Positions 1 through 64,000 of a DNA stretch of 64,000 nt are shown here, one piece after another (positions within the stretch are counted from its first letter, which is position 1; every line of letters begins with the position of its first letter). Source of the stretch: an uncultured Bacteroidota bacterium (GTDB lineage: Bacteria; Bacteroidota; Bacteroidia; JABEUT01); assembly GCA_903916255.1 (NCBI GenBank), contig CAIWVW010000121.1:1-64000 (forward strand), in the 5' to 3' direction. The notes beneath the pieces were generated by a model that was not told the origin of the DNA, did no database searches, and saw only the letters and a list, made by a program, of their open reading frames with translations. Both the position numbers and the translations under genes were made by a program.

Positions 1-29
1 ATTTATATCTGCCAGTCGGGCTCCGACCT

Positions 30-302
30 AATTCGGTACCACTAAATAGTGTCTTTGCCTAAAGAACCCACTAATCTGTGAAATCTGTGGCATATCCCAT
101 GTATTTATTTGTTATGCTGCCCAAAGTCAATGACCGCTTTTTGCGTAGCATTTGCAGTTCACTGAAAATGTCCAGAATTACTGTTATATATGGACATAGC
201 CTCAAAGCCACAACGGGCATGGGCCGGCAGCCAAATATCCGGATTCCAAATACGCGAAAAACCCGGACATTTCACTCGCAAGAATTTTGCAGGAAGATTT
301 AA
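30..302 (+). repeat. Dispersed repeat, copy A (about 273 bp)
   Basis: This stretch matches, in inverted orientation, the sequence at 12952-13227, starting at a shared ATTCGGTACC and ending just after GGACATTTCACTCGCA. Both copies carry a short open frame (74 and 67 codons) whose peptides align without gaps, but differences fall at all codon positions, so I treat it as a repeat rather than a gene. Both copies keep paired ATGTCC/GGACAT motifs that could fold as hairpins (TGTCCA...TGGACA is retained in both). Confidence 0.75.
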
Positions 303-314
303 TATCGGAAACTG

Positions 315-388
315 AACTATAAACGATGAACTATGAACGGAACGCCCTTGTATTTCCTTTCATAGTTTATAGTTCATGGTTTACAGTT
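315..388 (-). terminator. Imperfect inverted repeat at the rng 3' end
   Basis: AACTATAAACGATGAACTAT (315-334) pairs with 369-388 with two mismatches over 20 bp. It overlaps the RNase G stop codon and could end its transcript, although no clear U-run follows. The AACTATGAAC-type words recur around 2190-2290, so it may simply be a low-complexity intergenic repeat. Confidence 0.4.
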
Positions 389-1943
389 ATTTAAGTGTAA
401 TTTCTTCGCCTCGTTTGTTGAGTATTTTATACTCGAGTAAATGTAAAGAAGCCTGTTCTTTTATTTTAAGCCCGTTTTTGTATTTGCTTATCCATTTTCG
501 TTTAATAGAACTGAATAATCCCTTATTAATATAGGCATAAATAAAGGGGTTGAGTAATAGGGTAACGTTCTTTTCATTTTGCCCGGTAACTATAAAGCGC
601 AGGGTATTTTCAATCTTATCGGTAATAAGGAAAGAAGGTTCCACTTCGCCTGTACCGCCACAAGTGGGGCACTTTTCCATCGTGTCAATAACAGTCTGGG
701 GCCTTACGCGCTCCCGTGTAATCTGAATTAATCCGAATTTGCTTGGCGGCAAAATATGATGTTTGGCCTTATCGGGCTTCATCATATCTTTAAACAGCTT
801 GAAAAGTTTGGCGCGGTTTTCTGCATTATACATGTCAATAAAATCGACCACTATAATACCACCAATATCCCGAAGCCTTAACTGGCGGGCTATTTCGGCA
901 GCAGCCTCCAGGTTCACATCAAGGGCATTGGTCTCCTGGTCATTCTTCGATTTGATACGGGTACCACTGTTTACGTCAATAACATGCAAGGCCTCAGTAT
1001 GCTCGATAATCAGGTAAGCACCGCTGGAAAGCCCTACTGTTCTTCCGAAGGAAGCCTTTATCTGGCGGTCGATTCCATAATGGTCGAAAATAGGGGCAGA
1101 GCCTTTATAAAGCTTTACGATGTTTTCTTTTTCAGGGGCAATAGTATGGACGTATTCCTTAATTTCTTCATACAATACTTCATCATCCACAGCTATATTA
1201 CTGAAAGAAGCATTTACGGTATCCCTTATGGCTACCGAGGTACGGCCCATTTCGCCCAACACTTTTTTAGGAGCATGAGCGCCTTTCAGGTTATTGAAGC
1301 ATTCTTCCCATTTTTTTACAAGCGAGTCAAGGTCGGCGCTGATTTCTTCAACGCTTTTTTCTTCGGCTACTGTGCGGACAATAAGCCCGAATCCTTTTGG
1401 TTTAATATTATCGAGCAGTTTTCGAAGCCTTTCCCTTTCTTCAGGAGTCCTGATTTTTTGTGAAACGGCAATCTTTTCGGCAAATGGTATCAGCACCAAA
1501 AACCTTCCGGGAAAAGTAATTTGCGAAGTAATGCGGGGACCTTTGGTAGATATAGGTTCTTTAGCAATCTGAACCAGCACGTTCTGGCCCTGTTGAAGCT
1601 GTTCCTGAATTTTCCCGTTTTTAGGAATATCGGCAAGGGTTTTAAAATACATAAGGGAAGATACCTTTGACTTGCCTGAAATAGCCCCTTGGGTATAATT
1701 GTTTAAAGAGGCAAACTGCGGGCCTAAGTCGTAATAGTGCAGAAAGGCGTCCTTTTCGTAGCCTACATTAATAAAGGCCGCATTAAGACTGCCGGCTATT
1801 TTACTTACCTTACCAAGATAAATATCGCCGACTGAAAATTGAGAATCGTTTCTTTCCCTCATGATTTCCACCAGCTTCTTGTCGCTGACAAGCGCGGTGA
1901 CCACCTCTGTAGGAGTAGAATTGATTATAAGCTCGTTGCTCAT
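387..1943 (-). CDS. rng: Ribonuclease E/G family protein (RNase G)
   Basis: Endoribonuclease of the Rne/Rng family, acting in the cytoplasm on rRNA precursors and mRNA. The N-terminus holds the S1-like RNA-binding domain (VGDIYLGKV...AAFINVGYEKDAFLH), the middle the nuclease core with conserved acidic stretches (HVIDVNSGTR and GGIIVVDFIDM), and near the C-terminus the zinc-link motif CPTCGGTGEV. At 518 aa it has the length of RNase G and lacks the long scaffold tail of RNase E. It lies downstream of HU and a TPR gene on the same strand, an arrangement I recall from other Bacteroidota. The start MSNELIINSTP matches the family's usual start. Confidence 0.95.
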   Translation of the reverse strand: MSNELIINSTPTEVVTALVSDKKLVEIMRERNDSQFSVGDIYLGKVSKIAGSLNAAFINVGYEKDAFLHYYDLGPQFASLNNYTQGAISGKSKVSSLMYFKTLADIPKNGKIQEQLQQGQNVLVQIAKEPISTKGPRITSQITFPGRFLVLIPFAEKIAVSQKIRTPEERERLRKLLDNIKPKGFGLIVRTVAEEKSVEEISADLDSLVKKWEECFNNLKGAHAPKKVLGEMGRTSVAIRDTVNASFSNIAVDDEVLYEEIKEYVHTIAPEKENIVKLYKGSAPIFDHYGIDRQIKASFGRTVGLSSGAYLIIEHTEALHVIDVNSGTRIKSKNDQETNALDVNLEAAAEIARQLRLRDIGGIIVVDFIDMYNAENRAKLFKLFKDMMKPDKAKHHILPPSKFGLIQITRERVRPQTVIDTMEKCPTCGGTGEVEPSFLITDKIENTLRFIVTGQNEKNVTLLLNPFIYAYINKGLFSSIKRKWISKYKNGLKIKEQASLHLLEYKILNKRGEEITLK

Positions 1944-1988
1944 AAATTAAGTTTTTTATTTGTATAAATTTGTTTAGGCTAATAATTT

Positions 1989-2032
1989 CCCGATAGCTAT
2001 CGGGATGTTCATTCCTCTGTGTCACAGGAATG
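1989..2032. repeat. Two adjacent palindromes in the rng upstream region
   Basis: CCCGATAGCTATCGGG (1989-2004) is a perfect 16-nt palindrome. It is followed by an inverted repeat with arms CATTCC/GGAATG (2010-2032). They lie in a 365-nt gene-poor gap between rng and the next small gene. The rest of that gap holds AT-rich repeated words (CTATAAGACATGAACTATAGG and inverted relatives up to about 2300) and no gene that I can support. Confidence 0.55.
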
Positions 2033-2308
2033 CCCGCCCGGATGAATCGTTCGGACGAGGCTATTAATGAACTATACTGGTAGTTCCTAACATTTCCGGG
2101 TTTCATCATTAGCCGATTGATAAAGCCCAATAAGGTTGTGGTTATTCGTGACAATAACCCAATAAGATTTTTGTTGCCTGATTGCATTAAATAGTAGCTG
2201 TAAGCTATGAACTGTAAGACAATATAATAAATAACAAACTATAAGACATGAACTATAGGATACCCGGTAATTACCTATATCTTATAGCTCATATCTCATA
2301 GCTAATTA

Positions 2309-2404
2309 TTATCTAAGTCTCTTTTTATGCCTGTTTTTACGTAAGCGTTTCTTTCTTTTGTGGGTGGCCATTTTATGGCGTTTTCTTTTCTTTCCGCAAG
2401 GCAT
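2309..2404 (-). CDS. Small basic AURKAIP1/COX24-domain protein
   Basis: A 31-codon gene too short for the ORF track. It encodes MPCGKKRKRHKMATHKRKKR... and ends RHKKRLR, consisting almost wholly of Lys, Arg and His. This sequence type is conserved across Bacteroidota and is annotated as an AURKAIP1/COX24 domain protein; relatives of this domain are small-ribosomal-subunit proteins (mitochondrial mS38, mycobacterial bS22). A ribosomal role is therefore plausible but inferred. It lies between the TPR gene and rng on the same strand. Confidence 0.85.
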   Translation of the reverse strand: MPCGKKRKRHKMATHKRKKRLRKNRHKKRLR

Positions 2405-2439
2405 GATAGAATAAAATTTATAAGTTTATAATTTGATTA

Positions 2440-3291
2440 TTATTTGGTTGTATCGTTTTCCAGTTTCTCTTTTATATATCTGTCAATATCTGCTTTTATG
2501 GCAGAATCGGGCGCGAAGATACGGTATTTTTTCAGATTAGCTATGGCTTCCTGTTTATTTCCATTTTCTTCATAGCATTGTGCCAGGAATAAATAGGCTT
2601 CTTTGTAGTTTGGGTCTATCTGTAAAACCCTCTTAAACCGATAGATAGCCTTTGGTAATTGGTTGGAACGGATAGAGAATTTGCCCAATGCAATTTGTGC
2701 ATTCATGTTATTAGAATCTTTTCGGAGGACACTTTCAATAGTCTTTATTCCTTCCATTGGGTTATTGCCATCCACCAAACATTCGCCTAAACCAACCTGG
2801 GCATCAGCATATGCAGAATCTATTTTAATGGAATTTGCAAAACACTTCTGGGCTTGTTCTATTAATACATCTTTCAGGTTTGTTTTACCTAAAGATGAAT
2901 AATCGTAAAACTCCTGGCCCGCATGGGTCCATAAACCGGCAGAGTTTTTTATGGCTGCCAGTTTTTCCGTATAATAAGCAGCAATTATAGGCTGCCCAAT
3001 ACTATCGAGGGTTTGAGCAAGGTGGGCTAAAATATGTGGCTTGGCACTATCAGGTGAGCCGGATAAGGCGTTTTTTAAGCCATTGACTAATTTTTTTTCA
3101 GCAGGTGGTATGGAATCTTCCGAGGCTGTAATGACCTGGTCGAAATCTACCGTATTACCTGCATGGGCAGAAGACTGCGGACCCATAGGGCTATCGGAGG
3201 GTGGAGCTTTTCTGTTAATGAAGAAAAGCGCAGCAAATAAAAGAAAACCCCCGACAACGGCAAGCCACTGTCGGGAGGTAAATTTAGACAT
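2440..3291 (-). CDS. Membrane-anchored tetratricopeptide repeat protein
   Basis: 283 aa. The N-terminus (WLAVVGGFLLFAALFFINR) is an uncleaved signal anchor. It is followed by a low-complexity linker and then, from about residue 140, TPR units such as ADAQVGLGECLVDG, MNAQIALGKFSIRSNQLPKAIYRFKRVLQIDP and YKEAYLFLAQCYEENGNKQEAIANLKKY. TPRs mediate protein-protein contacts; no enzyme domain is visible. The gene starts 12 nt after HU and is followed by the COX24-like gene and rng, so all four are probably co-transcribed. Its partner and exact role cannot be deduced from sequence. Confidence 0.85.
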   Translation of the reverse strand: MSKFTSRQWLAVVGGFLLFAALFFINRKAPPSDSPMGPQSSAHAGNTVDFDQVITASEDSIPPAEKKLVNGLKNALSGSPDSAKPHILAHLAQTLDSIGQPIIAAYYTEKLAAIKNSAGLWTHAGQEFYDYSSLGKTNLKDVLIEQAQKCFANSIKIDSAYADAQVGLGECLVDGNNPMEGIKTIESVLRKDSNNMNAQIALGKFSIRSNQLPKAIYRFKRVLQIDPNYKEAYLFLAQCYEENGNKQEAIANLKKYRIFAPDSAIKADIDRYIKEKLENDTTK

Positions 3292-3303
3292 TGAGTAATT
3301 TTG

Positions 3304-3588
3304 TTACTTTACAGCTTTCTTTACTTTTTCAGAGAACTTCTTGGAAGGTCTGAAAGCCGGAATGTAGTGCGCCGGAAGGTTAATGGCAGTGTTTTTAGAA
3401 ATGTTTCTAGCTACTTTTGCCGCTCTTCTTTTGATGATAAAATTACCAAATCCCCGTAATGAAACGGTTTCTTTGTGGATGATGTGTTCTTTAACCGAGG
3501 TCATAAAGGCTTCAACGGTGGCTTCTACCATTGCCCTTTCAATGCCGGTTTTTTCGGAAATCTCCTTTACAATTTCTGCTTTTGTCAT
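3304..3588 (-). CDS. HU/IHF-family DNA-binding protein
   Basis: A 94-aa nucleoid-type protein with the HU fold: helical N-terminus MTKAEIVKEISEKTGIERAM and beta-arm core VSLRGFGNFIIKRRAAKVARN. The usual RNPxTG arm signature is replaced by ARNISKNTAINLPAHYIPAFRPSKKF, marking the IHF-like Bacteroidota subfamily. A close paralogue lies at 44515-44799, and a canonical HU at 43358-43633. It heads the HU-TPR-COX24-rng run. A TACTTTTG -7 box lies about 25 nt upstream of the start. Confidence 0.95.
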   Translation of the reverse strand: MTKAEIVKEISEKTGIERAMVEATVEAFMTSVKEHIIHKETVSLRGFGNFIIKRRAAKVARNISKNTAINLPAHYIPAFRPSKKFSEKVKKAVK

Positions 3589-3611
3589 GACATTTTGAAT
3601 TAAGGTTTACG

Positions 3612-3619
3612 CAAAAGTA
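3612..3619 (-). promoter_or_regulatory. -7 promoter box for the HU operon
   Basis: On the minus strand this reads TACTTTTG, matching the Bacteroidota -7 consensus TAnnTTTG, 24 nt upstream of the HU start codon. Confidence 0.6.
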
Positions 3620-3655
3620 TAAAAAATGTAATTCGGAGGCTAATTATTTCCCTCT

Positions 3656-4141
3656 TTATTTTTTTATATACTCAAGAAAAGCAAAAGGATAGGGGTTCTT
3701 TTCGTCGGCAGGATGCTCTGCAATCCTTGTTTGCAACCACTTTTCCTGATTTATGTCGGGGAAATAGGCATCGCCTTCAAAATCACCATAAATTCGGGTC
3801 AAATATATTTTATTGGCTATACTCATAGATTGACGGTAAATTTCCGCACCTCCAATAATAAATACTTCTTCTTCTCCCTTAACAAGCAATAAGGCTTCAT
3901 CCAGTGAATGTACAACCTCACAACCCTCAATTAAAAGAGTTTTATCTCTTGTAATAATAATGTTTTTCCTGTTTTTTAAAGGCTTTCCAAACGATTCGTA
4001 TGTTTTTCTGCCCATAATAACGGAATGGTTCATGGTTAAGTTCATAAAGAACTTCATGTCGGTAGGCATTTTCCATAAAAGCCTATTATTGCCGCCAATA
4101 ACGTTGTTGTTTCCTGCTGCGGCAACTAGTGATATAATCAT
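3656..4141 (-). CDS. folA: Dihydrofolate reductase
   Basis: 161 aa, NADPH-dependent reduction of dihydrofolate to tetrahydrofolate. The start MIISLVAAAGNNNVIGGNNRLLWKMPTD has the usual N-terminal strand, the (L)W residue of the mobile loop, and the Asp in MPTDMKFF that protonates substrate. MGRKTYESFGKPLKNRKNIIITR is the cofactor and substrate region, and EEVFIIGGAEIYRQ the GG motif binding NADPH. It starts 3 nt after the end of thyA on the same strand; the pair regenerates the folate that ThyA oxidises. Confidence 0.97.
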   Translation of the reverse strand: MIISLVAAAGNNNVIGGNNRLLWKMPTDMKFFMNLTMNHSVIMGRKTYESFGKPLKNRKNIIITRDKTLLIEGCEVVHSLDEALLLVKGEEEVFIIGGAEIYRQSMSIANKIYLTRIYGDFEGDAYFPDINQEKWLQTRIAEHPADEKNPYPFAFLEYIKK

Positions 4142-4144
4142 AGT

Positions 4145-4939
4145 TTAAACGGCTATTGGTGCTTTAATAGTAGGATGCGGGTCATATCCTTCCAATTTGA
4201 AATCGGAATATTGGAACCCGAAAATATCTTTTATTTCAGGATTGATAAGCATTTCAGGCAGTTTTCGTGTTTCCCTTGAAAGTTGAAGTTTGGTTTGTTC
4301 CAAATGATTCAAATATAAATGAGCATCGCCGAAGGTGTGAATAAATTCCCCCGGCTTTAAATCGCAAACCTGCGCTATCATCAGTGTTAATAAAGCGTAG
4401 GATGCAATATTGAAAGGCACTCCCAGAAATACATCGGCGCTGCGCTGGTATAACTGGCACGATAATCTGCCATCGCTTACATAAAACTGAAATAACACAT
4501 GGCAGGGCGGAAGTTTCATTTTATCTACTTCGCCCACGTTCCAGGCATTCACAATAAGCCTTCTTGAATCAGGGTTCTTTTTTATCTGGTTAATAAGGTT
4601 TGTAATCTGGTCAATGTGCCTGCCATCAGCAGTGGGCCAGCTTCTCCATTGGTAGCCATATACAGGGCCAAGGTTCCCTTCGGCATCGGCCCATTCATCC
4701 CAAATAGTAACTCCGTTTTCCTTTAAGTATTTGATGTTTGTATCGCCTTTCAAAAACCAGAGCAGTTCATAAATAATTGAGCGTAAATGCAGTTTTTTGG
4801 TTGTAAGGGCGGGAAACCCTTTTGATAGGTCGAAGCGCATTTGGTAGCCAAAAACACTTAATGTTCCCGTTCCGGTTCGGTCTTGTTTTTTTACTCCTTT
4901 TTCAAGGATATGTTCAAGTAAATCTAAATACTGCTTCAA
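4145..4939 (-). CDS. thyA: Thymidylate synthase
   Basis: 264 aa. Converts dUMP to dTMP with methylene-tetrahydrofolate as carbon donor and reductant. Visible landmarks: the N-terminal [11 protein letters not shown] loop, the active-site cysteine in [31 protein letters not shown] binding dUMP and folate, and the C-terminal IKAPIAV tail that closes the active site. Length equals that of the E. coli enzyme. It forms an operon with folA, the classic functional pair. A TAATTTTG box lies about 27 nt upstream. Confidence 0.98.
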
Positions 4940-4965
4940 TGGGATTGCTTGATTTTATGCCATCC

Positions 4966-4973
4966 AAAATTAT
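4966..4973 (-). promoter_or_regulatory. -7 promoter box for thyA-folA
   Basis: On the minus strand this reads TAATTTTG (TAnnTTTG consensus), 27 nt upstream of the thyA start codon. Confidence 0.55.
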
Positions 4974-5018
4974 AAAAGAAATGCGCCCCGTCAGTTGAAA
5001 GTTTAAACAAGTTATTCA

Positions 5019-5654
5019 CTACTTAGTGGCTTCCATGGCAAGGCTATTTAAAAATCTTTCCCGGTCTTCCACATGGCTGAACATGGGGTCAGGGTTATCA
5101 TTAAACTGGCATCTGCGGATATTTCTGAATCCTGCTTTTGATAATTCTGCGGCCAAGGAATAGTAATCCCACATCCATAAATGATGGGAGTTTCCGAAAA
5201 AACCTTTGATAAATGCTTTTGTGCCATACTGTCTTTTGGTAACACCCATTAATGTATTACCAATAAATGATACTGCGGCATCCGGGTTATGATTATTGAG
5301 GTCTTGAACATATATTCTGGCCAAGTATTCCAAATCCGGCAGTACAAATCGAAAAGTACCGCCGGTCTTTAGCATTGAATACGTGTTATTCAGTGCAGTT
5401 CTTAAATCCTGCAATGCCAAATGTTCCAATGTATGTGAACAATATGCTGCGTCCACTCCTCCTCGTTTTTCAGGCAACCCTTTTACAATGTCTCCATACA
5501 TAATGTTAGCTGGGAAATGAATGTCCTGATTGAATATTTTTGTGATTACTTTTCCAACAATAGGAATTTTCCTGATTCGCAGGGTAGGTGAAATATCATA
5601 ATTTACCCATTCCTTTGGTGCGCATAATCCACAACCATATTGTACGTATCTCAT
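5019..5654 (-). CDS. SAM-dependent class I methyltransferase
   Basis: 211 aa. MRYVQYGCGLCAPKEWVNYDISP resembles the glycine-rich SAM-binding loop and acidic strand 2 of type-11 methyltransferases. YCSHTLEHLALQDLRTALNNTYSMLKTGGTFRFVLPDLEYLARIY is the typical motif of the family that acts near lipopolysaccharide or glycan clusters (S/D-H-x-LEH). The substrate is unknown. It lies alone between thyA and the 3-hydroxyacyl-CoA dehydrogenase gene; the glycosyltransferase and O-antigen ligase upstream on the same strand make a surface-glycan role possible but not shown. Confidence 0.8.
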   Translation of the reverse strand: MRYVQYGCGLCAPKEWVNYDISPTLRIRKIPIVGKVITKIFNQDIHFPANIMYGDIVKGLPEKRGGVDAAYCSHTLEHLALQDLRTALNNTYSMLKTGGTFRFVLPDLEYLARIYVQDLNNHNPDAAVSFIGNTLMGVTKRQYGTKAFIKGFFGNSHHLWMWDYYSLAAELSKAGFRNIRRCQFNDNPDPMFSHVEDRERFLNSLAMEATK

Positions 5655-5703
5655 ATTTTATAGTTTAAATTGCTTTAAAATTGTAAGGAATAGAGGTGTG
5701 TTT

Positions 5704-6858
5704 TTATTTTTTGCCTTTTATTTTTTGCTTCAAAAGAAGGCTTGGCCTGTATCGTTCCTCATTATAATCAGAACGAAGGGATTCCATTGCTTTTAAAATA
5801 TTTTCCAATCCGATATCATCGCCCCATTGTAGCAGGCCTTTGGGGTAATTAACACCTTTTGTCATGGCTGTTTCCAGATCTGCGCGTGTTGCAATTTGGC
5901 ATGAAAGAGCTTCGTATGCTTCATTAATAAGCATAGCCATAATGCGCATAAATATTTGTTTGCCCAATGTTTCATTCTTTACAGGTTCGGGTTTTAGGGC
6001 TCCTTCAGCGTAATCATAATACCCTTTGCCGGTTTTTTTACCCCAAAAGCCTGCTTCAAATAATCTTTTTTGTGTAATAGAGGGTTTATATCTGGCATCA
6101 TAAAAGAATTGCTGCCAAACGGTTTCCGTTACTTTGTAGTTAACATCATTGCCGATAAAATCCATCAACTCGAAGGGCCCCATTTTAAAACCACCCATTT
6201 CTTTCATTACCCAGTCAATAGTCGCAAAATCAGCAAGTCCTTCTTCGTATATCCGGATGGCTTCGCCATAATATGAACGCGCCACCCTGTTAACGATAAA
6301 GCCTGGAGTATCCTTTGCCAGAACAGTGGTTTTACCCCACGACTGTATAGTTTCGATTGCAATCTGAGCAACTCCATTATCGGTAGCCAGTCCCGGAATA
6401 ATTTCCACCAGCGGCATAATGGGTGCGGGATTGAAAAAATGAATACCTATAAAGCGAGATGGGTTTTTGCACGCTGAAGCAATAGAAGTAACCGAAATAG
6501 ACGATGTATTTGTAGCAAGTATACAAGTAGTTGTGCAAACTGCTTCCAGGTTTTTAAAAAGTTCTTTTTTTATTGCAAGGTCTTCGATAATAGCTTCGAT
6601 TACCATGCCGCAATCTTTAAAATCATGAATGCCGGTGGCCATTGTAATTCGGGCGACTGCTTCGTTGGCTTTTTCAGGAGTAATCTTACCTTTTTCGGCA
6701 AGATTTTCTAACATTTTTTTTAGTTTGACATAAGCCGTTTTAAGGGCTGTTTCATTTGTATCGAACATTATTACATCGCAACCGGAAACTGCCGCCAATT
6801 GAACAATTCCGCTACCCATAGTGCCCGAGCCAATTACGCCAATTATTTTTGCATTCAT
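5704..6858 (-). CDS. 3-hydroxyacyl-CoA dehydrogenase
   Basis: 384 aa. NAD-dependent oxidation of 3-hydroxyacyl-CoA to 3-ketoacyl-CoA in fatty-acid or butanoate metabolism. The N-terminal Rossmann fold shows IIGVIGSGTMGSGIVQLAA and the NAD-ribose acidic residue in VIMFDTN. MVIEAIIEDLAIKKELF and ATNTSSISVTSIA are family signatures, and HFFNPAPIMPLVEII contains the catalytic His. Two C-terminal 3HCDH domains follow (VNRVARSYYGEAIRIYEEG and MTKGVNYPKGLLQWGDDIG), which explains the extra length over single-domain HbdA. It begins 11 nt from the end of the glycosyltransferase gene. Confidence 0.93.
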   Translation of the reverse strand: MNAKIIGVIGSGTMGSGIVQLAAVSGCDVIMFDTNETALKTAYVKLKKMLENLAEKGKITPEKANEAVARITMATGIHDFKDCGMVIEAIIEDLAIKKELFKNLEAVCTTTCILATNTSSISVTSIASACKNPSRFIGIHFFNPAPIMPLVEIIPGLATDNGVAQIAIETIQSWGKTTVLAKDTPGFIVNRVARSYYGEAIRIYEEGLADFATIDWVMKEMGGFKMGPFELMDFIGNDVNYKVTETVWQQFFYDARYKPSITQKRLFEAGFWGKKTGKGYYDYAEGALKPEPVKNETLGKQIFMRIMAMLINEAYEALSCQIATRADLETAMTKGVNYPKGLLQWGDDIGLENILKAMESLRSDYNEERYRPSLLLKQKIKGKK

Positions 6859-6869
6859 TGTTTGTTGGT

Positions 6870-7934
6870 TTATTGCAATGTATTCATTAATGTTTCAGCC
6901 CATTTTTCAGGGGTAATAGTGAAGGCTTTTTCCCTGCTTATAGCACCCATCCGTAGTAGTTCATCATCGCTCAAAGATGCAATTTTCTTTAATAGGGCCT
7001 TTATGCTTTCCTTGTTTCCGGGTTTAAAAGTAAAGCCGTTATCTCCTTCTTTAATAAAAAATTCTGTTGAGCCAACTGCATCAGAAGCAATTAAAGGAAA
7101 ACCGGCTGCGGCAAATTCATGCAGCACAACACCCCATGGCTCAAAATGACTTGGAAGCATAAATACCCCTCCGTTTTCAATTAACGTTGCAAAGTTTTCT
7201 GGCTGAATAAATCCCAAGTGCTTTATTTTAGGGTGAATGGCAGGTTGTTCAGCGCCAGTGCCTGCACACCATAGTTCCCATCTGTTTGGTTCTTCTTCCT
7301 GCCATTCTATAAAGGCTTCCCATAAATCCAATATTCCTTTGAACTTATAATATCTTCCTGCAAAAATAATGCGGTGTGGATAGCTATTTCTTTTTGCCGG
7401 CAGAAACGTGTCTCCCATGGATATAAATAAATCGACATCAGCCGCATAAAAGCCCATCAGGATTTCACTGTTTTTGAATCCTAAATTGAGAGCGTATTGC
7501 CTTTGCTTACTGCCGGGAACCCAGCAATGGGTAAATATTTGTTTTATGGTGAATCTGCTTAATATGCAAGCCAGGTATTGTTTAGCAGAGCCATTCCACT
7601 GGTTATCTAGCCCGATAACTAAGGGTATTTTTTTTTTGAATTTCTTTGCCTGTGTAAGATATTCTTTATCAATCCAGCCACTGCAATAGATAAAATCAGG
7701 TTTTATGGCGTCTATTTTTTCTTGCAATAATTTCCCCGGCAAATTCTTTTTCTCTATAAAAGTTACATTCTCACTGAATTTAAAATCGAAAGGAGCTTCC
7801 TTATTTACAGGCCAGTGAATTACATAAATATCAACGGCATGTAATTCGCTTAATTTTTTCAAACAGGCGATAAAATAACCAGCAAGCTCAGTGTACAGGA
7901 ATAATAGCTTGGGCTTTGTTTGGTATGATTTCAT
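6870..7934 (-). CDS. Glycosyltransferase family 4-type protein
   Basis: 354 aa with a GT-B fold. The N-terminal acceptor domain begins PKLLFLYTELAGYFIACLKKLSEL. The C-terminal nucleotide-sugar domain contains RIIFAGRYYKFKGILDLWEAF, a retaining GT4 feature, and the E-x7-E-like region HFEPWGVVLHEFAAAGFPLIASDAVGSTEFF. It probably transfers a sugar onto a surface polysaccharide or lipid carrier. Its first 47 nt overlap the end of the O-antigen ligase gene in another frame, so the two are co-transcribed and likely act in the same glycan pathway. Confidence 0.88.
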   Translation of the reverse strand: MKSYQTKPKLLFLYTELAGYFIACLKKLSELHAVDIYVIHWPVNKEAPFDFKFSENVTFIEKKNLPGKLLQEKIDAIKPDFIYCSGWIDKEYLTQAKKFKKKIPLVIGLDNQWNGSAKQYLACILSRFTIKQIFTHCWVPGSKQRQYALNLGFKNSEILMGFYAADVDLFISMGDTFLPAKRNSYPHRIIFAGRYYKFKGILDLWEAFIEWQEEEPNRWELWCAGTGAEQPAIHPKIKHLGFIQPENFATLIENGGVFMLPSHFEPWGVVLHEFAAAGFPLIASDAVGSTEFFIKEGDNGFTFKPGNKESIKALLKKIASLSDDELLRMGAISREKAFTITPEKWAETLMNTLQ

Positions 7935-9192
7935 CGCTGGTGTAAACGGTTAAAAACAGGACAATAATAAGCGTGTATGGGTTCAAAGATGAGGTTAAAT
8001 ACGATTCGAAAAAGGCCGAGAAAAAGATGGCAAACATAGCTGCTATAATTACTTTTTGCTTTCGTGCAGCTTTAATAAATGAACCAACCATTGCAAACAG
8101 ATATAACAGGAGGCCAATGAGCCCTGTATCGAGCCAAAAAGTAAGAAAAGAATTATGCGCATTACCCTGGTGTCCAAAATCATTCAGTGTTTTTTGGTTT
8201 AAGTCAAACAGATAATTAGTATACTCAAACCCGCGGCCAAGGAATATATCTTTAGTAATATTATCCCATGCAAGCTTCCAGGCAACATACCTTCCAGCTG
8301 CATTCGACAGCGTTTCTGTTCTGAAATAGCTTTCGGCGCCTATGGATTTTACAATAGATACAATATTAATGTTAATATATTCATAACCGGTAAGGATAAA
8401 CAGAAGCAACAGGAATCCCAGAAGCGGCGAAATACGGGTGAGGTAAGAAAACATAATGTAAATCATTATGGCTACAATGGTATTTCGGGAGCCGCATAAG
8501 AAAACAGAAACTAAAATTAAGAAGTATACAATTATTTTTTCCTGGCGGTGGAACAAATCCGGCAGTGACCTGTTAATTAAGGCAAACATTAAAAAGAACA
8601 CAAGGCAGTAAAGTCCCAGTCCGTTTGGATTCCCAAGCAAACCCCGGAACCGCGCCTCGAATGATACAGGCAATGGAAGGAACACTTTTAATAACAAACC
8701 AATTAATAGTACAAAAACACCTACATATACAAGCAGTTTTATGAAATCATAGCCGTCATCGCGGTAGCTCTTATTTATATAGTTTGGAGCAGTGAACAGG
8801 AGCAGAAAATAGGATAATGTTTTTGCGAGGCCTGTTAATATCACCGGAGAATGGATTAAACAATAAAAAGATACTATGATAAATGGCATAAAGAGCAGAT
8901 AGAAACGACTTAGCGGATAAAACTTTTTTGCGTTTAGAAAAATAAATAAAGTCATTAAAATAATGTAGACATATTTAGCCGATTCAAAACTTGAAAATAT
9001 GGTTAAGCGGCTATCCGACATGGTACATACAAACCAAAGCCCGGCAAGCAGTTCGGTATCTTTGTTTCGCAGTTTTAAAAGTAATACACACAAGGCAACA
9101 AATGCAATGTTAACGGGTCCGCCTGCTATAGAAATAAGCATCCATAGGCTTATCATTACAAAAAATTGCCGGTATTTAATAATTGTCTCCAC
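7888..9192 (-). CDS. O-antigen ligase/polymerase family membrane protein
   Basis: 434 aa, very hydrophobic, with about 10-12 predicted membrane helices. It contains a large periplasmic loop of the Wzy_C/WaaL superfamily: GRYVAWKLAWDNITKDIFLGRGFEY followed by GNAHNSFLTFWLDTGLIGLLLYL, whose NxH...LDTGxxG pattern is the family hallmark. Such proteins either polymerise repeat units or ligate O-antigen to lipid A core; sequence alone does not separate the two. It overlaps the GT4 gene by 47 nt. The C-terminal hydrophobic stretch SSLNPYTLIIVLFLTVYT is a last helix. Confidence 0.87.
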   Translation of the reverse strand: METIIKYRQFFVMISLWMLISIAGGPVNIAFVALCVLLLKLRNKDTELLAGLWFVCTMSDSRLTIFSSFESAKYVYIILMTLFIFLNAKKFYPLSRFYLLFMPFIIVSFYCLIHSPVILTGLAKTLSYFLLLFTAPNYINKSYRDDGYDFIKLLVYVGVFVLLIGLLLKVFLPLPVSFEARFRGLLGNPNGLGLYCLVFFLMFALINRSLPDLFHRQEKIIVYFLILVSVFLCGSRNTIVAIMIYIMFSYLTRISPLLGFLLLLFILTGYEYININIVSIVKSIGAESYFRTETLSNAAGRYVAWKLAWDNITKDIFLGRGFEYTNYLFDLNQKTLNDFGHQGNAHNSFLTFWLDTGLIGLLLYLFAMVGSFIKAARKQKVIIAAMFAIFFSAFFESYLTSSLNPYTLIIVLFLTVYTSDEIIPNKAQAIIPVH

Positions 9193-9365
9193 GCTTATCT
9201 GATAGAGTCTTTGCCTTAAACTGTTTATTTTTCTGCACCAAATGGTGTGATGCTATTTCCAAAAATTTTTGCAAATCTACCAATGTTCCCATAACTTATT
9301 GCATCTGTTGATGCAGGATTTTACAGGGATTGTTTTTTTTATTTCTTGCTTTATCCCAAATTATG

Positions 9366-9373
9366 TAAGTTTG
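9366..9373 (+). promoter_or_regulatory. Promoter for the fused E1 gene
   Basis: TAAGTTTG matches TAnnTTTG, with CTTG 17 nt upstream as a possible -33 element. It lies 25 nt before the start codon in the 206-nt divergent gap between the O-antigen ligase and E1 genes. Confidence 0.6.
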
Positions 9374-9398
9374 CCAACATTACAACAAGCCTTTATTT

Positions 9399-11825
9399 AT
9401 GTCTAATAAAGAGGAAATAAGCGGAATATCAGAAAAAAAGGAAATATCTTTTTCTGAATTTAAAAATATAGTTCTACGGGACTACCGAATTGCCGTGGAA
9501 AGCAGGGAAGCAAGCCTGCTCGGCCGCAAAGAGGTTTTGCAGGGGAAAGCCAAGTTCGGCATTTTTGGCGATGGCAAAGAAATAGCCCAAATAGCCATGG
9601 CTAAAGTATTTCAACACGGCGATTTTCGTTCAGGCTACTACCGCGACCAGACGTTTATGTTCGCTAAAGAATTGCTTACAGTTCAGGAATGGTTTGCAGG
9701 CCTTTATGCACATGCTGATTTAAAAGCAGAACCAAGTTCCGCCGGAAGGCAAATGGGTGGGCACTATTCCACACATTCCATTAATCCGGATAGTAGTTGG
9801 GCCAACCTGACAGAACAGTTTAATTCCTCCTCTGATGTATCGCCAACAGGCAGCCAAATGCCCCGATTACTGGGGTTGGCTATGGCATCCAAGCAATATA
9901 GGAATACACCTGTACTCCAAAACTCCGATTCAGGGAAATTTAGTAAGAATGGAAACGAAATAGCTTTTGGAACCATTGGCGATGCAAGCACTTCCGAAGG
10001 CATGTTTTGGGAAACCATTAATGCCGCCGGTGTAATGCAAGTACCTATGCTGGTTTCCGTTTGGGATGACGGCTATGGAATATCAGTTCCTAAAGATTAC
10101 CAAACCACTAAAAATAGTATTTCCGAAGCCCTTAAAGGAATGCAAAGGGATAAAAACAGCAAAGGATACGAGATACTTAAAGCAAAGGCCTGGGATTATT
10201 CCGCCCTATGCGAAACATATGAAAAGGCGGCTATTTTATGCAGAACAGAACATGTACCTGTATTGCTGCATATAGAAGAATGCACCCAACCACAGGGGCA
10301 CTCCACTTCCGGTTCGCACGAGCGTTATAAAACTCCCGAAAGGCTTCAATGGGAAAAGGACTTTGATGGCATTAAGAAAATGCGCGAGTGGGTATTAAAG
10401 TTTGCCATTGCCACTGATGCTGAACTTAATGCTATTGATGAACAAGCCAAAACCGATGTAAAGGATGCCAAAAACAGGGCATGGAAAGAATATCTGGATG
10501 AAATAAAGCAAGAACAAGCAACTGTAATTGGTTTATTGCAAAATGTTTCTGCTACTTCAACTGAACAAACATCTATCTCAAAGATAATAGATGATTTAAA
10601 AACAATAAAAGACCCGTTAAGGAGAGATTTGGTATCTGCTATAAAGAATGTTTTACGGATTACCCGGAACGAAAAAACGGCAGAAAGACAAGAATTGTTG
10701 AATTTTAATAATGAGTTCCTTGCTAAAAATAATGAGAAGTATGATTCACTGCTTTATACTTCGGATGCATTAAAAGTTACCGAGGAGAACCCTGTTTACG
10801 ATGCCGAAGAAACGCAAGTAAACGGGCATGAGGTATTAAGGGACAATTTTGATGCCATACTTGCCAAATACCCGAATGTATTAGTATTTGGAGAAGATGT
10901 AGGTAAATTGGGTGATGTGAACCAAGGCTTGGAGAACCTCCAAAAGAAATATGGGGAAGAGCGTGTTTTCGATACGGGTATTCGAGAGGTAACCATTGTA
11001 GGCCAAGCCATAGGTATGGCCATGCGCGGACTTCGCCCGATAGCTGAAATAGAATACCTCGACTATTTATTATATGCTCTCCAAATAATGAGCGATGACC
11101 TTGCTACCCTTGCTTATCGCACCGTTGGAACCCAGCGTGCCCCTGTTATAGTCCGTACCCGTGGGCACAGGCTGGAGGGTATTTGGCACAGTGGGTCACC
11201 CATGGGCATGGTATTAAATGCTTTGAGGGGCATGTATGTATGTGTACCCCGCAATATGACCCATGCAGCCGGAATGTATAACACGTTGCTTGCTTCGAAT
11301 GAGCCGGCTTTAATGATTGAGCCGCTAAACAGCTATCGCTTAAAAGAAAAGCGGCCGACCAATATGGGTGATTTTAAAATCCCTTTGGGTGTGCCTGAAA
11401 TTATAAAAGAAGGCCGGGATGTAACCATTGTTACCTATGGCCCGCTTTGCCGCATGGCTGTGGAGGCTGCACAACAATTGGAGTCTTACAATATTTCAGT
11501 GGAGGTGATAGACATAAGGACATTATTGCCATTCGACCTTCCAAAGATGATTGTAAACTCCATCAAAAAGACCAATCGAGTATTGTTCCTTGATGAGGAT
11601 GTGCCCGGAGGAGCTACTGCGTATATGATGCAAAAGGCATTGGAAGAACAAGGTGGCTATGCTTATCTTGATTCTCCGCCTAAAACCCTGACAGCTAAAG
11701 AACACCGCCCTGCTTATGGCTCCGATGGCGATTACTTCTCGAAACCCAGTGTTGATGATATTTTTGATGCCGTTTACAGTATTATGAATGAAGTTAACCC
11801 GTCAACATATCCCGAAATTTATTAA
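9399..11825 (+). CDS. Fused 2-oxoacid dehydrogenase E1 (alpha-beta), branched-chain type
   Basis: 808 aa, both E1 subunits of a 2-oxoacid dehydrogenase in one chain. Residues about 20-330 form the alpha, TPP-binding half (IAFGTIGDASTSEGMFWETIN with the GD...N motif, then VWDDGYGISVPKDYQ). After a charged linker, residues about 465-800 form the beta half (VLVFGEDVGKLGDVNQG, FDTGIREVTIVGQAIG, EIEYLDYLLYALQIMSDDLA, and the C-terminal transketolase domain VTIVTYGPLCRMAVEAAQQL). It decarboxylates 2-oxo acids and passes the acyl group to E2 lipoate. Fused E1 of this size is common in Bacteroidota and usually assigned to branched-chain 2-oxoacids. No E2 or E3 gene is adjacent. Confidence 0.93.
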   Translation: MSNKEEISGISEKKEISFSEFKNIVLRDYRIAVESREASLLGRKEVLQGKAKFGIFGDGKEIAQIAMAKVFQHGDFRSGYYRDQTFMFAKELLTVQEWFAGLYAHADLKAEPSSAGRQMGGHYSTHSINPDSSWANLTEQFNSSSDVSPTGSQMPRLLGLAMASKQYRNTPVLQNSDSGKFSKNGNEIAFGTIGDASTSEGMFWETINAAGVMQVPMLVSVWDDGYGISVPKDYQTTKNSISEALKGMQRDKNSKGYEILKAKAWDYSALCETYEKAAILCRTEHVPVLLHIEECTQPQGHSTSGSHERYKTPERLQWEKDFDGIKKMREWVLKFAIATDAELNAIDEQAKTDVKDAKNRAWKEYLDEIKQEQATVIGLLQNVSATSTEQTSISKIIDDLKTIKDPLRRDLVSAIKNVLRITRNEKTAERQELLNFNNEFLAKNNEKYDSLLYTSDALKVTEENPVYDAEETQVNGHEVLRDNFDAILAKYPNVLVFGEDVGKLGDVNQGLENLQKKYGEERVFDTGIREVTIVGQAIGMAMRGLRPIAEIEYLDYLLYALQIMSDDLATLAYRTVGTQRAPVIVRTRGHRLEGIWHSGSPMGMVLNALRGMYVCVPRNMTHAAGMYNTLLASNEPALMIEPLNSYRLKEKRPTNMGDFKIPLGVPEIIKEGRDVTIVTYGPLCRMAVEAAQQLESYNISVEVIDIRTLLPFDLPKMIVNSIKKTNRVLFLDEDVPGGATAYMMQKALEEQGGYAYLDSPPKTLTAKEHRPAYGSDGDYFSKPSVDDIFDAVYSIMNEVNPSTYPEIY

Positions 11826-11843
11826 TTTTTTTATTACTTTCCC

Positions 11844-12939
11844 GTGATTACATACGAACAGATAAAGGAAGTGAAGGAGCGCTTTGACGCGTTGAGGGGG
11901 CATCTTTGACGTCGAGAAGAAGTTAACTAAAATAGCCGAATTAGAATCTACCACCCAAGCAGCCGACTTTTGGAACGACCCCAAAAAAGCCGAAAAGGTT
12001 TTACGCCAAATAAAAGGTATTAAGAGCTGGACAGACGCATTCGCCAACCTTCAAAAAAGCGTGGACGACCTTATGGTCATTTATGACTTTTTTAAAGAAG
12101 AAGGTGCCACCGAAAAGGAAATGGATGCCCAATATAATACTACTCTAAAACCTTTACAGGATTTGGAGTTCCGGAATATGTTAGGCGCTCCGGAAGACCA
12201 CCTTGCTGCTGTAATGGAAATAAACTCCGGTGCCGGAGGAACCGAAAGCCAGGACTGGGCCTATATGCTTATGCGCATGTATATTATGTGGGCCGAAAAG
12301 CATGGCTATAAAGTAAAAGAACTGGATAAACAGGAAGGTGAAACGGCGGGAGTTAAGTCTGTAACGCTTGAAATTGAAGGGGAATATGCCTTTGGTTACC
12401 TGAAAGGCGAGAATGGGGTTCATCGGTTGGTGCGTATTTCACCTTTTGATTCCAATGCCCGAAGGCATACATCCTTTGCAGGGGTATATGTTTACCCTTT
12501 GATTGATGACACGATTGAAATTGAAATCAGCCCGAGTGATATAGAATGGGAAACCTTCCGTTCGGGTGGCAAAGGCGGGCAGAACGTAAATAAGGTGGAA
12601 ACCGCAGTACGCTTATATCATAAACCTTCGGGCATTATTATTAAAAACCAGGAGAGCCGCTCCCAGATGATGAATAAGGATACCGCCCTCAAAATGCTGA
12701 AATCGCAGCTATATGAGCGCGAACTGCGCAAAAAAATGGAGGCTGTTGCTGTTATTGAAAGCGGTAAAAAGGCCATAGAGTGGGGGTCCCAAATACGTAA
12801 CTATGTAATGCATCCATATAAGTTAGTAAAAGACCTTCGCACTGATTACGAAACATCTGATGTGCAATCGGTAATGGATGGGGAACTGGATGACTTCATT
12901 AAAAGCTATTTGATGGAGTTTGGCGGAGGGAAGAAATAA
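11844..12939 (+). CDS. prfB: Peptide chain release factor 2, with programmed +1 frameshift
   Basis: RF2 releases peptides at UGA and UAA. The ORF track only shows the part from 12061, but the gene starts at GTG 11844: [21 protein letters not shown] then UGA. A +1 shift at CTT-TGA-C continues as [15 protein letters not shown]... in frame with the rest. LRGxL at the shift matches E. coli RF2. An in-frame TAA lies just upstream (the E1 stop), so the GTG is effectively the only start. Landmarks: [40 protein letters not shown] (GGQ motif) and [19 protein letters not shown]. The SPF tripeptide that reads the stop codon is present. The gap to the E1 gene is only 18 nt. Confidence 0.97.
11895..11910 (+). 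promoter_or_regulatory. RF2 autoregulatory +1 frameshift site
   Basis: AGGGGGCATCTTTGAC is almost identical to the E. coli prfB site (AGGGGGTATCTTTGAC). AGGGGG acts as an internal Shine-Dalgarno, CTT is the slippery codon, and TGA followed by C is a weak stop read by RF2 itself. When RF2 is scarce the ribosome shifts +1 and makes full-length factor. Confidence 0.97.
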
Positions 12940-12951
12940 CTTTGTTTTGCA

Positions 12952-13227
12952 CTATTAATTTTTACCGGAAAATTTATGCGAGTGAAATGTCCGGGTTTTA
13001 CACGTATTTGAAATTTGGACATTTGGCATATAACCCATACCGGGAGTGGCTTTGAGGGCATGTCCACATGAAACAACATTTCTGGACATTTTTAGTGATA
13101 TGCAAATGCCAGGCAAAAACCGGTCAATGACTTTGGGATACATAACTAATAAATACATGGATATGCTATATGTTGCTCAAATTAGGGAGCCATTATAGGC
13201 AAAGATACTAATTAGAGGTACCGAATA
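12952..13227 (-). repeat. Dispersed repeat, copy B (inverted relative to copy A)
   Basis: The reverse complement aligns along its whole length with 30-302: it begins TATTCGGTACC, shares CATGTATTTATT, GTCATTGACCG, CCTCAAAGCCAC and ends ACCCGGACATTTCACTCGCA. It starts 13 nt after the prfB stop, so it may also serve as the 3' region of that transcript. The 67-codon minus-strand frame inside it is the counterpart of the frame in copy A. Confidence 0.75.
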
Positions 13228-13332
13228 AGTGTCATTTGAATAAGCAATTTTTTTAAATTATGGTTAATTAATTTAAAAGCATTGTTAATAAAATATTTTT
13301 ACTCTTTTTCGTCAGGCATATAATAAAGTTAT

Positions 13333-13340
13333 TAAATTTG
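13333..13340 (+). promoter_or_regulatory. -7 promoter box upstream of the 13380 gene
   Basis: TAAATTTG fits TAnnTTTG and lies 39 nt before the ATG at 13380. It supports the view that the frameshifted gene below was, or is, transcribed. Confidence 0.5.
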
Positions 13341-13379
13341 TGTCAGTTAAAATAAAAAAAACTCTAATTCATTGAAGCA

Positions 13380-13743
13380 TGAAAAAACTTACAGGCCTCT
13401 TATTATTTTCGATTTTAGTATCGAATGTAGTTGCGATGAACATGGCCCTGTTAAGCGAAATGAAAATGGTGAAAGTACTACACCGTTATACATTGATGAG
13501 AATATTGTCTACCCTAACCCAACAACTAAAAATATTACCATTGGGTTAGAGACAATTTACAGTAATAAAGAAAATTATTTTTATTTGTACGATGAAATTG
13601 GTCAATTAATTGAAAAATATTTAATAACTAATAATTTAACAACTATATCATTAAATAATATTGCAGCTGGAATCTATTATTACAGGATAGTAGACGATAA
13701 GCAAAATCTTATTAAATCGGATAAGTTGTTGATAATTAATTAA
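13380..13743 (+). pseudogene. Frameshifted small T9SS-exported protein
   Basis: Two overlapping frames make one gene. From ATG 13380 the sequence encodes a clear signal peptide (MKKLTGLLLFSILVSNVVA), but this frame ends at a TAG about 35 codons later. The frame listed in the ORF track (from 13372) carries the C-terminal type IX sorting domain: IVYPNPTTKNITIGLET...YFYLYDEIGQLI...GIYYYRIVDD...LIKSDKLLIIN. The shift lies roughly between 13435 and 13500 and needs one base removed (or two added) to join the frames. Either the gene is decayed or an indel error is present in the assembly. Apart from the sorting domain almost nothing is left, so the cargo is unknown. Confidence 0.7.
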
Positions 13744-13791
13744 TCAAGCCAAAAATAGCGATTCTACTAAATAATTTGCTAATTTTGGCTT

Positions 13792-14930
13792 ATGAAAAGG
13801 TGTATAGTTTACCTGTTTATAATGGCGGGAGTAATCGGGATTCATTCTTCATTATTATGCCAAAATGCTCCGGTAGTTATAAACTATTCCTTCGAAGCTG
13901 CGGTGCAACACTTTAACATTCCACCTGGTGTTAATGCCATTACTGTAACCATAGCTGGTGCCAAAGGTGGAGGTGCATTAGGGGGAAAAGGAGCCTCCTT
14001 TACAGGAATATGTAATGTTATTTCACCTCATGTTCTATCTGTAACGGTTGGACAGGAAGGAGAAGCTCCCATTGCAGACACAGGTGCTGGGAGCGGCGGA
14101 GGCGGAGGCGGAGCAAGTTGGGTATATGATTCCAATGTAGTTCTATATAACCCCATAGATAATACTGGATTGATAGCTGTTGCAGCCGGTGGGGGGGGGC
14201 AGGTTGTTACGCGTTTTTTAGTGTTCCCTTTCAGGGATGGCAATTCTATTCAGGAGGGGATGGAGGAATTGACCTTGCTACCAACGTTGCAACAATAGGT
14301 ACACATAGCGATGCCGGAGGAACAGGTGGCAATGGTGGAGATAATGGTGAAGGCAACCAATTTTATATATATGCTGCTAGCGGGGCTGGGTGGCGCAGTA
14401 ATGGCATAGGAGGAGGAGTTTGTTATTCGGGTATGGATGAGGCAAATCACTTTAAAAATCTAATAGTTGGTTGCAATATTCACGGAACATTTGGCGGCGG
14501 GGGCGGGAGTTGTGAATACAATGAGGCAGGAAATGATGGCATTAATGGCGGCGGCGGCGGCGGGTATAATGGTGGCGGTGCCGGTTCCGGCGGCGGCGGC
14601 GGCGGCTCATACTTAAACGGTACTTTGGTGGGTATGGCTACAGCATCCGATACTGGTAATGGCTTTGTTACTATTTCATACATACCTCCTTCATCGGAAA
14701 TCATAGCTATTTATCCTAATCCTACTCCCGCAGTATTTACCGTTAACGGTATCAGGCAAGAGCAATTAATAGAAATTTATAATTGCTTAGGGCAAAAATT
14801 ACAAACTTTCCAAGCAAGCAATACAGTCATGCAGGTTGATTTATCTACTTATGCCAGTGGTGTGTATATTGCAGTGGTTCGCAATGCAGATGGCAGTAAA
14901 GTTTGGCAGAGTAAAGTGGTGAAATTGTAG
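13792..14930 (+). CDS. Glycine-rich T9SS-exported protein, frame broken at a G9 tract
   Basis: The ORF track shows two pieces (13792-14298 and 14433-14930). The first holds a signal peptide (MKRCIVYLFIMAGVIGIHSSLLCQ) and glycine-rich domain with FNIPPGVNAITVTIAGAKGGG, the start typical of glycine-rich cell-surface proteins. At G9 (14191-14199) it runs into the wrong frame. With one extra G the reading continues AAGGGGAGCYAFFSVPFQGW, then the glycine-rich body, and the T9SS domain IIAIYPNPTPAVFTVNG...GVYIAVVRNADGSKVWQSKVVKL. The restored protein is about 380 aa. The intact remainder argues for slippage or a sequencing indel rather than old decay. Confidence 0.8.
14191..14199 (+). repeat. Poly-G tract (G9) at the frame break
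   Basis: Nine consecutive G. A tract of ten G joins the two reading frames of the surface-protein gene at 13792-14930. Homopolymer tracts of this kind are classic slippage sites, and also classic sequencing-error sites. Confidence 0.85.
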
Positions 14931-14952
14931 GAAATATGTGCAGATAAGCTTA

Positions 14953-15483
14953 TTAATACCCGCACGTAGTGCGGGGCGGAGTAACCAGCACATTGCTTTT
15001 GTTGCCGGCGCGGTCATAAATCCAAACCTGAAATTCCAAATACGTGAAATTAATATTGGGAATAGAGAGGCTGGAAATGGTTTGGATTGCGTTTTCAAGG
15101 TTAATCTGAATAATGCCATTCAATTCTTTGTCACTCCCGGTTGGAGTTATGTCGGGTATTTGATAATCAAATGTAAAAACAGTATCATGCCCTGTATAGG
15201 GAGAAGTGTATTGCAGTGGTTTGAAAGTGCCTGCACTATCTACCATAGGTATAATATAAAAATCAGGCGTAATGCCCGATTCTCCGGCAGGATAGCCTAT
15301 ATCTCCATTACCATCCGTAAAATTAACCCGTAAATACGCTGAATCGGTTTTATTCCCCGTACAAAAAGGAGTGAAACTGTTAAAGGTAATAACAGGGTAA
15401 TCGGGATAGTTTTCTTTTTTCACACAGGATGTGTAAAACAAGCCGAGAATACAAATAAAGAAGAAAGTTCTGAAATATTTCAT
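14953..15483 (-). CDS. Predicted lipoprotein of unknown function
   Basis: 176 aa from the ATG at 15483, chosen over the ORF-track start because a minus-strand TATATTTG box (15502-15509) lies inside the extra seven codons and because MKYFRTFFFICILGLFYTSC is a perfect lipoprotein signal with Cys at the cleavage site. The mature part contains VNFTDGNGDIGYPAGE, a D-x-D-G calcium-binding-like loop seen in Bacteroidota outer-membrane lipoproteins, and a C-terminal beta-rich region ending VWIYDRAGNKSNVLVTPP. It is convergent with the glycine-rich gene and divergent from the LuxE-like gene. Confidence 0.78.
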   Translation of the reverse strand: MKYFRTFFFICILGLFYTSCVKKENYPDYPVITFNSFTPFCTGNKTDSAYLRVNFTDGNGDIGYPAGESGITPDFYIIPMVDSAGTFKPLQYTSPYTGHDTVFTFDYQIPDITPTGSDKELNGIIQINLENAIQTISSLSIPNINFTYLEFQVWIYDRAGNKSNVLVTPPRTTCGY

Positions 15484-15501
15484 GCCGGATATATACCAAT
15501 G

Positions 15502-15509
15502 CAAATATA
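15502..15509 (-). promoter_or_regulatory. -7 promoter box for the lipoprotein gene
   Basis: Minus-strand TATATTTG, 19 nt upstream of the ATG at 15483. It is back to back with the plus-strand box at 15515-15522. Confidence 0.6.
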
Positions 15510-15514
15510 GGTAT

Positions 15515-15522
15515 TAATTTTG
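15515..15522 (+). promoter_or_regulatory. -7 promoter box for the LuxE-like gene
   Basis: TAATTTTG, 9 nt upstream of the ATG at 15531, implying a very short leader. Confidence 0.55.
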
Positions 15523-15530
15523 AACCGATT

Positions 15531-16571
15531 ATGGAGAAGGACTTGGTAAATATCGAAAAGTTTATTGAAGGCGCTATTTTTCAAAAACCAACTGAGGCGG
15601 AATTTGAAAAACTGGCCTTGGAAATATTCCGGTATCAGTTTCAAAACAATAAAGTTTACCAAGAATATGTAAAGGCTTTAGGGATTGATATTTCCAAAAT
15701 AAAGGCATTAAGCGCGATACCTTTTTTACCTATTTCATTTTTCAAATCGCATAAAGTTATATGTGGGGAAGTTAAGAAAAATAAAACTATATTTCAAAGC
15801 AGTTCAACTACTTCTGATATTCCATCTAAACATATAGTTGAAGATGTTGAAATCTATAAAACCAGTTTCCGGAAGGGGTTTGAATTATTTTATGGGGATA
15901 TAAATGAGTATTGCCTTTTGGCTCTTTTGCCATCTTATCTGGAAAGGGGTAATTCATCCCTTGTCTATATGGTGAACGACCTTATAAAAGACAGCCAAAA
16001 TCCCGATAGCGGTTTTTATATGGATAACTATGAGGAGTTAGTTGCAAAACTGAAAGAAAATGAAGTAAAAGGCAAAAAAACGTTGCTTATTGGGGTTACA
16101 TATGCTTTACTAAAACTTGCGGAGGGCTATCCCATGGATCTTAAAAATACCATTATAATGGAAACGGGAGGCATGAAGGGCAGGAGGGAAGAACTTACCC
16201 GGACAGAAGTACATAAAAAATTAGCTGATAGTTTTCAGCTAATGGCTGATAGCATCCATTCGGAATATGGTATGACTGAACTACTTTCACAGGCTTATTC
16301 CAAAGGGAAAGGGGTTTTTCAGTGTGTGCCTTGGATGAAGGTGCTGGTAAGGGATATATATGACCCGTTTTCAATAGTTGGCAGTGGTCAGTGGTCAGTC
16401 GTCAGTCAGAGTGGCGCAATTAATATAGTAGACCTTGCCAATATCAATTCCTGCTCGTTTATTGCAACCGATGATTTGGGCGTTCTTTATCAAAATGGAG
16501 ATTTTGAAGTTGCTGGTAGGTTGGATAGCAGCGATATACGCGGTTGCAACATAATGGCATCTGAACTATAG
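15531..16571 (+). CDS. LuxE/acyl-protein synthetase-like protein
   Basis: 346 aa, adenylate-forming family related to LuxE and PaaK. Landmarks: FLPISFFKSHKV, the loop QSSSTTSDIPSKH (STT-type P-loop-like motif that contacts ATP), LLALLPSYLERGNSSLVYMVNDLI, METGGMKGRREELTR and SEYGMTELLSQAY (the YGMTE motif of adenylate-forming enzymes), then DLGVLYQNGDFEVAGRLDSSDIRGC. Bacteroidota often carry it next to surface-glycan or lipid genes; the acyl acceptor is unknown. A short imperfect repeat of CAGTGGT / CAGTC (16382-16407) adds an in-frame GSGQWSVVSQSG insert. It is followed after 3 nt by the YafY-type regulator. Confidence 0.85.
   Translation: MEKDLVNIEKFIEGAIFQKPTEAEFEKLALEIFRYQFQNNKVYQEYVKALGIDISKIKALSAIPFLPISFFKSHKVICGEVKKNKTIFQSSSTTSDIPSKHIVEDVEIYKTSFRKGFELFYGDINEYCLLALLPSYLERGNSSLVYMVNDLIKDSQNPDSGFYMDNYEELVAKLKENEVKGKKTLLIGVTYALLKLAEGYPMDLKNTIIMETGGMKGRREELTRTEVHKKLADSFQLMADSIHSEYGMTELLSQAYSKGKGVFQCVPWMKVLVRDIYDPFSIVGSGQWSVVSQSGAINIVDLANINSCSFIATDDLGVLYQNGDFEVAGRLDSSDIRGCNIMASEL
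16382..16407 (+). repeat. Short in-frame tandem repeat in the LuxE-like gene
   Basis: Copies of CAGTGGT, CAGTGGT, CAGTCGT and CAGTCAG follow one another, a 7-nt unit. Encoded as GQWSVVSQ, it lies between two conserved blocks and looks like a recent slippage insertion that keeps the frame. Confidence 0.6.
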
Positions 16572-16574
16572 AAT

Positions 16575-17528
16575 ATGAACCGAATAGACAGGCTAACGGC
16601 TATTTTAATCCAGTTACAATCTAAAAGGGTTGTAAAGGCGCAGGATATTGCCGAGCGGTTTAGTATCAGTTTGCGGACCGTTTACAGGGATATCAGAACA
16701 TTGGAAGAAGGCGGAATACCTATAATTGGTGAAGCAGGCGTAGGCTATTCTATTATGGATGGGTACAGGCTGCCTCCGGTAATGTTTACGTTGGAAGAAG
16801 CTACAGCCTTTTTAACCGCCGAAAAGCTGATTGAAAAACTTACAGATACCTCTACGGAAGAAAGCTATAAATCGGCCATGTATAAGGTGAAAGCAGTTTT
16901 GAAGGCCACTGAAAAGGAATATCTTGAAACAATAGATGAGCGCATAGAAGTGCTTAATAACCAGCATATACCTAAGCCTAAAAACCTACCCAACCCATTG
17001 CAGGTTATTTTGCGGAGCATCTCGGAAAAGAAGGTAGTGTGTATTGAATATACCTCCAATTCGGCGCAGGAAAAAACAATAAGGAATATCGAACCTGTTG
17101 GTGTGTTTTATGCCGGGCACTATTGGCATATCATAGCTTTTTGCCGCTTACGGAATGATTATCGTGATTTCCGAACTGACCGGATTTCCCATATAGCACC
17201 TATTAATGAGCGTTTTGATAAGGAGCATCCTTCTTTAAAGGTCTATTTAAAGCAATTATCGAAGGAGCAGAAACTTGAAACTGTGGTAATGCATGTGGAT
17301 AGAAAGATTTTGCGGCATTTTGGCGACCAGGCGTTTTATAATGGGTTTGTTTCCCAAAAGGAGACGAAAGATAAAAATGTAGTCGAAATGACCTTTTTGT
17401 CAGCTTCGCTGGAAGGTTTTGCCCGTTGGTATATGATGTTTGGCGACCATGCGGATATTATCAGTCCTGATAAACTGAAGGATATTATCCGGAAAATAGC
17501 GGGGGAAATCGAGAAAAAATTGAAATAG
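16575..17528 (+). CDS. YafY-family transcriptional regulator (HTH + WYL)
   Basis: 317 aa. The N-terminal winged helix is MNRIDRLTAILIQLQSKRVVKAQDIAERFSISLRTVYRDIRTLEEGGIPIIGE, the DeoR/HTH_11 type. The middle and C-terminus form a WYL domain: VCIEYTSNS...RNIEPVGVFYAGHYWHIIAFCRLRNDYRDFRTDRISHI, with HYWHIIAFC at the WYL position and the FRTDRI arginine motif. WYL domains sense nucleic-acid or nucleotide ligands. Small enzyme-like genes (DoxX, SnoaL-like, DinB) follow on the same strand and are plausible targets. Confidence 0.92.
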   Translation: MNRIDRLTAILIQLQSKRVVKAQDIAERFSISLRTVYRDIRTLEEGGIPIIGEAGVGYSIMDGYRLPPVMFTLEEATAFLTAEKLIEKLTDTSTEESYKSAMYKVKAVLKATEKEYLETIDERIEVLNNQHIPKPKNLPNPLQVILRSISEKKVVCIEYTSNSAQEKTIRNIEPVGVFYAGHYWHIIAFCRLRNDYRDFRTDRISHIAPINERFDKEHPSLKVYLKQLSKEQKLETVVMHVDRKILRHFGDQAFYNGFVSQKETKDKNVVEMTFLSASLEGFARWYMMFGDHADIISPDKLKDIIRKIAGEIEKKLK

Positions 17529-17617
17529 CCGGAGTCCGACAGGCAATTATTTTTCCCTACTGACATACTGTTGTCACTTGCGGGTTGTTGGTTTGCATAA
17601 AAATTAAAACAAACACT

Positions 17618-17971
17618 ATGCAAACACAAACAATCATCACCATCGTATTCTGGGCTTTAACTGCAGGTTTTCTTGCTATTACCTACCTCCACGGGTTTCA
17701 AAAGATTTTTGCCACAAAACAAAAGGTGCAAATGTTTAACAAACTGGGCTATTCAATACCTGCCATGCGTTTTATCGGCATTGTGGAAGTTGTCGGGGCC
17801 TCTTTTATATTATTTCCGCAGACAAGGCTATTCGTTCTGCCCATTTATGCCATATTGCTATGCGGGGCCGTATATACGCACGTAACAAAGGACGATAAGA
17901 AAGAAGCCATTGGCCCTGTTATTGCAGGCACTTGGCTGGCTGTTATTTTAGTAATTAATATCTGGATGTAA
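17618..17971 (+). CDS. DoxX-family membrane protein
   Basis: 117 aa from ATG 17618 (the track start is an upstream TTG). Four hydrophobic segments: IITIVFWALTAGFLAITYLHG, AMRFIGIVEVVGASFILFP, LFVLPIYAILLCGAVYTHV and VIAGTWLAVILVINIWM. The G-F-x-K motif (HGFQKIFATKQ) after helix 1 and the helix-2 E (VEVVGA) fit the DoxX/DoxX-like family. Function is unclear; members are linked to redox or thiosulfate metabolism. It is the first of three small genes behind the WYL regulator. Confidence 0.85.
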   Translation: MQTQTIITIVFWALTAGFLAITYLHGFQKIFATKQKVQMFNKLGYSIPAMRFIGIVEVVGASFILFPQTRLFVLPIYAILLCGAVYTHVTKDDKKEAIGPVIAGTWLAVILVINIWM

Positions 17972-17991
17972 TCATCAAAAAATATAAAATC

Positions 17992-18360
17992 ATGAACAAC
18001 AAAACTGAACTGCCGGGTGTAATCAATACATTCATTAAAGCCATCAATAAACATGATGGTGAGGCTTTTATATCCTGCTTTGCCAAAGATGCCCTTTGTA
18101 ACGATTTTCAACGCAATTTTTTGGGAACGGATGAAATAAAAAAGTGGAGCGACAAGGAAATGATAGGGGATAAGGTAACCTTTAAAGCCGATAAGGTGGT
18201 GGAACATTACGGTGAATACTTTATAACCGCTTTAACAGATGGTAATTACGATAAATCAAAAGCGCCAGACCCTACTTACCTTGATTATTTCTTTACCCTA
18301 AGGGAAGATAAAATAGTACGGTTAATCATCACTAAAAACAAAGAAAAAAGTGCTAAATAA
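17992..18360 (+). CDS. SnoaL-like/NTF2-fold protein
   Basis: 122 aa. The pattern LPGVINTFIKAINKHDGEAFISCFAKDALCNDF is the N-terminal helix and strand of the nuclear-transport-factor-2 fold (SnoaL-like, ketosteroid-isomerase superfamily). EYFITALTDGNYDKSK and LDYFFTLREDKIVRLIITKN form the beta sheet of the cone. Such proteins bind small hydrophobic ligands or catalyse isomerisation; the ligand is unknown. It lies 20 nt after DoxX, in the same likely transcript. Confidence 0.8.
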   Translation: MNNKTELPGVINTFIKAINKHDGEAFISCFAKDALCNDFQRNFLGTDEIKKWSDKEMIGDKVTFKADKVVEHYGEYFITALTDGNYDKSKAPDPTYLDYFFTLREDKIVRLIITKNKEKSAK

Positions 18361-18391
18361 AAATCAAATAATAACCTTAAATTTTAAAACT

Positions 18392-18889
18392 ATGACAATG
18401 ATTGAGATGTTCCTGAAAGAAATGAATGAAGAAGCCCAAACAACCCGCAAAATGCTGGAACGCATACCGGAAGATAAATATGACTGGAAGCCTCATGCCA
18501 AAAGTATGACCATTCAAAGATTGGCTACCCACTTGGCGGAGTTGCCGGGGTGGGTGAAGATGGCGCTGGAAACGGATGAATTGGATTTTAATGCAAGTGC
18601 GTATGTTCCCAAATTGATTAAAAGCAACAAAGAGCTGCTGGAATTACACGAAAAGTCGTTGGAGGAGGGGCGTTCAAGCCTGAAAAAAGCTAACGACGAT
18701 GTTTTAACAAAAATATGGACAATGCGTAACGGAGATATTATATACAGCAAGCGCACCAAAGCGGAGGTAATACGAATGACTTTTAGCCAGATTGTACACC
18801 ACAGGGCACAGTTGGGTGTGTTTCTAAGGTTATTGGATATACCAATACCCGGTAGCTATGGGCCAAGTGCCGATGAAGGCAATATGTAA
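18392..18889 (+). CDS. DinB-family protein
   Basis: 165 aa from ATG 18392; the track start lies inside the previous gene. A four-helix DinB/YfiT fold: MIEMFLKEMNEEAQTTRKMLERIPEDKYDWKPHAKSMTIQRLATHLAELPGWV, with the first metal-binding His in ATHLAEL, and the paired His in FSQIVHHRAQLGVFLRLL. These three His positions coordinate a divalent metal. Family members are thiol-transferase-like or of unknown activity. The end IPGSYGPSADE is typical. A strong terminator follows. Confidence 0.88.
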   Translation: MTMIEMFLKEMNEEAQTTRKMLERIPEDKYDWKPHAKSMTIQRLATHLAELPGWVKMALETDELDFNASAYVPKLIKSNKELLELHEKSLEEGRSSLKKANDDVLTKIWTMRNGDIIYSKRTKAEVIRMTFSQIVHHRAQLGVFLRLLDIPIPGSYGPSADEGNM

Positions 18890-18906
18890 GCCTGTTTTGA
18901 TTGTAG

Positions 18907-18940
18907 AAAAGCCGTACTTTAGTAACAGTACGGCTTTTTT
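18907..18940 (+). terminator. Rho-independent terminator after DinB
   Basis: Stem AAAAGCCGTACT / AGTACGGCTTTT (12 bp) with an 8-nt loop, followed by TT. It ends the YafY-DoxX-SnoaL-DinB unit. Confidence 0.85.
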
Positions 18941-19040
18941 AGTCTGTGCCTTGAAGAAATAAGCACCCATAACTCCCTTTATATAAGCCACTAATAAACA
19001 CGGTGATATATTTCTATTCCGTTAGTTGGATTATTTCCTT

Positions 19041-19048
19041 TATATTTG
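19041..19048 (+). promoter_or_regulatory. -7 promoter box for guaB
   Basis: TATATTTG, 13 nt upstream of the GTG at 19062. It lies inside the longer ORF reported by the track and so decides the start. Confidence 0.65.
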
Positions 19049-19061
19049 CAAAAGTCTATTT

Positions 19062-20531
19062 GTGAAAACATACGATGATAAATTTACCGAAGAAGGTCTC
19101 ACTTATGATGACGTTCTTTTGGTTCCAGCCTATTCCGACGTACTTCCGCGCGAAACAAATATAGTTTCCCACTTTACCCGGAATATCCCCATTAATGCTC
19201 CAATTATCAGTGCCGCTATGGATACGGTTACTGAATACAAAATGGCTATTGCCATTGCCGGCGAAGGCGGTATAGGAGTATTGCATAAAAACATGACCAT
19301 AGCCCAACAGGCAGAGCAGGTTAGGCGCGTAAAACGCTATGAAAGCGGCATGATTCAGGACCCTATTACGGTGCTTGAAAACGCAAAAGTAGGCGATGCA
19401 CTTAAACTGATGAAGGCCAATAAAATTGGTGGGATTCCGGTGGTTACCACTAAACACAGGTTGGTAGGTATTGTTACCAACCGCGATTTGCGCTTTGAAA
19501 AAAGCATGAACCGCCCTATCAGCGAGGTAATGACCAAGGACCATATTATTACTGCCAAAGCCGGAACTGATTTAAGTAAAGCCGAAGCTATCCTTCAAAA
19601 ATATAAGATTGAAAAGCTGCCTGTTATTGATAATGATGGAAAACTTGTGGGGCTTATTACCTACAAAGACATCATGAAAATACACCTCCACCCATTTGCC
19701 TGTAAGGATAAATTTGGAAGGTTGCGGGTTGCTGCCGCGGTCGGCATTACTGCCGATATGGTGGAAAGGGCGGAAGCGCTTGTGAAAGCCGGAGTAGATG
19801 CCATAGTTGTAGATACCGCACACGGGCATTCCAAGCGTGTGTTGGAGGAAGTTAAGAAACTAAAGAAAAAATTCCCTGAACTGGATATTGTTGCCGGAAA
19901 CGTAGCAACCGGAGAAGCTGCCATTGCTCTGGCTAAAGCAGGAGTGGATGGTATTAAAGTTGGAATAGGCCCCGGTTCTATATGTACCACCCGTATTATT
20001 GCCGGTATTGGTGTACCTCAATTGACAGCTGTTTATAATGTGGCACAAGCTTTAAAGAATTATAAAATACCAATTATTGCCGATGGCGGAATTCGTTATA
20101 CGGGTGATATTGCTAAAGCTATTGCAGCCGGTGCAGCCTCGGTTATGATTGGTTCTTTATTTGCGGGAGTTGAAGAATCTCCGGGTGAGACCATCATTTA
20201 TGAAGGAAGAAGGTTCAAAACCTATCGTGGAATGGGTTCATTGGAGGCTATGCAGCATGGTTCCAAGGACCGCTACTTCCAGGATGCTGAAGATGATATA
20301 AAGAAACTCGTTCCCGAAGGTATTTCAGGCCGTGTGCCTTACAAAGGCACTATGGCGGAGGTGATTTACCAATTAGTTGGCGGATTACGGGCCGGTATGG
20401 GTTATTGCGGTGCAAAGGATATAAAAGCATTACAACAGGCTAAGTTCATACGCATTTCCCCTGCGGGTATGTCGGAAAGCCATCCGCATGATATATTTAT
20501 TACGAGTGAGGCCCCGAATTATTCAAGGTAA
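19062..20531 (+). CDS. guaB: IMP dehydrogenase
   Basis: About 489 aa. Oxidises IMP to XMP with NAD, the committing step of GMP synthesis. The start is placed at GTG 19062 ([29 protein letters not shown]) because the -7 box sits upstream. The TIM barrel carries [36 protein letters not shown], and the catalytic Cys loop [11 protein letters not shown]. Residues about 95-215 are the two CBS domains ([12 protein letters not shown] and [13 protein letters not shown]). [11 protein letters not shown] and GMGSLEAM bind IMP phosphate and the flap. No guaA is nearby. Confidence 0.97.
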
Positions 20532-20583
20532 GAACAAAGAGCCAAGAGGTAAGAGTTGAAAGGATTTGGAAATCAGTGGTAAT

Positions 20584-20612
20584 TAAATTTTTAATTACTA
20601 ATTACTAATTGC
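20584..20612 (+). repeat. Short TAATTACT-type tandem repeat
   Basis: TTAATTAC-TAATTACT-AATTGCTAATTA, an 8-nt AT-rich unit immediately upstream of the rpsP -7 box. It could serve as an UP-like element or be a slippage product. Confidence 0.45.
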
Positions 20613-20623
20613 TAATTATTTTC

Positions 20624-20631
20624 TATCTTTG
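20624..20631 (+). promoter_or_regulatory. -7 promoter box for rpsP
   Basis: TATCTTTG, 28 nt before the rpsP start codon. Confidence 0.65.
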
Positions 20632-20658
20632 CAGCCCTTTTAAAAAATAAAACAGAAG

Positions 20659-21189
20659 ATGCCATTAAAAATTCGCTTACAAAGACAAGGAAAAAAGAAA
20701 CAACCTTTCTATCATATTGTAGTTGCCGATTCACGTTCTCCACGCGATGGAAGATACGTTGAAAGGCTTGGAACCTACGACCCGAAGTTTGACCACGATG
20801 GTGTTGTAATTAACAGCGAAAAGGCTTTAGAGTGGATGGAAAAGGGTGCAACCCCAACTGATACCTGCCGTAACATCCTTTCCGATAAAGGCATTATGTT
20901 TAAAAAACACTTGAACAGAGGCGTAAAGAAAGGCTTATTCTCAAAAGAAGATGCCGATTTGAAGTATGCCAAATGGGAAAGCGAAAAGGGCGCATTGATT
21001 ACCGCACATAAAGAGAAGAAAGAAAACGCGCACAAAGACGCTTACAAACAACGTTTTGAAGCTGAAAAGGCTGTCCGTGAGGCAAAAGCAAAAGCAATTG
21101 CCGATAAAAGAGCCGCTGCTGATGCCGCTACGGTTGAAAGCGTAAAAGAGGCTATCAACGAAGCACCGGAAGCTCCTGCTGCTGAATAA
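20659..21189 (+). CDS. rpsP: 30S ribosomal protein bS16 with C-terminal extension
   Basis: 176 aa. MPLKIRLQRQGKKKQPFYHIVVADSRSPRDGRYVERLGTYDP is the universal bS16 N-terminus, followed by WMEKGATPTDTCRNILSDKGIMFKKHL. The core ends near residue 80. The remaining roughly 95 residues are a highly charged Lys/Glu/Ala-rich helix-forming tail (HKEKKENAHKDAYKQRFEAEKA...) ending EAPEAPAAE; such tails are usual in Bacteroidota bS16. It has its own promoter and a terminator right after, so it appears monocistronic; rimM and trmD are not adjacent. Confidence 0.97.
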   Translation: MPLKIRLQRQGKKKQPFYHIVVADSRSPRDGRYVERLGTYDPKFDHDGVVINSEKALEWMEKGATPTDTCRNILSDKGIMFKKHLNRGVKKGLFSKEDADLKYAKWESEKGALITAHKEKKENAHKDAYKQRFEAEKAVREAKAKAIADKRAAADAATVESVKEAINEAPEAPAAE

Positions 21190-21214
21190 ATACTGATTTT
21201 TTAAATTATCAAAG

Positions 21215-21244
21215 GGTTGAAACTTAATTGTTTCAACCTTTTTT
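21215..21244 (+). terminator. Rho-independent terminator after rpsP
   Basis: GGTTGAAAC / GTTTCAACC (9-bp perfect stem, loop TTAATT), followed by TTTTTTG. The ORF track starts the next ORF inside this hairpin, which argues for the later start at 21265. Confidence 0.88.
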
Positions 21245-21252
21245 GTTTTTTC

Positions 21253-21260
21253 TATTTTTG
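21253..21260 (+). promoter_or_regulatory. -7 promoter box just before the 21265 gene
   Basis: TATTTTTG ends 4 nt before the ATG at 21265, so the transcript would begin at or near the start codon (leaderless). Confidence 0.5.
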
Positions 21261-21264
21261 CAAC

Positions 21265-22065
21265 ATGCTTAAACAAAAAATAAGAAAGGCCTTTGGGCTT
21301 GCGATAGCGCTTATCGTCTGTTGTCAGTACGTTTCAGCACAAAGCAAGTTCAGTTTAATAAATGAAATTCCTTTCTATAAATATACTATCCCCCATAAAG
21401 TTAAATACTTGCATTCGGGGGATGAAATAAAAGTTCATCTTTATATATTGCCTAATCGAGGCAACAAAACTGTGGTTAAAGATTTGTACGGCAACTACGT
21501 TAAACCGGATTCCGGCAGTAAGGATATAACCTATTCCGGTACTATAAAAACTAAAAACGACTCTGTCTTGAGTATTGCTTATGATGGTGAAGAAATTGAA
21601 ACTGACCTTTATTGTAAATACAAGAATTGCCAACCTTTTAATACCCGGGGCGATTCTTTAAATGATTCCATTGTAAAGATACATAACGATGTAATAGATA
21701 CCTCTCTCGATACAACAAACAACCCGGAACCGGATTATTACCTATGTGAGTCCGAAACAAAAAACTTTAATTTTTATGGAGATTCCATTATAAACATCCA
21801 TTTAAATAAGATAGATTACGTGACCTTTGATAATTCAGGGAATTTCCCCGACAATACCTTTAACTATGTATTAATATGCACTTCATTTGCAGCAGCCTTT
21901 ATTGCAGCGCCTGCCGCATCTTTCAACTATTCCAACGATGCATTTAACACACACCGTTATTTTAATATTATGGTTCCTTCTTTGTCCTTTTTTGCGGTTG
22001 ACCTTACTTTAAACCTCGTGCTTACCCACGAAAGAAAATACAAAGTGAAGTTAGGGCTAAAGTAA
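21265..22065 (+). CDS. Secreted/periplasmic protein of unknown function
   Basis: 266 aa from ATG 21265. The signal peptide LAIALIVCCQYVSAQ ends in AQ-S, a typical cleavage site. The mature part begins SKFSLINEIPFYKYTIPHKVKYLHSGDEIKVHLYIL, followed by beta-rich and Asp-rich sequence. Near the C-terminus are two hydrophobic stretches (NYVLICTSFAAAFIAAPAASF and MVPSLSFFAVDLTLNLVL), so it may be membrane-associated through two helices. I recognise no domain. It has its own promoter between two terminators and so stands alone. Confidence 0.7.
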   Translation: MLKQKIRKAFGLAIALIVCCQYVSAQSKFSLINEIPFYKYTIPHKVKYLHSGDEIKVHLYILPNRGNKTVVKDLYGNYVKPDSGSKDITYSGTIKTKNDSVLSIAYDGEEIETDLYCKYKNCQPFNTRGDSLNDSIVKIHNDVIDTSLDTTNNPEPDYYLCESETKNFNFYGDSIINIHLNKIDYVTFDNSGNFPDNTFNYVLICTSFAAAFIAAPAASFNYSNDAFNTHRYFNIMVPSLSFFAVDLTLNLVLTHERKYKVKLGLK

Positions 22066-22222
22066 AAAGTTTTCTTCGGACTACTTCCTATGGTTCCTTT
22101 GCCGTCTGCTTTACGTGACGTTGCCTTTTTCCCAACTGGCTATTACAGTTCCAAAACCTATTGAGTTTAGGCGTAATAAAGATAGACAAATTACTGAAAT
22201 TCAAATGGTATAGATTAATTCT

Positions 22223-22256
22223 AAAGGAGAATCCTCAAAAGTTCTCCTTTTTATTT
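22223..22256 (+). terminator. Rho-independent terminator after the 21265 gene
   Basis: AAAGGAGAA / TTCTCCTTT with a 10-nt loop, followed by TTATTTTT. It lies 157 nt after the stop. The 281-nt gap from 22066 to 22346 otherwise contains no gene that I can support. Confidence 0.75.
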
Positions 22257-22346
22257 TTGTGGTGTTGCCAGTTATTACACAAGAAACTTGAGTAAATAGA
22301 ATTCAGTTTCAGAGTATTTATTGCAGTTTTATATTACAAAGGAACA

Positions 22347-23588
22347 TTATTCTAGCTGCGTACCATCACTAACCTTAGCTTGATAGTTACTTATTAAACC
22401 ATTAAGTTTAGTGACAATTTCTGTTTTTGTCGCATTTGTAGGCGTTTTCAGTAGGCTTGTATTATTGAGTTTCAAAGTAGAATTTATCAAGTTTTCGGCA
22501 TCCTGATTAGTGGTAGCATTTTGAACCGCTACCTTTTGCTTTTCCAAATAATCTCTTGCGGCCTGTACTAATAGATAGGTCACATCCTTTGAACTCCAAA
22601 CATTTAAAGCTGTTGTGGTTGCATTAATATTAAAAGATTCTCCGTCTTCCTTCTTAAAAGAAGTATTATTTGAAAAGAATACCGGGACTGAGGCATCAAT
22701 AACTGTTGAAGTCCTTTTTAATCTATCAACACTAATTGTCATTGTTTTGAATAGATAAATATTGTCATACTGGCACATTCTAAGTGTAGTATCTGCAATG
22801 TAGCGTTTAACCCATCCTTCCTTATCAACTTCATCCAATTCATTAAATAACTGCGCAATTGATTTTCCATTAGGGGGAGACCATACTAATGTTCCAATAT
22901 CATTGACACTATAAGAAAGTTTGTATAATTCATCACTTTGAGCAGTGGCACTAACACTTGCAATTCCGGGTGCCGCCGCTTTTGTACTTGTCAGGAAACT
23001 TCCTGACAAGTACAAATCTATAGTTCTATTTATAGAACCATATTGTATCGGATTCATCTCTGCTTTTAGTACAGTCGGCTCTAATCTGTCAATTACGCTG
23101 CTATCCTTTTTAAGAAATAACCCTCCGAAAAAACTTTTAAATGCAACATCACTTGACATTACCTTTTCAGATTTGCTTGGTGGGCTGTAATTTAAAGCAT
23201 CAATCAAATTTTGATAAGAAGTATTATCTGATGGTAATGTTTCAACATTATTAAGTGTTAATGGAACAGTGAAGTGCAAATTTTTATCATATATAGTCTG
23301 CTGAAAAAATTTAAAAGTGCCTGTCATTCCAACAGCAGTACCCTCGACAACTATATTATCACCCTTTTTAACATTTTTTATTTTCGGCGATTCAGGTGGG
23401 TTTGCATTTGCAGGGATTGTTGTGGAGTAAATCTCAGTATAAGATGTTATAGGTGAAGCTTGATTCCCTGTAAGTACGTGTATGCTAATAATTTTAGCAG
23501 TCTGATTGTCAAACCTTAAAAATACTTGTCCAAATGAGGAAAAGGATACAGTGGTTAACAAACCAAAAATTACTGACTTTGTATTCAT
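22347..23588 (-). CDS. Secreted protein of unknown function
   Basis: 413 aa. The signal peptide MNTKSVIFGLLTTVSFSSFGQ is followed by the mature start VFLRFDNQTAKII. The protein is mainly beta and Ser/Thr/Asn-rich. It has no type IX sorting domain and ends with a helical stretch (TKTEIVTKLNGLISNYQAKVSDG). I recognise no family. The codons around residue 190-202 (LYLSGSFLTSTK) are formed by a perfect 36-nt palindrome. It is transcribed away from the 23938 gene across a 349-nt AT-rich gap in which only the plus-strand promoter box at 23899 stands out. Confidence 0.7.
   Translation of the reverse strand: MNTKSVIFGLLTTVSFSSFGQVFLRFDNQTAKIISIHVLTGNQASPITSYTEIYSTTIPANANPPESPKIKNVKKGDNIVVEGTAVGMTGTFKFFQQTIYDKNLHFTVPLTLNNVETLPSDNTSYQNLIDALNYSPPSKSEKVMSSDVAFKSFFGGLFLKKDSSVIDRLEPTVLKAEMNPIQYGSINRTIDLYLSGSFLTSTKAAAPGIASVSATAQSDELYKLSYSVNDIGTLVWSPPNGKSIAQLFNELDEVDKEGWVKRYIADTTLRMCQYDNIYLFKTMTISVDRLKRTSTVIDASVPVFFSNNTSFKKEDGESFNINATTTALNVWSSKDVTYLLVQAARDYLEKQKVAVQNATTNQDAENLINSTLKLNNTSLLKTPTNATKTEIVTKLNGLISNYQAKVSDGTQLE
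22981..23016. repeat. Perfect 36-nt palindrome inside a coding region
   Basis: Arms TTTGTACTTGTCAGGAA (22981-22997) and its exact reverse complement (23000-23016) are separated by 2 nt. It is longer than any terminator stem here, lies mid-gene and keeps the frame. Confidence 0.9.
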
Positions 23589-23898
23589 TTTGTAGATATT
23601 AGTTATTAATATGTTTTATTTTCTATTCTCAAATTATGTACAAAAGCTTTCAACCCCTTAACACTCTCTGTTACGTGTACTTTACGAATTAAATTTACAG
23701 ATTTGCCCCCTCTGTTTCCTTGCTTCTGACGACAAACATAGAAATGTTTCCAATTGGTTTAACATAGAAGGTAAAAATATTTTAGTACAATAGAATAAAA
23801 TGTATGATTATAAGCACATTGACATTAGATTAATGTAATATTATTTTTTGATTTACTTTTAAATTCAAAAATATTCATCGTTCTGAAAATATTATTTA

Positions 23899-23906
23899 TA
23901 CATTTG
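23899..23906 (+). promoter_or_regulatory. -7 promoter box for the ATPase unit
   Basis: TACATTTG, 31 nt upstream of the ATG at 23938. Confidence 0.55.
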
Positions 23907-23937
23907 TCGTAATATTAACCCAAAATTATCGTTAAAG

Positions 23938-24465
23938 ATGGGCATACTACTAGTTCTTATTATCGTCGCAGTCATTTTCTTTGCCCTGCGTAATAAAGCA
24001 AAGACTCCAATCGCAGTTGCTTCCCATTGGTCGCACTACTTTGAATCATTCCAATACACTCCCCAGGATTTTTATTCTAAAGTGGAAGAGACTTGTAAGC
24101 AGTTTGAAATTCCCAATGCCAAGTATTCAAAAGTCACCTATGCCCAATCCGGCATCTTTTCCGCACGGAGAGAATACCTGCGGGTTGCACGGAATGAATT
24201 TGTTTTTGACATTTGCGCCGCTCCTTTTGGCAAAGGCTTTTTTGTTTCATCGTGGCTGGGAGAAACAGATATTGGAATCATTGGCAAGATTCCAATATTA
24301 AATCAATTATTTGGGAAAGATCCGGCGCGCAAGTCATACTATCAGGCCGACACCGAGGCTATGTTTCGCCAGTGTGTTCATTCAGCAGTGCTTACGGTAG
24401 TTGATGAAATTATCAAAGGTAAAGGAGTTCGTGGCATGACCGAACTTGAGCGGCAATCAAAATAG
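23938..24465 (+). CDS. Small membrane-anchored protein upstream of the HerA/VirD4-like ATPase
   Basis: 175 aa. One N-terminal helix (GILLVLIIVAVIFFALR), then a soluble domain of about 150 residues: HWSHYFESFQYTPQDFYSKVEETCKQFEIPNAKYSKVTY, FSARREYLRVARNEFVFDICAAPFGKGFFVSSWLGE, and a helical end SVVLTVVDEII-like (AVLTVVDEIIKGKGVRGM). I recognise no named family. It lies 23 nt before the 1009-aa ATPase, so the two likely form a unit, with this protein as membrane partner. The function is not known. Confidence 0.75.
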   Translation: MGILLVLIIVAVIFFALRNKAKTPIAVASHWSHYFESFQYTPQDFYSKVEETCKQFEIPNAKYSKVTYAQSGIFSARREYLRVARNEFVFDICAAPFGKGFFVSSWLGETDIGIIGKIPILNQLFGKDPARKSYYQADTEAMFRQCVHSAVLTVVDEIIKGKGVRGMTELERQSK

Positions 24466-24488
24466 CAGTTCCGTAAAAATCATTTCTC

Positions 24489-27400
24489 ATGTACACGCCC
24501 CTCTCCGATGCCCTAACCAAACAGTTTTACGATTGGGAAAAGAGAGGGAGAGGTTGGCACATATTTGATAATGCGGTTGACCTTGAGCCTGACTTTTATC
24601 CCTTCTTTGGGCATTATGTATCGCCAAAGACTTTTATTGACGACAGTAAAAGAAACACTTTGTTCTCAAAGATTGGCGACTTTTTTAAAAGTACCAGTGA
24701 ACCGCAAAGGAATTCGGAAGCAACAATAGATGAAATTCCCGTAACTGGATTTCCATTCCAAGACGATTCACCGATACATACTTTCATAATCTCACTACCT
24801 AAAGGTGCAAAAATTGATACTACCGAATCTCTGCAACTTTTACTCATGCTCTCCTACACCAAGTGCCCAATTAGTTTTGAGGTTATTGGTACGGATAAGG
24901 ATATTACCATTCAATTGGCCTGCCGTGAGCCTGATGCAGAACATTTATATACACAATTAAAAGCATATTTTCCACTGGCGCTCATTCAGGAATCAGAAGA
25001 CCTCATTGAAGAAATTATAGATGATAAGACCTATTTCTATCTTGTAGATTTTGGGCTTCGGGATGAATTTATGCGCCCCCTTGCTACCTATGATTCATCA
25101 AACATTGATTCTTTTGTCGGCTTGTTTGCCACTTTTGAAAAATTAAAGGAGGGTGAGTGCGGAATTATCCAAGTGTTGTTTAAAGGAGCACTCAATCCGT
25201 GGTCGGAAAGTATCATTCGCTCCGTAAGTGATAACGAAGGAAAATCATTTTTTGAAGATGCTCCCGATATGCTGCCACTTGCAAAAGAAAAAGTTTCCTC
25301 ACCCCTCTATGGTGTTACCATTCGGGCGGTCAGCGGCAGTTCAACACAAGAAAGGTCAGCCGCTATTATTGAGAATATCTCCAATACGCTCATTCATCTA
25401 TATACTTCCCCCGGCAATACACTCATTCCTTTAACTGCTGAAACATATACTTTTGGTAAACGAGTATATGATGTGTGCGAAAGAGAATCGCACCGCTTGG
25501 GAATGTTATTAAACAGTCAGGAACTGGCAACCTTAGTGCATCTTCCTTCTGAAACTGTGCTGACAGAAAAATTAACCCGTGATATTAAAAAGACCAAAGC
25601 GGCACCAGACATTTCTAAAGAGCACGATACGGTACTTGGCATTAATCACCATCAGGGAATAGAAAATGAAGTTACCCTTAGTTCAGCACAGCGATTAAAG
25701 CATACGCATATCATAGGAGCTACTGGCACCGGCAAATCCACTTTTTTGGAATGCCTCATTATTCAGGATATATCGCATGGCAAGGGAATCGCTGTACTTG
25801 ACCCGCATGGTGACTTGATTGAAAATATCTTGGCATATATCCCCGAAAACCGATTAGATGATTGCATTGTGATTGACCCATCTGATGGAGAGTACCCAAT
25901 AGGGTTTAATATTCTTGAAGCCCATTCGGAAATAGAAAAGGATATTTTATCATCCGATTTAGTTTCTGTTTTTAGAAGGCTCTCCACTTCATGGGGCGAC
26001 CAAATGAATTCAGTTCTGGCAAATGCCATTTTAGCTTTTCTTGAAAGTAACAGTGGCGGCACATTGGCAGACTTGAGAAGGTTTTTAGTAGAGAAAGGTT
26101 TTAGGGATGCCTTTCTAAAATCAGTCAGCGACCCCAATATTACCTATTACTGGCAGAAAGAATATCCTTTGCTCCGCACCAATTCCATTGGCCCAATCCT
26201 TACACGGCTTGATACTTTTCTCCGTCCCAAACTTATCCGCAACATGGTTGCGCAGAAGAAAGGTTTGGACTTTGAAAACATTATTGATTCGGGAAAAATA
26301 CTGTTGGTAAAACTCTCACAGGGCCTGATTGGCAATGAGAACAGTTATCTCTTAGGTACAATTATTGTGTCTAAAATATACCAGGCTGCAATGGCAAGGC
26401 AAGCCAAATTAAAAGAGAACCGCAATGATTTTTTCCTGTATATAGACGAATTCCAAAACTTCATTTGCCCTTCCATGTCTGGCATACTTTCAGGCGCAAG
26501 GAAATATCACTTGGGCTTAATACTGGCTCACCAAGACATGCAACAGTTGCAAAAGAATGACAGCGAACTTGCCAGTTCCGTAATTTCCAACGCCGGAACA
26601 AGAGTTTGTTTCAGAATTGGCGATATGGATGCCAAGAAATTTGAAGACGGGTTCACCCACTTTGAAGCCAAAGACTTGCAAACCCTATCCACCGGAGAGG
26701 CCATAGTACGCATAGACAGACCGGACAATGACTTTAATCTTGAAACGATTCCGCTACCTCCGCCTGATATTGTTATTGCAGAAACAGTTAAAAATACGGT
26801 TATGTCACGCTCAAGAAAAAAGTATGGCACACCGAAAGATGAAGTTGAGAAATCTTTATTAGCCCTTCATGGATTACAAGAGCCTGAGGTGAAGGAAGAT
26901 AATATAGTTATTCCTCCAAAAGAACAAGAAAATATACCACCTGTTAAATCTACGAAAGTTGAACCATTAACCGAGGTACAAGAAATAGCTACCAAAGAAA
27001 ACCTTGTTAAACAACAAGAGCAAACTCAGCACCGCTATTTGCAAACTCTCATTAAACGCATGGCAGAATCTAGGGGGTACAAAGCACTCATTGAAAAGCC
27101 GACACCAGACGGAAAAGGCAGGGTTGATGTATCTCTGGAACGGAACGGAAAACAGGTTGCGGTTGAAATTTCTGTTACAACAACTGATGAATGGGAGTTA
27201 CATAATATTGAAAAGTGCCTAAGTGCAGGATATGACACGGTTATTGTATGCTCCAACGACAAAAAGGCTTTGGATAAAATATCAAAGCAGGTAAAGGAAA
27301 AGATAGATGCCACTTTGCAAGCAAAGGTATTTCTGTTTGAGCCGGAATCCTTTTTCCTTTATATGGACAAGCAAGTTGCTCAGGAAACCAGCACCGAGGA

Positions 27401-27518
27401 AAGGATAAAAGGTTACAGGGTCAAAGTGGAATACAATGCGCTGCCGGAAAATGAAGCATCCCAAAAGAGAGAGCATATTATTCGGGCGGTGAGTGATTCG
27501 GTGAAGAAGAAAAAATAA
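24489..27518 (+). CDS. HerA/VirD4-type DNA-translocation ATPase with nuclease-like C-terminus
   Basis: 1009 aa. Residues 1-400 are an N-terminal domain without clear motifs. From about 395 a T4SS-type motor domain begins: THIIGATGTGKSTFLECLI (Walker A near residue 410), GIAVLDPHGDLIENIL, and FLYIDEFQNFICPS (Walker B near 652), with GLILAHQDMQQLQKND and RIGDMDAKKFEDGF typical of DNA-transfer ATPases. After a variable linker, residues about 850-960 (YKALIEKPTPDGKGRVDVSL, then KQVAVEISVTT, IVCSNDKKALDKI) resemble a restriction-endonuclease-like fold, though Ser replaces the usual Lys after the Glu. It is distant from the relaxase operon. Relatives are annotated as type IV secretion DNA-binding proteins; a conjugation, defence or DNA-processing role remains open. 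Confidence 0.85.
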   Translation: MYTPLSDALTKQFYDWEKRGRGWHIFDNAVDLEPDFYPFFGHYVSPKTFIDDSKRNTLFSKIGDFFKSTSEPQRNSEATIDEIPVTGFPFQDDSPIHTFIISLPKGAKIDTTESLQLLLMLSYTKCPISFEVIGTDKDITIQLACREPDAEHLYTQLKAYFPLALIQESEDLIEEIIDDKTYFYLVDFGLRDEFMRPLATYDSSNIDSFVGLFATFEKLKEGECGIIQVLFKGALNPWSESIIRSVSDNEGKSFFEDAPDMLPLAKEKVSSPLYGVTIRAVSGSSTQERSAAIIENISNTLIHLYTSPGNTLIPLTAETYTFGKRVYDVCERESHRLGMLLNSQELATLVHLPSETVLTEKLTRDIKKTKAAPDISKEHDTVLGINHHQGIENEVTLSSAQRLKHTHIIGATGTGKSTFLECLIIQDISHGKGIAVLDPHGDLIENILAYIPENRLDDCIVIDPSDGEYPIGFNILEAHSEIEKDILSSDLVSVFRRLSTSWGDQMNSVLANAILAFLESNSGGTLADLRRFLVEKGFRDAFLKSVSDPNITYYWQKEYPLLRTNSIGPILTRLDTFLRPKLIRNMVAQKKGLDFENIIDSGKILLVKLSQGLIGNENSYLLGTIIVSKIYQAAMARQAKLKENRNDFFLYIDEFQNFICPSMSGILSGARKYHLGLILAHQDMQQLQKNDSELASSVISNAGTRVCFRIGDMDAKKFEDGFTHFEAKDLQTLSTGEAIVRIDRPDNDFNLETIPLPPPDIVIAETVKNTVMSRSRKKYGTPKDEVEKSLLALHGLQEPEVKEDNIVIPPKEQENIPPVKSTKVEPLTEVQEIATKENLVKQQEQTQHRYLQTLIKRMAESRGYKALIEKPTPDGKGRVDVSLERNGKQVAVEISVTTTDEWELHNIEKCLSAGYDTVIVCSNDKKALDKISKQVKEKIDATLQAKVFLFEPESFFLYMDKQVAQETSTEERIKGYRVKVEYNALPENEASQKREHIIRAVSDSVKKKK

Positions 27519-27523
27519 ATTCT

Positions 27524-27748
27524 TCAGTATTTAAAATCGAAAATGATTTTCAAGGGTATTTCCAGCCCTTGCGAAATTTTGAAGAGTGTGAGGGAAGTAA
27601 TATTTTCACCTTGCGAGGTCATTTTAACAAGATTTGATTTTTCAATATCACAGCGATATGCCATTTCCTGAAAAGAAATACCTTTCGCTTTCCTGTGCTT
27701 GTCGATATTTTTTCCTAAGGCTTTTAGGAACTTTTTACTCTCTGACAT
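27524..27748 (-). CDS. Small XRE-family HTH regulator
   Basis: 74 aa, essentially a lone Cro/C1-type helix-turn-helix: LGKNIDKHRKAKGISFQEMAYRCDIEKSNLVKMTSQGENITSLTLFKISQGLEIPLKIIFDF. It is convergent with the ATPase gene (6-nt gap) and divergent from the T9SS gene at 27840, which it may regulate. A second, similar regulator lies on the other side of that gene (29053-29322). Both end with the same PL..I/LLDFxY/F motif. Confidence 0.87.
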   Translation of the reverse strand: MSESKKFLKALGKNIDKHRKAKGISFQEMAYRCDIEKSNLVKMTSQGENITSLTLFKISQGLEIPLKIIFDFKY

Positions 27749-27814
27749 ACTTCAAAATAGGTACTATTTCTTAAAAAAATCGGTAGTATATATACCACCA
27801 ATTGATTTTTTACC

Positions 27815-27822
27815 TATGTTTG
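27815..27822 (+). promoter_or_regulatory. -7 promoter box for the 27840 gene
   Basis: TATGTTTG, 18 nt upstream of the ATG at 27840. It lies in the 91-nt divergent gap with the XRE gene. Confidence 0.55.
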
Positions 27823-27839
27823 TCCTAAAAACAAACAAT

Positions 27840-29042
27840 ATGAAAACAAAACTATTTCTCATCGGAATGCTCACCATTATTGGCTTGAGCGCAAATGCCC
27901 AATGGCAAACTACTAATGGCCCGTTTAGCGGAGGCATTGTTAAAACCCTCTGTTCAAATGGCTCAAATATTTTCTGTGGAACAGAAACCGGAGGAGCCTT
28001 TATTTATAATGGCACAAGCTGGACAGCCGTTAATACAGGATTAGGCGGTTCTTCTCCCGATATTTCTTGTATTACAAATAACGGAACAAACCTATACTGT
28101 ACCAATGTATTTAATGGCAAAGTTTTCTTCTCTACCAACAATGGCAGCAATTGGGACAGTATTAATACAGGACTAAACAATGAAGCCCAAAACATTGTTG
28201 TATATGGGCCATATCTTTTTGTTGGAACTTGGGGCGGAGCGACAGGTGGAATATTTGTATCAAATAATAATGGTGGTAATTGGTTTCAGATTGTCACAGG
28301 TTGGGGTAACGGAGGAGTATTGGGGATGGTTGTAGATAGTATAACTTCCATAGACAGTACAAATATTATGGCCTGTGTTTATGACGGAGCTGAAGTAACC
28401 AATGATCTTGGATATATTTGGACATCTCAAAATTTTCTCGGTGGGTATACATCAAAATGTATAGTGAGAAGCGGATTAAATGTATTTGTAGGAACTGAAC
28501 TTGGCGTGTTTTTAACACAGGACAATGGTGCTACCTTTAATCCGGTTAGCAGTAGTATGCCAGGAAACAATGTTGTTTACGCTTTAGCTGTGGATGGCTC
28601 AAATATTTTTGCTGGGTCTGATAGCGGGGTGTATGTAACTTCTAATAACGGTGGGCTTTGGACTGCGGTTAATACAGGATTGACCGACAGAGCAGTACAC
28701 TCATTGGCAATATATGGAACGGACTTGTATGCAGGAACAGCAACGCAAGGAGTTTGGAAACGCGCTCTTTCGCAGATGGTTTCAGGTATAAACGAGGTAA
28801 AGAATAATACAACAGTTAATGTATATCCTAACCCGACAAGCGGTAAGGTAACGATTGATTTTAGCCAGTCTGCTACTGGAAGAATTGAGATATATAATAT
28901 AGTTGGGGAGAAGATTTACGAATCAGCCATACAGGCAGAGAAAACCGAAATTGACTTAGGCAACCAAGCTAAAGGAATATATTTCTATCAGGTAATTTCG
29001 GAACGTAATCAAGTCGCTGTTGGTAAATTAGCAGTTCAATAA
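27840..29042 (+). CDS. T9SS-exported beta-propeller protein
   Basis: 400 aa from ATG 27840; the longer ORF would run through the promoter. Signal peptide MKTKLFLIGMLTIIGLSANAQ. The body has repeated units of about 45 residues with the pattern NNGSNWDSINTGL, NNGGNWFQIVTGW, NNGGLWTAVNTGL and IFAGSDSGVYVTS, a BNR/sortilin-like propeller as in photosystem-stability-factor-like proteins. The C-terminus is the type A sorting domain VNVYPNPTSGKVTIDFSQS...IYNIVGEKIYES...GIYFYQVISERNQVAVGKLAVQ. It is exported across the outer membrane; the ligand is unknown. Confidence 0.9.
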   Translation: MKTKLFLIGMLTIIGLSANAQWQTTNGPFSGGIVKTLCSNGSNIFCGTETGGAFIYNGTSWTAVNTGLGGSSPDISCITNNGTNLYCTNVFNGKVFFSTNNGSNWDSINTGLNNEAQNIVVYGPYLFVGTWGGATGGIFVSNNNGGNWFQIVTGWGNGGVLGMVVDSITSIDSTNIMACVYDGAEVTNDLGYIWTSQNFLGGYTSKCIVRSGLNVFVGTELGVFLTQDNGATFNPVSSSMPGNNVVYALAVDGSNIFAGSDSGVYVTSNNGGLWTAVNTGLTDRAVHSLAIYGTDLYAGTATQGVWKRALSQMVSGINEVKNNTTVNVYPNPTSGKVTIDFSQSATGRIEIYNIVGEKIYESAIQAEKTEIDLGNQAKGIYFYQVISERNQVAVGKLAVQ

Positions 29043-29052
29043 ATTATCATGG

Positions 29053-29322
29053 CTAAAATTCAAAGTCCAAGAGTTCACTCAATGGCATATCAAAGACCTT
29101 TGATAAAGCATAAAGGGTGTCTGCGCTTGGGCTTTGAATCCCTCTTTCAATACGCCCAATCTGGTCACGGTGTACGCCTGTTTCATAGGCTAGTTGAGAT
29201 TGGGAAATGTTTTCCTCCAAACGGAGAGTTTGAATCCGCTTACCAAGAACCTTTCGGAATCTTTTGTAGGGCTTTCTCCGTTTTCTTTCTTCCGTTTTCT
29301 TTTTGTTGGCTTTCCGTCTCAC
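29053..29322 (-). CDS. XRE-family HTH regulator with basic N-terminus
   Basis: 89 aa. A strongly basic leader (RRKANKKKTEERKRRKPYKRF) precedes a canonical helix-turn-helix: LGKRIQTLRLEENISQSQLAYETGVHRDQIGRIERGIQSPSADTLYALSKVFDMPLSELLDFEF. It is convergent with the propeller gene (10-nt gap) and divergent from the giant adhesin at 29665. Its likely targets are the adjacent surface-protein genes; this is inference from position. Confidence 0.88.
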   Translation of the reverse strand: MRRKANKKKTEERKRRKPYKRFRKVLGKRIQTLRLEENISQSQLAYETGVHRDQIGRIERGIQSPSADTLYALSKVFDMPLSELLDFEF

Positions 29323-29537
29323 GTAAACAAAAATCCAACTATGACAAAAACAGATGCTGCTAATTAGCCGTAATAAAGCGTGATTCTAACCCCAAATATG
29401 TAATTATCAATATATCAATTATTTAGATTCATAATTTGTAATTGAAAGAAAATAAATAATGTTTACTTTACTTTGTATTCAAAAAATATTATTAGGTTTG
29501 CCTCAGTTTTGTCATACCGATTTTAAAACTGTGTAAG

Positions 29538-29645
29538 ATGAAAACAAGGAAGCAAGCAAATATCATTCGTGTCTCACTGAACAGTATTGTGTTTTTACGA
29601 AGACTTGTTATTGCTATTCCCCAAGCCCCTACTTTAATTTTTTGA
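29538..29645 (+). other. Intergenic region with a 35-codon ORF before the giant adhesin
   Basis: The 342-nt gap between the XRE gene and the adhesin is AT-rich. It holds one short frame, MKTRKQANIIRVSLNSIVFL..., ending TGA 19 nt before the adhesin start. It may be a leader peptide or chance; no other evidence supports translation. Confidence 0.3.
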
Positions 29646-29664
29646 ATCCTCAAACTCTCCTGCT

Positions 29665-32600
29665 ATGAATAGAAAATTACTTCCCCTACTTGGTTTGCTG
29701 CTTGTGCTTTTATTTAATCTGCAAAATGCCAAATCACAATCCTGCAATTTTAAAATTAATGAGACAATTTCAGATTCTCTTCCTGATACTTTACATTCCC
29801 TGATAACGTGTTATGTATATAATGTAAAATATACGATTAAAAATGAAGGCAGCAGTATGTCTTGCCCGGTTTCATTTTCCATTAATTTTCCCGACCAAAT
29901 CACTCTTGATAGTGCGGGGTTTCATTATATTTCATCAAATGGCGATACACTCAAATCCCATTCATTTGCTAATTCATCGGCGCCCCTTTTTATTGTTAAT
30001 GGTTCATCAAACTGGAATACATATGACAGCATAACAATTTGGTTTTCATTAAAAACTTCATGTTGCCTTCCTGCTTCTAATTCGCAGCGAACTTATCTTG
30101 CTGTGAATCCAAGTATGTGCATTGATTCCACTAGCACAAGCCTAACTGTAGTTTCGCCAATTTTAAATGCAACTTGTTCTTTTCCCGGAAATGATACCGA
30201 TGTTGCCGAAAATATAGGGAGCGTGGTGGATATGGTTTTTAAGGTAAAAAATGGTGGAACCTTGCCCATTAATCAATTCGTGGATGCAAAATGCCCAACG
30301 GTCAGTTCAATGGCTATGTTAGGCTATTTCTTCTCAGGAACCCAGGACACTACAACCGATACATACAGAAACTATTGTAATTATTATATGGGTCCGGGAT
30401 TTGTTTCGGGGAACTTTCCAATAATTGCTGCGGATACAAACGTATATAAGACCCTATTCGGTGTTAACTATTTTCCGATTGATAGTTTGTATTTTCATAT
30501 AATTTATAAAATTACCGGATGTCAGGACTCACTAGATAGATTGAACTTTGTCCTGTTTTGCTCTAATGGTTCAGGCAGTGATACGTGCTTCCCAGGTGTA
30601 CATATAAGTACTTCTGTTGCTGTTCTTGCCGGACAACCTGTTATAAACCCTTCCCTGCTGCTACCTCATTATTTAGATTCCCTTTCATATCATGCAAATT
30701 ATTGCAACGGTGCGGACACGCAATCAGTACAATTAGGATTAGTGTTTACCAATTCGGGAGTTGACGAAGTTGGGGGTGCCAAAGGAAACAGCAGAGCCGT
30801 AAACCTTAAGGTCTATTTAACATCCTCCAATGAGTTGGGCAAAATAGATACATCTTCGCTTCGAATAAATGGGTATCATTATTCTTGGCCCACAGGGTTT
30901 CTTACCAAAGTACCTGACCTAAATTATACTATGAATCCGTTGGGCTTTACCGAATGGAGAATTGATTTTACTAAATGGCTTTGGTCTTGCAGTGAGTCGC
31001 TTCCGTTTGGCCCAAATTCTTTAGCGGACTTGGATGGGAATGGAGAACTCGATGATTTATCAAATACACCTGGCCAAAACACTTTTACGATTACTGTTAA
31101 TTATATTTATCAGCCGGAAAGCAATCTGGCAGACACCGCACCATTTTGCCCTTTGACATTCTTTTCAACGTGCGGGCAAACGGATGACGAACTGCTGTAT
31201 GGGACTATAGGTTTTCAGAACCAATGCAATTCCCTACCGCTCAATTCCGATACTGCCGGAGTTGTTAACGGATATTCATACGGAGTAATATCAGGAGGAA
31301 CAGCACAATTAAATATACTTCCTACGCATGATGTTGTTTGGGATGCTACTTCATATTTTCAAATTTGTCCCGGTGAAAACAAACAAACATGGGCAGATAC
31401 GGGATATAGTTTTATTTGTAAACACCCCGACCACAGGATAGTTATGAATTTACCTGCTGGTTATAATGTAGATTTTTCTGACCCTTCTATAAATCCTGTA
31501 ACACATAGGCTATACAGTTATATTTTACTTACCTCGACTTGTGGCTGCATTGCTGACTCCATACAACCCTTGATTACACAGGTTAAACACGGCTGTGATA
31601 TCAATCAGGCTATTATTGATTTTGGCTTATTGCCAAAATGCAATTTCTGTAGTGGGAATTTTTCCGAAAGCTACAACATTTCCTGTTTTACAATTCCAAT
31701 TTCGCTTACGTGCGATTCCTGCACGAACAGCAGTCGGGGTTGGGATAATATCAACTATTCACTTGATTATTATTGCGACACCTCAACCTGTCTCAGTTGC
31801 GCCAGCGTTATTACGTGCGCATCCAATGTCGCCTTCCATCATTGTGAAGGAGGCTGTCTTGGTTCGGGAAATGATTTTGAATCATGGCCTCCCTTTACTT
31901 TCCGGCGACAAACGCTCGGATGGTTAAACACTCCGCCAAGCAATTATTATGATTGCAACAATCCGCCAACCATTAATGTGGATTCAGTTGCCAAAGTTGA
32001 CCCGTGGATTCATTTAGACCGCGCCTATCCTGGGGATGAAATATTGGCAGCAGATTCAGGAACGCTTGATAATTCCTTTAGTAACTACGACACTGTAATA
32101 TTCCAAGTTGATTACACAACATATTACTGGCTCCCAAATACTTTTGGCAATCCTAGTGTTTTTGATTTTGATGCTGATTCATCTTCGATAACCGTAATTT
32201 CTTCCAATCATAAAACAGCTATCCTAAAATACCCGACACTGCAACATCCCTCTGACGTAGTTTTACCCAATGGAAAAGTGCAAATGTCTTTTACTTTTTC
32301 AGCCGATTCCAATATGGGACATGACACAGCACTCAAAGGAATGCTGCCCCCATACAGTTTTTTATCACGCATTTATTTAATTGCTAAAACTACACCTTTC
32401 ACTCCAGGTGGAAATACCTTTTATACATCCGGAGCCTACCCATTGAATGACTTACAAGCGCAGTACAGAGGAACGTATGATACTGATTATCATGATACTG
32501 ATAACAGCTGTGATCCCTGGACAGCAAACTTTGAAATGCTCCAACCAAGTGTAGCAGTTTATCTTCAGCCATCAGGTGGCTATTGCGGAAATTTTGTTCA

Positions 32601-35600
32601 AAATTTAGTATTCAGAACAGTACCTGCACTTTGGCCTTTTGATGATTTCCCATACGAATTTCGCCCCTATGCAGCCCTCGACAGTAATTTCCGAATGTTA
32701 CTAAGTGCGGGATATATCTACGATTCGGCACAGTTCACCATTATTCAAGATAAGTATAGCGCAACTGACACTAATCACTTCGCCCTTAATGATGCTATTG
32801 TTCAGAACAATTATGAGGACACAGGTGTGATGAGTTTGGACAGCTTAAAGTTTAATGGGCCAACCCATCATTGCTGGCCGTTATTGGATTGCAAAGCAGG
32901 TGGTAATTGGGACTTTCCTTACTATCAACTTGCAATGTATTTCAATCCTTTATGCAGTGCTGCCGATACTGTTGCTTATACTGCATTTACAGGCTATACA
33001 ACTTCCATTCAGCAACCACGAATATCTTATCAAAATCATTTTTATGATACCTTGCATGATAATGCAATAAAAATTAGTCCCATACTTCAACTGATAACAC
33101 CAAGTTCATCGGACTTATGCACCGATACCGTACGATTTACAATTACACTTCAGAACAATAATACCAATCCGTATTCCGCTGCAACATACGCATGGGTGGC
33201 ACTTGAACAAACAAATACTTCAAGCCCTCCGGTAATTTTTACGAGTGCTACAAATGCTACATACTATAATCAGTTTGGAACTGACAATATGTTTATAATG
33301 CTGGGTTCAATAAGTCCATCAAATGACAAGGTTATTCAGATAACAGCGATTGTAGATACGTCAAATGGTTTTGGTTGTGTTGACTCTGCTCAAACATATC
33401 CGATTAAGATAGTTTACGGAAACGTATGCACAAATAGTCCTGCATTAACTCAGCCCGATACATTAAAAGGATGTGAGTATGGCAGTACCATTTATAATTT
33501 TAATTTAGATGCCTCTCTTCTTACCCTTCAAGAGATTGGTAGTTTGGAAGTGGATACGCTGCATTGTGGAAGTGATTTAAAATACACTTTTGAAGTAAGT
33601 AACTCCGGCGGCAACACACTTTATCAACCGTCCTTTTTGATGAACCTACCTTCCGGTGTTACTTTAGACACTGTAATCTTTAAATATCCTGACAATAGGA
33701 TTGGCGCATCTCATGTTTTTACTTCGGATGATTTTAACCATGTTACCGGAAATTTAACGTGGAATTTAACCAGCGATATTGGATTATCGAATGGGCTTTT
33801 TGGAACGTGTTTAGGTTCCGACAGCAATAATGATGTTTTAGAAACGGTTATTTTCCACACCAATTGCAATTTCAATAATTCAATTACACCGATTACATTT
33901 AAAGCAAGCGGAATTTCGCCGTGCGGTAAAGTGATTCTTGCTGACAGTATTTCTGATGCACCAGCGATTCCAAGTTCCAATTGCCCTTCTGTTACGATGA
34001 ACTCTACGAATGATTCATGTAACGGTCAGAGTAACGGTGCTGCCTCTGCCAGCGTTACAGGTGGTAGAAGCCCATATACTTATTTATGGAACGGCGGTTT
34101 AACAACCGATACTATTACCGGATTAAGTCCCGGAATATATACGGTTACAGTTACTGATAATAAAGGTTGTACTGTCATAGATTCTATTGCTATATACCAA
34201 CCTCAACCACTAAAGGATTCTATAAGCGTAGTCTCTAACATTAATTGCAATTTAGGTACTCTTGCAAGTGCAACTACTACTGTTAGCGGAGGTACACGCC
34301 CATATTTCTATACGTGGTCGCCTACTGCTCAAACTGGAGATACTGCGACAGGGCTATCCACAGGAACATACACGGTAACAGTAACCGATAAAAACGGTTG
34401 CAGTTTAGTTGATTCTATTTTTATTCAATCGTTAAGATTAACATTAAAAGATGATACTATTTCATGTGGTACAAGTAGCGGTGATGCAATTATAACTGGA
34501 ATTGGCGGAACACCTCCATATACTTATTTATGGAGCAATGGGCAAACTACCCAATCGATTAGTGGACTTTCCGCAGGTAGCTATTCAGTAGTGGTTACCG
34601 ATTCGTTGAGCTGTCGTGCAACAGATAGTTTAATAGTTACTGGCTGTGGTGCTTGTTATTTGCAAGCCAAATACGATTTAATCATTAATGATTCATCGGC
34701 AAGCTCTATCCATGCTGGGCCAATAACTTACACTTGCATGAATATATTGATAATTGGTATTTATACAGTTGATGAAGATGTTACTATTGCCAACTGTAAT
34801 GTGGCTTTCGCTCCTCATGCAATGATTAATGTGATTAACAATAAGACCTTGATAATTCATACTGCGGCATATTGTTCTGGCTTTAATTGCCCTCATTTAT
34901 ATGCCGCTTGCGATACCATGTGGCGTGGCATATTTATTAATCCGGGAAGTAATGTATTTATTAATAAAGTTGCATTAATAGAGGATGCCGATTCTGCACT
35001 TGTTTCAATTAATACCGGAACGGCACAGGGATTATACCATGCTTCCGGTGTAACATTTAATAGAAACTACAAGGATATTGTGGTGGAAACCTGCCCAGCA
35101 ACATATAATGGAGAGGCTAACGGTTGTCTATTTACCTGCCGTGATTTGAGCGCAATTACCCCTTGCAATTATTATTCTGATTATAATTCTGCACCCTTTG
35201 ATTCATTGATGCCTCCGTACCCTTTACCTTATTCTTATATGGGAATGGACATAGATACCGTAAGGAATATAACGGTAACTTACGGTGATATTTTTGATAA
35301 TAAACAGTATGGGATTTCTACTCATGCAAGCAGCCTTACTGTAATCAGTAATCTATTCAAAAATATTGGTTTTAAGGCTGGTTATGGTGCAGGGGTATTA
35401 GATAGTGGAATGTACGACCATTTGAACAAAGAGTTTTTAGTGGTAGATTCCAATAATTTTTATAACTGCTACAACGGAATAATAGCAAGTGATTGGTTTA
35501 CCAAAGTCACTATTTTGACTGACGTATTTATTGATTCGATTAGCCCACCGGGTGTTTATGGTATTTATGTAACCGATATGGGTTATCCTTACCCGAATCC

Positions 35601-37191
35601 TTTGAACATTCAGGAAAATACGATTTCAAATTTCAATACAGGTATTGAGGCGGACATAAATAACTATGTTAATGCAAACATTAATTATAACAACATTTCT
35701 GAAAGTAGTTGTGATGCTTCAATAACTTGGAAAGGCATTTCCATAAATGAGTTTCCACACTCTCCATGTCTCTACAATGTTGACGAAAACAATATTAGTT
35801 CTATTAACTATGGAATTGTGGCAGTCGGCGTACAAAACTCGGTTATTAATGATAACACGATAGCATTAGGGGCTGTTGGTTGCTCTGTTATAAATGGGGC
35901 TGGCATTGGAATGAAAGCAAATGGCAAAGCCTCTCAAATCGGTTGTAATTATATTAGCACTCCCGATACTATTAATTCTTACACGGGTATTGTGGAATCG
36001 CAAAGTATTAATACCACAATTATTAATAACACAACCATTCTTACTGACTTACACATTCGCTTTAATAGCACTCCCTTTAATGGTGATAATGCATTTGACA
36101 ATAATTTAAATGTAGGCAGTACTGGAATATTATGTAGTGCTGGTGCGATGGCATTTTATAATATAGGCACACCCGGTGACCCCGCAGATAATTCCTTTAA
36201 CTCTTTCTCAATTTGTCAAGTAACTGCACCTGCAAGTATGATATATTACTGGCACCTATATAACCCTACAAGTTGTCCAGGTTTCACGCATCATTTTTTA
36301 ACATTCCCCGATAGCAACCCATGTATTCTACCACCTTCGCCTCCAATAATTTTACGGAGAGATTCAATAGCCCAAACAGCCGATTCTCTTTCTAATACTG
36401 ATGATTCAGCTACCATAGTGGCAATGAAAAATACGGCATTATCCAAAGATACATTCACAGTATTGCAGGATACTAATATGCCACTTGCTAAAAAAGGTGT
36501 TGCAACGGCTTTAGCTCAAAACTCCTATTTATTAAGCGACCCCGTATTTCAACATTTTAATGACAGTATATCAAATGCACCTATGGGGCAAATACTAGCG
36601 ATAGATATAACAGCCGCTTCGGCTTCTTCAAGTATTGATTATTCAGGTCTTTTAAATAACTTGAGTGCTATTACTCCTGCCAGTAACATTGAAGCAAATA
36701 TGCAAATTTCCGGCATAGCATTCCTTAACTTTAAATTGAATCATACGCTTTCACTGAGTCAACTGGGAACATTAAGAACTCTTGCCAACAAATGCCCCGA
36801 TTGGGACGGTGTTGGTGTATATGAAGCCCGTGCCATACTTTCCCGTTTTGACCCACCCGGAACAGAATATTCCGATTCGTGCAACACAAGGGATGAGCAT
36901 AGCGTTCATAAAAAGACCAAAACAACACAAACCGTTTCCCAGCCTACTTTTAGTTTGTACCCTAACCCCAACAATGGAAACTTTACGCTGGAATACGATT
37001 TAGGAGAAGGTATTTTGGGTAAAGTGGTTCTTTATAATACCATTGGTGAACAAGTTGGCGAATATCAATTAAATGGTTCAAAGGGTAAACTAAACATATC
37101 TAATCCTGAACTCTCAAACGGGGTATATATATGGAAACTCTATTCAAACGCTCAAATTATCAAGTTCGGAAAGGTTATAGTTATTAAATAA
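29665..37191 (+). CDS. Giant T9SS-exported surface protein with SprB repeats and beta-helix
   Basis: 2508 aa. Signal peptide RKLLPLLGLLLVLLFNLQNAKSQ. The first roughly 1400 residues are Cys- and Asp-rich beta domains (repeated DUF11/Ig-like pattern, for example YTIKNEGSSMSCPVSFSIN). Residues about 1440-1680 carry three SprB repeats (SVTGGRSPYTYLWNGG...GLSPGIYTVTVTDNKGC). Residues about 1700-2200 look like a right-handed parallel beta-helix (ISTHASSLTVISNLFKNIG, NLNIQENTISNFNTGIEA-like). The C-terminus FSLYPNPNNGNFTLEYD...GVYIWKLYSNAQIIKFGKVIVIK is a type A sorting domain. SprB-type proteins act as gliding adhesins in Flavobacteria. Likely role: cell-surface adhesion. Confidence 0.92.
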   Translation: MNRKLLPLLGLLLVLLFNLQNAKSQSCNFKINETISDSLPDTLHSLITCYVYNVKYTIKNEGSSMSCPVSFSINFPDQITLDSAGFHYISSNGDTLKSHSFANSSAPLFIVNGSSNWNTYDSITIWFSLKTSCCLPASNSQRTYLAVNPSMCIDSTSTSLTVVSPILNATCSFPGNDTDVAENIGSVVDMVFKVKNGGTLPINQFVDAKCPTVSSMAMLGYFFSGTQDTTTDTYRNYCNYYMGPGFVSGNFPIIAADTNVYKTLFGVNYFPIDSLYFHIIYKITGCQDSLDRLNFVLFCSNGSGSDTCFPGVHISTSVAVLAGQPVINPSLLLPHYLDSLSYHANYCNGADTQSVQLGLVFTNSGVDEVGGAKGNSRAVNLKVYLTSSNELGKIDTSSLRINGYHYSWPTGFLTKVPDLNYTMNPLGFTEWRIDFTKWLWSCSESLPFGPNSLADLDGNGELDDLSNTPGQNTFTITVNYIYQPESNLADTAPFCPLTFFSTCGQTDDELLYGTIGFQNQCNSLPLNSDTAGVVNGYSYGVISGGTAQLNILPTHDVVWDATSYFQICPGENKQTWADTGYSFICKHPDHRIVMNLPAGYNVDFSDPSINPVTHRLYSYILLTSTCGCIADSIQPLITQVKHGCDINQAIIDFGLLPKCNFCSGNFSESYNISCFTIPISLTCDSCTNSSRGWDNINYSLDYYCDTSTCLSCASVITCASNVAFHHCEGGCLGSGNDFESWPPFTFRRQTLGWLNTPPSNYYDCNNPPTINVDSVAKVDPWIHLDRAYPGDEILAADSGTLDNSFSNYDTVIFQVDYTTYYWLPNTFGNPSVFDFDADSSSITVISSNHKTAILKYPTLQHPSDVVLPNGKVQMSFTFSADSNMGHDTALKGMLPPYSFLSRIYLIAKTTPFTPGGNTFYTSGAYPLNDLQAQYRGTYDTDYHDTDNSCDPWTANFEMLQPSVAVYLQPSGGYCGNFVQNLVFRTVPALWPFDDFPYEFRPYAALDSNFRMLLSAGYIYDSAQFTIIQDKYSATDTNHFALNDAIVQNNYEDTGVMSLDSLKFNGPTHHCWPLLDCKAGGNWDFPYYQLAMYFNPLCSAADTVAYTAFTGYTTSIQQPRISYQNHFYDTLHDNAIKISPILQLITPSSSDLCTDTVRFTITLQNNNTNPYSAATYAWVALEQTNTSSPPVIFTSATNATYYNQFGTDNMFIMLGSISPSNDKVIQITAIVDTSNGFGCVDSAQTYPIKIVYGNVCTNSPALTQPDTLKGCEYGSTIYNFNLDASLLTLQEIGSLEVDTLHCGSDLKYTFEVSNSGGNTLYQPSFLMNLPSGVTLDTVIFKYPDNRIGASHVFTSDDFNHVTGNLTWNLTSDIGLSNGLFGTCLGSDSNNDVLETVIFHTNCNFNNSITPITFKASGISPCGKVILADSISDAPAIPSSNCPSVTMNSTNDSCNGQSNGAASASVTGGRSPYTYLWNGGLTTDTITGLSPGIYTVTVTDNKGCTVIDSIAIYQPQPLKDSISVVSNINCNLGTLASATTTVSGGTRPYFYTWSPTAQTGDTATGLSTGTYTVTVTDKNGCSLVDSIFIQSLRLTLKDDTISCGTSSGDAIITGIGGTPPYTYLWSNGQTTQSISGLSAGSYSVVVTDSLSCRATDSLIVTGCGACYLQAKYDLIINDSSASSIHAGPITYTCMNILIIGIYTVDEDVTIANCNVAFAPHAMINVINNKTLIIHTAAYCSGFNCPHLYAACDTMWRGIFINPGSNVFINKVALIEDADSALVSINTGTAQGLYHASGVTFNRNYKDIVVETCPATYNGEANGCLFTCRDLSAITPCNYYSDYNSAPFDSLMPPYPLPYSYMGMDIDTVRNITVTYGDIFDNKQYGISTHASSLTVISNLFKNIGFKAGYGAGVLDSGMYDHLNKEFLVVDSNNFYNCYNGIIASDWFTKVTILTDVFIDSISPPGVYGIYVTDMGYPYPNPLNIQENTISNFNTGIEADINNYVNANINYNNISESSCDASITWKGISINEFPHSPCLYNVDENNISSINYGIVAVGVQNSVINDNTIALGAVGCSVINGAGIGMKANGKASQIGCNYISTPDTINSYTGIVESQSINTTIINNTTILTDLHIRFNSTPFNGDNAFDNNLNVGSTGILCSAGAMAFYNIGTPGDPADNSFNSFSICQVTAPASMIYYWHLYNPTSCPGFTHHFLTFPDSNPCILPPSPPIILRRDSIAQTADSLSNTDDSATIVAMKNTALSKDTFTVLQDTNMPLAKKGVATALAQNSYLLSDPVFQHFNDSISNAPMGQILAIDITAASASSSIDYSGLLNNLSAITPASNIEANMQISGIAFLNFKLNHTLSLSQLGTLRTLANKCPDWDGVGVYEARAILSRFDPPGTEYSDSCNTRDEHSVHKKTKTTQTVSQPTFSLYPNPNNGNFTLEYDLGEGILGKVVLYNTIGEQVGEYQLNGSKGKLNISNPELSNGVYIWKLYSNAQIIKFGKVIVIK

Positions 37192-37240
37192 TCGTGGCTT
37201 CTACAATATAGGGGAAATAAGGCATTTAGAGGAATATTCG

Positions 37241-37248
37241 TATATTTG
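37241..37248 (+). promoter_or_regulatory. -7 promoter box for the 37267 gene
   Basis: TATATTTG, 18 nt upstream of the ATG at 37267. It overlaps the first codons of the longer ORF, supporting the later start. Confidence 0.6.
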
Positions 37249-37266
37249 CTAAGAAGTAACAAGATA

Positions 37267-39033
37267 ATGAAAAAGTTAATTATTGTATGTTTTTCACTTT
37301 TCATTTTTCATTTTTCATTTTCCCAATCTTGGCTATGGGGTAAAAATGGACTTGGTGCGGGCTATGGGTATTCAGCAAACTCCGATGGAAAAGGCAATTG
37401 TTATTTATCCGGCTATTATCTAAGTCAGGATTCAATAGATTTTTCCGGTAACATTTTAAGAAATCCTCAGGGTAATCCTTTTGGGAATAGTATGTATGTT
37501 ATAAAGTACGACCATTCCGGAAATGTATTGTGGGCAAATCAATCTATTAATTTTGGTAATACTAATGACAATAATGGAGGTATTGTAGCTCTCGATAATT
37601 TTGATAATGCTTATGTAGTTGCAACATATACAGATACGGTTATAGTTGGAACGGATACTTTTATGTTTCCGAAAATAAATAATGTGAGTTGTTATCTTGC
37701 AAAATATAGCTATAATGGAAATTTTCTTTGGGCTTCCACCCCCATTATTAGTACTAAAGGATACTGTAATATAGCATCTAATTACGTTTCAACGGATAAT
37801 AACGGAAACGCTTTTGTAACCGGATTATTTAATTCGGATACTCTTTATTTTGGTTCAAAATATGTTTTAGGTGATAGTCTTCTTACTCTTTCATTTCTTG
37901 TAAAATACGATTCCAATGGTAAAGTATTGTGGCTAAGTGCACCAACTGGACATACTAATGAATTTAATGATGCTGGAGGACTTTGTGTAACAAATGACCG
38001 ATATGGAAATGCTTATATTACTGGAGCATTTACAGACACGATATGGTTTTCATCATTTGAAATTCAGACTTTACTTCCACAATATACAGGTGATATGTTT
38101 CTTACAAAGTATGCGCCTGACGGAACTGTGCTTTGGGTAGAACAGGCTGTCTTAGCAAGTAAGTTTAGTTGCAGTCAGGGTGTTGCAGTAAAAACCGACC
38201 AAAGCGGAAATATTTACGTTGCTGGAGATTTTATAGATACCGTTACGTTTGGCTCTTATACATTGATAGCAACAAATCGAACTAATAATTTGTATAGCAT
38301 ATTCCTTGTTAAATACGATTCTAACGGAAATGTACTTTGGGCAAAACAGTCAAGTGATTTAGATAATAATGGTTGGGGTGTAGGAGGTATTTCAATTGAT
38401 AATTACAAGCACATTTATCTTTCAGGTGGTGGTGGGAAAGGGCAATCCAAAATAGCTTTCGGAACAGATACATTAAGTGTTAATGACACTGCAAAATACG
38501 ATGCCGCTTCCATTATTCTGAAATTTGATTCCAATGGCAATATGTTATGCGGTTCTATTCTACAAGGGGGCGCTCAATTTGGCAATAATATCGGTTCAGA
38601 CACATCGGGGAATTATGTGTATTATGCAAGTACCGCAGGAACTTTTATGACATTTGGGAAAGATACAATAGCTCCGTATGCCTATCCCGTAGAACCTGAT
38701 TTAGGTCTAAATTATTTTCCATTTGTAGCTCGTTGGGAGGCGTGTGATAGTAATGCAATTACCGCAGGCTCTTTAAGTCCCAAACTTACCGGGCAGGTTT
38801 TGGCTTACCCTAACCCAAATAACGGAAAATTTATTATTGCCTTGCAAAATGTAAATGAACCGGCACAGGTGGAGGTTTATAATGTGCTGGGAGAGGAAAT
38901 ATATCAGGGCAAATTGAATTTTAACAATACACAGGAAAATACAATATCACAGCCACAAGGTATTTATTTTTATAGAGTTATAACTGAAAGCGGGGAATTG
39001 GTCGGGAGCGGAAAATTGATAATTGAAAAGTAA
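37267..39033 (+). CDS. T9SS-exported SBBP-repeat beta-propeller protein
   Basis: 588 aa from ATG 37267. Signal peptide MKKLIIVCFSLFIFHFSFSQ. About eight repeats of the form DxxGNxYVTGxFxDTVxFG...FLVKYDSNGKVLWxxQ (for example NAYVVATYTDTVIVG, AYITGAFTDTIWF and IYVAGDFIDTVTFG) mark the beta-propeller SBBP family. The C-terminus VLAYPNPNNGKFIIALQNV...VEVYNVLGEEIYQG...GIYFYRVITESGELVGSGKLIIEK is a type A sorting domain. The next gene begins 10 nt later and has a nearly identical sorting-domain end, so the pair is probably one operon. Confidence 0.92.
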   Translation: MKKLIIVCFSLFIFHFSFSQSWLWGKNGLGAGYGYSANSDGKGNCYLSGYYLSQDSIDFSGNILRNPQGNPFGNSMYVIKYDHSGNVLWANQSINFGNTNDNNGGIVALDNFDNAYVVATYTDTVIVGTDTFMFPKINNVSCYLAKYSYNGNFLWASTPIISTKGYCNIASNYVSTDNNGNAFVTGLFNSDTLYFGSKYVLGDSLLTLSFLVKYDSNGKVLWLSAPTGHTNEFNDAGGLCVTNDRYGNAYITGAFTDTIWFSSFEIQTLLPQYTGDMFLTKYAPDGTVLWVEQAVLASKFSCSQGVAVKTDQSGNIYVAGDFIDTVTFGSYTLIATNRTNNLYSIFLVKYDSNGNVLWAKQSSDLDNNGWGVGGISIDNYKHIYLSGGGGKGQSKIAFGTDTLSVNDTAKYDAASIILKFDSNGNMLCGSILQGGAQFGNNIGSDTSGNYVYYASTAGTFMTFGKDTIAPYAYPVEPDLGLNYFPFVARWEACDSNAITAGSLSPKLTGQVLAYPNPNNGKFIIALQNVNEPAQVEVYNVLGEEIYQGKLNFNNTQENTISQPQGIYFYRVITESGELVGSGKLIIEK

Positions 39034-39043
39034 AAAAATAAGG

Positions 39044-42000
39044 ATGAAAAAAAAGTATCTTTTCTTTTTGCTTGGTTTAATATTTACATTTTTTCAGACA
39101 AGTTCTCAAAACAATGTGAATGGGGCTATAACCTTGCCTTCCGGTAATTTTCAGTCGGATTATTTTTTTGATTCAGCAAGCAATCAAATGTGGTTTTCAT
39201 TTATAGCAGATAAACCAAGAATGACTTTTTCATTAATGCATTCCGCAAACTACACGAAGTCTCAAAATATTACTTTAGATTCTTTAGTGCTTTATAGTGT
39301 AACTAATGCTGGAGGAATAAATTCTATTGCTTTTTCCTTAGCTCCTAATGCGAATAGCGATACGCTTTCCGCCATTCAAATATTGAATTTGGTTCCGGGA
39401 AATACCTATTATTTAAAGCCTACTAAATTCAATGCGGGTAGTTCTGGCTATTTTAATTTGTCGAAAATAGTGTTGCATCCTACTATCATCCCTCCATCCT
39501 GTAATGTATCCTGTCCATTAGGGGTTAATTTGGTTTGTAATGGAGATTTTGAGATTCTCCCTTCTTGGGTTTCACTTGATACTTATGTTGATTCTTCACC
39601 TACATACCCAAATGCGCCTCCACTACCTGCTGCAATCGGATATTGTATAAAATCGCCAAACATTAGAAGTGACTTTCGTAGTCTTGGAGATAGCACTGAT
39701 ACTTATTTAATTAGCAATTACATGAGTGGCTCTGACATGCAGAACACAGCCGAGCATGGAAGTTATTTTATGGGTGTTGATTGTCCTTCAGCTCTCTGCT
39801 CAGAATGTAGTCTTCATAATACTGCCGGGTATATATGGACTCCTAATTATACAGCTACTTCATGGGAAGAAAACATACCGATAGAGAATGGAGTAAAATA
39901 CATTTTTTCGTGCTGGTTGGAGGACTTAGATAATTATACCTATAGGAGTTTCCCGGGTGCTAATGTATTTATTGTTATCAATTCTGATACGCTCTTTTCA
40001 GATGTAATTAGTTATCCGAATAATTATGGAAGTTGGCAACAGGTTACTTTTTGTTGGAATGCAAACAGCTCGGTAGCAAATATTCAAATAATAGGTCAAG
40101 GTGCAGCAAATTCTCAAGGGTATGATTTTGGTTTAGATAATATATCATTTACCTCAACAAATAGTTTTACAATAACAACTAAAATTACCAGTATCAGTTG
40201 TAATGAGGATAGCACTGGCTCGGCAATGGTTGTTGCTTCGGGTGGTAGCTCACCATATACTTATTATTGGAGCACTTCCCCTGCACAAACCACACAACAA
40301 GCAACAGGACTTTCAGCAGGGACTTATACTGTCATAGTTTCTGATTCCACTTCATGTCAATCGGAAATAAGTGTTACTATCAGCCCTTTGGCAGATTCAC
40401 TTAAATCTACATGGTCAACCTGTTGTAATTGTAAAGGGGCTGCATGGGTTTATCCATACGCTGGAAATAGCCCTTATACTTTCCTATGGTCGAATGGCGC
40501 AACTACCGATACAGCTATTGGGCTCTCAAGCGGAACTTATACTGTTGCAATTACTGACTCAGCAGGATGTATTCATACAGATACTGTTTTTGTTCCGACT
40601 GGATTTTTTGCCCGTATTTCTCAGGACAATATAAGCTGCTACGGAGGCAGTAATGGAAGCGCCACAGTATTGCTAAGTGGTAATTATTCCTATAACTGGG
40701 CACCAAACGGAGGAACAGAAGCAACTATTAGTGGACTTTCTGCCGGAACTTATTCCGTTACCATTACGAATAATGACACATCGAATTGTTCTGTCACTTA
40801 TTTAGTTACAATTACACAACCAATTACTCCATTGTCAGTTATCTTAAGTAACCCATATTCTATTTGTACTATTTATCCGACCGTTTATGCCTCAGTATCT
40901 GGTGGAACTCCTGCTTATACTTATAATTGGGGTTATGGAAGTCATACGGATAGTGAGATGGTTAATAATGTTTGTCCGTATGGATACTCTTATGATAATT
41001 TGACAGTTAAGGATAGTAAAGGCTGTAGTGTATCAACATTTATTGATATAAATGAACCTATTGATTGGCCAACTTTTTATTATTACCCAACTGATAATAA
41101 TGTTAGTTGCCACGGAGGTAATGATGGAAGTATCACTGTTGCAACATGCATCTTTTCTGGAACCCCTCCTTTTTACTATAATATAAGTCCAGGCGGGTCT
41201 TATTATAGTTACAATACTAACTATACTTACTCTAATCTTATTTCCGGAACATATACGATTAGCGTAACAGATTATAACGGTTGCACAACACCTACAGTTA
41301 TAGTGACAATTACCGAACCGCCTGCAATAGTTGTTACAACAACAGTAACTGCTGCTACCTGCACAGCAAATGGTATAGCAACTGCATCTGCTTCAAATGG
41401 AGTTTCACCCTATACCTATATATGGAGCGGCGGTCATGGGAGCAATACCACTGCCAGCGGCTTGAGTGTCGGAACTTACACAATATCTGTCACTGACCAT
41501 AATGGTTGCACAGGTTCGGCTACGGCTATAGTTACCCAACCTACGCAATTAAATGTTTCGGCGAATACAAATAACAATGTTACTTGTTATGGAGACAGCA
41601 ATGGCAGTGCATCTTCCATTATTAGCGGTGGCACCTCACCTTATGCTTATTTATGGTCAAATAGCCAAACCAAATATAGTATTACTGGGCTGAGTAGTGG
41701 AACTTATTCCCTGACTGTAACAGATTTTTGTGGCAGTTCGGCAACTGTATCTATTATCATCACTCAGCCAACACAACTAAATGCCTCAGCCAATACTTTA
41801 GATAATGTCAATTGTTTTAGTGGCAATAACGGCAGTGCATCTTCAACTGTTAGCGGTGGAACACCGCCTTATACCTATCTGTGGTCAAATAGCCAAACCA
41901 CACCCACACTCAGCGGATTAAGTATGGGAACTTATACCGTTAATGTTACTGATAATAATGGCTGCACGGGTTCAGCTAATGTAATAATTACCCAACCCAA

Positions 42001-42955
42001 TCAATTAAATGTTTCAGCAAGCACGATAACAAATGTTAATTGCTTTGGAGGCAGCAATGGTAGTGCATCATCAACTGTAATTGGTGGTACACTACCATAC
42101 ACCTATTTGTGGGCAGGAGGAAATTCGCAAACTACAGTCAATGCAGGTGGGTTAAGCATGGGAACTTATACCGTTAATGTTACAGATAATAATGGATGTG
42201 CAAGTTCGGCTTCGACAAGTATTACCCAGCCAAATCAATTAAATGTTTCAGCAAATAGTGTGAACAATGTTAGTTGCAACGGAGATAGTAATGGCAGCGC
42301 ATCATCAAATATTAGCGGAGGCACATTGCCCTATACTTATGCGTGGTCAAATAGCCAAACTTTAGCTAATATAAATGGGCTTAGTTCCGGAACTTATACA
42401 CTTATAGTTGCTGATTCGTGCGGTAGTTCTGCTACCGCATCTACTATTATTACCCAACCTTCAGCAGTCAGCATTATCGCGGATTCACTACCTGATAATG
42501 GGAGTTGCACAGGCTCTGCATGGGCTATGGTAAGCGGCGGTAATAATCCGTACACTTATCTATGGACAGGGGGGCTAACAACAGATACTATCCAAAACCA
42601 ATGTGCCGGAAACTATTGTTGTGTTATTACCGATCTCAACCGGTGCATAGATAGTATTTGCGTTACAATACCCCTTATTATCACGACAGGAATAGAAGGG
42701 CTAAATAATTCATTCCCTATACAGATTATTCCCAATCCTAATGGTGGTGTATTTACCATTGTTTTTCTGAATACGCCAAATAACCTGCATGTGGAAATAT
42801 ACGATGTATTGGGAGAAGAAATTTATGCATCAAGATTAAATCTTAAAAGAACAGAAATAAACTTGAATAGTGAGCCTGATGGGGTTTATTTTTATAGAGT
42901 ATTAAAGGAAAACAGCGGATTTTTTGGAAGCGGAAAATTGATAATTGAGAGGTAA
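39044..42955 (+). CDS. T9SS-exported adhesin with about eleven SprB repeats
   Basis: 1303 aa from ATG 39044 (preceded by AAGG, one of the few Shine-Dalgarno-like cases here). Signal peptide KKKYLFFLLGLIFTFFQTSSQ. An N-terminal domain of about 350 residues (VCNGDFEILPSWVSL and later WLEDLDNYTYRSF) resembles a carbohydrate-binding jelly-roll. From about residue 380 come SprB repeats of about 75 residues each: SCxGxxNGSA...VSGGTxPYTYLWSNGQTT...GLSxGTYTVxVTDxxGC. The last four complete ones are close copies at DNA level. It ends with sorting domain IQIIPNPNGGVFTIVF...VYFYRVLKENSGFFGSGKLIIER. It probably acts as a filamentous adhesin. Confidence 0.92.
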   Translation: MKKKYLFFLLGLIFTFFQTSSQNNVNGAITLPSGNFQSDYFFDSASNQMWFSFIADKPRMTFSLMHSANYTKSQNITLDSLVLYSVTNAGGINSIAFSLAPNANSDTLSAIQILNLVPGNTYYLKPTKFNAGSSGYFNLSKIVLHPTIIPPSCNVSCPLGVNLVCNGDFEILPSWVSLDTYVDSSPTYPNAPPLPAAIGYCIKSPNIRSDFRSLGDSTDTYLISNYMSGSDMQNTAEHGSYFMGVDCPSALCSECSLHNTAGYIWTPNYTATSWEENIPIENGVKYIFSCWLEDLDNYTYRSFPGANVFIVINSDTLFSDVISYPNNYGSWQQVTFCWNANSSVANIQIIGQGAANSQGYDFGLDNISFTSTNSFTITTKITSISCNEDSTGSAMVVASGGSSPYTYYWSTSPAQTTQQATGLSAGTYTVIVSDSTSCQSEISVTISPLADSLKSTWSTCCNCKGAAWVYPYAGNSPYTFLWSNGATTDTAIGLSSGTYTVAITDSAGCIHTDTVFVPTGFFARISQDNISCYGGSNGSATVLLSGNYSYNWAPNGGTEATISGLSAGTYSVTITNNDTSNCSVTYLVTITQPITPLSVILSNPYSICTIYPTVYASVSGGTPAYTYNWGYGSHTDSEMVNNVCPYGYSYDNLTVKDSKGCSVSTFIDINEPIDWPTFYYYPTDNNVSCHGGNDGSITVATCIFSGTPPFYYNISPGGSYYSYNTNYTYSNLISGTYTISVTDYNGCTTPTVIVTITEPPAIVVTTTVTAATCTANGIATASASNGVSPYTYIWSGGHGSNTTASGLSVGTYTISVTDHNGCTGSATAIVTQPTQLNVSANTNNNVTCYGDSNGSASSIISGGTSPYAYLWSNSQTKYSITGLSSGTYSLTVTDFCGSSATVSIIITQPTQLNASANTLDNVNCFSGNNGSASSTVSGGTPPYTYLWSNSQTTPTLSGLSMGTYTVNVTDNNGCTGSANVIITQPNQLNVSASTITNVNCFGGSNGSASSTVIGGTLPYTYLWAGGNSQTTVNAGGLSMGTYTVNVTDNNGCASSASTSITQPNQLNVSANSVNNVSCNGDSNGSASSNISGGTLPYTYAWSNSQTLANINGLSSGTYTLIVADSCGSSATASTIITQPSAVSIIADSLPDNGSCTGSAWAMVSGGNNPYTYLWTGGLTTDTIQNQCAGNYCCVITDLNRCIDSICVTIPLIITTGIEGLNNSFPIQIIPNPNGGVFTIVFLNTPNNLHVEIYDVLGEEIYASRLNLKRTEINLNSEPDGVYFYRVLKENSGFFGSGKLIIER
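41551..42468 (+). repeat. Four tandem SprB-repeat units of 228-234 bp
   Basis: Units begin near 41551, 41779, 42007 and 42241, each with AATG(T/C)(T/C)TC(A/G)GC followed by AATGTTA(G/C)TTG-like and GGCAGTGCATC words. Their DNA similarity is higher than that of the upstream repeats, so unit number may change by recombination. Confidence 0.75.
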
Positions 42956-42957
42956 AA

Positions 42958-43284
42958 ATGGAGTTAAATTGGGAACGAATTTATGATGAATCAAAAAGAA
43001 CACTTATAGCCCTGCTTTATTATATTGGTGCAGGGGTGATAATTTTCGGTGCTATTTTATTGGCGTATTATACAAACAAGAACCAATACTTTGCCGAAAT
43101 TCATAATCGTTTTTGTGCATTAATTGGAGCAGGTTTAATGTTGGTAGGTACTTTGGGATATTTTGGGAACAAATTGAAATGGGAGCATAAAGCCTTTACA
43201 GACATTTTTGCAAAAACCCTGCTTGGACTCTTTTATTTTTCGGGAACCTTCTGTATAGCCTTATCAATTCTACGAAGTAATTAA
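42958..43284 (+). CDS. Small integral membrane protein of unknown function
   Basis: 108 aa with three hydrophobic segments: LIALLYYIGAGVIIFGAILLAYY, FCALIGAGLMLVGTLGYF and TLLGLFYFSGTFCIALSIL. It starts 3 nt after the adhesin stop and is therefore translationally linked to it. No family is recognised; a helper in adhesin export or anchoring is only a guess from position. Confidence 0.7.
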   Translation: MELNWERIYDESKRTLIALLYYIGAGVIIFGAILLAYYTNKNQYFAEIHNRFCALIGAGLMLVGTLGYFGNKLKWEHKAFTDIFAKTLLGLFYFSGTFCIALSILRSN

Positions 43285-43357
43285 TTAATGAGAAATAAAT
43301 TATGTACAATGTAATTCAGTAGCTTTACAATTCTATTAACCCTAAAAATTAACTATT

Positions 43358-43633
43358 ATGAACAAAGCAGAATTAGTGGAAGCCATTGCGAAAGAAGCAA
43401 AAATCTCCAAAGCTGATGCTGAAAAAGCACTCAAAGCATTTACCAACCAAGCCACCAAAGCCCTGAAAGGTGGAGGTACAATTGCCTTAATAGGCTTCGG
43501 AACGTTTTCAGTTGTGAAAAGAGCAGCCCGTAACGGAAGAAATCCACAAACTGGAAAAGCGATTAAAATTGCCGCCAAGAAGGTAGCTAAGTTTAAAGCA
43601 GGTTCGGAACTAAAGAGCGCAGTAAACAAATAA
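43358..43633 (+). CDS. HU-family DNA-binding protein (canonical)
   Basis: 91 aa. MNKAELVEAIAKEAKISKADAEKALKAFTNQATKAL is the helical dimer core and GGTIALIGFGTFSVVKRAARNGRNPQTGKAIKIAAKKVAKFKAGSELK the beta-arms, including the DNA-intercalating RNPQTG motif. It introduces bends and compacts DNA. Unlike the two other HU-type genes in the window it is the classical type. A terminator hairpin follows and is shared with the convergent gene. Confidence 0.96.
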   Translation: MNKAELVEAIAKEAKISKADAEKALKAFTNQATKALKGGGTIALIGFGTFSVVKRAARNGRNPQTGKAIKIAAKKVAKFKAGSELKSAVNK

Positions 43634-43657
43634 GATGACTAAACCCTGCCGAAGTAT

Positions 43658-43690
43658 AGCCCTGCCAAATTGGCGGGGCTTATGCATTTT
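43658..43690. terminator. Bidirectional terminator between HU and the 43680 gene
   Basis: AGCCCTGCC / GGCGGGGCT (9 bp with one G.T pair, 5-nt loop), followed on the plus strand by TATGCATTTTTT. It lies between convergent genes and overlaps the stop of the minus-strand one. Confidence 0.7.
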
Positions 43691-44444
43691 TTATAATATG
43701 TTTTATGAATTCAAAAATAATCTCAAGTCCCGTTGGAATGATAATTAGAGTCAAATAGAGCCACGCTAATTTTCTCTTTTTACTAGCATCTTGTTGATAG
43801 CCCTGACCTGTTTTTAATTCTACCGAAGGCCACAAAGACGCCGAAAGATCATTTAATCGGATACCAGCAAGTATTGATAGTATCGGAATAGCGAATACTA
43901 TAATGAGCCTGATTATTACATAAGGTATTGCTTGAATCCTAGTAATACACAAATCAAAGAACAAAATATTTGAAAGAACTACAATAGAAAATATAGAGGT
44001 TGAAACTAAATTACTTACTTTCCTTTGCTCTTCTGCGGAATCAATAATAGACCAAAGAATGCTCATTGTACCGTTTACCCATCGACTGTCATTGCCACTA
44101 ACCCAAATATAATTATTGGTATTTCCCTTAGTACCTATTTGATGGGTGATTTGGACTTCAATTTTCTTTGAGTCTTCAAATGAATCCAGTGCCATATATA
44201 TTTTATTAATAAAAATATCTTCCAACTTTCCTTCTTTTTCATCAAAGATTAGTGGGGATTCGCTCTCAAAAGATACATTCTTGTCATCTGCATCTATTGA
44301 GAAAATAACTTTCACTTTTTCATCTTTACCTTTTTTTGATGTGGCCTCATCAGATATAATTTTGGCAATATCTCTTATGATTTTTGGAGTGATTTTTTTA
44401 TGCTCAAAATTTCTTTTTTGTTTCTCCCTAATAACGCTTGTCAT
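43680..44444 (-). CDS. Membrane protein of unknown function
   Basis: 254 aa. The N-terminal 130 residues are soluble and charged (IIRDIAKIISDEATSKKGKDEKVKVIFSIDADDKNVSF, then IYMALDSFEDSKKIEVQI). Then come three helices: LVSTSIFSIVVLSNILFF, YVIIRLIIVFAIPILSILAGI and LAWLYLTLIIIPTGLEIIFEFI. The topology suggests a cytoplasmic sensor head and membrane tail. I recognise no domain. The neighbour at 44928 is a small protein with a C-terminal helix, but no operon is shared. Confidence 0.7.
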   Translation of the reverse strand: MTSVIREKQKRNFEHKKITPKIIRDIAKIISDEATSKKGKDEKVKVIFSIDADDKNVSFESESPLIFDEKEGKLEDIFINKIYMALDSFEDSKKIEVQITHQIGTKGNTNNYIWVSGNDSRWVNGTMSILWSIIDSAEEQRKVSNLVSTSIFSIVVLSNILFFDLCITRIQAIPYVIIRLIIVFAIPILSILAGIRLNDLSASLWPSVELKTGQGYQQDASKKRKLAWLYLTLIIIPTGLEIIFEFIKHIIKNA

Positions 44445-44514
44445 ATTTCCTTTTTTACTGACTTTTCGGTCATTTTATACTATGTATGTATCGGATATTA
44501 AGATGCGTAATGGT

Positions 44515-44799
44515 TTACTTTACAGCTTTTCTGACTTGTGTAGAAAACTTCTTTGAGGGCCTGAATGAAGGGATATAATGGGCAGGTAGATTTATTGCTG
44601 TATTCTTGGAAATATTCCGTGCAATTTTTGCAGCCCTTTTTTTTACAATAAAATTGCCGAACCCACGAAATGAAACGCTCTCTTTTCGAAGGATGTGTTC
44701 TTTAACTGAGGTCATATAGGCTTCAAGAATCACTTCAACTAATGCTCTTTCGATACCCGTTTTTTCAGATACCTCTTTAATAATCTTTGCTTTTGTCAT
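44515..44799 (-). CDS. HU/IHF-family DNA-binding protein, second copy
   Basis: 94 aa, the same length as the housekeeping HU at 3304 and gap-free in alignment, with identical blocks ARNISKNTAINLPAHYIP and FRPSKKFS. Changes cluster in the N-terminal helices (MTKAKIIKEVSEKTGIERALVEVILEAYMTSVKEHILRKESVSFRGFG). It lies beside the mobilisation region. The conserved block suggests the same DNA mode. Its promoter box (TATTTTTG) is placed much like that of the first copy. Confidence 0.94.
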   Translation of the reverse strand: MTKAKIIKEVSEKTGIERALVEVILEAYMTSVKEHILRKESVSFRGFGNFIVKKRAAKIARNISKNTAINLPAHYIPSFRPSKKFSTQVRKAVK

Positions 44800-44821
44800 A
44801 CCAATTTTGTTTATGTTGGCT

Positions 44822-44829
44822 CAAAAATA
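44822..44829 (-). promoter_or_regulatory. -7 promoter box for the second HU/IHF gene
   Basis: Minus-strand TATTTTTG, 23 nt upstream of the start codon, the same distance as in the first copy. Confidence 0.55.
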
Positions 44830-44866
44830 GCAAAATTGTACTCAATGTACGGTCATTTTTAAATTT

Positions 44867-44874
44867 TATCTTTG
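44867..44874 (+). promoter_or_regulatory. -7 promoter box for the 44928 gene
   Basis: TATCTTTG lies inside the upstream part of the long ORF (44787-45287) and argues that translation begins downstream, at ATG 44928. Confidence 0.5.
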
Positions 44875-44927
44875 AATCCTCAAATACCCCTATATCCCTG
44901 AATGAAAAAGGTGTCTTTCCGTTTTGG

Positions 44928-45287
44928 ATGGATGAAAAGGACATCATTAATAAAGTACTTAATGTTATTCTTAACAAAGGAGGCAAAGTACCGTACACTT
45001 TTGTTATTAATCCCGAACACGATTCCGACACCCAAGAAAGAATGAAAAAGATAGTTGAAAATATGCAACGAGAAAAACTGCTTATCATTCCGCCAGATGA
45101 ATACGGCGATTTTGAATTAGGGGTACATGGGAGCCAGGCCGCTTCTATCGGCTACAAAAAATTTAAAAGAATGAAGCGATGGAATTCACTCTCTCATAAT
45201 GCAACTGTGATATTTTTTATATTTATTTTGGCGGGAGGCGCTATTGGTCTATTATATCTGCTATTACATTATTTTAAAATAATATAA
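44928..45287 (+). CDS. Small tail-anchored protein
   Basis: 119 aa from ATG 44928. The soluble part DEKDIINKVLNVILNKGGKVPYTFVINPEHDSDTQERMKKIVENMQREKLLIIPPDEYGDFELGVHGSQAASIGYKKF looks like a winged-helix fold (helix, helix, then a basic wing). It is followed by one C-terminal helix, ATVIFFIFILAGGAIGLLYLLLHYF. I recognise no named family. It is convergent with the relaxase gene (11-nt gap). Confidence 0.7.
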   Translation: MDEKDIINKVLNVILNKGGKVPYTFVINPEHDSDTQERMKKIVENMQREKLLIIPPDEYGDFELGVHGSQAASIGYKKFKRMKRWNSLSHNATVIFFIFILAGGAIGLLYLLLHYFKII

Positions 45288-45298
45288 AAGAGGCTTCT

Positions 45299-46147
45299 CT
45301 ATCTCTCAATCCCTCTCTCCTTCGATTTTTCATTTCCATTCTCTCTTAATCTCCTTAGTTCCTTCTCCCTCTCAATTGACTTATCGAGTTCCTTTAATTT
45401 TTCATCCGTGAATCCAAGCGTACTGAACCGGAACTTTCGGCCCTGATATAGTATTCCGGTAACCTTTCCGCCACGGGAATAACTGGAAAGCCCGGATTCA
45501 TTCAGTAGTTCAAAAAAGCTTTCTTTTGAGAAAACTTTTTTGTAGCATGTTTGGAGTGTTTCAATAATTTTTTCTTTTTCAGATTCCCTTCCGGTTCTAT
45601 GTTTGTGTTGGTACTCTTTTTCCGTGACAAGTGATTTATTTTTTCCTCCATGCTCTACTATTGAATGAGATAGTTCAGGATATTTTTCCACTTGGTAATT
45701 CTGAATATTCTTTTTTAATTTCTGCAATTCAGCTTTTGAAAGCCGCAGGGATTTGCCGTTGTGATATTCAATACCGGAAGCACAGACATGGACATGATAG
45801 TGTCCCTTGTCGAAGTGTGGAACGGCAATATACAGGCCGTTGGGATTTCGGAGCTTTATGTATTCCCGTGTCATTTCTTCCAACTTCTTAAGGGTAATAT
45901 CTTTTGCATCGTCCCGATGCCAGGAAAGAATTTCATGGGTGAGCAGTACGTTGTCTTTGCGCCGCTGTGTCCTATATGTTTCATTTTCCTTAAACTGCAT
46001 TTCCCATTCATTAATATTGTTGCCTTTTAAATTATAGGTAACGATAAAACTCTTACCCTCTCTATCAAACAGGCGGTCTTTATCGTGGAGCATATATTCA
46101 AGTAAATCATGAAAAGACTTCTTATGCGATTTAATTTTCAGTATCAT
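45299..46147 (-). CDS. Relaxase/mobilisation nuclease (MobA/VirD2-type)
   Basis: 282 aa from ATG 46147; the extra 48 residues in the ORF track fall within the upstream gene. The relaxase core is visible: N-terminal MILKIKSHKKSFHDLLEYMLHDKDR, motif II-like LLTHEILSWHRDD (residues 70-80) and the metal-binding HUH motif HFDKGHYHVHVCASG (111-125). It nicks oriT and pilots single-stranded DNA. A basic C-terminal region follows. It overlaps the MobC-like gene by 17 nt, so translation is coupled. No oriT was identified with confidence. Confidence 0.9.
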   Translation of the reverse strand: MILKIKSHKKSFHDLLEYMLHDKDRLFDREGKSFIVTYNLKGNNINEWEMQFKENETYRTQRRKDNVLLTHEILSWHRDDAKDITLKKLEEMTREYIKLRNPNGLYIAVPHFDKGHYHVHVCASGIEYHNGKSLRLSKAELQKLKKNIQNYQVEKYPELSHSIVEHGGKNKSLVTEKEYQHKHRTGRESEKEKIIETLQTCYKKVFSKESFFELLNESGLSSYSRGGKVTGILYQGRKFRFSTLGFTDEKLKELDKSIEREKELRRLRENGNEKSKERGIER

Positions 46148-46634
46148 AGTTACCAAATAGCGGCGGATTCCGTAACGCTTCGCTGAGTTCTTTTTGAAGG
46201 TCAGTGATGCGTTTTTCAATCGCATTGTATTTTTCTTGTTCCCGTTCAGAGGAATATTTTTCTTTAGGTGGAGCAATACGCTGTACTTCATTCAGGTATT
46301 GCGCCAGTAACTGTTCTATTCTTGCCACCTGAAACCTGTCCGGCACGATGTAGGTTTTATTAATATATGCCAGTGTAGCATTTCTAATAAAGGCCGTGAT
46401 GGACATGGAATGCCCATGAGCGGCACGAGCCATAGTATTGAATTCCCCATTTTTTCGGGAAAGGTTAATAATATATTCCGGCTTTACTTTTCGCTCTCTT
46501 TTTCTGTAAGCAAGCATATAGTTTTTGCGGTACTGGCGTTTTGCAGTTTTAATTTGCTCGTCAGTCCCATGCTCAAGAACACCGCAAGCTTCCAGATATT
46601 TCCATAATGGACTTCCCTTTGGTGTCTTACGCAT
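46131..46634 (-). CDS. MobC-like relaxosome accessory protein
   Basis: 167 aa. A basic N-terminus (KQYRKNYMLAYRKRERKVKPEYIINLSRKNGEF) is followed by AARAAHGHSMSITAFIRNATLAYIN, the ribbon-helix-helix-like segment of mobilisation accessory proteins. It is followed by helical, coiled-coil-prone sequence (REQEKYNAIEKRITDLQKELSEAL). It should bind oriT and help the relaxase. It overlaps both the relaxase (17 nt) and the coupling protein gene (8 nt). Confidence 0.8.
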   Translation of the reverse strand: MRKTPKGSPLWKYLEACGVLEHGTDEQIKTAKRQYRKNYMLAYRKRERKVKPEYIINLSRKNGEFNTMARAAHGHSMSITAFIRNATLAYINKTYIVPDRFQVARIEQLLAQYLNEVQRIAPPKEKYSSEREQEKYNAIEKRITDLQKELSEALRNPPLFGNYDTEN

Positions 46635-48069
46635 TGGCTTCAGGAAGAGTTAATAAAGGAACTACTTCAGGAGCGGTGCTAAGAATTGGTGGCTGTGGAA
46701 TCAAACTATATTTCATGAATCTATTCCTTTTGTAATACGGCACGACCTTTGCCAAAATGGGAGGATAGAAACCACAGATAAGAAGGGCCTGTGTTGCGGG
46801 CATGGTGCGAATTTCATCGCTGGTCATAAGAGGTCGAACTACGGTTTTTTTCTTTTTATCTTCATACTGAAACCGCCCCAAGGTAAATTCAAGTTCTTTC
46901 GCAGTCTCTAAAGATTGCCCGGTGAAATACATTTTTGCAAAGCAGTTTGATTTTATGGATTCAGCATCGTATCTTCCGTAATGTTCCGTAATCTGAGCAA
47001 AATCTTGGACTATCAGCATAATGCCAGACCGATGTTTGCGAACATTGGCAACGGCCAGTGGCAGGGTTGGCAAGTTGAGTGAACTTGCTTCGTCAATGAG
47101 CAGAAATATATCCCTTTCATTTGCACCGGGAATTCTTCCCAATGCAAATGAAAAGAATTGCTCAAAGAAAAGTGAAGTTATTACGCTATAGTACCGTTGG
47201 TCAGCTACTGAATTTTGTATGTACAAAGCAACTGGCCTATTTCTAAAATTCTGCATTGAAATACTATCACTTGCCGTTACACGAGCCACTGATTCATCCG
47301 TGAAAATTTGAAGGGCGGCTTTGCACGTTGCAATTATTCCGCTCACTACTTTCTCATCATAAGAGACGAAGGATTTGTACTCTGCATACAAAATTTCATT
47401 CCCGGCGCGGGAAAAAAGCCTATCAATTTTTTCAGGTGAACTTCCCAATTGAGTAAGTAATTGCCGGAGGTTATACAAGTTTTGGAAGGAAGGGTCTTGT
47501 TTTTTCAGAACGGTTATGAGTATTGCAAGAAGCCCGACAGCTTGTGTGGTCCAAAACGGGTCTTTACTTTTTGCACCAAGAGAATTTGCCACCAAGAGCG
47601 AGGCCACCTTCTGAATATCCGAAGAGCTATTGGCACGGGCAAGCGGATTAAATGAAGATGAAGCGGCAGGGTTTGCAAAATTCAGTACCTTAATATCATA
47701 GCCTCGCTGTTTCAAGAACCCGGCGCTTTTTGTATAGAGTTCACCGGAAGGGTCATGGATAATGAAACTGGAATGCATGGTATAGAGGGACGGCAACAAC
47801 ACTATGCTCGACTTCCCCGCCCCCGTTCCGCCAATAATCAGCGCATTTTGATAGGAGTTGCGAACAGATAAATTCTTTCTTCCGGTAAGACAAAAGCCGT
47901 CATTTCTTTTTGATAACAGCGTTCTTACCGATGCAAAACGAGCTGTGTATTCCTCTTTTCTTTTAGGTATACCTGTAATAAGTTCTGCAATGTTTTCCCA
48001 CGCAAACGTAAAAATACCTTCAATTATTTCAGCACAAAGTTTTAAAACTTGTTCTATGAAATCTATCAT
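46627..48069 (-). CDS. VirD4/TraG-type coupling protein
   Basis: 480 aa ATPase that delivers the relaxosome to a type IV secretion channel. Walker A ALIIGGTGAGKSSIVLLPSL (residues 77-96), DPSGELYTKSAGFLKQRGYDIKVLNFANP typical of TraG/VirD4, and Walker B DIFLLIDEASSLNLP near residue 322, then LIVQDFAQITEHYG. The N-terminus lacks the usual pair of membrane helices; only a weakly hydrophobic IIEGIFTFAWENIAELITGI is present. The membrane anchor may be supplied by the neighbouring membrane proteins. No other T4SS gene is present in the window. Confidence 0.92.
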   Translation of the reverse strand: MIDFIEQVLKLCAEIIEGIFTFAWENIAELITGIPKRKEEYTARFASVRTLLSKRNDGFCLTGRKNLSVRNSYQNALIIGGTGAGKSSIVLLPSLYTMHSSFIIHDPSGELYTKSAGFLKQRGYDIKVLNFANPAASSSFNPLARANSSSDIQKVASLLVANSLGAKSKDPFWTTQAVGLLAILITVLKKQDPSFQNLYNLRQLLTQLGSSPEKIDRLFSRAGNEILYAEYKSFVSYDEKVVSGIIATCKAALQIFTDESVARVTASDSISMQNFRNRPVALYIQNSVADQRYYSVITSLFFEQFFSFALGRIPGANERDIFLLIDEASSLNLPTLPLAVANVRKHRSGIMLIVQDFAQITEHYGRYDAESIKSNCFAKMYFTGQSLETAKELEFTLGRFQYEDKKKKTVVRPLMTSDEIRTMPATQALLICGFYPPILAKVVPYYKRNRFMKYSLIPQPPILSTAPEVVPLLTLPEANA

Positions 48070-48073
48070 TGTT

Positions 48074-48784
48074 TTATTGCAAATTAGCTTCTACCGTTAC
48101 AATTGCTCCTTTTTGTTCTAGGAGATTTTGATAAAATTTAGATACGATGCTGTATTGCCAATCGCTTATTGTTCCGGCAGGTTGGTAAATAAGATAAACT
48201 TGAATACCGTTAAGCTGACTAAGCGGCACTTCTTTTTCAAAATACTTTTCAATGACACCTGGATTAGATTGGAGCAAGCTAAATTCATTCGGATAGTAAA
48301 ATGAAACGGCTATATCATTTTCCATAAGGTCGCTGTATATTATCAGTATTCTATTTTGAGCCGGACTTTGCGCCATACGGTTAAGTTCTCTTGCGATGGG
48401 CGCATAAATTGAAGAATGCCATCTGCCGATTTTTTCCTTTTTGGCATCGGTAATAATACTTTCTACATCAGTGTTAAATTGGCTAACCTCACTATTTCGT
48501 TTCAACTCATTAGAGAGCCATTGGTTGGCTGTACTAACACTGGCCTCTTTCACCTGGGTATAACCCACATTGGAAATATCTGCGAACTGAAATTGCGCCC
48601 CGTTCCAGGCATAATTGGAAAGGTTAAATAACGGAAGAATAGTGTCCGTCTGTGGTTGTGCCAATTGTGGCGAGGTAATATCCCGAAGAACTGATACTTC
48701 TGTTGTTGTTTGTTTTGGTGTAGCATAAGCAACAGCAAAAACAGCCCCACCAATTATTAAAATGGTTCCGATTATATATTTCAT
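48074..48784 (-). CDS. Membrane-anchored protein with VWA-like fold, mobilisation operon
   Basis: 236 aa. A single N-terminal helix (YIIGTILIIGGAVFAVAYA), then a periplasm-facing or cytosolic domain containing RILIIYSDLMENDIAVSFY, which resembles the beta-strand with D-x-M/S of von Willebrand A-like or Rossmannoid domains, and IQVYLIYQPAGTISDWQYSIVSKFYQNLLEQKGAIVTVEANL. No firm family. It shares the four bases ATGA with the next upstream gene and lies 4 nt before the coupling protein gene. Confidence 0.72.
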   Translation of the reverse strand: MKYIIGTILIIGGAVFAVAYATPKQTTTEVSVLRDITSPQLAQPQTDTILPLFNLSNYAWNGAQFQFADISNVGYTQVKEASVSTANQWLSNELKRNSEVSQFNTDVESIITDAKKEKIGRWHSSIYAPIARELNRMAQSPAQNRILIIYSDLMENDIAVSFYYPNEFSLLQSNPGVIEKYFEKEVPLSQLNGIQVYLIYQPAGTISDWQYSIVSKFYQNLLEQKGAIVTVEANLQ

Positions 48785-49863
48785 CGTATTTTGGAATTAG
48801 AACTAATTGCTTTGACCGTATCGTGGCTTATGTCCGCTTCCGGCAAATCGTCATAGAAACAGTCCGGGGTTTGGTTGTCCGTCCTAAATGAGAGGTTGGT
48901 ACTTTTAAATGTTTCCAATCCTTCCCGATACAGTTTTTTGCTTCGTTCAACAAGATACCTTGCATAATAAGCGGCCCGGATATGTTCTTTGGTACTTTGA
49001 AGAATATTATCTTTCAGTAATTCCAAATCCTTTTTTCGCCCTGAAATCTCATCGCTACGCTTGCTAATTGCCTTAGCAAGCTTTGTCATGGCAAAGTGTT
49101 CTTTGAGTTCATCTAACGTAGGGAAAATATAGTAGGAGAGCAAAGAAGCAACGACAAAGAAAAATACATTTATTACAACAAAATAAACTGGAGAAATAAC
49201 CACATTGAGTTGCTGTAAAAAAACAGAGCGCAGAATTGCCATTGCAGAAAAGAGAGTTGTGGCAAGTACGAGAGAACCTGAAATAATCAGTATCTTTTTT
49301 GTATGGCTTTCAGCCTCTTTGTAGAGAAGCGGCGTGAGGTGAGTTAAGATAAATTCCGCCACAGAAACAGAGATGGAAAGGATTAGCGAAAAGAGCATAT
49401 TTCCCCCGGTTACCTGAAACACTTGGGTATTAAAAATCACTTCTCCCATCCCAATGAGAGCCGTTACTATTACAGCCGTTCTTATTCGTGCAATAATATT
49501 GCTAGGAACATAGTTTCCGAGCGCATATTCATCATTATGATTTTGCCCTTCCAGTTTCTCAATTTCCGCTTCCAGTTCTTTTTTCTTACCCTTTGCCCAT
49601 TCAGCGTCCATGCGAAGTTCCGGCAAGTGGGTTATCGGTTGCAGGTATTGATGAATGTACGCAGCCAGTTCTTCATAGCCACTTTTTATATCCCCGATAT
49701 ATGGCTCAAGATTGTCGCCTTTTGGCAGTGGTCGGTTGGATTTCGCAAAATTAATTGCGTTTTTACGTGCCAGTTCTTTGAGGGCAGCATCTTTTTTACT
49801 GATGTTGTTTTCCAGTGCAGGGTCGCTATACCCAGCAGCTAAAATATTGCTGATGTGTTGCAT
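48781..49863 (-). CDS. Polytopic membrane protein with coiled coils, mobilisation operon
   Basis: 360 aa. An N-terminal soluble region with helix-forming sequence (KGKKKELEAEIEKLEGQ), then four hydrophobic segments: IRTAVIVTALIGMGEVIF, MLFSLILSISVSVAEFIL, ILIISGSLVLATTLFSAMAIL and VYFVVINVFFFVVASLLSYY. A long coiled-coil tail follows (SKRSDEISGRKKDLELLKDNILQSTKEHIRAAYYARYLVERS). It is the first gene of the operon; it may anchor the coupling protein, which lacks its own helices. I recognise no named domain. Confidence 0.75.
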   Translation of the reverse strand: MQHISNILAAGYSDPALENNISKKDAALKELARKNAINFAKSNRPLPKGDNLEPYIGDIKSGYEELAAYIHQYLQPITHLPELRMDAEWAKGKKKELEAEIEKLEGQNHNDEYALGNYVPSNIIARIRTAVIVTALIGMGEVIFNTQVFQVTGGNMLFSLILSISVSVAEFILTHLTPLLYKEAESHTKKILIISGSLVLATTLFSAMAILRSVFLQQLNVVISPVYFVVINVFFFVVASLLSYYIFPTLDELKEHFAMTKLAKAISKRSDEISGRKKDLELLKDNILQSTKEHIRAAYYARYLVERSKKLYREGLETFKSTNLSFRTDNQTPDCFYDDLPEADISHDTVKAISSNSKIR

Positions 49864-49927
49864 GATATTTTTTAAGATTAAAACTGATAATGGAACAGGC
49901 GGAAGAATTGTCCTAATAAATCACTAA

Positions 49928-49957
49928 GCAAAGAGCCGCATTGCTGTGGCTCTTTGC
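49928..49957. terminator. Hairpin between the 49973 gene and the mobilisation operon
   Basis: GCAAAGAGCC / GGCTCTTTGC, a perfect 10-bp stem with 10-nt loop. It lies downstream of the minus-strand 49973-50170 gene and upstream of 49863. No T-run follows on the minus strand, so attenuation or mRNA processing is also possible. Confidence 0.6.
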
Positions 49958-49972
49958 TCAACGGATAATTCG

Positions 49973-50170
49973 CTAATCCTTTTCCCCATCAGGGGGTAAA
50001 GGTTCTTCATCTCTCTCAAAAACAAAGAAGGTAGTTTCCGGCTGATGGAACAGCCGGATGTATTGATTTCCATTTTCAGTTATTTTTAGAAATCCGACCC
50101 GATACCAACTGACCTTCTTTTCTCCGTTTACTTCATATACCCTTTGCGTACATATATTAAATATTTTCAT
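49973..50170 (-). CDS. Small hypothetical protein, element gene
   Basis: 65 aa from ATG 50170; the ORF track adds 25 upstream residues without a credible start. MKIFNICTQRVYEVNGEKKVSWYRVGFLKITENGNQYIRLFHQPETTFFVFERDEE has the look of a small beta-barrel (repeated strand pattern). Short relatives of this kind are common in mobile elements. It lies divergent from the 50466 gene, with palindrome copy 1 between them. Confidence 0.65.
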   Translation of the reverse strand: MKIFNICTQRVYEVNGEKKVSWYRVGFLKITENGNQYIRLFHQPETTFFVFERDEEPLPPDGEKD

Positions 50171-50361
50171 ATTGTTTTCTTTCTTACTGCTTACTAATAA
50201 TGGCTGTGTGCGCACACAGCTTTGATGAAGATGAACTTTTGCCACCGATTTGATTTACATGCTGTACCTCTAATGATAGATAGGTTACAGGCATAATTTT
50301 GCATCAATCATTGTGGGTTCTTCTTCATGCTCAAATAGGATAATTGAAAGAAGAAATTGCC

Positions 50362-50405
50362 GTAAGAATGAATAATTGCCGGGTACGGCAATTATTCATT
50401 CTTAC
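50362..50405. promoter_or_regulatory. Element palindrome, copy 1 (full two-sided form)
   Basis: Arms GTAAGAATGAATAATTGCCG and its exact reverse complement around GGTA: 20-bp perfect arms. This copy lies between divergent genes and carries the flank TTCA(T/C)TCTTA on both sides, facing each gene. The single-direction copies have the flank on one side only. Confidence 0.85.
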
Positions 50406-50465
50406 CAGGGTAGAGAAAGTGAGTAAGAATGTTGGAGATTCACAAAATAAAGCGAATCTGCTACT

Positions 50466-50738
50466 ATGAACTCACAACACAGAAGGTTAAAAAGCGATAA
50501 CAATAATTTTGTACCCGAAGAGGGGCAACGAGACCTTTTGTGTTGTAACAAGGAGTCGCTACGTTGCCCCTCTTTGGGCGTTGAAGAGGTTGAATTAACC
50601 GATGAAACAATACAAGCCATGAAAGAGTTAGGGGAAATATTAAGGGGAATTCATAATCGTCTTATTTCAGAGGGATACACAATACGTAAGGGTGTAATCA
50701 CAAAGCCAAATGCAAACACACAAAAACCAACTGAATAA
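50466..50738 (+). CDS. Small element protein with conserved ETIQAMKELGEILRGIHNRL core
   Basis: 90 aa. The C-terminal part VEEVELTDETIQAMKELGEILRGIHNRLISEGYTIRKG is nearly the same as in the 52896-53105 protein, although DNA identity is much lower, so the peptide is under selection. The helical core is amphipathic. The N-terminal 40 residues (PEEGQRDLLCCNKESLRCPSLGV) are encoded by a hairpin element that is absent from the paralogue. It overlaps the recombinase start by 29 nt. Function unknown. Confidence 0.75.
   Translation: MNSQHRRLKSDNNNFVPEEGQRDLLCCNKESLRCPSLGVEEVELTDETIQAMKELGEILRGIHNRLISEGYTIRKGVITKPNANTQKPTE
50514..50578. repeat. REP-like hairpin inserted in the 50466 gene
   Basis: AAGAGGGGCAACG (50518-50530) and CGTTGCCCCTCTT (50562-50574) are exact inverted arms. 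They extend by CCC/GGG with one G.T pair to 17 bp. The 31-nt loop holds CCTT...AAGG. It is in frame and missing from the paralogue. Confidence 0.85.
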
Positions 50739-52494
50739 TGTGTCGGAGAAAGAAATCTTAAAGGAAATTTCCAGTGGAAGATATAAAGATTTTTACCTTA
50801 TTTATAATCGCAAAAGCACCGATGAACCGGAAAACCAAAAAAATTCTATCAAATATCAGAAGTCCGAAAATGTTCGTTTTGCATACAAAGAACATTTGCC
50901 AATCGCTTCTGTTAGCTTGCCGGGCTTTTGTATTGACGGAATAATTTCGGAAAAGCATTCCGGATTCAAAGAAGATACAGCTTTATTATTCGGAAAAGAA
51001 GGGACTGTACAATACCGAATTGACCGACCAAAATTTTACCAACTCGTCCAATTTTTAAGCGAGGGATATTTTAAAGGTGTCATATTTCTTTGTTGGGATA
51101 GAGCGAGCCGCAATCGTGGTGATGATACGGTAATACGTAAATTGATGAAGCAACGCATTGATTTCCGTTTCACCCTGGCAAGTTATGATAAAACCAGTTC
51201 AGGCGCACTCCACATGGACATTGATGGAATGTTTGCCGAGCATCATTCCAGGGTAACAAGCGAAAAGGTTTCTTTGAATATTAAATATAAGCGTGACCAG
51301 GGGTTTTGCACCCACAAAGCCCCGGTTGGCTATCAGAATCTTGGGAATATGGAACATAAGCCATTTGACCCAGTAAGAGCCCCGGTAGTAAAAAAAATGT
51401 TTGAACTTTATGCTACTGGCAACTGGAGCCTTGCTGATATTGTCCGTTATGCAATAGAACAAGGATTTACTATGACACCAACACGCAGACAAAAAACGAA
51501 AGAAGAACGTCAGATGGAGGAGGAAGATGATATTACAATTGAACCCGAAGCCGTATGTCGTATTCCAACTTTCAATAATATTCACAAAATCTTAGTTAAT
51601 CGATTTTATACCGGAGAAGTAATTAATAGTAACGGCGAATTTATTCCAAGCAAAAGCCACGAGGCCCTTGTTTCAAAGAAGTTGTTTGAACAAGTGCAAG
51701 GTTTGCTAAACAAGAAAAACAAAAGTGTACATTATATCGAAAGATTAGATTATCCCATGCGTGGCTTAGTGCATTGCAAAGTTTGCGGTCGAGTTTACAC
51801 GCCTTATGAAAAAAAAGGAATTACATATTTCGGTAGCCGTTGTGCAAGAGATTGCCCCAACAAGAAAAAGAATATTAATATAAGATATCTTTCGGAGCAA
51901 ATCGATGGCATTTTAAACGCCCTCTATTTTACAGAAAAAGAACTTGCCCGACTTGCTGCTACTGAAAGTACGGATATAGCACTCTTTGAAATCAAAAGGC
52001 ATTCACAGCTTGAATTAAATGAGAACAAAAAGAAAAAGATACGGGAAGACCTTGCATATATTAATAGCAATAGGCTAACCTTGTTAAAAACAGGCGCATA
52101 TTCCCCCGAAACGATAGTAGCCGAAGAAAAAGACCTCAATGACAAATTGGCCGTCCTGCAAGATGAAGAAAGCACATCTGATGCATCAATGAGGGAAACA
52201 ATGAAAGAAATCATAAAACTTTCCGAACTCTTAGAAACCGTTTATTCATACTATGAAAACGCGAATCCCTATGAAAAGGAGATAATCATTAAAAAAATCT
52301 TTTCCGAACTCAAACTTGACGAAACCGGGTTGAAATATAAGGTTAAAAAAGAATTTGAACCCTTTGAAAAGCGTTTCATTGCCCCTTGGGTTCTCAAGGG
52401 TTGGCTTTCCGAAACAATACAATACGCCAACCTATTTAAATTAGTAATAAAAGACCTTGAAATATATATTCAAGATAAGGAATTGCATATATGA
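50710..52494 (+). CDS. Large serine recombinase
   Basis: 594 aa site-specific integrase of the resolvase/invertase superfamily. The catalytic Ser is in YNRKSTDEP (S36). The catalytic domain continues with ISEKHSGFKEDTALL-type sequence and FLCWDRASRNRGDDTVIRKLMKQ (conserved arginines). LASYDKTSSGALHMDIDGMFAEHHSRVTSEKVSLNIKYK is the long helix E. The recombinase domain contains APVGYQNLG and NIHKILVNRFYTGEV, and the zinc ribbon C-V-C...C-x-x-C (CKVCGRVYTPY...CARDCPNKK). A coiled coil and C-terminal PWVLKGWLSETIQYANLFKLVIKDLEIYI follow. The start may be ATG 50710 or GTG 50740. It drives integration of this element. Confidence 0.95.
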   Translation: MQTHKNQLNNVSEKEILKEISSGRYKDFYLIYNRKSTDEPENQKNSIKYQKSENVRFAYKEHLPIASVSLPGFCIDGIISEKHSGFKEDTALLFGKEGTVQYRIDRPKFYQLVQFLSEGYFKGVIFLCWDRASRNRGDDTVIRKLMKQRIDFRFTLASYDKTSSGALHMDIDGMFAEHHSRVTSEKVSLNIKYKRDQGFCTHKAPVGYQNLGNMEHKPFDPVRAPVVKKMFELYATGNWSLADIVRYAIEQGFTMTPTRRQKTKEERQMEEEDDITIEPEAVCRIPTFNNIHKILVNRFYTGEVINSNGEFIPSKSHEALVSKKLFEQVQGLLNKKNKSVHYIERLDYPMRGLVHCKVCGRVYTPYEKKGITYFGSRCARDCPNKKKNINIRYLSEQIDGILNALYFTEKELARLAATESTDIALFEIKRHSQLELNENKKKKIREDLAYINSNRLTLLKTGAYSPETIVAEEKDLNDKLAVLQDEESTSDASMRETMKEIIKLSELLETVYSYYENANPYEKEIIIKKIFSELKLDETGLKYKVKKEFEPFEKRFIAPWVLKGWLSETIQYANLFKLVIKDLEIYIQDKELHI

Positions 52495-52537
52495 GTTCCT
52501 TATCTTTTCATTTTAACAGAGCGCCTCCCTGATAGCG

Positions 52538-52569
52538 AGTTGCCGAAATCGGCAATTATTCACTCTTAC
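52538..52569 (+). promoter_or_regulatory. Element palindrome, copy 2
   Basis: TTGCCG-AAAT-CGGCAA followed by TTATTCACTCTTA; 60 nt upstream of the XRE start at 52629 and 43 nt after the recombinase stop. Confidence 0.82.
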
Positions 52570-52628
52570 ATTAAAAGTCTAATTTATTTAATCTCTATTT
52601 ATTATTAGTTAATAACAATATTTAGTAT

Positions 52629-52895
52629 ATGAAAACACCAATACCAAATACATTAAAAGAACGTCGAAAACAAGCTGGCTTACGCCAGATGGATGTGGCT
52701 AATACCTTAGGATTCCATAGCATAGATAGAATATGCAGATGGGAGAAAGGTAGAGCATATCCTCATGTGCGTAATCTCTTTAAGCTCTCTAAACTCTATG
52801 GAGTTAAACCACATGAGTTGTATGCAGAACTCTTGGAGAATCTTCAGGTAGATGAAAGTCAGTTGCCGGAGGAGAAAAGGATTAAGTTTACTTAA
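52629..52895 (+). CDS. XRE-family regulator of the mobile element
   Basis: 88 aa. TLKERRKQAGLRQMDVANTLGFHSIDRICRWEKGRAYPHVRNLFKLSKLYGVKPHELYAELLENLQ is a Cro/C1 helix-turn-helix with the xRWExGxAxP motif. It resembles the 56041 protein in the RW(E)xG and elyaELLE/elfHDFLE regions. It is convergent with the 52896 gene (abutting stops). It and the 56041 protein are the candidate binders of the repeated palindrome. Confidence 0.9.
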   Translation: MKTPIPNTLKERRKQAGLRQMDVANTLGFHSIDRICRWEKGRAYPHVRNLFKLSKLYGVKPHELYAELLENLQVDESQLPEEKRIKFT

Positions 52896-53105
52896 TTATT
52901 TTTTTCTCCTTTGATATGGTTTATATGGTTCTAAAGGAACATTTAATGTCCCATCAGGTTTATAAATTTTACCATCTTTGATTGTATAGCCTTCAGAGAT
53001 TAGTCTGTTGTGAATTCCTCGCAAGATTTCACCAAGCTCTTTCATGGCCTGGATTGTTTCCTCTGAAAGTTCCACTTCAGGAGTTTCATTGTTTTGGTTT
53101 TGCAT
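52896..53105 (-). CDS. Small element protein, paralogue of 50466
   Basis: 69 aa. VELSEETIQAMKELGEILRGIHNRLISEGYTIKDGKIYKPDG aligns with residues 44-80 of the 50466 protein with almost no change, on the opposite strand. The N-terminus is short (MQNQNNETPE) and lacks the hairpin-encoded insert, so this copy shows the ancestral form. The C-terminus is Pro/Lys-rich. Unknown function. Confidence 0.75.
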   Translation of the reverse strand: MQNQNNETPEVELSEETIQAMKELGEILRGIHNRLISEGYTIKDGKIYKPDGTLNVPLEPYKPYQRRKK

Positions 53106-53235
53106 AAATGTTTGTGGTTAATAATAAAAAATACCGCAGGAGCGGTAGAGTTGTATTATCCACTTGGAAAATAAAAGCACCATTTTTACATTGGTGTTTT
53201 TGTTTTACCTGTCTTCGTACTTTCAGGAAGGGGTT

Positions 53236-54657
53236 TTAGTATTTTGTACCAACGTAGAATCCATGCCTACCACCACACCTGTACCCATTTTTATCTTTAT
53301 GAACTCCAAGACTTCCATTATTTTTGGTCTTTGTGAATTTTCTGCCACAATAGGAACATTGATAAGTATATTTTGGACCAAAATGCTTCTTGCTATATGA
53401 ACTACCTATTCTTACTCTAGATATAGGTGAGCGTGTAGGTCTATTGGGATCAAAAAGATACGGATTTTCGGGTCTTTCACCTGCTTTAGATAATTCGATT
53501 GGGTATCGTGGGCTAAACTTTTCTTCGGTATTTTCAATAGATTGGAAATTCTCAGGAACAAAGCACCTGATGCCTGGCATACTTCTTCCTCCAACAGCAT
53601 TATAAACATATAAATATTCGCGCTCTGCTCCATCTTTCCGCTTAAGATATTTAAGGGAGTATGGTTCTATTATTCTCTCTTGATGATTGTATATTATCTT
53701 AAGAAGTGTTTGCTCACGACCTGCTTTCATTATTTTAACCCTTATGTCCGCATCAAAGTATGCAAATTGATAATAACTATTGTCTGGGTAGATTGAAAAA
53801 AGACCTTCTAAATCAGCTAAGAAAAAGGTAATTGCTTCTTCAACTCCAAAAATAGTCTGCTTTGCACAAATGATTGTCTTTACCCAAAATTCTTTAAAGA
53901 AATCAAAAGGTGTTTTGTGCAAAATCTCTTTAAGAACATGAGGGTTTCTTCCAAAGATGGTTTTTTGAACAAAAGTTTCCACAACTTCTTCCTTATTTAA
54001 ATTACCACCCAATAATTTTATTGAATATACATAATCAAATAGGTCGGGAGCATGTTGCCTTTGCAAGAGACATTTTAGTTTCGTTGCAATGATCTCTTCA
54101 AGTTTCATACATTGAATTTCGCAGGATACCTCAGAAGCATCAGAATATGGATGTATTAATTTTACCTTTTGAAGCGAAAGCAGTATCCTATCAAATCTTG
54201 TAATGTCCATTGAAATTTTTATCTTCAGATGATCTGGTTTTCCATAGAAGTCTTTGAAGTAAATTTTTGCTTCATAAACCTTTAGATCAGGTATTGGAGC
54301 TTCACTAGCAAGGAATTTTTCTTCTACTTTGTTATCCTCCTTAACAAAAGCTACCCCGGCCTTTTCTTGGATAAAATCACAAACTTTATTAATTTCTTCC
54401 AGTAAAATAGATTGCTCAATATCTCCAGGAATCCCAAAATCTAAATCGGATGAAAACCGAGTATTTTCAAAATACCCCTTTCTTAAAGCGTTACCGCCCT
54501 TTAAAAAAATGGAGTCCTTTAATTCACTAACAGTAAAGATTCCAGAAATAAACCAACCGAAAACGTAATCTCTTTCCACGTTGGCTATATGGATTTCAAA
54601 TTCCTTTGATTTGGCTTCTATTTCTTCACGAGTAATCACAAAGGCAATTATACTCAT
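53236..54657 (-). CDS. AbiEii-like nucleotidyltransferase fused to a WYL-like domain and zinc finger
   Basis: 473 aa. Residues 50-75 hold the AbiEii/AbiGii nucleotidyltransferase signature: IFLKGGNALRKGYF and RFSSDLDFG (D71 and D73 as metal ligands), with D151 in SMDITRFD as candidate third acid. KLEEIIATKLKCLLQRQHAPDLFDYV matches the helical motif of the family. Residues about 305-390 look like a WYL domain: TLLKIIYNHQERIIEPYSLK, EREYLYVYNA at the WYL position, and IRCFVPENFQSIENTEEKF like the usual FRLDRI block. The C-terminus is a CSYCGRKF...H...C zinc finger. No AbiEi antitoxin is adjacent. Likely a toxin or anti-phage protein; self-control by the WYL part is inferred. Confidence 0.8.
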   Translation of the reverse strand: MSIIAFVITREEIEAKSKEFEIHIANVERDYVFGWFISGIFTVSELKDSIFLKGGNALRKGYFENTRFSSDLDFGIPGDIEQSILLEEINKVCDFIQEKAGVAFVKEDNKVEEKFLASEAPIPDLKVYEAKIYFKDFYGKPDHLKIKISMDITRFDRILLSLQKVKLIHPYSDASEVSCEIQCMKLEEIIATKLKCLLQRQHAPDLFDYVYSIKLLGGNLNKEEVVETFVQKTIFGRNPHVLKEILHKTPFDFFKEFWVKTIICAKQTIFGVEEAITFFLADLEGLFSIYPDNSYYQFAYFDADIRVKIMKAGREQTLLKIIYNHQERIIEPYSLKYLKRKDGAEREYLYVYNAVGGRSMPGIRCFVPENFQSIENTEEKFSPRYPIELSKAGERPENPYLFDPNRPTRSPISRVRIGSSYSKKHFGPKYTYQCSYCGRKFTKTKNNGSLGVHKDKNGYRCGGRHGFYVGTKY

Positions 54658-54740
54658 TTATCGTGAGTTCGGAAATCTTTATTTGGGTCTTTACATTCTA
54701 TAAATAATATTGTCCCAGAAGCCTTATGGAATATAGGAAA

Positions 54741-54756
54741 TTGTTATTTATAACAA
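54741..54756. promoter_or_regulatory. Palindrome at the AbiEii upstream boundary
   Basis: TTGTTATTTATAACAA: 7-bp arms around TT, 84 nt upstream of the AbiEii-type start and 4 nt before the recombinase stub. Either an operator or a junction feature. Confidence 0.4.
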
Positions 54757-54760
54757 TCGA

Positions 54761-54847
54761 TGGGTACTCAAGGGTTGGCTTTCCGAACTCCTTACATATT
54801 CATCTTATATAAAGAATGGTATTAAAGAACTGGAAATTTATCAATAA
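54761..54847 (+). pseudogene. C-terminal stub of a second serine recombinase
   Basis: In frame, 28 codons plus stop: WVLKGWLSELLTYSSYIKNGIKELEIYQ. This matches the end of the 50710 recombinase (WVLKGWLSETIQYANLFKLVIKDLEIYI). No start or upstream homology is left; the breakpoint lies about 54757. It marks an older recombinase copy whose 5' part was replaced, probably by the AbiEii cassette. Confidence 0.8.
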
Positions 54848-54850
54848 TGA

Positions 54851-54874
54851 AAAATTGCCGGGTTCAGCAATTTT
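54851..54874 (+). promoter_or_regulatory. Element palindrome, copy 3 (degenerate)
   Basis: AAAATTGCCG-GGTT-CAGCAATTTT, with one mismatch in the stem and a poorly matching flank. 37 nt upstream of the MazF-like start and 4 nt after the stub stop. Confidence 0.7.
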
Positions 54875-54910
54875 CAAAAATCAAAGAAAAGAGTATGATA
54901 TAATTTTATT

Positions 54911-55312
54911 ATGAAACCTGAAGAGAAAAACTATGATGATTGGAATATTGTTAAAAAACAAACCGATAGCATTAAAGCGGAAATTAAATTACGTGCTGGA
55001 GAAATTCGTTGGTGTAGATTTGGAATCAATATCGGTAATGAAATAATTGGGAAAGACAGTACTTTCCATAGACCTGTATTGATTTTAAAGAAATTTTCTG
55101 GTGATGTATTTTTTGGTTTACCGTTAACTACAAAATCACATAAGGGAGATTGGTATTATCAAATCATTCATAGCGATACAACCCAAACAATTATTTTAAA
55201 TCAGGGAAGAATTTTAGATAGAAAAAGACTTGAAGAAAAAATGTTTGAGGTGTCAGAAACTGAATTGGAAAAAATAAAGAAAGCGTACTGTACTCTAATA
55301 AGTAAGGCTTAA
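54911..55312 (+). CDS. PemK/MazF-like toxin
   Basis: 133 aa. RAGEIRWCRFGINIGNEIIGKDSTFHRPVLILKKFSGDVFFGLPLTTKSHKGDWYYQI is the SH3-like barrel of MazF/PemK endoribonucleases (GEI start, RPVLIL strand, LPLTT). IILNQGRILDRKRLEEKMFEVSETELEKIKKA is the C-terminal helix. The N-terminal 25 residues are helical and charged. No clear antitoxin precedes or follows (the 5' region is the recombinase stub; the 3' neighbour is on the other strand), so it is either solitary or its antitoxin has been lost. Confidence 0.85.
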   Translation: MKPEEKNYDDWNIVKKQTDSIKAEIKLRAGEIRWCRFGINIGNEIIGKDSTFHRPVLILKKFSGDVFFGLPLTTKSHKGDWYYQIIHSDTTQTIILNQGRILDRKRLEEKMFEVSETELEKIKKAYCTLISKA

Positions 55313-55319
55313 AAATACC

Positions 55320-55348
55320 AAAGGCCGCCTTTCGTTTAGACGGCCCTT
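55320..55348. terminator. Hairpin between convergent genes
   Basis: AAAGGCCG / CGGCCCTT, 8 bp with one mismatch and a 13-nt loop. No long T-run. It lies between the MazF-like gene and the minus-strand 55411 gene. Confidence 0.45.
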
Positions 55349-55410
55349 GAATGGGTTACCCCAACTTGTACTTGAAGTATATATAATCCCGTTGGAAAGT
55401 CAACTAGTTA

Positions 55411-55803
55411 TTATAAATTGCTAAATACCCCTTTTGTTGGTTTCTTTTCAGAGGCTTCCCTTTCCATCGCAACATGAATTCCCTTTATTTTCCGCTCATC
55501 CAGTTCCGGTGAATTCCAATTATTAGGCTTATAGAATGACCCAAACCCTTTTCCAAAAACAAAGTCGTGTTCTTTTTTAAATTTAGGATTTGTAAAAATT
55601 TCAAGATAGGTAAACAGATTATTCACCACTTCAATATTAAATGCCTTCATCTCTTTATCTGATATTTTTCCTTCTGCATGATAATTTTCAATAACGGTAT
55701 TGCGCACCCCATGAACTGCCAACCGAAGGGCTAATTCTTGGTTGCTTTTGCTGCATAATTCCTCTTTTATAGTGGGGTTTTTCTTCATAAACATATTAAG
55801 CAT
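55411..55803 (-). CDS. Hypothetical element protein
   Basis: 130 aa, soluble, mostly helical: KEELCSKSNQELALRLAVHGVRNTVIENYHAEGKISDKEMKAFNIEVVNNLFTYLEIF, then FKKEHDFVFGKGFGSFYKPNNWNSPELDERKIKGIHVAMER. No recognised domain. The start may be ATG 55803 or ATG 55794. It is divergent from the XRE/RuvC-like pair, with palindrome copy 4 about 170 nt upstream of its start. Confidence 0.7.
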   Translation of the reverse strand: MLNMFMKKNPTIKEELCSKSNQELALRLAVHGVRNTVIENYHAEGKISDKEMKAFNIEVVNNLFTYLEIFTNPKFKKEHDFVFGKGFGSFYKPNNWNSPELDERKIKGIHVAMEREASEKKPTKGVFSNL

Positions 55804-55969
55804 ATACCGCCCACTCTTAGGAAGTCAATTAAATCTATAAACCTAAATATCCCTTATTTTATAGGGTAAAGGCCAACAAGTGTTGGAATAAGAGGCTTAT
55901 TTGTCTTAGGCACTTGACATTTTATTAAATATGTGTTACTATATACGAGTATAGAGTTAAGTTATCCCC

Positions 55970-55995
55970 AAAAATTGCCGAATCCGGCAATTTTT
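55970..55995. promoter_or_regulatory. Element palindrome, copy 4
   Basis: AAAAATTGCCG-AATC-CGGCAATTTTT, an 11-bp perfect stem in the divergent gap between 55803 (minus) and 56041 (plus), 46 nt upstream of the latter. The position between divergent starts rules out a terminator role. Confidence 0.82.
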
Positions 55996-56040
55996 CCCTT
56001 CTATGTTAACCCACCAGCAATTGGTAGGTTTATTTTAATT

Positions 56041-56337
56041 ATGGAACAGTTAATAGCAAAACTGAAGAAGTCCATCCGGTACAGGATGTATCGGAAGAAG
56101 AGACACTTTTCGCAAAAGGAGGCCGCCGGGAAGTTGGGGCTTAAATCTCCTGCCGAACTATCACGCTGGGAAAGCGGTACGCTGACACCACGACTTATTA
56201 ATATCTGTAAGCTTCTTTTGCTGTACGATGTTTCCTTTGAAGAACTTTTTCATGATTTCCTTGAAGTGGTGCGGGAGGAATATCCTGAATTAACGGAGAA
56301 CCCACATGTTGCAAGCAGTACAAATATTTATGAATAA
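56041..56337 (+). CDS. XRE-family regulator, second element copy
   Basis: 98 aa. KSIRYRMYRKKRHFSQKEAAGKLGLKSPAELSRWESGTLTPRLINICKLLLLYDVSFEELFHDFLEVVREEYPEL is a helix-turn-helix with the SRWESG motif. The N-terminus is basic. Its stop overlaps the start of the RuvC-like gene (shared ATGAATAA), so the two are translationally coupled. It is preceded by palindrome copy 4 and is a candidate autoregulator. Confidence 0.88.
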   Translation: MEQLIAKLKKSIRYRMYRKKRHFSQKEAAGKLGLKSPAELSRWESGTLTPRLINICKLLLLYDVSFEELFHDFLEVVREEYPELTENPHVASSTNIYE

Positions 56338-56824
56338 ATCTATTCCAAAATCAAAAACAGTTCTTGGGATTAGCCTAGGGACAAGGTACACGGGCGTGGC
56401 CGTTTTCCGGCACGGTGAACTTATAGAATACCAGACAAAGGTATTTAATGGAAAAATAACGAAAAAGAAATTGAAACGTATTCTTAATTCTTTGGAAAAA
56501 CAGATTGCATATTACACTGTAGATTCTATTGCAATGAAAATACCGGAAGGCGAAGCACGTTCAAAAGAAATACGGCAAATAATTTTAGATATAGAAAAAA
56601 TCGCAAAAGATAAAAAGCTGCAATTTTTCAGATATACTATTTCCGATTTAAAACAAACATGTTTCCCTGATGAAAAAGCGAACAGGCAAGACTTGGCGGA
56701 ATATTTGATGCAGAAATATCCTGAACTCTCCTTCGTGGAGAAGTGCGGTTTAAACCGGCACACATATTACGGGAAAATGTTTGAAGCGGTGGCTGCCGGA
56801 ATGCAGCATTGCATAAAACCATAA
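56330..56824 (+). CDS. RuvC/RNase H-fold resolvase-like protein
   Basis: 164 aa from ATG 56330 (the longer ORF starts inside the XRE gene). KTVLGISLGTRYTGVAVFRHGELIEYQTKVF is strand 1-2 of the RNase H fold as in RuvC and YqgF (GIDxGxxxTGxAV). IAMKIPEGEARSKEIRQIILDIEKIAKDKKLQFFRYTISDLKQ and RQDLAEYLMQKYPEL follow the RuvC order. The first catalytic Asp is Ser here (GISLG), so it may not cut DNA. Palindrome copy 5 overlaps the stop codon. Confidence 0.75.
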   Translation: MNKSIPKSKTVLGISLGTRYTGVAVFRHGELIEYQTKVFNGKITKKKLKRILNSLEKQIAYYTVDSIAMKIPEGEARSKEIRQIILDIEKIAKDKKLQFFRYTISDLKQTCFPDEKANRQDLAEYLMQKYPELSFVEKCGLNRHTYYGKMFEAVAAGMQHCIKP

Positions 56825-56850
56825 TTGCCGAAGTCGGCAATTATTCACTC
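56821..56850 (+). promoter_or_regulatory. Element palindrome, copy 5
   Basis: ATAATTGCCG-AAGT-CGGCAATTAT followed by TCACTCTATCT; the stem is 10 bp. It overlaps the RuvC-like stop and lies 48 nt upstream of the methylase-like start. Confidence 0.83.
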
Positions 56851-56897
56851 TATCTGTAACATTTCATCCCTGCTATTCTTTGCATAAAACAGTTCTT

Positions 56898-57680
56898 ATG
56901 CAACAAAAAAAAGAAACCTTTGAAAGTATTATTGAGTCGTTCCGATACAAGCACGACTTGCGTTCCGTCTTTGACGATTTCCTAACCATGACCCTGTGTG
57001 CTTTTTCATTTAACCCCGCAACGGGTAAATCCTACCAAGAGGAACTGTACTTGGAAACCATTGCCAAGTACAAAAAAGAGGAAGGGCTGAAATTTCCAAA
57101 TCTGCTTGCAACCCTCACAAATGAAATGGAAGAGAGATTAAGCGATAGCCAGGGCAATGATGTACTTGGAGATTACTACGGAAACTACCTATACAGGAAA
57201 GGGGCACAGCAATACTTCACTCCCTGGCATGTTTGCTTAATGATGGCAGAGTGCTCGTGCGGTGAAAGTAAAAAAGTGGAGCAAGAAAAACCGCTCCGCA
57301 TACTTGACCCCTGCTGTGGAAGTGGACGGATGCTTCTTGCTTCAGGTAGGGTAAATGGGCCTGGGCATGAATATTACGGAATAGATATTGACAGTACATG
57401 CGTAAAAATGACTGCCATTAACCTATTCTTAAACGGCATGTTTCATTCAGAGGTCATGTGCGCCGATGCTTTAGTCCCGGAAGATTTCAATTTCAGCTAC
57501 CGTATTTCATTTTTACCATTTGGAATATTCAAAGTTGAGAAAAAAGAAGATTCCCTACTATGGCATCTTAGCAAAGAGTCTTTCAAGAAACCCGCACCGG
57601 AAAACAATTTATTATTGCCTTCAGAGGAAAACAATCACAGTAAAAATTCGCAAGAAAGTACACAGCTTACTTTCTTTTAA
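56898..57680 (+). CDS. N6-adenine methylase-like protein lacking the NPPY motif
   Basis: 260 aa from ATG 56898. The N-terminal helical region FRYKHDLRSVFDDFLTM and the block YRKGAQQYFTPWHVCLMMAE match the type I/III-like N6-methylase family. LRILDPCCGSGRMLLASGRVNGPGHEYYGIDIDSTCVKMTAIN is motif I and II (SAM binding, about residues 133-165). MCADALV is motif III. After it the expected NPPY/NPPF catalytic motif is absent; SYRISFLPFGIFKVEKKED stands there. It may bind SAM without methylating, or be an anti-restriction decoy. It is followed by a strong terminator. Confidence 0.8.
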   Translation: MQQKKETFESIIESFRYKHDLRSVFDDFLTMTLCAFSFNPATGKSYQEELYLETIAKYKKEEGLKFPNLLATLTNEMEERLSDSQGNDVLGDYYGNYLYRKGAQQYFTPWHVCLMMAECSCGESKKVEQEKPLRILDPCCGSGRMLLASGRVNGPGHEYYGIDIDSTCVKMTAINLFLNGMFHSEVMCADALVPEDFNFSYRISFLPFGIFKVEKKEDSLLWHLSKESFKKPAPENNLLLPSEENNHSKNSQESTQLTFF

Positions 57681-57687
57681 CGAATGC

Positions 57688-57719
57688 AAAGCAACCCCAA
57701 AAAAAGGGTTGCTTTTTTT
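57688..57719 (+). terminator. Rho-independent terminator after the methylase-like gene
   Basis: AAAGCAACCC / GGGTTGCTTT, 10-bp stem with 8-nt loop, followed by TTTT. It lies upstream of and distinct from palindrome copy 6. Confidence 0.9.
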
Positions 57720-57728
57720 CTTTTTACC

Positions 57729-57760
57729 AATTGCTGACTTCGGCATTTTTTCACTCTTAT
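57729..57760 (+). promoter_or_regulatory. Element palindrome, copy 6 (degenerate)
   Basis: AATTGCTG-ACTT-CGGCATTT, then TTTCACTCTTATTTCC. A terminator already precedes it at 57688. It lies 68 nt upstream of the 57828 start. Confidence 0.75.
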
Positions 57761-57794
57761 TTCCCTTCGCTGTTTTACATAGACTGTTTTGGAA
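57741..57794 (+). repeat. 54-bp identical promoter-region duplicate, copy 1
   Basis: CGGCATTTTTTCACTCTTAT... to ...GACTGTTTTGGAA is identical over 54 bp to 58386-58439. The adjacent gene starts are also near-identical, which marks a recent duplication or gene conversion. Confidence 0.9.
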
Positions 57795-57827
57795 CACTAA
57801 TTCCTTAACAATTTTAAAACAAAAAAC

Positions 57828-58310
57828 ATGTGTACAAGCAGAATTGCGGTATTGCAAAAAGAAGACGGTTCAGTAAAATCGGTTTACTGTCGTCATTCAG
57901 GAAATCTTTCAGGATTTGGAGCAGGTCAAACGCTATTAACGCATTACGACACTTATGAGAGAGCTAATGCATTGGTAGCATTGGGTAAATTACAGTGGGT
58001 TTGCCAATATCTTGACCCGTTACCGGAAGCACCACACGCTTATTCACTTAACCGAACGATCAAAACTCATTCCATGAGAAGCCCGCAATTAGATGTAACT
58101 ATTGCATACCACCGGGAGGGAAAAAGGAAATTTAGGCAACAAATAGACACATCCGTAGAAAGCTTCTATAAAAACGAACATTTTGAAGAATACAATTATC
58201 TTTTCATGAATGAACAATGGTACGTTAAAAATATAAACTTCACAGATGGAGAGTGGGTTGTATTAACTGAAGAGTTAATATCATTGGAAAATGAGCGGCC
58301 ATTTTCATAA
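57828..58310 (+). CDS. Small element protein, duplicated pair, first copy
   Basis: 160 aa. RIAVLQKEDGSVKSVYCRHSGN, then LLTHYDTYERANALVALGKLQWVCQYLDPLPEAP is a pattern found in phage and ICE proteins of unknown function that start IxxLxxDGxVKSIYCHWDG. Middle and end: TIAYHREGKRKFRQQIDTSVESFYKNEHFEEYNYLFMNEQWYV. It aligns with the 58472 protein through its whole length. The upstream region is also duplicated. Role unknown. Confidence 0.78.
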   Translation: MCTSRIAVLQKEDGSVKSVYCRHSGNLSGFGAGQTLLTHYDTYERANALVALGKLQWVCQYLDPLPEAPHAYSLNRTIKTHSMRSPQLDVTIAYHREGKRKFRQQIDTSVESFYKNEHFEEYNYLFMNEQWYVKNINFTDGEWVVLTEELISLENERPFS

Positions 58311-58333
58311 ATAAAAAGTGAACAATTCCCTCT

Positions 58334-58366
58334 AAAGTGGACACTCAAAATGTCCACTTTTTTTAT
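58334..58366 (+). terminator. Rho-independent terminator between the duplicated genes
   Basis: AAAGTGGACA / TGTCCACTTT (10-bp perfect stem, 7-nt loop) followed by TTTTATTTT. Confidence 0.9.
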
Positions 58367-58373
58367 TTTCAAG

Positions 58374-58402
58374 AGTTGCCGAATCCGGCATTTTTTCACT
58401 CT
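58374..58402 (+). promoter_or_regulatory. Element palindrome, copy 7
   Basis: GTTGCCG-AATC-CGGCATT, then TTTTCACTCTTATTTCC. It lies after a separate terminator and 70 nt upstream of the 58472 start. Confidence 0.8.
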
Positions 58403-58439
58403 TATTTCCCTTCGCTGTTTTACATAGACTGTTTTGGAA
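58386..58439 (+). repeat. 54-bp identical promoter-region duplicate, copy 2
   Basis: Identical to 57741-57794. The sequence continues with AATTCCTTAACAATTT in both copies before each start codon. Confidence 0.9.
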
Positions 58440-58471
58440 TAATAATTCCTTAACAATTTAAAATCAAAAGC

Positions 58472-58930
58472 ATGTGGACACACAGCATAATTGCAGTATT
58501 GCAAAAAGAAGACGGTTCAGTAAAATCCATTTTTTGTCACCGACAAAGTAGGGTTTCAGAAGTCGGTAAAGTCCTTTTAACGTATTACAACACTTACGAG
58601 AAAGCCAATGCATTAATAGCATTAGGTAATGTGGAATGGCTCCGCCAGCGCCTTAATCCATTGCCGGAAGCACCGGAAGCGCATATGCTTGAACCGGAAA
58701 TTATCACAACCCATTCCTTTGAAAGGCCACAGGTAGGCGTTACCGTTGCATACCACAGGGACGGCGGAAAGAAATTTGTACAGAAAGTTGACCCTTCCAT
58801 TGACAGTTTTTATCAATCTCGATATTTACAGGACTACAGCTATCTTTTTATGGATGGCAAATGGTACGTTACTAGCATAACAATTAAACCTCATGAGTAT
58901 GAAGTCAGCAGACGTAAAAGTGCGGCCTGA
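58472..58930 (+). CDS. Small element protein, duplicated pair, second copy
   Basis: 152 aa, paralogue of 57828. IIAVLQKEDGSVKSIFCHRQSRVSEVGKVLLTYYNTYEKANALIALGNVEWLRQRLNPLPEAP and VTVAYHRDGGKKFVQKVDPSIDSFYQSRYLQDYSYLFMDGKWYV line up with the first copy. The first roughly 35 nt of coding DNA are almost identical, while later regions diverge clearly, as expected after 5' gene conversion. Its end overlaps the 58893 gene by 38 nt. Role unknown. Confidence 0.78.
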   Translation: MWTHSIIAVLQKEDGSVKSIFCHRQSRVSEVGKVLLTYYNTYEKANALIALGNVEWLRQRLNPLPEAPEAHMLEPEIITTHSFERPQVGVTVAYHRDGGKKFVQKVDPSIDSFYQSRYLQDYSYLFMDGKWYVTSITIKPHEYEVSRRKSAA

Positions 58931-59171
58931 TTCCCTCACGGTTATCAGGAACGACAAGGATGAAATTATTGGCAGCATTTCAATTAATGGTGGTGGCGAA
59001 TTGCAACAGAACAGAACCAAGCTTATTGCAAAGGCCATTAACAGCTATGAATTACTCGTTGAGGCCTTAAAGATGATTCATGTTGAACTGGATAATGGGA
59101 GAGATGATAAGGCGAAAGAGTTAGCGTGTGATGCATACTACAAAGCCACAAAGGAGGTGAGCTATGGATAA
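58893..59171 (+). CDS. Small element protein
   Basis: 92 aa. KSADVKVRPDSLTVIRNDKDEIIGSISINGGGELQQNRTKLIAKAINSYELLVEALKMIHVELDNGRDDKAKELACDAYYKATKEV: a beta-hairpin start, then a helix that resembles phage proteins with the NAKLIAxAxxLLEAL pattern. It overlaps its neighbours on both sides (38 nt and 8 nt), so the three genes 58472-59385 are one coupled unit. Function unknown. The start could also be ATG 58899. Confidence 0.72.
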   Translation: MSMKSADVKVRPDSLTVIRNDKDEIIGSISINGGGELQQNRTKLIAKAINSYELLVEALKMIHVELDNGRDDKAKELACDAYYKATKEVSYG

Positions 59172-59385
59172 TTCACCTGACGGGCCAAAACGCCGGAAGA
59201 AAGTATACTATTCTTTTCGTCCCTCAACTTCCCGAATTGCCAAAAAACCGCCGGGGAAACTGTATCCGGTAATTCATTTAGCGGGTAATTACCTTGCGGA
59301 ATCAGATTTTAAGATTGGCGATGTAATTGAAGTTTACATGAAACCGGGGAAAATTGTGATAACAAAAGCGCCATTGAAAGAATAA
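59164..59385 (+). CDS. SymE-like protein
   Basis: 73 aa. The C-terminal half LYPVIHLAGNYLAESDFKIGDVIEVYMKPGKIVITKAP matches the SymE/SpoVT-AbrB-like pattern (PxIxLxGxWLxxxGFxxGxxVxVxxxxGxLVI), known from the SOS-induced type I toxin SymE. The N-terminus is basic (RRKKVYYSFRPSTSRIAKKPP). Its ATGGATAA start overlaps the previous stop. Whether an antisense RNA exists is not visible. The element's plus-strand unit ends here with a strong terminator. Confidence 0.8.
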   Translation: MDNSPDGPKRRKKVYYSFRPSTSRIAKKPPGKLYPVIHLAGNYLAESDFKIGDVIEVYMKPGKIVITKAPLKE

Positions 59386-59390
59386 AGACC

Positions 59391-59420
59391 AAGCCTGACG
59401 AAAATTCGTCAGGCTTTTTT
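59391..59420 (+). terminator. Rho-independent terminator at the right end of the element unit
   Basis: AAGCCTGACGAA / TTCGTCAGGCTT with 2-nt loop (4-6 nt if terminal pairs open), followed by TTTT. It separates the element from the ABC operon. Confidence 0.92.
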
Positions 59421-59495
59421 ATAATATTCACAAATCATTTATTATGAACATGTTTGGATTTAAATAAAAAAATGTAAATATGTGATAAATATCAC

Positions 59496-59503
59496 TATAT
59501 TTG
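59496..59503 (+). promoter_or_regulatory. -7 promoter box for the ABC operon
   Basis: TATATTTG, 14 nt upstream of the ATG at 59518. Confidence 0.6.
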
Positions 59504-59517
59504 TTTCTTAAATTTAT

Positions 59518-60519
59518 ATGATTATGCTAAAAAGAAATTTGATAATAATCAGCTTTGCTGCAATTGTAATCGCAAATGGTTGCAATTCTCCGAATAAAAA
59601 CAACAACTCAATTCAACTTAAAAAGGTTACTGTAAGTCAAGCTTTTCAACATTTACTTTATATTGGATTGTATGTAGCAAAGGATGGAGGATTTTTTCAA
59701 AATCAGGGATTAGATGTCAATATTCAAACAGCCGGAGGAGATGCGCAAGCGTTTGCTGCTCTTACAAGTGGAAGTGCAGATTTTGCTCAGGGTGACCCTG
59801 CATTTGTTGCAATTGGACATGAGAAAGGATGGGATGGAAGAGTCATAGTAATGGCCGTTGACAGAGTGGCAATTTGGGGAGTTACCTTCGATACTACAAT
59901 ACATCCTTTTACTGACCCAATTGGGTTTAAAGGAAAAACGGTTGCCACTTATCCTGACCCTAATACCTCGTATGTTGTGCAAAAGCAGTTGGCACAAAAA
60001 GCTGGACTAGAGTTGGGAAAAGATGTAAAAATCCTTCAAGTTCCTTTTGGAAGTGAACTTGCAACCCTTAAAAATGGTCAAGCAAATATTGCACAAACAG
60101 ATGAACCTAATGTAACACGAGTTGAATTGCAGGGCGGTAAAATTGTATTCTCATACCCTGACGCTTGGGGCCCGTTGGCATTTACAGGAGTAATGGTATC
60201 AAAAAAGATGATTGACAACGACCCTGAAACAGTTCAGAAATTTGTAAATGCATACGAGCAAGCACTTCAATATATTCAAACAAATCCTGATAGTGCCATT
60301 AAAATCGTGAAAAAATATTTACCTGATTTGCAAGAAGATATTATTCGTACTGCTTTAAAACGACTTACTAGTTCAAACTGTATACCTGCACATGCTGAGA
60401 TTAATCCCGTTTCTTGGGAGAATCTTTTGAAAATTAGAGTTGAAGTTGGTGATTTGAAGGCTATGCCAACGGAAATACTTTACGATAATTCTTTTGCTAT
60501 AAAAGCTAGAAATCATTAA
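59518..60519 (+). CDS. NMT1/SsuA-type substrate-binding lipoprotein
   Basis: 333 aa. Lipoprotein signal LIIISFAAIVIANGC with Cys acylation site. The mature part is a type II periplasmic binding protein: VTVSQAFQHLLYIGLYVAKDGGFFQNQGLDVNIQTAGGDAQAFAALTSGSADFAQGDP is the classic NMT1/SsuA start (nitrate, sulfonate, thiamine-precursor family). FKGKTVATYPDPNTSYVVQKQLAQKAGLELGKDVKILQVPFGSELATLKNGQANIAQTDEP and NDPETVQKFVNAYEQALQYIQ complete it. The ligand is not deducible. It is the first gene of a five-gene run with short gaps. Confidence 0.92.
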   Translation: MIMLKRNLIIISFAAIVIANGCNSPNKNNNSIQLKKVTVSQAFQHLLYIGLYVAKDGGFFQNQGLDVNIQTAGGDAQAFAALTSGSADFAQGDPAFVAIGHEKGWDGRVIVMAVDRVAIWGVTFDTTIHPFTDPIGFKGKTVATYPDPNTSYVVQKQLAQKAGLELGKDVKILQVPFGSELATLKNGQANIAQTDEPNVTRVELQGGKIVFSYPDAWGPLAFTGVMVSKKMIDNDPETVQKFVNAYEQALQYIQTNPDSAIKIVKKYLPDLQEDIIRTALKRLTSSNCIPAHAEINPVSWENLLKIRVEVGDLKAMPTEILYDNSFAIKARNH

Positions 60520-60526
60520 ATGGTGA

Positions 60527-61915
60527 ATGAAAGGCAAAGAAATTAAAATATCATATGCTTACGATGGATTAATTTATTTGCCTTTAAAATTAGCCCAACA
60601 TCTAAAACTTTTTCCTGAAAATGTTACGCTAGTTTATGCTGATGGTGACGACCACGCACTTAAACAATTGTTACACTCACGGGATGAAGAAACTGCATCA
60701 GATATTGCAATTTGCGACCCCTTTTATATACCAGATGTGGGCAGTGAAAATCATGCAGGAAAACCGGCTCAAGGTGGAACAAATGATGATTTACCAGTAA
60801 TAGTTGGTTGTATGATTCATCGGACTCCTTTATGGATAATCGGAGCAACACCAGGATTAGGTAGAGACAATATTAGGGTTTCTCAACCTATTAATACTAT
60901 TGAATATATAAAATCATATAAATCACCAAATACTGGCTATCTATTTGGAGAAGAATTAGTTAAGGACTGGAAAAAACAGGGAAACTCAGTTTTTCGTAAG
61001 GATATAGAGAACTTTAGTCCAAAAAAGGAGGAGAACCTTAATGCAAATGAGATTATGTTGACTTCGAATCTTGTTCAAGCAGCAATTGCCGAAATGGAAA
61101 ACAAATTAATCCATTCTTACTGTGCTCAGTCTAATCATGAAAAGCATTTGCGAAATATGCTATTTACCGGAATCTCAACTAGGCGGAGTTTTCTTAAAAA
61201 TAATTTTCCCGACCTCTTTAAAATTTTAAATGCATTAAAAACAAGTATTGAAATAATTTACGATGAAACAACGGATTTTACAGAAGGTGAATTGTTTGAA
61301 TTTATGAAATCAGAATTGAGTGAGTATGACCATATAAAAAATAAAAGCCTTAATGACGAAGAATTTAAAAAAATTATTGCAAAAACTATATTTGCCATAA
61401 GAGGAGGACAGATTTATTCCCCGGATTTAAACTTTAGGTATTTGGAGTGGTTTAGAATGGCAAAGTTGCGAAAACGTTATATGAAGAAACAAAAAAATCA
61501 GCCATATCATTCTTCAACAGACAAAAGGATAATTAGATTACTTCAAAAGCCTTGGGATAAAGGGGTTTACCATAGTTTGCCATTTTGTTTGGGGAGAATT
61601 ATAGCTAGTTTCCCGATAAAATTTATTGCTCATCATGCAAGAACGATAAGTAATATCTTTGTTAATTTTGTAATTGCCTCTTTAATTACTTGGGGTATCT
61701 TTTTAATAAAACGTAAGGGCATTGATATTTCTGGATTTCCAATATGGTATATGATTATTATGTGGGTAATGAATATCGGTTATTTTTGTACTGTATTCTA
61801 TGCAATATGGAATAAACACAATACTGGAGAGGAATATAAACATAAACATGGGACGACATTTATTTTCGAAGCTCTTTGGATACTTGGTTTTACAATAATT
61901 CATTATTTTTATTAA
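60527..61915 (+). CDS. Substrate-binding-like domain with C-terminal membrane helices, no signal peptide
   Basis: 462 aa. The N-terminal ISYAYDGLIYLPLKLAQHLKLFPENVTLVYADGDDHALKQLL..SDIAICDPFYIP follows the NMT1-like binding-protein pattern of the preceding gene, but there is no signal peptide, so it should be cytoplasmic. Residues about 200-370 are charged and helical. The C-terminus has three helices: IFVNFVIASLITWGIFLI, WYMIIMWVMNIGYFCTVFYAIW and FIFEALWILGFTIIHYFY. A cytosolic sensor of the transported ligand tethered to the membrane is the simplest idea, but it is inferred. 7 nt after the first gene. Confidence 0.75.
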   Translation: MKGKEIKISYAYDGLIYLPLKLAQHLKLFPENVTLVYADGDDHALKQLLHSRDEETASDIAICDPFYIPDVGSENHAGKPAQGGTNDDLPVIVGCMIHRTPLWIIGATPGLGRDNIRVSQPINTIEYIKSYKSPNTGYLFGEELVKDWKKQGNSVFRKDIENFSPKKEENLNANEIMLTSNLVQAAIAEMENKLIHSYCAQSNHEKHLRNMLFTGISTRRSFLKNNFPDLFKILNALKTSIEIIYDETTDFTEGELFEFMKSELSEYDHIKNKSLNDEEFKKIIAKTIFAIRGGQIYSPDLNFRYLEWFRMAKLRKRYMKKQKNQPYHSSTDKRIIRLLQKPWDKGVYHSLPFCLGRIIASFPIKFIAHHARTISNIFVNFVIASLITWGIFLIKRKGIDISGFPIWYMIIMWVMNIGYFCTVFYAIWNKHNTGEEYKHKHGTTFIFEALWILGFTIIHYFY

Positions 61916-61917
61916 TA

Positions 61918-62643
61918 ATGAATGTTGAAATAAATGATATATCAATGAATTATGGAGGGCTGAGTATTTTTTCAGGTCTTAATTTAAAGTTGCTTGATGG
62001 CAAAAATTACTCCATCGTTGGCCCCACAGGATGTGGTAAGACAACGTTATTGAATATAATATCGGGTGTTGACAAGCCTTCCAGCGGTGAGTTAAAATTC
62101 TCAGGAGAGGAAAACAAAGGATATTTACTACAAGAAAATGTAATGCTCCCGTGGAGAACACTTTTAGAAAATATAGGATTGCCCTTTGAGATTAAGCAAA
62201 ATGTTAACGTAACAAATTACGGAGTAATATCCAACTTTCTAAAGCTTTTTGATTTAGAAGGTTTTGAGACCTATTATCCTGACGCTCTTTCCGGAGGAAT
62301 GAAGCAGAGGGCAGCACTTATAAGGTGTTTAATTACTGAACCAAATCTACTTTTATTAGATGAACCCTTCAGTAATCTTGATTTTGATATTAAACTAAAA
62401 ATCCAAAAAATTTTACTTGGGTATCAGAAACAAATACATTCTAGTATTGTTTTTGTTACACATGACATTGAAGATGCAATTGCATTATCAGATGAGGTAA
62501 TTATTTTCAGTAGTCGACCATCTAGTATAAAAGAGATTATTAAAATTGATTTAGGGCTCACGGAGAAAGATCCTATCTTGGCACGGAAATCAGATAAATT
62601 TCCTATCTACTTCGCGGAAATTTGGGATAAACTAAAGTATTAG
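61918..62643 (+). CDS. ABC transporter ATP-binding protein
   Basis: 241 aa from ATG 61918 (2 nt after the previous stop; the track start lies inside it). Walker A IVGPTGCGKTTLLNII, Q-loop YLLQENVMLPWRTLLENIGLPFEI, signature LSGGMKQRAALIRCL, Walker B LLLLDEPFSNLD, and switch His FVTHDIEDAIAL. The MLPWRT.LENI Q-loop is typical of the SsuB/TauB/nitrate family. It pairs with the permease at 63236. Confidence 0.95.
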   Translation: MNVEINDISMNYGGLSIFSGLNLKLLDGKNYSIVGPTGCGKTTLLNIISGVDKPSSGELKFSGEENKGYLLQENVMLPWRTLLENIGLPFEIKQNVNVTNYGVISNFLKLFDLEGFETYYPDALSGGMKQRAALIRCLITEPNLLLLDEPFSNLDFDIKLKIQKILLGYQKQIHSSIVFVTHDIEDAIALSDEVIIFSSRPSSIKEIIKIDLGLTEKDPILARKSDKFPIYFAEIWDKLKY

Positions 62644-62655
62644 CATAATTATATT

Positions 62656-63234
62656 ATGAAATTGAACAATAAAGAAATGCTTAACTGCATTATTGCAGTT
62701 TTAAAAAATAAGAACATTGAAGTACACTTTATACAATCTGTTAAAGATGATATTGAGATTGGAGAATTGAAAAATGGGAGAATTACTTTAAATACTGACT
62801 CAAGAGATGATTTGAGCCTTGTGTTTACAATTGCGCATTTATTTGGACATTATATTCAATTCAGAAATTACTCAAAGTATAAACACTTGGTAGAAACGGT
62901 TGAACAGACTGTTCCACTTCAACTAAGTGAGAATTTTAAACAAGATTTTTTTAATTATGAAAAGGAAGCATATGGAATTGGCAAGAGCCTAATGAATGAT
63001 TCTTTCCCTGTAACAGAAGATATTGACCAGAAATATCAAAGTTTTATGATTACCGATTTTGAACATTTTTGGCACTATATTACAACCGGGCATCGTGCCG
63101 GTTTAAAGGAATTCAATAAGCTATTAAACATAAATTATGCAAATCATCCAAAGTTTGAAAATCCAATTAATCCAATTCTAGTTCCTGATTATTCAAAGGA
63201 AGAAACGATAACTGCACGCGTAACAATTTTTTAA
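62656..63234 (+). CDS. ImmA/IrrE-like protein with altered HExxH motif
   Basis: 192 aa. GRITLNTDSRDDLSLVFTIAHLFGHYIQF corresponds to the ImmA/IrrE zinc-peptidase core (IxLNxxxxxxxxxFTxAHELGHxxxH), but the catalytic Glu of HExxH is Leu (HLFGH). The two His and the third ligand (EKEAYGIG) remain. So metal binding may persist while proteolysis is doubtful. Downstream DFEHFWHYITTGHRAGLKEFNKLL adds a His-rich helix. ImmA/IrrE proteins usually cut repressors. Here it sits between the ABC ATPase and permease genes, an odd place for one. Confidence 0.75.
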   Translation: MKLNNKEMLNCIIAVLKNKNIEVHFIQSVKDDIEIGELKNGRITLNTDSRDDLSLVFTIAHLFGHYIQFRNYSKYKHLVETVEQTVPLQLSENFKQDFFNYEKEAYGIGKSLMNDSFPVTEDIDQKYQSFMITDFEHFWHYITTGHRAGLKEFNKLLNINYANHPKFENPINPILVPDYSKEETITARVTIF

Positions 63235-63235
63235 A

Positions 63236-64000
63236 TTGAAAAGTAGGGTCATATTGTTTTTGTTAAGATTATTACCTGGGGTATGTTTCGTTTTACTATG
63301 GCAAATATTATTGCGTGGAAATCCGCAATTAATTTTCTATTTCGGATTACCTTCTAAAATATTAGCATATATCATCGCCAAAACCGCTGACGGTACTCTA
63401 ATAAATGATACGTATATAACCCTAAGCGAAGCATTAATAGGGTTTTTAATCGGTAACATTATTGGAACCTCAATGGGATTGTCATTGTGGTTTTCAAACA
63501 AATTGTTTAAAATATATAAGCCCTATATAATCGCATTAGGTTCTGCTCCGATTTTCGCATTAGCCCCGTTATTAATTATTTGGTTTGGTACAGGTATGTT
63601 TTCAAAAGTTATGATTGCTGCGCTTTCCACTTTTTTCGTAGCATTATTTCAAGCTTATTCAGGTGCCGAACAAGTTGATAAAAATTATATAAAACTATTG
63701 AAAAGTATGAAGGCATCAAAAATGGAGGTTTTTAAGAAAGTAATTGCTCCTTCTTCTATAGTTTGGGTGAGTTCGGCTTTTAAAATAAACGTCGGATTTG
63801 CATTACTTGGCGCATTTGTCGGTGAATATATTTCATCTAATGCCGGGTTGGGGCACTTGATATTAGTTGCCAGTGGTTTGTTTGATATTTCATTAGTTCT
63901 TACCGGAGTGCTGATGTTTATGATTATTGCAATTGGATTTTCCTATTTAGTAAGTAGATTGGAAAGTCCAATTAAAAAATTAATTGTCAAAGTACTATGA
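63236..64000 (+). CDS. ABC transporter permease (SsuC/TauC type)
   Basis: 254 aa, TTG start 1 nt after the previous stop; the stop codon is the last three bases of the window. About six helices, with the family EAA loop ALSTFFVALFQAYSGAEQVDKNYIKLLKSMKASKMEVFKKVIAPSSIVWVSSAFKINVGFALLGAFVGEYISSNAGLGHLILVAS; the EAA-G region reads SMKASKMEVFKKVI.P. It forms an importer with the ATPase at 61918 and binding protein at 59518. Confidence 0.92.
   Translation: MKSRVILFLLRLLPGVCFVLLWQILLRGNPQLIFYFGLPSKILAYIIAKTADGTLINDTYITLSEALIGFLIGNIIGTSMGLSLWFSNKLFKIYKPYIIALGSAPIFALAPLLIIWFGTGMFSKVMIAALSTFFVALFQAYSGAEQVDKNYIKLLKSMKASKMEVFKKVIAPSSIVWVSSAFKINVGFALLGAFVGEYISSNAGLGHLILVASGLFDISLVLTGVLMFMIIAIGFSYLVSRLESPIKKLIVKVL

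Follow-up and report, generated by a model that had tools for sequence, protein, structure and literature searches.

An AbiEii-type nucleotidyltransferase with a WYL barrel and a C-terminal finger from a branch without AbiEi

In the window, the whole stretch of 64,000 nucleotides from an uncultured Bacteroidota bacterium that was analysed here, one gene joins an AbiEii/DUF1814 nucleotidyltransferase (NTase) domain to a WYL barrel and a C2HC finger, and the encoded protein belongs to a branch of such proteins whose loci are without AbiEi. At slightly less than even odds (about 45%), we read it as an NTase toxin of the AbiEii/MenT superfamily that is self-contained, needs no AbiEi and has a regulatory arm that binds nucleic acid; a mobilizable element would carry it as cargo of the defence type. 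How are DUF1814 toxins kept silent and switched on? Most work on this question needs an AbiEi or MenA partner. A cross-phylum AbiEi-less branch with a sensor-like arm, together with a related set that has both arm and AbiEi, offers a natural experiment that parts the arm from the antitoxin, and the branch itself is a candidate one-gene defence effector.

Domains of the protein

The gene is an open reading frame of 473 aa with an ATG start and free of internal stops (Table 1). Residues 39–238 match Pfam AbiEii (E 1.9e-22), the only Pfam family above cut-off in the protein, and the PADLOC AbiEii model matches with E 3e-46, in agreement with the initial annotation of an AbiEii NTase at this place. 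The NTase motifs comprise K53-G54-G55, R67-F-S69-S-D71-L-D73, D151, E188/K193/R200 and D205/D208. Across 31 relatives G54, G55, R67, S69, D71, D73, E188, D205 and D208 are invariant, while D151, K193 and R200 are nearly so; mutating the matching residues of AbiEii abolishes its toxicity (PMC3985639). The domain thus has the DUF1814 NTase with motifs I–IV of the AbiE type IV toxin-antitoxin (TA) system (AbiEii, DUF1814/COG2253; PMC3985639), with which it also shares its fold and a location on a mobile element. By Foldseek and motif alignment it likewise has both the fold and the catalytic residues of MenT-type tRNA NTases. Its best fold matches are MenT4 (Rv2826c; 6y56) and MenT3/TglT (Rv1045; 6j7r), the top two with an AlphaFold model from ten sequences (E 6e-8 each), and S69 aligns with MenT3 S78, a mapping inferred from the R-x-S-x-D-x-D pattern. 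S78 is an auto-phosphorylated serine that acts as a phospho-switch (PMC11375011). Unlike the protein described here, the MenT toxins have neither WYL domain nor finger and are controlled by MenA partners.

Table 1. Position of the NTase gene, its parts and the neighbouring features in the window
Feature	Position	Strand	Basis or remark
Whole gene: AbiEii/DUF1814 NTase + WYL + C2HC finger	53236..54657	-	473 aa
NTase domain, residues 8-262	53872..54636	-	Pfam AbiEii, Foldseek MenT4/TglT, motif conservation in 31 relatives
NTase motifs I-II, residues 53-74 (KGGNALRKGYFENTRFSSDLDF)	54436..54501	-	motif conservation
Helical linker, residues 263-298	53764..53871	-	AF2 helix 272-289
WYL domain, residues 299-385	53503..53763	-	AF2 models, Foldseek, homologues above Pfam cut-off
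Disordered linker, residues 392-425	53383..53484	-	pLDDT below 50
C2HC finger, residues 428-473 (C434, C437, H453, C461)	53239..53376	-	ligand pattern; pLDDT 78-88 for most
Large serine recombinase of mobile element	50710..52494	+	Pfam Recombinase + Resolvase
MobA/VirD2-type relaxase of element	45299..46291	-	Pfam Relaxase E 3e-14
Type IV coupling protein of element	46627..48069	-	Pfam T4SS-DNA_transf E 3e-59
MazF/PemK-like toxin gene, divergent neighbour	54911..55312	+	Pfam PemK_toxin E 2.4e-8
Second serine recombinase, 3'-end remnant, upstream of NTase gene	54761..54841	+	26/27 nt

A WYL-like region behind the NTase had been proposed from the sequence, with a structure prediction of residues 305–390 as the check. 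AlphaFold was run twice, first with four sequences and later with ten, and already the four-sequence model was confident, with a helix and five strands at 303–380; the barrel consists of helix 303–315 and five strands within 317–380. Foldseek matched this first model to DriD, PafBC, CapW and BrxR, the BrxR chains with an rmsd of 2.0–3.2 Å across 85–88 columns. With the ten-sequence model (pLDDT 79, pTM 0.73) DriD was the top WYL protein, behind MenT4 and TglT. Probabilities for the WYL proteins were 0.97–1.00 at E-values of only about 1e-3, and whole-chain TM-scores are low since each match spans one domain. The Pfam WYL model (PF13280) leaves the 473-aa protein itself unscored and lies above cut-off at the aligned place in five full-length homologues (L040–L042, L079 and L080) as well as in L087. 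L040–L042, from Rhizobium and Thiodictyon plasmids, align with residues ~309–381 here (best E 7.3e-9); L079 and L080 are loci of a viral collection. HMMs built from the arm pick up HTH-WYL-WCX regulators; the one from six AbiEi-less members, for instance, finds the open reading frame L058 (E 3e-5), by Pfam such a regulator (WYL 2e-23). As modelled, then, residues ~301–385 form a WYL barrel, so that the proposal survives its own check; a chance look-alike is ruled out by the two models, Foldseek and the Pfam matches in homologues. A single-sequence hhalign comparison with the genome's own WYL regulator was colinear and fell short of significance. The sole PF13280 match in the assembly lies at 16998–17198, in a 317-aa HTH-WYL-type regulator adjoining a LuxE-like gene.

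The C-terminal finger noticed in the initial annotation (CxxC…H…C) is present and conserved. Its pattern, C434-x2-C437-x15-H453-x7-C461, recurs in six of the seven AbiEi-less members, the exception being the Streptomyces protein (L039) as annotated, and in all six AbiEi-paired finger members, one of which has 16 residues before the histidine. It occurs in none of the seven WYL-only and none of the 11 NTase-only relatives, and within the plasmid collection it is confined to these proteins. Pfam finger models score only below threshold in the 473-aa protein; with its four conserved metal ligands, the finger would be expected to bind zinc.

How does this arrangement relate to known ones? DriD, PafBC, CapW and BrxR share the WYL barrel but fuse it to HTH and WCX domains, whereas here it is fused to an enzyme without either. 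The fusion of AbiEii with WYL is itself a recurrent subtype that is already known, which contradicts the earlier statement that AbiEii is normally single-domain. The same DUF1814-WYL combination is listed among WYL fusions by Makarova et al. 2014 (PMC4012209), who predict that WYL-enzyme fusions, those with DUF1814 included, are ligand sensors; in the part of that paper available to us, the finger, the AbiEi status and the branch are undescribed. Our literature search, itself incomplete, returned no other paper on AbiEii/DUF1814 with WYL. The AbiEi-paired version of the subtype, covered by the PADLOC model PDLC02317 (396 positions), has the same NTase-WYL order and occurs in Rhizobium, Thiodictyon and viral-collection contigs; the model spans NTase and WYL of L041, L012 and L006. 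Some of these proteins carry the same C2HC finger, but they have AbiEi upstream and are only about 26% identical, and their finger-bearing members keep the ssDNA-type arginines discussed below. We found no description of a branch without AbiEi, of the finger in it or of its loss of these arginines, and these look new.

The AbiEi-less branch and its genomic company

AbiEi was reported missing when the locus was first annotated, and the wider search agrees: PF13338 has no match in the whole assembly (97% complete, 149 contigs), and an AbiEi HMM has no match close to the NTase gene, its two weak matches in the window (E 0.8 and 6.9) lying at least 9.6 kb away. The adjacent AbiEi (COG5340) of the AbiE type IV TA system is therefore lacking here, and the locus differs from that system also by its additional WYL barrel and finger. 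Homologues with the same fusion exist both with and without AbiEi. In a tree of the NTase domain alone, the AbiEi-less proteins make up one side of a branch with support 100/100 and length 1.54; AbiEi HMM matches adjoin all 24 other tree members, L008 and L043 included, and none of these seven, absence being least certain for L004, which has only 537 bases of upstream sequence. Thirteen WYL-bearing relatives are AbiEi-linked with AbiEi upstream (complete in ten; in L047, L087 and L098 truncated where the retrieved sequence ends), and six of them have the same finger. The lack of AbiEi is thus supported as a property of the whole branch, beyond the window locus, on a small sample of seven loci and a non-random comparison set. 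Four loci of the window's phylum (L019, L021, L022 and L024) have WYL in a separate or frameshifted open reading frame after AbiEii, as pseudogenes or split versions.

The seven members come from four named phyla and the window's genome, three relatives having been found by a search of genome contigs and three more on plasmids, and they share 40–71% identity with the window protein. The branch often adjoins other defence genes. In a Portnoybacteria MAG (L005) the gene is embedded in a type I restriction operon of the order hsdM/S-NTase-hsdR, with ends overlapping or nearly abutting; the Paenibacillus rigui member adjoins DarT1-NADAR and the Streptomyces member a SMODS nucleotidyltransferase (synthase), while the Sphingomonas and Sinorhizobium members lie on plasmids without a recognised defence neighbour. 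After the AbiEi-less gene of Sinorhizobium (L038, 6419–9429) come a weak match to DUF3800, another nucleotidyltransferase and a hypothetical gene. No neighbouring open reading frame within 1.5 kb is common to the AbiEi-less loci.

Searched with the arm alignment, about 396 genomes of the window's phylum yielded no further AbiEi-less member with a finger; there was likewise none besides P. rigui in 399 genomes of the Paenibacillus phylum, and none besides L005 in 380 genomes of the Portnoybacteria phylum, where degraded fragments exist. On phages and viral contigs this protein as query found no close relatives, and the alignment as query only AbiEi-paired or short ones.

Possible roles of the C-terminal arm

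What could the arm sense? The PafB substitutions R211A/R214A cause loss of ssDNA binding (PMC11804915). At these two positions the window protein has V367 and N370, and the arginines are lost in all seven AbiEi-less members and kept in all six finger-bearing paired proteins. Over the PafB positions R208/F210/R211/R214, the latter read R/Y/R/R throughout, the AbiEi-less set reads (R or K)/(F or W)/(V, M, F or L)/(N, D or K), and WYL-only members vary. R328 and Y348, the equivalents of PafB R181 and Y196, are kept. The register between both branches is safe, as the distance from R-x-[FY] to F-x-P is equal and gap-free; that to PafB is inferred from the conserved R-x-F-R-x-D-R pattern, and the WYL residues of P0001, L004 and L005 were read by eye. 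With the two arginines lost, ssDNA sensing in the manner of PafBC or DriD is therefore unlikely for the AbiEi-less arm, judging from the alignment, and its ligand is probably something other than ssDNA bound in this way.

In the mechanism we favour, the N-terminal NTase would move a nucleotide onto an RNA, by analogy with MenT probably a tRNA, and so stop translation. The WYL barrel, flexible linker and finger would bind a nucleic acid or a nucleotide-like ligand, and this arm may keep or release NTase activity in cis, presumably on an infection-related trigger, making AbiEi unneeded. We prefer this one-gene toxin because the NTase motifs are intact in 7/7 members and the best fold match is MenT4/TglT, because WYL and finger are conserved in a 100/100 branch without AbiEi, and because no shared alternative partner lies within 1.5 kb of genes that are spread over several phyla in defence settings. 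Against it, an antitoxin might be encoded elsewhere in the genome, or the protein might lack toxicity. A bolder version, which we think possible but rather doubtful, is a one-protein abortive-infection system across several phyla, in which the WYL-finger arm silences the NTase and detects an infection-derived ligand that is not plain ssDNA, so that AbiEi would be dispensable.

The initial annotation derived possible cis control by a nucleic-acid-sensing WYL part from the missing AbiEi. This is unestablished: 13 AbiEi-linked relatives share the WYL domain, and the arginines are replaced in the branch. The most serious objection to a pure cis-antitoxin is that the same arm occurs in AbiEi-paired relatives; the arm must hence be more than a built-in antitoxin, and WYL as a simple replacement of AbiEi is ruled out as a general rule.

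The main rival to a regulatory arm is that WYL and finger hold the substrate, a tRNA or other RNA, and that control comes from expression, auto-phosphorylation of S69 or host factors. An arm kept with and without AbiEi, the Hfq/Sm-like nature of WYL (PMC9122588) and the loss of the ssDNA-sensing arginines in the AbiEi-less branch would all suit substrate targeting, as the counterpart of S69 in MenT3 would suit phospho-control; yet characterised AbiEii and MenT toxins work with no arm of this kind, and the finger is missing from seven WYL members, and we consider this reading unlikely, if a serious one. The mobile-element setting with its truncated recombinase copy upstream, and the absence of AbiEi itself, could also point to a remnant, decayed or domesticated, from which both antitoxin and toxicity have gone, but open frames and intact motifs in 7/7 members at 40–71% identity across phyla argue for selection and make this improbable. 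Silencing by neighbouring defence machinery, such as restriction subunits, with the toxin firing once the machinery is attacked, would fit the operon in L005 and has a precedent in PrrC, which is silenced by its type I enzyme (PMC2610378). Only one of seven members has such a setting, however, and no restriction system directly adjoins the gene in the window, so that we regard this as very improbable. The regulatory-arm toxin remains our preferred reading.

The element around the gene

The mobile-element, defence-like setting and the MazF-like neighbour of the earlier description stand (Table 1). No sign ties the MazF-like gene to the NTase in function: it is divergent, and neighbours are unshared among AbiEi-less loci. 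The recombinase remnant upstream of the NTase gene matches the 3' part of the complete recombinase gene in 26/27 nt, with weaker similarity on to the end, and the NTase segment is therefore flanked by one intact and one truncated recombinase copy. A search for an empty site in the genus gave repeats on one flank and no useful match on the other, leaving the ends of the element unset.

Two local candidates for an antitoxin were considered. A 69-aa downstream open reading frame is unlikely to be one, as a paralogue adjoins the recombinase without a toxin. An RNA antitoxin in the leader was likewise set aside, with a fold z of -2.2 and no Rfam match over the gathering score; by eye, other loci show no similar leader. 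An exact 11-nt inverted repeat (GAGTTCGGAAA, at 54665–54675 and 54780–54790) brackets the leader of the NTase gene.

Paralogous small open reading frames with a common ETIQAMKELGEILRGIHNRLISEGYTI lie at 52896–53105 and 50466–50738, both adjoining the recombinase. Between element genes, the palindrome TTGCCGnnnnCGGCAA occurs at 50376, 52540, 54855, 55975, 56825 and 58376, in four exact copies and two with one mismatch; allowing up to two mismatches, the window holds 15 matches against 1.8 expected. The palindrome may be an operator bound by the XRE regulators at 52629 and 55933.
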